Part shown: in pieces, positions 1-14,029 of the stretch
How the letters are laid out: each line of letters starts with the position of its first letter
Numbering within the stretch: the first letter of the stretch is position 1
NCBI GenBank assembly: GCA_021827245.1
Contig: JAKAWN010000153.1
Location: 1 to 14,029, forward strand
DNA length: 14,029 nucleotides
DNA from: Acidobacteriota bacterium
GTDB lineage: Bacteria > Acidobacteriota > Terriglobia > UBA7540
Direction of reading: 5' to 3'
Position numbers and translations under genes: made by a program
The notes under the pieces: generated by a model
The model's input: only the letters and a program-made list of their open reading frames with translations
Told to the model about the DNA's origin: nothing
The model's database searches: none

Positions 1-730
1 AGACGAACGAGATGTGACGGCCCAGCGCTTCTGCCGCGGTATATCCGAAAAGTCTCGTCGCCCCGTTATTCCAACTGGTAACATTGCCTTCCAAGTCTGT
101 CGAAACAACTGAGTCATGAATCTGGTCTAAGATTTGGGCTTGCTGTTTGATTGCGTCTTCCGACTGTTTGCGCTCGACAGCGGTGGCCAGCACGTTGGCG
201 ACCGCCCGCATGAAATTGATATCGTCTTTGCTGTAAACTCGCTTGCGGGTCGAGTGGGCTCCCAAAATCCCGAACGGGCTGTTTCTGCCCAGGACGATGA
301 CGCTGATTCCGCTGACGACGTTGTGTTTGGAGAGCAGGGATGGTGTGGTGAACCTTTTTTCCTTACGCAAGTCTTCGGTCACCACAGGGTGTTCGGAAAG
401 GAGCGTATAACCCGCCTGAGAGTCACTTTTGGCAGGTACCTTTGCCCGACCGACGTACCCTTTTCTCCACCCCACACCGGCACGCAGAAGCAATGCCTCA
501 CGATCGGGAAGCAACTCGAGAACCTTGGCGTATTCGACGTGCAGCGATTGAGCAACAACTCTGGCGGCTTCTCTCAACACGAGGGACAGTGGGACGTCCG
601 AAAAAGCCATCTGGCCGAGACGAGCTACCGCCGCCTGCTCGCGAGCAAGGTCCCTGAACTCATTTGCCATCCCTCCGGCATGAGTTGCCACCTGGGACTG
701 GCGCCTGTGTCGCGGCCCGCGGGGCATCAT
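1..730 (-). CDS. GAF-PAS sensory protein, N-terminal part (runs off the left edge)
   Basis: No stop is reached before position 1, so only about 243 N-terminal codons are present. From the start at 730, residues about 38-198 form a GAF domain (landmarks VEYAKVLELLPD, LLRAGVGW, DSQAGYTLL, PFGILGAHS). Residues about 207 onward begin a PAS domain (ILDQIHDSVVSTD, LEGNVTSWNNGATRLFGYT, AEALGRH). No signal peptide or membrane segment is visible, so the visible part is probably cytoplasmic. The output domain (histidine kinase, GGDEF or other) lies outside the window and cannot be named. The start at 730 (ATG ATG) is chosen because AGAGGAG sits about 7 nt upstream; a second candidate is the ATG at 670 (MANEFRD). 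A promoter and a long leader lie upstream. The GAF and PAS calls rest on strong resemblance to GAF domains of bacterial sensor kinases. Confidence 0.85.
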   Translation of the reverse strand, partial: MMPRGPRHRRQSQVATHAGGMANEFRDLAREQAAVARLGQMAFSDVPLSLVLREAARVVAQSLHVEYAKVLELLPDREALLLRAGVGWRKGYVGRAKVPAKSDSQAGYTLLSEHPVVTEDLRKEKRFTTPSLLSKHNVVSGISVIVLGRNSPFGILGAHSTRKRVYSKDDINFMRAVANVLATAVERKQSEDAIKQQAQILDQIHDSVVSTDLEGNVTSWNNGATRLFGYTAAEALGRHISFV

Positions 731-762
731 CCACTCTCCTCTTGCTGCAAAGCCTGGAAAAC

Positions 763-781
763 GCCGGTCGGCAAGACCGGC
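763..781 (-). promoter_or_regulatory. GC-rich hairpin in the leader of the GAF-PAS gene
   Basis: GCCGGTC and GACCGGC form a perfect 7-bp stem around a 5-nt loop. On the minus strand the stem is followed by GTTTTCC, and the start codon lies 33 nt further on. It could act as a weak attenuator or simply structure the leader. The T run is too short for a confident intrinsic terminator. Seven-base palindromes arise by chance in a window this size, so only the position makes it notable. Confidence 0.35.
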
Positions 782-944
782 TGCTTATTAAGCCCCCTGA
801 ATCCGTTGGGATCTCAAATTAGGCACAAAAAACACTTACCAGCCGCCGCAGCGTGACTTAACCCGCTGAGTTCCTTGCAGACGGCCTCCTCCCGCCGCTT
901 TCAAGAAGTGGCGTAAATACCTTGCCTGTCGCAGAACAGGGTTT

Positions 945-973
945 ATTATACGAACTGAACGATGGTTTGTCAC
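945..973 (-). promoter_or_regulatory. sigma70-type promoter for the GAF-PAS gene
   Basis: On the minus strand there is GTGACA (968-973, 5 of 6 to TTGACA), a 17-nt spacer and a perfect TATAAT (945-950). Transcription would start near 938, giving a leader of about 208 nt before the start codon at 730. That is long for a plain 5' UTR. Confidence 0.6.
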
Positions 974-1426
974 CTTTGGCCGCTACCTTTAGCCCCAGCC
1001 TTTCTTTGACTTACAGACCTAAGCACTTATTAACAGTCAGCGATCCTGTCCCTTTTTTGTGGGCAGCAAAGGCATGGGAATGACCTGCCCCCATTCTCTG
1101 GTCCAATCATTATGTGAGTTCCGGGTTGCGATGCGAAAGTAGAAAAGGCTCGAAAGTTCGTAATAACGAATCGAATCCCCTGGCTGCAGGGTGCATCGAA
1201 GGACACCAAACAGAGCGTCGATAGTGAGTTGAAGGTAAAGTCGTATCCCGCCTGATTCTTCTCGATCCCCAGAGAAGAATCGACCTGACATCAGGGGATG
1301 GCAAATCCACCTTCAAGGGTAAGACTCTTCTTGAAAAGCTGGATCAACTCCTGCCTCCGGCAACCAACCCGTGAACGCGCTGGTGATTGCTTGGCCAGCA
1401 GTTGATGTCGTTCGAAATCTCTTCGG
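974..1426. other. gene-poor stretch with one doubtful small ORF
   Basis: This gap lies between the GAF-PAS promoter and the esterase stop codon. It holds a minus-strand ORF at 1037-1291 (84 codons, ending in WTREWGQVIPMPLL and a short basic tail) that I do not recognise. No convincing ribosome binding site precedes its ATG, and other reading frames of the same stretch are also open, so it may be a decayed gene or chance. The only other structure seen is the inverted repeat listed separately. No tRNA or terminator is evident. Confidence 0.3.
1254..1281. repeat. perfect 10-bp inverted repeat
   Basis: GATTCTTCTC and GAGAAGAATC flank an 8-nt spacer (1264-1271). A perfect 10-bp stem with a loop this short is expected roughly 0.1 times in a window of this length. 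It lies about 145 nt beyond the esterase stop codon and has no T run, so a classical terminator is not supported. It could be an RNA stem, an operator or the end of a lost element. Confidence 0.5.
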
Positions 1427-3154
1427 CTAGTTATAATGCCATTGCTTGATATTGGCGCCTTTAGGAGCACTCTCAACGATGTGGTCGGCCATCATACGAA
1501 TCATGCTCGCCTGGTTTGTAGGCTGCCATCCGTGACCTTTCTCTGGCCGTCCGTATTCGAATATTCCATCGTAGTAAGGGTCGATGGTGTATTTAAGGAA
1601 ATGTTCCATGTCGTAGCAGGCGAGGTTCAGGTAGTAACTATCCATATCGCCAACGTAGACATGAATTTTCCCCACCAGGGTCGGGCCGATCTCTGGCCAA
1701 TGTTGCTGCAAATAGTACGTGAGATCGTAACCGTGATCGCGCATATAATCGGCCACGTTGCGATCGATCTTACCCGTACGATTGTTCCACAAAGGCTCGG
1801 GGTAGCCGTAGGCCCCGACGGGGCCGTACACTGCGTCCCAGGCGTCAAGTTGCTGCCCTGAACGGCCATGGCTCCCTAGCACTTCCTCAAGCTGGCTCTC
1901 CTCCTGCTCAGTCACAGTCACCTGCCCATCCGGTTCGCGTTCGAGTGGTCTGACAGCTTTCAACCAGGGGCGCCCAGGCGCATAAAAGGCGCTGTCGTCC
2001 CTATAGATGTCGATAAGCTGATAATGGTGGAAGTCGATGGGGTCGGGATAGAGAGTCCATGTCCCGCCAAAGAACCTTGGATGGAAAATCTGCAGCGCCA
2101 GGGATTCCCATCCACCCGTGGAGCCGCCTGTCAGAACACGCGCATAGGGCTCACGGATAATACGAAAATGCCTCTCGATATATGGAATCAGCTCAGTCAT
2201 GATGGCGTCACCATATGGGCCGTTGTTGGCGGAGTTCACCGCGTATGAGTCGTCGAAGTAGGGCGTGGGATGCTGGAAGGTCACGGCGATCATCCGGGGA
2301 AAGTTGTCGGAATTCCATGCCTTGTAAAACTGGTAACCGGTTTCGAGATTGTAGGAACGCATGATCCGTTTCCAATACCCATAGGCGGGTTTGTCCGTGG
2401 TCGAGAAGCCGAACGCGGGCCGCAGGCTGAAGTGTCCCTGGTCGTAGATCACTGGATAATAACTGTCCGGATGCGAATCATAACCCATGGGCAGCAAAAC
2501 CACGGCACCCAGGTAGATCGGATGGCCCCAGAACTTGCTGAGCAATTTGCTCTGGATCTTGATGTGCTTGACCCACGCTGTATCTGGAGGAACTCTCACA
2601 GGCGGGATCACCTTTGTCAGGCTTAGCTTCACATCGTAACCCTTTGCCGGATCCATGTGGACCCGCTCGACCGCGCTGTAAAGGTTCCCCGGAGAACGGT
2701 TGAATTGTTGGCCCTCCCAATGGTCCATGTGAGCCCAGATCGTGTGGCCGTCCGAGCGATGGAATTCCGTGTAAATGTTAATCAACGCCTGCACATAATA
2801 ATCACCGGCCGGAACGTCACTCAGGCTCCGCGTCGGATAGCCCAGCGTGTCGCGGTCGATTACAGCTTGTTCACCCGGTTTAAGTTGCCTGACATCCACT
2901 CCGAAAAAGGGCGGATGGCTGCCCCATGAACCAACCTGGAGCCTTGGTTCGGGTTCATCCTCATTCGAAATCATCACATAAACTCGCCCGGTGATGGGCG
3001 TGCTGTGGACTGAGGCTGGAAACGAAACTTCAAACTTTAGTGGGGGTTCCACGGCTGTTGCTTGCTTAGCGACAATCACAGTTGAAGCCAGCACAATGAG
3101 CACAGGCAGGACAAAAGTCCTCTGCAAACGCGGATGTTTGATCTCGTGAGGCAT
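1427..3154 (-). CDS. secreted alpha/beta-hydrolase-fold esterase
   Basis: A 575-residue protein of the putative esterase (enterochelin-esterase/esterase D-like, PF00756-type) fold. Residues about 10-35 are a signal peptide (LPVLIVLAS core, possible cleavage near ATA). Residues about 38-190 form an extra N-terminal beta-rich domain. The hydrolase domain follows, with the nucleophile elbow GGSTGG (Ser345), a likely acid in VGDMDSYY (Asp503 or Asp505) and the catalytic His541 in KGHGW. It is longer than plain esterases of this fold (about 250-350 residues) because of the N-terminal domain. The frame is open upstream to 3376, but the start at 3154 is preferred because GGGAG lies just upstream and the signal peptide begins there. 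It is likely exported to the periplasm or cell surface. The substrate cannot be told from sequence; no neighbour explains it, and it appears to be transcribed alone. Confidence 0.85.
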   Translation of the reverse strand: MPHEIKHPRLQRTFVLPVLIVLASTVIVAKQATAVEPPLKFEVSFPASVHSTPITGRVYVMISNEDEPEPRLQVGSWGSHPPFFGVDVRQLKPGEQAVIDRDTLGYPTRSLSDVPAGDYYVQALINIYTEFHRSDGHTIWAHMDHWEGQQFNRSPGNLYSAVERVHMDPAKGYDVKLSLTKVIPPVRVPPDTAWVKHIKIQSKLLSKFWGHPIYLGAVVLLPMGYDSHPDSYYPVIYDQGHFSLRPAFGFSTTDKPAYGYWKRIMRSYNLETGYQFYKAWNSDNFPRMIAVTFQHPTPYFDDSYAVNSANNGPYGDAIMTELIPYIERHFRIIREPYARVLTGGSTGGWESLALQIFHPRFFGGTWTLYPDPIDFHHYQLIDIYRDDSAFYAPGRPWLKAVRPLEREPDGQVTVTEQEESQLEEVLGSHGRSGQQLDAWDAVYGPVGAYGYPEPLWNNRTGKIDRNVADYMRDHGYDLTYYLQQHWPEIGPTLVGKIHVYVGDMDSYYLNLACYDMEHFLKYTIDPYYDGIFEYGRPEKGHGWQPTNQASMIRMMADHIVESAPKGANIKQWHYN

Positions 3155-3379
3155 AAAGTCTCCCTTGGAGTCGCGGTTCGGTTGACGGTCGGTTCGCACT
3201 TTCAAAACTACCAAGTCTACCATGTGCCCCCCTGATCGGCATCGCTGGACTTGCGGGTTCATATTTGGACATTTCGGATGTTCCTGGTCAAAATGTGCAC
3301 GGGACGTGAAATGCCATACGGGAAATGGCTTAGGATGAAAGGAGAATTGTTCGCCAGCAGTGTCATTTCTCCGCAATTC

Positions 3380-3755
3380 TTATCGGAGAATCGTGCGAAT
3401 AACCAAGAAAGCAGCCAAGACGGCAAGCATATAGCCAAAGAAACGCTGCATTTTGGTCTTGTCGATCCTGACCGACGTGCGAGCGCCAATCTGAGCACCA
3501 GGAAAGATCCCCGGCGCCAGCAGCAGTGCCGTCTCCCAATCGAAATGCGCTGCGGCAACGCGGTCCAGGAATTCGCCTCTGGCTGTAAATCCCAGCATGA
3601 ACGCGGAACTGCCAACCGCAATATTCATCGGCACACCGAACAGCGGCACCAGCATCGGCACCTTGAGAATCCCGCCGCTACACGCCCAGCGCCGAGAAGA
3701 CCATCGCGATTAAGAACATCGCCAGATAGAAGAAGGCGAAAACCAGGACGCTCAT
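3380..3755 (-). pseudogene. TauE/SafE-type (DUF81) membrane protein, frameshifted
   Basis: The start at 3755 gives MSVLVFAFFYLAMFLIAMVF followed by SALGV and an in-frame TAG near 3681. One base over, translation continues as SGGILKVPMLVPLFGVP and on through FMLGFTA, LLAPGIFPGAQIGA and a final membrane helix. Joined, this is about 124 residues, matching one repeat unit of TauE/SafE permeases (the typical GVGGGIL-VP signature is split exactly at the break). Full-length family members have two such units, but half-size members are known. One extra base explains the break, and it is not in a homopolymer. There is no good ribosome binding site. The family is linked to export of sulfite or organosulfur anions; here it is probably non-functional unless the base is a sequencing error. 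Confidence 0.75.
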
Positions 3756-3999
3756 GCGTGTCTATTTCTTCTTCGCGAAGGGAACATAGACCTTATTACC
3801 GTTCGCCAAGTGGCAAGGCTCTGAGCCCCCCGCTTTTTATCACCTGTCACAAAGGAAGTAATTGGCGGCGCACCTATCACGAGATGAAGGCGACGATAAT
3901 TCAGTGTAACGTAGTCAACGGGACTCTGTCTCGTTATTCGCTCGGGGTTCGATTCAACCATCTGGCGGCAGGAGTTCGAGGTAGGTGCAGCGCCGCAAG

Positions 4000-4426
4000 C
4001 TAATTCTCTGAGGAAGGCTCACTGCGCAAAGACCCGATGACATCCAAAGAGAGTCGGCCCGCCCCGTTACCATCAGAAATATGAGCGAACAGAACATGGC
4101 AAAATCGGTCCGCGCGTCGCTTACCGTAAACCAGAAGCCCTGGGCCGGCCGGAACAATTCTGGAATCTTCGTGGTCGCGATGGCCATCGAAATAACAATA
4201 AGCAAGGGTATGGATACGAGCCGTGTCAGAAGCCCAACCAGGACAAGAAGGCCGCAAACAATTTCGAACGTGCCTACGAAATGCGCGGTGAAATACGGGT
4301 AAGGAAAACCGATGCGAGTAAAGCGAATGACCCCCATCCCGGGGTCGGTGTATTTTAGAATCGCCTGAGTGAAAAAATCAGCCCGACAGCCAGACGAACC
4401 AGAACGATACTGGCCGGACCATGCAC
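4000..4426 (-). pseudogene. DoxX-family membrane protein, two frameshifts
   Basis: Three frames must be joined to read one DoxX-like protein. The N-terminal piece (HGPASIVLVRLAVGLIF) runs from about 4426 to a run of six A at 4372-4377. The middle piece (TQAILKYTDPGMGV, then GTFEIVCGLLVLVGLLTRL, then IATTKIPELF) continues to a run of four C at 4062-4065. The C-terminal piece (GAGRLSLDVIGSLRS) ends with TAG at 4000. Each break is explained by loss of one base in a homopolymer. Four hydrophobic segments are visible, as expected for DoxX. The frame-2 piece alone is an open frame down to 3954, but its tail after residue 100 is unlike the family. The exact start is uncertain: GTG at 4426 is only a guess, and the frame is open to about 4476. 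Homopolymer loss makes a sequencing error possible. Confidence 0.8.
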
Positions 4427-4495
4427 CCCACCGTGTTCAAGAAAAAGGTTGACGTGCCGAGTAATAATTAATCCCTTTCACTTAAAGAGGCTGAA

Positions 4496-4511
4496 TGGCT
4501 CGGTCGAGCCA
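4496..4511. terminator. palindrome just past the outer-membrane gene, possible weak terminator
   Basis: TGGCTCG and CGAGCCA are separated by 2 nt and start 18 nt beyond the stop codon of the gene at 4529-5305. As RNA it would fold into a short GC-rich hairpin, but only a broken T run (TCTTT) follows on the minus strand. It could equally be a binding site. The position favours a role in 3' end formation; the sequence alone does not prove it. Confidence 0.3.
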
Positions 4512-4528
4512 GGTTATTGCCAACAGGG

Positions 4529-5305
4529 TCAATTGCCTGCCGTGGATTTTGGACCCCAGGTCCAATAGAGCGCTAAGTAGGCGTAGTTCTCGGTTTGGCC
4601 CGCGACGCTGTGGCCGTACGCAAACATCAGCTGGAATCCCGGGTGTTCGAGGCTAAACGTGTAGTAGCCGCCGAAATCGAGATCGACGGCATACTGAGAG
4701 AGCGTCGGATCCGCGGTTGGCCGTCCGTGTGAGAACAGTTCGGATCCGAGAGTCAGTTTCTTCGATATATCATGCGTGATGATCGTCCCGCCAAACGGGT
4801 AGTTCCTCCCTCCGGGAACCTCCTCGCTGATATCGATTCCGCCTCCCCCGTCGATCGACCAGGATCCGATTGTCTTCTGTGCATAGAGTGGAATCTTCCA
4901 CGATGGCCCTCCCGCTCCCAATCCCCGCGAAGCATTTCCCCATGGCAATTCCATCATTATGAAGGTTCCGATCATCGGCCGGTGTTTGGTCTCTGGAAGG
5001 AACCGGTCCTGAAAGCCGAACTCCCCGTCTGTCAGACCAAATGTGGTTGGCCCGCCTGTTGGAATCGACGCCCCCAGAGGCACGATGAAGTGAAACATCG
5101 AGTTGCGAATGAGGCTCCAGTTGAATTCGATGGCTGGACCGCTCGTGCCCACAACCCCAGGCGACGAGGCCGCCCCACCCCAAATGTAGAATTCGTGCCA
5201 GCGGTAGGGGATCACGTCCGGATCGTCAAGCTGAAAAGGTGGCCCCGCCAGCAGCGATCGAGGGCAGGAGATAAGCAGAAGTAGCAGCAGAATCAAGAAT
5301 TTCAT
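4529..5305 (-). CDS. outer-membrane beta-barrel protein, phenol-degradation MetA/transporter-like
   Basis: A 258-residue protein starting with a classic signal peptide (KFLILLLLLLISCPRSLLAG). The rest is rich in Gly, aromatic residues and alternating hydrophobic strands (FHFIVPLGASIPTGG, TIGSWSIDGGGGIDI, VDLDFGGYYTF, FQLMFAYGHS), ending in YLALYWTW, as in an outer-membrane barrel. It resembles the broad MetA-pathway-of-phenol-degradation/transporter barrel family; the transported or sensed compound is unknown. Its ATG overlaps the stop codon of the upstream PadR gene (ATGA), so the two are translationally coupled and probably co-transcribed. A start by coupling explains the lack of need for a separate promoter. 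The family assignment is moderate; the barrel and export calls are firmer. Confidence 0.7.
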   Translation of the reverse strand: MKFLILLLLLLISCPRSLLAGPPFQLDDPDVIPYRWHEFYIWGGAASSPGVVGTSGPAIEFNWSLIRNSMFHFIVPLGASIPTGGPTTFGLTDGEFGFQDRFLPETKHRPMIGTFIMMELPWGNASRGLGAGGPSWKIPLYAQKTIGSWSIDGGGGIDISEEVPGGRNYPFGGTIITHDISKKLTLGSELFSHGRPTADPTLSQYAVDLDFGGYYTFSLEHPGFQLMFAYGHSVAGQTENYAYLALYWTWGPKSTAGN

Positions 5306-5622
5306 AGCTCGTCCTCAAAGAGCTCGCCAAAGAGTTCCTTAACGCGATGTTTGGCTGTTTTCAGCGCCCTCCGGCCCGCTGGAGTGGCTTGATAGACTCG
5401 GCGATATCTGCCGTCGCCAAGCACACGAGCAGAGCGTAGCAGCCCCTTCTTCTCCAATCCATCCATCAGGGGATAAAGAGTTCCCGGGCTGACGCGATAA
5501 CCATGCCGGGCCAGCTCTTCAATCATGCCGAGGCCGAAGATGGGCTCCTGGCAGGCATGATGAAGAATGTGCAGACGAATCAGGCCGGAGTATAACTCGC
5601 GCTGGAAATTTAGGTGAGGCAT
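5302..5622 (-). CDS. PadR-family transcriptional regulator
   Basis: A 106-residue winged-helix protein. Residues about 1-80 show the PadR pattern: helix LYSGLIRLHILHHA, the recognition segment YGYR-type (HGYRVSPGTLYPLMDGLEKKGLL) and the wing with R-Y-R-R-V-Y. The short charged tail (KTAKHRVKELFGELF) is a single helix, typical of the minimal PadR subfamily that dimerises through its C-terminus. GGAG lies about 13 nt upstream of the ATG. Its last codons overlap the start of the outer-membrane gene, so it probably controls its own operon, which includes that gene. The cytochrome gene at 5717-6283 lies only 94 nt upstream on the same strand and may be co-transcribed. PadR proteins usually repress and respond to small aromatic or hydrophobic compounds; the ligand here is unknown. 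Confidence 0.88.
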   Translation of the reverse strand: MPHLNFQRELYSGLIRLHILHHACQEPIFGLGMIEELARHGYRVSPGTLYPLMDGLEKKGLLRSARVLGDGRYRRVYQATPAGRRALKTAKHRVKELFGELFEDEL

Positions 5623-5716
5623 GTGACGTGAAGCTCCGCTGGTAACACAGTCACCGTTGGCATCAACCAGACGCTGCCAGCCGGCGAGATCTCATGAACT
5701 CTTTACGCTATGCCCT

Positions 5717-6283
5717 TCAATGCTTCAGAACAGCGTGGCGGACCGTGCGTGAACTCGGTTCCTGCGTCTTCGCAGGAGAAGTCTTCAATACGGCCATTGC
5801 CGCAGAGGGAAGGGTTGTGGCGTCTTCCAGAAAGCCCGTTAATTCACTGATCTGCGTGCCACTTAGAGAGGCGCGAAAGGCCGGCATGCCCGTAAGGCGG
5901 ATGCCATTCTCAACCTTCCAATAAACCTCGCTGGCGGGATCATCAATCTTCTTTGCATTTGGCCGAAAGAATTGCGGCGGCCGAGGAAACATTCCTTTGG
6001 CAGGTCCCGTAGGAGCCTGGCTCGGAAGTCCATGGCAGAAAGCACAATCCTGCTGGTAAATATGCGCTCCGGCTACCAACGAGCCATCACTGACATTGCC
6101 TAGTTGGATTGGGGTCTCCTCGTGGTCAATCGTGGCGTGCATGGCTGTCTTAACAAGGAAGCGTTCGAACGGCATCGGCGGCGCCCAGGTCGCCACCGGC
6201 GCATATCCGGAACGCAGGTACAAAAAGAACCCTGCTGGAACCAGAATAATTCCGATTAAAAGCCCAATGAGAAATTTGCTCAT
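5717..6283 (-). CDS. membrane-anchored monohaem cytochrome c (paralogue A)
   Basis: A 188-residue protein with an N-terminal uncleaved-type anchor (residues about 4-23, FLIGLLIGIILVPAGFFLYL) and a periplasmic class-I-like cytochrome domain. The haem site is C80-A-F-C83-H84, followed by GLPS; the probable axial Met is M133 in RLTGMPAF. Conserved surroundings include GMFPRPPQFFRP and YWKVENGIRL. The start at 6283 is preferred over the longer open frame (to 6337) because the anchor begins there and GGGG lies about 10 nt upstream. A good promoter (6328-6356) sits just upstream. It is clearly a paralogue of the protein at 7386-7982, sharing LRSGYAPV, PFERF, ATIDHE, CHGLP and TGMP-F at matching positions. 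Likely role: electron transfer at the periplasmic face; the partner oxidase or reductase is not in the window. Confidence 0.9.
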   Translation of the reverse strand: MSKFLIGLLIGIILVPAGFFLYLRSGYAPVATWAPPMPFERFLVKTAMHATIDHEETPIQLGNVSDGSLVAGAHIYQQDCAFCHGLPSQAPTGPAKGMFPRPPQFFRPNAKKIDDPASEVYWKVENGIRLTGMPAFRASLSGTQISELTGFLEDATTLPSAAMAVLKTSPAKTQEPSSRTVRHAVLKH

Positions 6284-6327
6284 CGTCGAGGTGCCCCTTC
6301 CTTGACGAAGTTCGATATCGGAAACCG

Positions 6328-6356
6328 ATTCTAGCAATCTACTCGTATTAAGTCAA
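6328..6356 (-). promoter_or_regulatory. sigma70-type promoter of cytochrome A
   Basis: On the minus strand TTGACT (6351-6356), a 17-nt spacer and TAGAAT (6328-6333) match the consensus at 5 of 6 positions each. Transcription would start near 6321, about 38 nt before the start codon at 6283. The -35 box directly abuts the tandem repeat 6357-6382. Confidence 0.65.
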
Positions 6357-6382
6357 TGCCTCGCATATTTGCCTCGCATATT
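6357..6382. repeat. perfect 13-bp tandem duplication upstream of a -35 box
   Basis: TGCCTCGCATATT occurs twice head to tail, followed by a further TGC. On the minus strand it reads as two copies of AATATGCGAGGCA ending exactly at the TTGACT -35 box of the cytochrome A promoter. The placement, near position -40 to -65, suits a direct-repeat activator site. A replication slippage duplication is the plain alternative. Confidence 0.7.
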
Positions 6383-6472
6383 TGCAGTAGTCCTGCCTCA
6401 CATAGACGTTTGGTAGCGCCTATTGGGAGTATGGTGACCTCCTTTTGAGCCGATTCGTCTGAACTTCAACGA

Positions 6473-6488
6473 TGTGACGAGCGTCACA
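6473..6488. promoter_or_regulatory. CRP/FNR-type operator palindrome
   Basis: TGTGACG-AG-CGTCACA is a perfect palindrome and matches the CRP consensus TGTGA-N6-TCACA at all ten defined bases. That match is expected only about 0.013 times by chance in a window of this length. Its centre lies about 57 nt before the start codon of the plus-strand cytochrome (6538), and about 150 nt upstream of the cytochrome A promoter on the other strand. If it acts as a class II site for the plus-strand gene, transcription would begin near 6522. The regulator itself is not encoded here. Confidence 0.6.
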
Positions 6489-6537
6489 GCACCGCGATTT
6501 GGATAGGACGATTGTAACTTCAGAGCAGGAGGTTCGA

Positions 6538-7215
6538 ATGATGAAGCAATGGATCAAGGGCTCCGCGGCTCTTGTCTGCGCTTTCCTGGCGCTTTCAATT
6601 GCACATATCAAGGCACGAGCGCAAGATCAGGATGGGCAGATCGCTCATCGGCAAAGCAACACTTTAACCCTGGAAGGGCCGGCGATTCATATATTGGTTA
6701 CAGCACACCTGCCCCGATGGGAAGTTCGCAATTTAGTGACAAGTTCCCGCACCGCCCGTGATCATCCGGACCTAACCGAATACTATCGAAACAAGGCCGA
6801 TCGCTTGCAGGCCGAAGCTGAAGATTACCAGCAAATCGCGCACTCGTTTGGTGACCCGAAACCCCTCAACGCTCCCGACCACTTCAATATTGGCCGAAAC
6901 GGGCGCCACTATCACGTGATAGCGAAGCAGTGTGCCAGGCGGGCCCGAGCAGATAGCCTGCTAGCGGCTCTTAATGCTCAGGCAGCGCAAGGCGAAGGCT
7001 GCTTCAGGTGCCATAGCTTCCATGGCCGCGGCGGAAAGATTGCCCCTGACCTGGCGACGGAAGGAACTCGCAGCCGGTCGGATGCCTGGCTGATCGGCCA
7101 TTTCAAAGACCCACGAGCCTACTCTGCAGCCTCCGTCATGCCCGCTCTTGGCGGCCTTACAAACCGTCAACTCGAGGTGCTAGCCACATTTCTTGAGTAT
7201 CAGAAGGAAAAGTAG
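6538..7215 (+). CDS. periplasmic cytochrome c with helical N-terminal region
   Basis: About 225 residues, and the only intact plus-strand gene. The start is set by a strong AGGAGG (6527-6532), 5 nt before ATG ATG at 6538/6541; the frame is open to 6499 but without support. Residues about 5-28 are a signal peptide (ALVCAFLALSIAHIKARA). Residues about 70-150 are charged and helical (YYRNKADRLQAEAEDYQQIA, then ARRARADSLLAALNAQ), possibly a helical hairpin. The C-terminal quarter is a cytochrome c domain with CFRCH and a likely axial Met in ASVMPAL, ending LEVLATFLEYQ. It is unrelated in sequence to the two flanking cytochromes apart from the haem motif. It is divergent from cytochrome A and shares the intergenic region containing the CRP-type palindrome. 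It is convergent with cytochrome B (170 nt apart), with no clear terminator seen between them. Confidence 0.88.
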   Translation: MMKQWIKGSAALVCAFLALSIAHIKARAQDQDGQIAHRQSNTLTLEGPAIHILVTAHLPRWEVRNLVTSSRTARDHPDLTEYYRNKADRLQAEAEDYQQIAHSFGDPKPLNAPDHFNIGRNGRHYHVIAKQCARRARADSLLAALNAQAAQGEGCFRCHSFHGRGGKIAPDLATEGTRSRSDAWLIGHFKDPRAYSAASVMPALGGLTNRQLEVLATFLEYQKEK

Positions 7216-7385
7216 GAGGAGGTCTCGCGGTACTTAAGCCCTCCCCACAGGCGGTTCGTCCCGAATCTTAGTCTGACGGGGCAGCCATGACGGGCAAGGC
7301 CAGAAGCTGTTGGCATCAGCGCCAGGCAGAGAAGCCACAATATCGCGAAGCGACTTCATCAGCAGAATTAGAATGAAGAGAAGGT

Positions 7386-7982
7386 CTACTTGTGGTTCGA
7401 AGCCATGGCTTGGTGTGACCCGGACACCGAAGCTGCCGGCTGCACCCCTTGAGGTTGGTTCTCGAGTACGGCTATTACTGGGGGCGGCAGATTCCTGGCA
7501 TTTCCCACAAACTGGCTCACTTCCCAGACCTGCTGTTCGGTGAAGGATCCTTTGAAACTAGGCATCCCTGTCAGCCGGACTCCGTTTTTCACTTTCCAGT
7601 AATCTTTTCGAGGGGCGGGGCGAAAGGGACGGGTCTGATCATAAGCAGTGGTCTGTCCCGGCCGGAAGAATTGCGGGGGATGGGGGTACATTCCTCTCGA
7701 GATGGCACTTTGGGGTTCATTCGGGAGCCCATGACAGACGGCACAGTTATGTCGATAGAGGCGTGCACCGCTTACAAGTTCGTTCGCCGTCGGCGGACCG
7801 GCATGGGCATTCGAAAGTTCATGGTCTATAGTCGCACGCATCGCAAGCTTGGCAAAGAAGCGCTCAAATGGCAGCGGGGACGCCGAGGTCGAAACTGGTG
7901 CGTATCCCGAACGGAGATATAGATAAAACGCCGCCGGAACCAGAAGGATTCCTGCTACAAATGCGATTACGTATTTCTTCAT
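7386..7982 (-). CDS. membrane-anchored monohaem cytochrome c (paralogue B)
   Basis: A 198-residue paralogue of cytochrome A. The N-terminal anchor spans residues about 4-23 (YVIAFVAGILLVPAAFYLYL). Haem site C80-A-V-C83-H84 followed by GLPN; probable axial Met140 in RLTGMPSF. It differs from A by about seven extra residues before the YWKV block (RPFRPAPRKD region) and by its tail (a Gln/Ala/Ser-rich end). The haem site is at the same residue number in both proteins, which argues for duplication of a whole gene. AAGGAG sits only 2 nt before the ATG, unusually close; GAGG lies 12 nt upstream. The gene at 8208-8630 is 225 nt upstream on the same strand. No convincing promoter was found between them. 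The role is likely electron transfer at the periplasmic membrane face. Confidence 0.9.
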   Translation of the reverse strand: MKKYVIAFVAGILLVPAAFYLYLRSGYAPVSTSASPLPFERFFAKLAMRATIDHELSNAHAGPPTANELVSGARLYRHNCAVCHGLPNEPQSAISRGMYPHPPQFFRPGQTTAYDQTRPFRPAPRKDYWKVKNGVRLTGMPSFKGSFTEQQVWEVSQFVGNARNLPPPVIAVLENQPQGVQPAASVSGSHQAMASNHK

Positions 7983-8207
7983 GACTCCTTAATTCCTCAC
8001 GGATATTAACTGCTCCCGAGCATGGCCTTCTTCTCAGTACGGTATGTCGGTGACCGGATTCATATCCAACGAACGGGCCTTCGAGTTATTGGCCATGCGA
8101 CTGTGCGACCCCTGATGTTCACATGGATCTGCCCACCATCTCGCCAGGGCAGAACAACCGCTCTGCACAAAAGCCCGATGTTGTGGACGGGCCTCGTGGT
8201 GGTCAGG

Positions 8208-8630
8208 TCAGCGTCCTCCCATGATGACGGCATAGCGGGCATGGCATTTGACGTTCGGCCAGTAGTTCACGGTCTTGGTCAGTCCTTCGGCCTTGACGAT
8301 AAACGCCAGTGGTGGATTGTGGACTTTCTCCGGCAACCCGATGAAGCGTGCTTTGCCTTCGCTATTAGTCCCAACCTTTAGGTCCATTTTCTTCAATCCC
8401 ATAAATCCGTAGGCAATCCTGACTGAAATTTCGGCGTTGTAGAGGGGGCGATTGTTGCTTTGGCTGACGGTGAAGTCTACCGTGCAAGGACCTACGCCTG
8501 CGTTGACCTGGGGGACAGGGACAGGCTGCTGCGAAGCGAGCGTCCATCCCGCAAAGAAAAGACTGAGCACAAGCGCTCGAACCATGTAGCGTACGCCCCG
8601 CATGCATTTGATTGAATCCAGCATCGTCAC
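8208..8630 (-). CDS. small secreted beta-sandwich protein, carboxypeptidase-regulatory-like
   Basis: A 140-residue protein. Residues about 14-33 form a signal peptide (MVRALVLSLFFAGWTLA). The mature part reads as a single Ig-like/carboxypeptidase-regulatory-like beta-sandwich: a strand in PCTVDFTVSQ, then PLYNAEISVRIAYG, and the turn TNSEGKARFIGLP typical of this fold. Two cysteines (C49 and C129) bracket the domain and could form a disulfide. The start is taken as GTG at 8630 because GAGG lies 6 nt upstream; the ATG two codons on (8624) is an alternative. I do not recognise a specific family. Its position upstream of cytochrome B on the same strand suggests, but does not prove, a periplasmic role with the cytochromes. 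Confidence 0.65.
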   Translation of the reverse strand: MTMLDSIKCMRGVRYMVRALVLSLFFAGWTLASQQPVPVPQVNAGVGPCTVDFTVSQSNNRPLYNAEISVRIAYGFMGLKKMDLKVGTNSEGKARFIGLPEKVHNPPLAFIVKAEGLTKTVNYWPNVKCHARYAVIMGGR

Positions 8631-8957
8631 TTGTAACCTCGCTTGAGTTCCGACTAAGAGACATTGTGCATCTTATTATCAGATTCTGGTCCTGCCCGGA
8701 GAGTTGCCGAATAAAAGCGTCGGCACACCAAAAACCTGAAACTCGCAATACCATTTGCATAGATAAAGGATGCTGGTCACGATGGCATGACGGACATCGT
8801 GAAAGCGCACACGATCAAGCCTGGCAGTGGCATGTTTGACACGCGCACGTGCACGCGCGATTGCGCAAGCCGCGTAAACCACACGGATTACGCTGCCAGG
8901 GGAGCACTGCGTGCTGTCGCGCTCGGCAGAGCGTCTGCCGGCCAGCTGCGTCGACAA
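8631..8957. other. intergenic stretch with a possible integrase-motif relic
   Basis: Between the secreted-protein gene and the broken gene at 8958. No promoter of good quality was found; a GATAAT-like -10 near 8675 lacks a -35. The minus strand around 8748-8837 can be read as RVRFHDVRHAIVTSIL, which resembles the H-x-x-R box of tyrosine recombinases. The flanks do not resemble the family, so this may be a very short relic or coincidence. Nothing else was seen. Confidence 0.2.
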
Positions 8958-9463
8958 CTATTTCTGCAACTCGACCTTGTGTTCCCCGGCCGGAACCCTG
9001 AAGCTCGCCTTACCGCTCTCGACCGCGATGTGCCCAGATTCTTTGCCGTCGATTTTGAGGAAAACGGCGCCGGTGGCGAATTCACGCGCGACCATTCAAG
9101 TGTCACCTGTACCCCGCCGGGAGGCTGTCGCCACGCCACCCGGCAATAAGAGACGTCCCGAGCGTGCGGCCCCACCTTGGTGACCGCGTCGAAAATCTGG
9201 CCGCCATCGAGAAATCCACCGCCGCGCTGCGGGCCCCCTCGCACGGCGAAAACGGCGGGCTACTGAGACGCCCGGGCAAGAAAGACCACACCATTCCACG
9301 CATCTGCGTCGAACGCACCAATTTCCGCGCTTTCGAAAGCTGGTCGTGCCTGGGCGAAACATGAGCCGCCCGCTAGCGTGAGCGCAAAAGCGATATTTGA
9401 GAGAGCTCTCGGGACACTCCGGGCAAGTCGGCTGGCTGCGAATCCACTAAGCCTGGAAAACAT
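8958..9463 (-). pseudogene. broken gene for a secreted protein of unknown family
   Basis: The start at 9463 has a good ribosome binding site (GGAGGT, spacing 9). A signal peptide follows (SNIAFALTLAGGSCFAQA). The frame hits TAG at 9260-9262 after 67 codons, but the same frame stays open beyond it (PAVFAVRGG, GGGFLDGGQIFDAV, PGGVQVTLEW) until about 9090. A shift of one base there leads into a clean ending (REFATGAVFLKIDGKESGHI, then ASFRVPAGEHKVELQK) and TAG at 8958. The repaired protein would be about 168 residues, with a beta-rich C-terminus like a small extracellular binding module. I do not recognise the family. One stop and one indel are both needed, so a single sequencing error does not explain it. 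Confidence 0.7.
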
Positions 9464-9556
9464 CTCTCAGCCACCTCCATCTTGAATGCTCAAGGCATCG
9501 GCGCACCCTTGCGATTCGAAAAGCATGCTTTGAACGTCCACTAATTTGAATGACGC

Positions 9557-9584
9557 ATTATATAACATCTCGTCTTTTGGTCAG
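9557..9584 (-). promoter_or_regulatory. promoter of the broken secreted-protein gene
   Basis: On the minus strand CTGACC (9579-9584), a 16-nt spacer and a perfect TATAAT (9557-9562). Transcription would start near 9550, about 87 nt before the start codon at 9463. Survival of the promoter and RBS fits a recently broken gene. Confidence 0.5.
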
Positions 9585-9627
9585 TGTGCGCCATCAGGGG
9601 GAAAGGGCAGGGCTGAGTGGCCTTTGA

Positions 9628-9768
9628 TGCGACGACGCTGCAACCGACAGCAGTTACGACAATAACGGTTATTCCGACTTCTTTGTTGCAGGCATTCACT
9701 CCAATGTACTTTATCAGAATAACGACGACCGAACTTTTGCCGACATCATCACCGTAGCGGTGGCTTGA
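9628..9768 (+). pseudogene. relic of an FG-GAP/VCBS-repeat (CRTAC1-like) protein
   Basis: A plus-strand frame of 46 codons, closed upstream by TGA at 9625 and ending in TGA at 9766. It contains SYDNNGYSDFFVAGIHSNVL followed by YQNNDDRTFADI. This is the FG-GAP/VCBS calcium-binding repeat pattern (D-x-N-x-G-x-x-D-[LF]-[FV]-V, then L-Y-x-N-N-x-x-x-T-F-x-D-[IV]) found in secreted repeat proteins. Only one repeat remains, with no start codon and no RBS, so it is a fragment. It ends 15 nt before the transposase relic, suggesting an insertion cut the gene here. Confidence 0.6.
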
Positions 9769-9783
9769 AAGGAGAGTTGTCAG

Positions 9784-9894
9784 GTGAAAAAAAACCGCGA
9801 TACAGAGGAGCAGATCGCTTACGCCTTGCGGCCGGCGGAGACGGCCGATTCTTCTCCTGGATCGTCTCAGGCTGCTTGTTCAGTCAATGAGTGA
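9784..9894 (+). mobile_element. truncated IS3-family orfA (transposase helix-turn-helix start)
   Basis: GTG at 9784 with AAAGGAGAG upstream opens a 36-codon frame beginning KKNRDTEEQIAYALRPAE. This matches the usual start of IS3-family OrfA (K-K-x-R-F-T-E-E-Q-I-x-x-A-L-R-Q-A-E). After about 20 residues the match ends and the frame closes at TGA 9892. The helix-turn-helix and all of orfB are missing, so it is a dead fragment of an insertion sequence. Terminal inverted repeats could not be identified. No gene is seen from 9895 to 10034. Confidence 0.65.
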
Positions 9895-10034
9895 GAACTT
9901 TGTCTCTGCGCGGTCCACCGCGCGTCCTTCGAGGTATTTTCCCTTGCCGTCCAACCCTCGCACAGTCGACCAACCGAAACACACGCACAACTCGAGAGGT
10001 AATGTGATTTATCAGCCGGCCTGAGTGCATCCAG

Positions 10035-11168
10035 TCAGTGGGAGACGATCCTGACGAAAGCGCCAGGGGCGAATTCCGTTACGCTGGACTTCAAGATAAT
10101 CTGCTTGAAGGCTCGACCGGAAGCAGTCGGCGACAAGAGTATCGCGGTCAAGTTGGGGTGATGGCTCAGGTACTTCCGCGTCGGCTCGGGACCTTCAACA
10201 AAGAATGACGTTGACAGCGCGTCACTGTCGGTGGCTGAAGGCGACACCACTGCCGTCGACAACATATTTTCGACAGGCATACCTGTGTGCGGGTCCATAA
10301 TGTGGGCATAGATTCTGCCGCCCAGCTTGAAGAACTTTTCGTAGTCGCCAGATACTGAAAGCGACAGATTTTGCAGCCTCAGGGTGCATGCAGCCTTGCT
10401 CTGATCAAGAGGATTCCGCACGGAAATCTTCCAGCCGTTTTCACCTGGCGGAGATCCCAAGGCATAGACGCTGCTAGTACCGCTCGAAATCAATGCATCG
10501 GTAATGCCGTCAGCACGGAGAATTCGGACGGCCTGATCGACAGCGTAACCTTTTGCGATCGCCCCGAGATCAATCTCAATTCCAGGTTCGTCAAACCGGA
10601 TTGTGCGCGTGGAAGGATCCAGCTTTACGTGCTGATAGCCGATACGCTTCAGCACCTGCGCAACCTCGGAGCTTGAGGGCAACCGCCCGCGTCCCCGATA
10701 GAATCCCCACGCTTTCATCAGCGGCCCAACAGTGATGTCGAATGCGCCCCCGCTAGCCTGGCTGTATCGAAGCGAGTCCTCAATCAGCTTAAAGAGCCGC
10801 GGCTCCACGATAACTGCATGACGGGATGCCTGACGATTTATTGAAGAGAGTTCGCTTTCCGGTTTGTAGTTGCTCATCTGGTCGTCCAGGTCATCGATTT
10901 CCTGGAAGACCTGGCCCGCCACCTCAGCCATGTAGGTGCCATCTGACCCATAGGCAACCAGGGTAAAGGTTGTCCCCATCGCCTGGTGGGAAACCTCATA
11001 GCGGATCAACGAATCCGCTGCTCTCGCCAGCGGATTCGTTCCAACACACAACAGGATAAGGAGAGGGAGCGTTCTCAGACGCCACATCCGAGGGAAACGA
11101 AAGAAATGTCCTGCAGCATCAGCAAGGTGAAAACATTGAAGCCGAATGCAGGACCGGCTGAGTGTCAT
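10035..11168 (-). CDS. apbE: FAD:protein FMN transferase (ApbE family), exported
   Basis: 377 residues from 11168. ApbE attaches FMN covalently to a Ser/Thr of target proteins, using FAD and Mg2+, outside the cytoplasmic membrane. Visible signatures: HQAMGTTF (61-68), MSNYKPESELSSINR (98-112), SGGAFDITVGPLMKAWGF (139-156), IEIDLGAIAKGYAVD (197-211), ISSGTSSVYALG (227-238), SGDYEKFF with HIMDPHTGMPV (273-299), and the Mg-binding T-D-S-D-A-L-S-T (313-320). A signal peptide begins at residue 28 (MWRLRTLPLLILL, then ARAAD), so ATG at 11087 is a strong alternative start; neither start has a good RBS. It begins 45 nt after the stop codon of the Gfo/Idh gene on the same strand and is probably co-transcribed. 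No Rnf, Nqr, NosR or FMN_bind target is in the window. Confidence 0.93.
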   Translation of the reverse strand: MTLSRSCIRLQCFHLADAAGHFFRFPRMWRLRTLPLLILLCVGTNPLARAADSLIRYEVSHQAMGTTFTLVAYGSDGTYMAEVAGQVFQEIDDLDDQMSNYKPESELSSINRQASRHAVIVEPRLFKLIEDSLRYSQASGGAFDITVGPLMKAWGFYRGRGRLPSSSEVAQVLKRIGYQHVKLDPSTRTIRFDEPGIEIDLGAIAKGYAVDQAVRILRADGITDALISSGTSSVYALGSPPGENGWKISVRNPLDQSKAACTLRLQNLSLSVSGDYEKFFKLGGRIYAHIMDPHTGMPVENMLSTAVVSPSATDSDALSTSFFVEGPEPTRKYLSHHPNLTAILLSPTASGRAFKQIILKSSVTEFAPGAFVRIVSH

Positions 11169-11213
11169 CCTTTTCCCGCAAGCGTGATCCGCAGAACAGG
11201 GTTGGCTGCTAAT

Positions 11214-12539
11214 TTACGCCTCTTTTTTCGGCCAAGAGATCCGGGTCCCGGTGTCGATCGCACGGTTCCCGTAGATCACCGCGCGCGCGTCTGCCATGCC
11301 GATTTCAAGCGGACAGGCAATTGGCTTTCCGTCACGAATACTCGCCATGAAGTTTGAAAGTTCACTCCATCTCGGCTCGTGAGCTTCCTCATACTCATAG
11401 ATACCCATCGACGCCAGCCATCTCCTCGCATGGAAAACTTCACGGTCGAGGAAGCCCTGTTCACCCTGCGGGGCAACCTCTGGAAAGATGGGGATGCCCT
11501 TCTGGACAGCCTTTTGCGCCACTGTCGCCCCCGCCCACCAGTCTTCCTTGGCGGGTCCGGCCGATACCTTTGCCACAGCCTCGCGGTAATACATTCCCTT
11601 GCCAACAGTAATGATCAGGGTCCCATGGTCACCCATGATCTGTTCGTCGAAGCCAAAATGGGCGTTAAAAAGGATGGAACTGTACAGCATTTTCCTTCCT
11701 TGCGGATATTGGAAGATGACCTCGATGTTGTCGCAGACCTCGCGACCATCCTTCCAGTAGTCGATTCCGCCCGTTCCCACCACCGAGAGAGGCTCCGCGC
11801 CAAAGGCCCAGTTCGCGATATCAACCTGATGCGATGCCAGCTCCGCCATTAGTCCTCCGGAGTATTCTCTGTACATCCTCCAGTTAATCAGCCGCTCAAA
11901 CTTGGGATTGCGAACCGGCCGTCGCCAGTTGTTATTGCGATGCCACTGCGCGCGCACAAACATCACCTTGCCCAGAGCACCTTTGCGGATCATCTGCATG
12001 GCAACGTTGTAAAGAACGCTTGACCTGCGCTGCAAGCCAATCTGGACAACCAGCTTGGAGTTTGCTTCGGCAGCCTTCTTGATCTGGTCTCCCTCTTCTT
12101 CCTTGAAATACATCGTCTTTTCGACGAATACGTGCTTGCCCGCATTGAGCGAATCGATAACCATTTGCGCGTGCGTGTTAAGAGGCGTGGCGATTAACAC
12201 CGCGTCCAGATCTTTCCGCTCAATCATCCTCCGGTAATCCGTTGGGCCGTCTGTGTACGTGTCAGGGTTTGAGCCGATGGTTTCAACCCCTCGCTTCAAA
12301 TTGGGCGGGTAAATGTCGCAGGTTGCGATACAACGGCCTTCGGGAATGGTCGTCAGCCGCTTTAACAGGTCGCACCCTTCTGTCCCAGTACCGATGAAGC
12401 CGTAATGAACAGTGCTCCCTGGGTTAGGGTTGGTCAAGACGGCCGGCGCCGCAGCCATTGGCATGGCGCTGCCTGCCGCAACGGCCACCGCTGCAGTCTT
12501 CAGAAAGTCCCGTCGTGTTACTTCCTTTTTCTTTGTCAT
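11214..12539 (-). CDS. Tat-exported Gfo/Idh/MocA-family oxidoreductase
   Basis: 441 residues. Residues 9-33 are a Tat signal (T-R-R-D-F-L-K followed by AAVAVAAGSAMPMAAAPAV). The NAD(P)-binding Rossmann start is VHYGFIGTGTEGCDLL (44-59), with LDAVLIATP at 111-119. The family's E-K-P motif appears as VEKTM (139-143). The C-terminal domain carries GGLMAELASHQVDIANWAFG (228-247), where His237 is a usual catalytic candidate. AGGA lies about 7 nt upstream of the ATG. Family members oxidise or reduce sugars, inositols and related alcohols; the substrate here is unknown. Periplasmic members likely carry a tightly bound nicotinamide cofactor. Near the C-terminus is D-W-W-A-G-A-T (333-339), discussed as a finding. 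ApbE follows directly, so the two probably form an operon. A CRP-like palindrome lies about 91 nt upstream. Confidence 0.92.
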   Translation of the reverse strand: MTKKKEVTRRDFLKTAAVAVAAGSAMPMAAAPAVLTNPNPGSTVHYGFIGTGTEGCDLLKRLTTIPEGRCIATCDIYPPNLKRGVETIGSNPDTYTDGPTDYRRMIERKDLDAVLIATPLNTHAQMVIDSLNAGKHVFVEKTMYFKEEEGDQIKKAAEANSKLVVQIGLQRRSSVLYNVAMQMIRKGALGKVMFVRAQWHRNNNWRRPVRNPKFERLINWRMYREYSGGLMAELASHQVDIANWAFGAEPLSVVGTGGIDYWKDGREVCDNIEVIFQYPQGRKMLYSSILFNAHFGFDEQIMGDHGTLIITVGKGMYYREAVAKVSAGPAKEDWWAGATVAQKAVQKGIPIFPEVAPQGEQGFLDREVFHARRWLASMGIYEYEEAHEPRWSELSNFMASIRDGKPIACPLEIGMADARAVIYGNRAIDTGTRISWPKKEA

Positions 12540-12622
12540 TTTGTTTCCTCAATCAAATTCAGAGGTGTAGTGGTTGGAACACGTCTATCGCCTCTAATGC
12601 ACCATTCCTGCGGAAAAAGCGC

Positions 12623-12638
12623 AGTGATGCACATCACA
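12623..12638. promoter_or_regulatory. second CRP-like palindrome, upstream of the Gfo/Idh gene
   Basis: On the minus strand TGTGA-TGTGCA-TCACT matches TGTGA-N6-TCACA at 9 of 10 defined bases, with a perfect 6-bp core arm pair GTGATG/CATCAC. A 9-of-10 match is expected about 0.4 times by chance in this window, so on its own it is weak. Two direct copies of TTGTGAT (12696-12702 and 12705-12711) lie about 60 nt further upstream. No clear -10/-35 pair was found next to it. Confidence 0.35.
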
Positions 12639-12764
12639 ATCAAAAGATTTCGAAGGAGTTAGCAGAATCAACTGGCCGGATTATGAGGCAGGAATTTGTG
12701 ATAGTTGTGATTGAGAGCGTGGCCGGGCCGGAAATCAGGCCTCATCCAGCCGATCCGTTTGACC

Positions 12765-12791
12765 GCCGATCGCTGGCGAAGATCGATCGGC
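12765..12791 (-). terminator. hairpin after the deoxyhypusine-synthase-like gene
   Basis: GCCGATCG and CGATCGGC form a perfect 8-bp stem around an 11-nt loop, starting 26 nt past the stop codon of the gene at 12818-13855. There is no T run on the minus strand, so intrinsic termination is not demonstrated. It may stabilise the 3' end instead. Confidence 0.3.
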
Positions 12792-12817
12792 TTGCCAAAT
12801 AGCCGCTTATAGATTAC

Positions 12818-13855
12818 TTATTTGGGGAAGGAAAACTTGAGTTCCTGGCCCATCTCGAAAACAGGCTTCTTGCGCTTCCGAATCAGTTCGCCTTGCTCGG
12901 ACATCGCTGTCACAAGGATCGGCATCGCAATTGTCGAATCACAATTGCAGGTAACCATGCTGGCGTCATGCGCGATCTTGCCCCAACTCTGAGCCTCTTC
13001 AAAGGTACAACCCGAAAGTCCGCCCCACTGGGGCATGTCCGTAACAATTTGCATGGCGTACTTGTGCCCATTGGCAGATTTCCGCATGAAGGTTGCTGTC
13101 ACTTCAGTCTGTTGCACAAAATTCTTGGGTGTTCCGCCGCCGAAATAGATGACCCCGCTCGCCGGTGAATCTCCCGCCAGATGAGCAGTCTCGATGACGT
13201 CTCCGATCACATCGAAAGTAAAGTGGTTCTTGCCAAGGTGCCGGTTTTCAGCAATTCCGATGCCGATCGAAGAATCCGCAATGGCCGGACAATAGAGGGG
13301 GATCCGGGCTTTATAAGCCGAGGTAACAATGCCGTCCTCATTGGCATGCTTTGAAACCTCTTTGCCGAGCAGGTAGAGGAACTCGCGGGTGGTGTAAGCT
13401 CGTGACTGATCAAGCGTGCTGGCAAAACGGCCGACGAAGGCGTCTTCCTCACGGAACTCTTCTTCATCCACCAGCGTGTCATACACCCGGTCGATCAGAT
13501 TCTTCTGTAAGTGAACGTCATCGATGGTCGGAGAACACTGGTAATGGAGATGGCCGAGGCTCTCATGAATGTCGTGGAAAAAGTTGGCGCCCGTGGAAAC
13601 CAGGCAGTCAATCAGGCGGTGCTTGATCATGTAGACCACCAGGCGCCGCATGCCGCCAGGAATCATCGCCCCTGACAGGCCCATCATGATCATGACGCGA
13701 TCACCCAGCATACGTTTCCAGATCTGGAAAGCAATGCCAAGGCTTCGGCCCTGAAAGGAGATGCCCTGCATTTTATCCAGCAGAGCTGCAGCGTTTTTTC
13801 TCCGGTCGATCTCGACAGGCCGGGTCGGGATCGTCAAGATCTCATGTTTGCGCAT
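12818..13855 (-). CDS. deoxyhypusine-synthase-like protein
   Basis: 345 residues, matching the deoxyhypusine synthase family over its whole length. Visible blocks: an N-terminal region with MMGLSGAMIPGGMRRLV (57-73) and CLVSTGANFFHDIHESLG (84-101); the NAD-binding stretch with SGVIYFGGGTPKNFVQQ (233-249); the MQIVTDMPQWGGLSGCTFEE region (268-287); and the catalytic lysine in S-W-G-K (Lys293), equivalent to the lysine that carries the aminobutyl intermediate in eukaryotic enzymes. The eukaryotic target, eIF5A, is absent from bacteria, so bacterial members are thought to act in polyamine metabolism or on unknown targets. AGGAG lies 7 nt before the ATG. It is separated from the Gfo/Idh gene by 278 nt and a hairpin, so it is probably its own transcription unit. 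No cytoplasmic export signal is present. Confidence 0.9.
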   Translation of the reverse strand: MRKHEILTIPTRPVEIDRRKNAAALLDKMQGISFQGRSLGIAFQIWKRMLGDRVMIMMGLSGAMIPGGMRRLVVYMIKHRLIDCLVSTGANFFHDIHESLGHLHYQCSPTIDDVHLQKNLIDRVYDTLVDEEEFREEDAFVGRFASTLDQSRAYTTREFLYLLGKEVSKHANEDGIVTSAYKARIPLYCPAIADSSIGIGIAENRHLGKNHFTFDVIGDVIETAHLAGDSPASGVIYFGGGTPKNFVQQTEVTATFMRKSANGHKYAMQIVTDMPQWGGLSGCTFEEAQSWGKIAHDASMVTCNCDSTIAMPILVTAMSEQGELIRKRKKPVFEMGQELKFSFPK

Positions 13856-13934
13856 TCCGTGGCTCCTGTTAACTTTTTATTGTGGGGCTCGGAGGGGAAG
13901 CAGCAAGGGCAAGCCCCAGAAACAGTCCTCTTGC

Positions 13935-14029
13935 ATGTAGCGGCCACTTTACGCCGCGAGCGATGCCGATGTGAAATCGGCGCTACATTGCCCTTGGGCG
14001 ATGGCAATCTAAAACCGCCGCTGCAATGT
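13935..14029. repeat. REP-like nested inverted repeats at the right edge
   Basis: ATGTAGCG (13935-13942) and CGCTACAT (13981-13988) form an outer pair. Inside it GCCGAT-GTGAA-ATCGGC (13965-13981) is a perfect small hairpin. Next to it ATTGCC (13987-13992) pairs with GGCAAT (14003-14008), and ACATTGC (13985-13991) pairs with GCAATGT at the very end. The AGCGGC-type core and stacked hairpins resemble REP-type intergenic elements. The element probably continues past the window. Confidence 0.55.

Follow-up and report, generated by a model that had tools for sequence, protein, structure and literature searches.

The closest described counterparts of the system analysed here are the FMN_bind-type targets of the flavin transferase ApbE, such as NqrC, RnfG, NosR and PceC, which are exported, genomically tied to apbE and carry a Ser/Thr acceptor after a core of small residues, as set out in a review (PMC12052999). 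The same review gives position 4 of the canonical motif, D-x-x-[S/T]-G-A-[S/T], as Ser/Thr; the motif Asp is dispensable in NqrC, where a D219A variant is modified like the wild type (PMC4767422), and its replacement by Ala had a minor effect in one fumarate reductase (PMC12052999). In Flavodoxin_4 and FMN_red proteins, a motif-bearing insertion or extension accompanies a nearby apbE (PMC11334425), as we find for a Gfo/Idh/MocA-family oxidoreductase; the former folds already bind flavin, whereas Gfo/Idh proteins bind NAD(P) and would gain a second redox centre with the flavin. The glucose-fructose oxidoreductase of Zymomonas and the aldose-aldose oxidoreductase of Caulobacter rely on a second sugar to reoxidise their bound cofactor.

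Acidobacteriota export NAD-type Gfo/Idh enzymes, which raises the question of how such enzymes regain oxidised cofactor outside the cytosol where no second sugar serves; a further question is what many apbE genes act on, since 124 of the 178 apbE-bearing genomes in our class-level sample have no FMN_bind match. A flavinylated Gfo/Idh enzyme, if real, would answer both questions. Searches of the open-licence literature found no report linking ApbE with Gfo/Idh/MocA proteins or glucose-fructose oxidoreductase, nor any of a periplasmic Gfo/Idh/MocA protein with flavin mononucleotide; as far as that literature goes, such enzymes would be the first of their kind.

The DNA examined here (the window) is a 14,029-nucleotide stretch of an Acidobacteriota genome (assembly GCA_021827245.1, contig JAKAWN010000153.1), in which a gene for a Tat-exported Gfo/Idh/MocA-family oxidoreductase (gfo; 11214..12539, minus strand, 441 aa) is followed on the same strand by apbE (10035..11168, minus strand, 377 aa). 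The apbE reading frame starts at 11168, 45 nt from the gfo stop, as a preliminary description of this DNA had noted; its true start may be a later Met, in which case the gap would widen. The two genes form a recurring pair in Acidobacteriota. Together with the co-distribution of the two families across the class, a distinctive loop and the conservation of a Ser/Thr within it, this pairing suggests that the paired ApbE probably flavinylates the Gfo/Idh enzyme, Thr339 being the likely site, by way of a relaxed core, [A/T]-[G/S]-A-[S/T]. Whether the window is, more fully, a conserved two-gene module whose ApbE puts FMN on Thr339 and whose FMN reoxidises bound NADH is a matter on which we find belief and doubt evenly balanced.

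The apbE product belongs to the FAD:protein FMN transferase family (PF02424, E 7.2e-82; 275.3 bits against a curated cut-off of 25.6) and matches solved members. Its putative catalytic residues, Ser271 and His289, align with the Ser and His of the FMN transferases 7esa and 4xgw, and are invariant among 11 relatives; they are probably equivalent to Vibrio Ser241 and His257, as judged from an alignment to those two chains, neither of which is from Vibrio. In the alignment with 4xgw, Tyr101 stands where FAD-binding enzymes have Tyr; we take 4xgw to be E. coli ApbE, with Tyr60 as the counterpart. Some ApbEs hydrolyse FAD (PMC4767422 and PMC12052999), and this clade might mainly hydrolyse FAD or supply flavin in the periplasm and modify nothing nearby, yet the tyrosine and the retained Ser271 and His289 argue against such a role, which we consider highly improbable.

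The Gfo/Idh protein consists of a Rossmann NAD(P) domain and a C-terminal domain, and G50, G52, G55, E140, K141 and H237 are invariant across 138 aligned rows. A Tat signal region containing RRDFLK (about residues 7-26; 12462..12521, minus strand) is matched by PF10518 and TIGR01409, just above the Pfam cut-off (23.6 bits vs 22.7), with R9, R10 and F12 conserved in at least 90% of the 138 rows. The preliminary description had both proteins exported; for Gfo/Idh the Tat match bears this out, while for ApbE there is a signal-like N-terminus, judged by eye. Like NqrC and its counterparts, the Gfo/Idh protein is exported, linked to apbE and equipped with a Ser/Thr after small residues; unlike them, it lacks an FMN_bind domain (PF04205), the Pfam scan giving nothing beyond the models for Gfo/Idh and for the Tat and UCR_Fe-S_N signals, its motif Asp is unconserved, and position 4 is Ala or Thr in the family. 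Its sequence matches to the glucose-fructose and aldose-aldose oxidoreductases cover residues 101-330 (1evj) and 39-281 (5a02), and the core of the loop lies beyond both; the NAD-dependent sulfoquinovosidases 8qc2 and 8qc5 are 21-22% identical to it.

The candidate motif, DWWAGAT, lies at residues 333-339 (codons 11543..11523, minus strand), where it had been placed earlier. Translation of the window in six frames gives no other D-x-x-[AST]-G-A-[ST], and thus no exact D-x-x-[ST]-G-A-[ST], in agreement with the earlier view that no classical ApbE target is present. When the protein was shuffled 20,000 times, a site differing from the canonical motif at one position or none arose in 9.3% of shuffles, and D..[AST]GA[ST] in 0.33%; the frequency of one-mismatch sites makes the match by itself unpersuasive, so that conservation has to decide. 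Among the best 120 of 2086 homologues, A336, G337 and T339 are each kept in 120 and A338 in 118; at residue 333, 81 have Asn and 21 have Asp. Since residue 333 varies while 336-339 hold, the constant part is WAGAT, and we rejected Asp333, an element of the motif as first proposed, as an essential residue. All 120 carry Ala at position 4, where known targets have Ser/Thr; the window protein departs from the canonical motif there, and position 1 varies among its homologues. How well the loop and the gene pair are conserved is stronger evidence than the motif match.

The motif sits in a loop, residues 329-344 (11508..11555, minus strand), that is predicted to be flexible. An AlphaFold2 model built from 138 rows (mean pLDDT 86.1, pTM 0.83) replaced a poor earlier fold from 42 close homologues (pLDDT 58). 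Its segments with pLDDT below 50 are residues 1-3 and 18-37, in the signal region, and 329-344, which is the only such stretch outside that region and lies between a strand (314-319) and a helix (363-377). Burial of Thr339 in a core strand had been named as evidence against the proposal; Thr339 (codon 11523..11525, minus strand), the putative FMN attachment site, lies in the segment with pLDDT below 50 and thus in none of the predicted core strands.

Conservation of Ser/Thr at this place extends well beyond close homologues. Among 123 rows, residue 339 is Thr in 66, Ser in 54, Ala in 2 (L239 and L240) and a gap in 1 (L122); a terminal Ser/Thr thus stands in 120 of 123 when class-level and phylum-level rows are counted together, and in all but one of the 108 class-level rows (107). 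Residue 336 is Ala in 92, Thr in 29, Ser in 1 and a gap in 1, and residue 333 is scattered. The loop is rich in Ser and Ala, so the alignment may flatter these counts, and twelve of 132 rows were first left out of them, L239 and L240, both with Ala at 339, then being put back. The Ala in these two and the weaker agreement at phylum level lower our confidence both in modification at Thr339 and in the redox relay discussed below.

The pairing was followed through increasingly distant loci. In the first twelve found (L001-L012; 67-76% identity), the contig reaches far enough in nine, and in each of these nine apbE follows gfo as the next conserved gene; in one of these (L001) it is a fragment at the contig end, and in another (L005) a 96-aa reading frame intervenes. 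A wider set of 92 loci gave 91 rows after removal of the truncated L012, and 87 assessable loci after exclusion of four that were cut off. We called a locus linked if its apbE lay on the same strand and no more than 3 kb away; by this measure 35 loci are linked (23 downstream, 12 upstream; many rows are near-copies) and 52 are not, including L067, whose apbE lies at 4.3 kb. Clustering of genes within 4 kb in the 35 linked loci recovered gfo in 32 and apbE in 30, while the next most frequent family reached 9; a third recurring gene that might be the ApbE target was sought and rejected, none appearing among the 18 largest clusters shown.

A Gfo/Idh tree built without the loop columns separates a clade of close homologues with AGAT, in which apbE is next downstream, from a more distant clade with xxxT[G/S]AS, in which it is next upstream; a third clade, placed next to the AGAT clade, has apbE elsewhere. 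Loci with apbE upstream mostly read T-G-A-S or T-S-A-S (L135 has AGAS and L122 no such motif). In further TGAS-type loci apbE is upstream in 15 of 16, the exception being L173, and two read T-T-A-S. This type includes proteins from the cultured bacteria Granulicella, Bryocella and Acidipila; one protein on the AGAT side (P0286) reads LTGAT. As one alignment set the TGAS clade wrongly in the loop region, a pattern search was used there: of 120 proteins closely related to one member, 118 read TGASY and thus match motif positions 4-7 without the Asp, while one of the remaining two has another string and one has none.

It had been suggested that the motif would be kept by neighbours of apbE and lost otherwise. 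This is borne out weakly, [AST]GA[ST] being present in 31 of 35 linked and 34 of 52 unlinked loci, and all 52 loci without apbE within 3 kb still end the core in Ser/Thr. The tree shows no more than two changes of linkage, and a comparison of motif and linkage by independent pairs yielded two pairs and was uninformative. The Ser/Thr retained in unlinked loci, the two changes of linkage and the ease with which one-mismatch sites arise by shuffling speak for a reading in which WWAGAT is a lid or substrate-contact loop, resembling an ApbE site by chance, with apbE linkage inherited as a neighbourhood. We nevertheless regard this as improbable: the two clades with apbE on opposite sides both mostly keep [A/T][G/S]A[S/T], the segment is absent from 19 distant Gfo/Idh relatives (those read among L013-L033), and the core was found at the aligned place in none of 20 paralogues from six genomes (20 read of 95 matches).

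The association also holds at the level of whole genomes. In a class-level sample of 299 genomes, mostly incomplete metagenome-assembled ones, a Gfo/Idh match at 1e-40 occurs in 111 (at most five candidates per genome were scored, so paralogues may be missed), and apbE is present in 110 of these vs 68 of the other 188. The one exception, G195, carries a loop-less paralogue, as does G057; with both dropped, all 109 genomes counted as having the Gfo/Idh family also have apbE, the loop being readable in 107 and too truncated in G012 and G225; this leaves no family member from an apbE-free genome with which to compare motif conservation, as the preliminary description had proposed. The paired ApbE subfamily, as scored by a profile (A3) built from ApbEs of the same sample with a class cut-off chosen after the scores were known, is found in 102 of the 109 vs 6 of the 190 without the family, or 10 of the 190 at a bare cut-off of 1e-85; G024, G035, G043 and G160 (1e-86 to 1e-103) were left uncounted and the fragment in G076 was counted. 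Seven genomes have the Gfo/Idh family without such an ApbE score (G007, G019, G060, G070, G118, G269 and G289), and six the ApbE subfamily without the Gfo/Idh family (G028, G100, G112, G147, G207 and G292). Shared vertical descent also yields some co-distribution and explains part of it.

Agreement is weaker across the phylum. Of 297 genomes, a sample partly overlapping that of the class, 51 have a Gfo/Idh match at 1e-40, many counted without a loop check, and the ApbE profile matches 18 of these 51 and 8 of the 246 others. In thirteen of 20 chosen phylum loci apbE lies upstream, no more than 0.8 kb away, and the loop mostly reads otherwise; six of the 20 were picked for a known nearby ApbE, so 13 of 20 is not an unbiased rate. 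The linked group mostly reads QASES or EASES, without GA[ST]. L226-L238, mostly with apbE upstream, have QASES, EASES or DASAT in the loop, some followed by ISGAS or VSGTS, possibly a different acceptor sequence.

The two proteins may instead share an extracytosolic pathway in which ApbE modifies an unlinked electron acceptor and the AGAT/TGAS loop is otherwise used, a possibility that we think unlikely but weigh seriously. It is favoured by 19 apbE loci fetched from genomes in which gfo is unlinked (L144-L162), where apbE has neighbours of the infB-rbfA-apbE-hemE-hemG type (names assigned by reading) and no known target was seen near its place between the rbfA- and hemE-like genes. The ApbE tree speaks for our main reading: in it these rows (19/19) group with those from upstream (26/27) and downstream (22/22) pairings and five others; the joining branches have SH-aLRT of 89-93 and are not starred. 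Elsewhere in the tree fall 16 of 20 rows labelled FMN_bind, a label for apbE genes from stretches chosen for FMN_bind rather than for pairwise adjacency. The presence in both G025 and G063 of one apbE 3-4 kb from FMN_bind and another beside gfo counts for the main reading too. L122 and L240, which are linked to apbE without an acceptor-like residue at the place of residue 339, speak for an unlinked acceptor (L239 lacks one likewise but is unlinked), as does the clustering of apbE with loop-less Gfo/Idh and SUMF1-like proteins described below. Against it, no third gene is widely recurrent beside the pair, and FMN_bind and DUF2271 are each found in none of the 12 genomes of the L001-L012 orthologues, and DUF3570 in none of 17, yet an NqrB/RnfD-family protein exceeds the cut-off, with pieces joined, in 3 of 17 (G005, G008 and G009), where it is a possible other target. 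FMN_bind is unlisted for G059 and G090, the genomes with the Gfo/Idh proteins closest to that of the window; it occurs in 57 of the 299 genomes in the class sample, and 25 of the 108 with the ApbE subfamily have it.

If the paired ApbE does flavinylate the Gfo/Idh enzyme, a mechanism can be outlined. The Tat-exported NAD-type dehydrogenase and its own ApbE would act as one module: the exported ApbE would take FMN from FAD and attach it to Thr339 in the mobile loop, recognition requiring the core [A/T]-[G/S]-A-[S/T] and dispensing with the Asp of the textbook motif. The tethered flavin would most likely reoxidise the enzyme-bound NADH and then pass the electrons along, which would let an exported NAD enzyme turn over without cofactor exchange. 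More tentatively, and with somewhat more doubt than belief, we propose that these proteins represent covalent NAD-FMN relay dehydrogenases, each with a dedicated ApbE and a swinging loop, in which bound NADH feeds an envelope respiratory chain. Were modification at this core borne out, the ApbE acceptor code would widen to [A/T]-[G/S]-A-[S/T], and the rule by which genomes are searched for ApbE targets would relax.

Several neighbouring genes deserve mention. Three small c-type cytochrome genes (CBB3/FixO-like) at 5717-7982 of the window are possible electron carriers; they do not belong to the families that clustering repeatedly placed near gfo and apbE. Upstream of gfo lies a deoxyhypusine-synthase-family gene (12818-13855), of which an 85% identical neighbour adjoins gfo-apbE in L034. 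At six other loci of the class (L208, L212, L213, L217, L218 and L221), apbE accompanies an FGE/SUMF1-like protein and a loop-less Gfo/Idh gene, Pfam having been run on the SUMF1-like proteins of four; in L213 and L221 this protein is fused to a NapC/NirT-type cytochrome, and these clusters may constitute a second Gfo/Idh-ApbE electron-transfer system.
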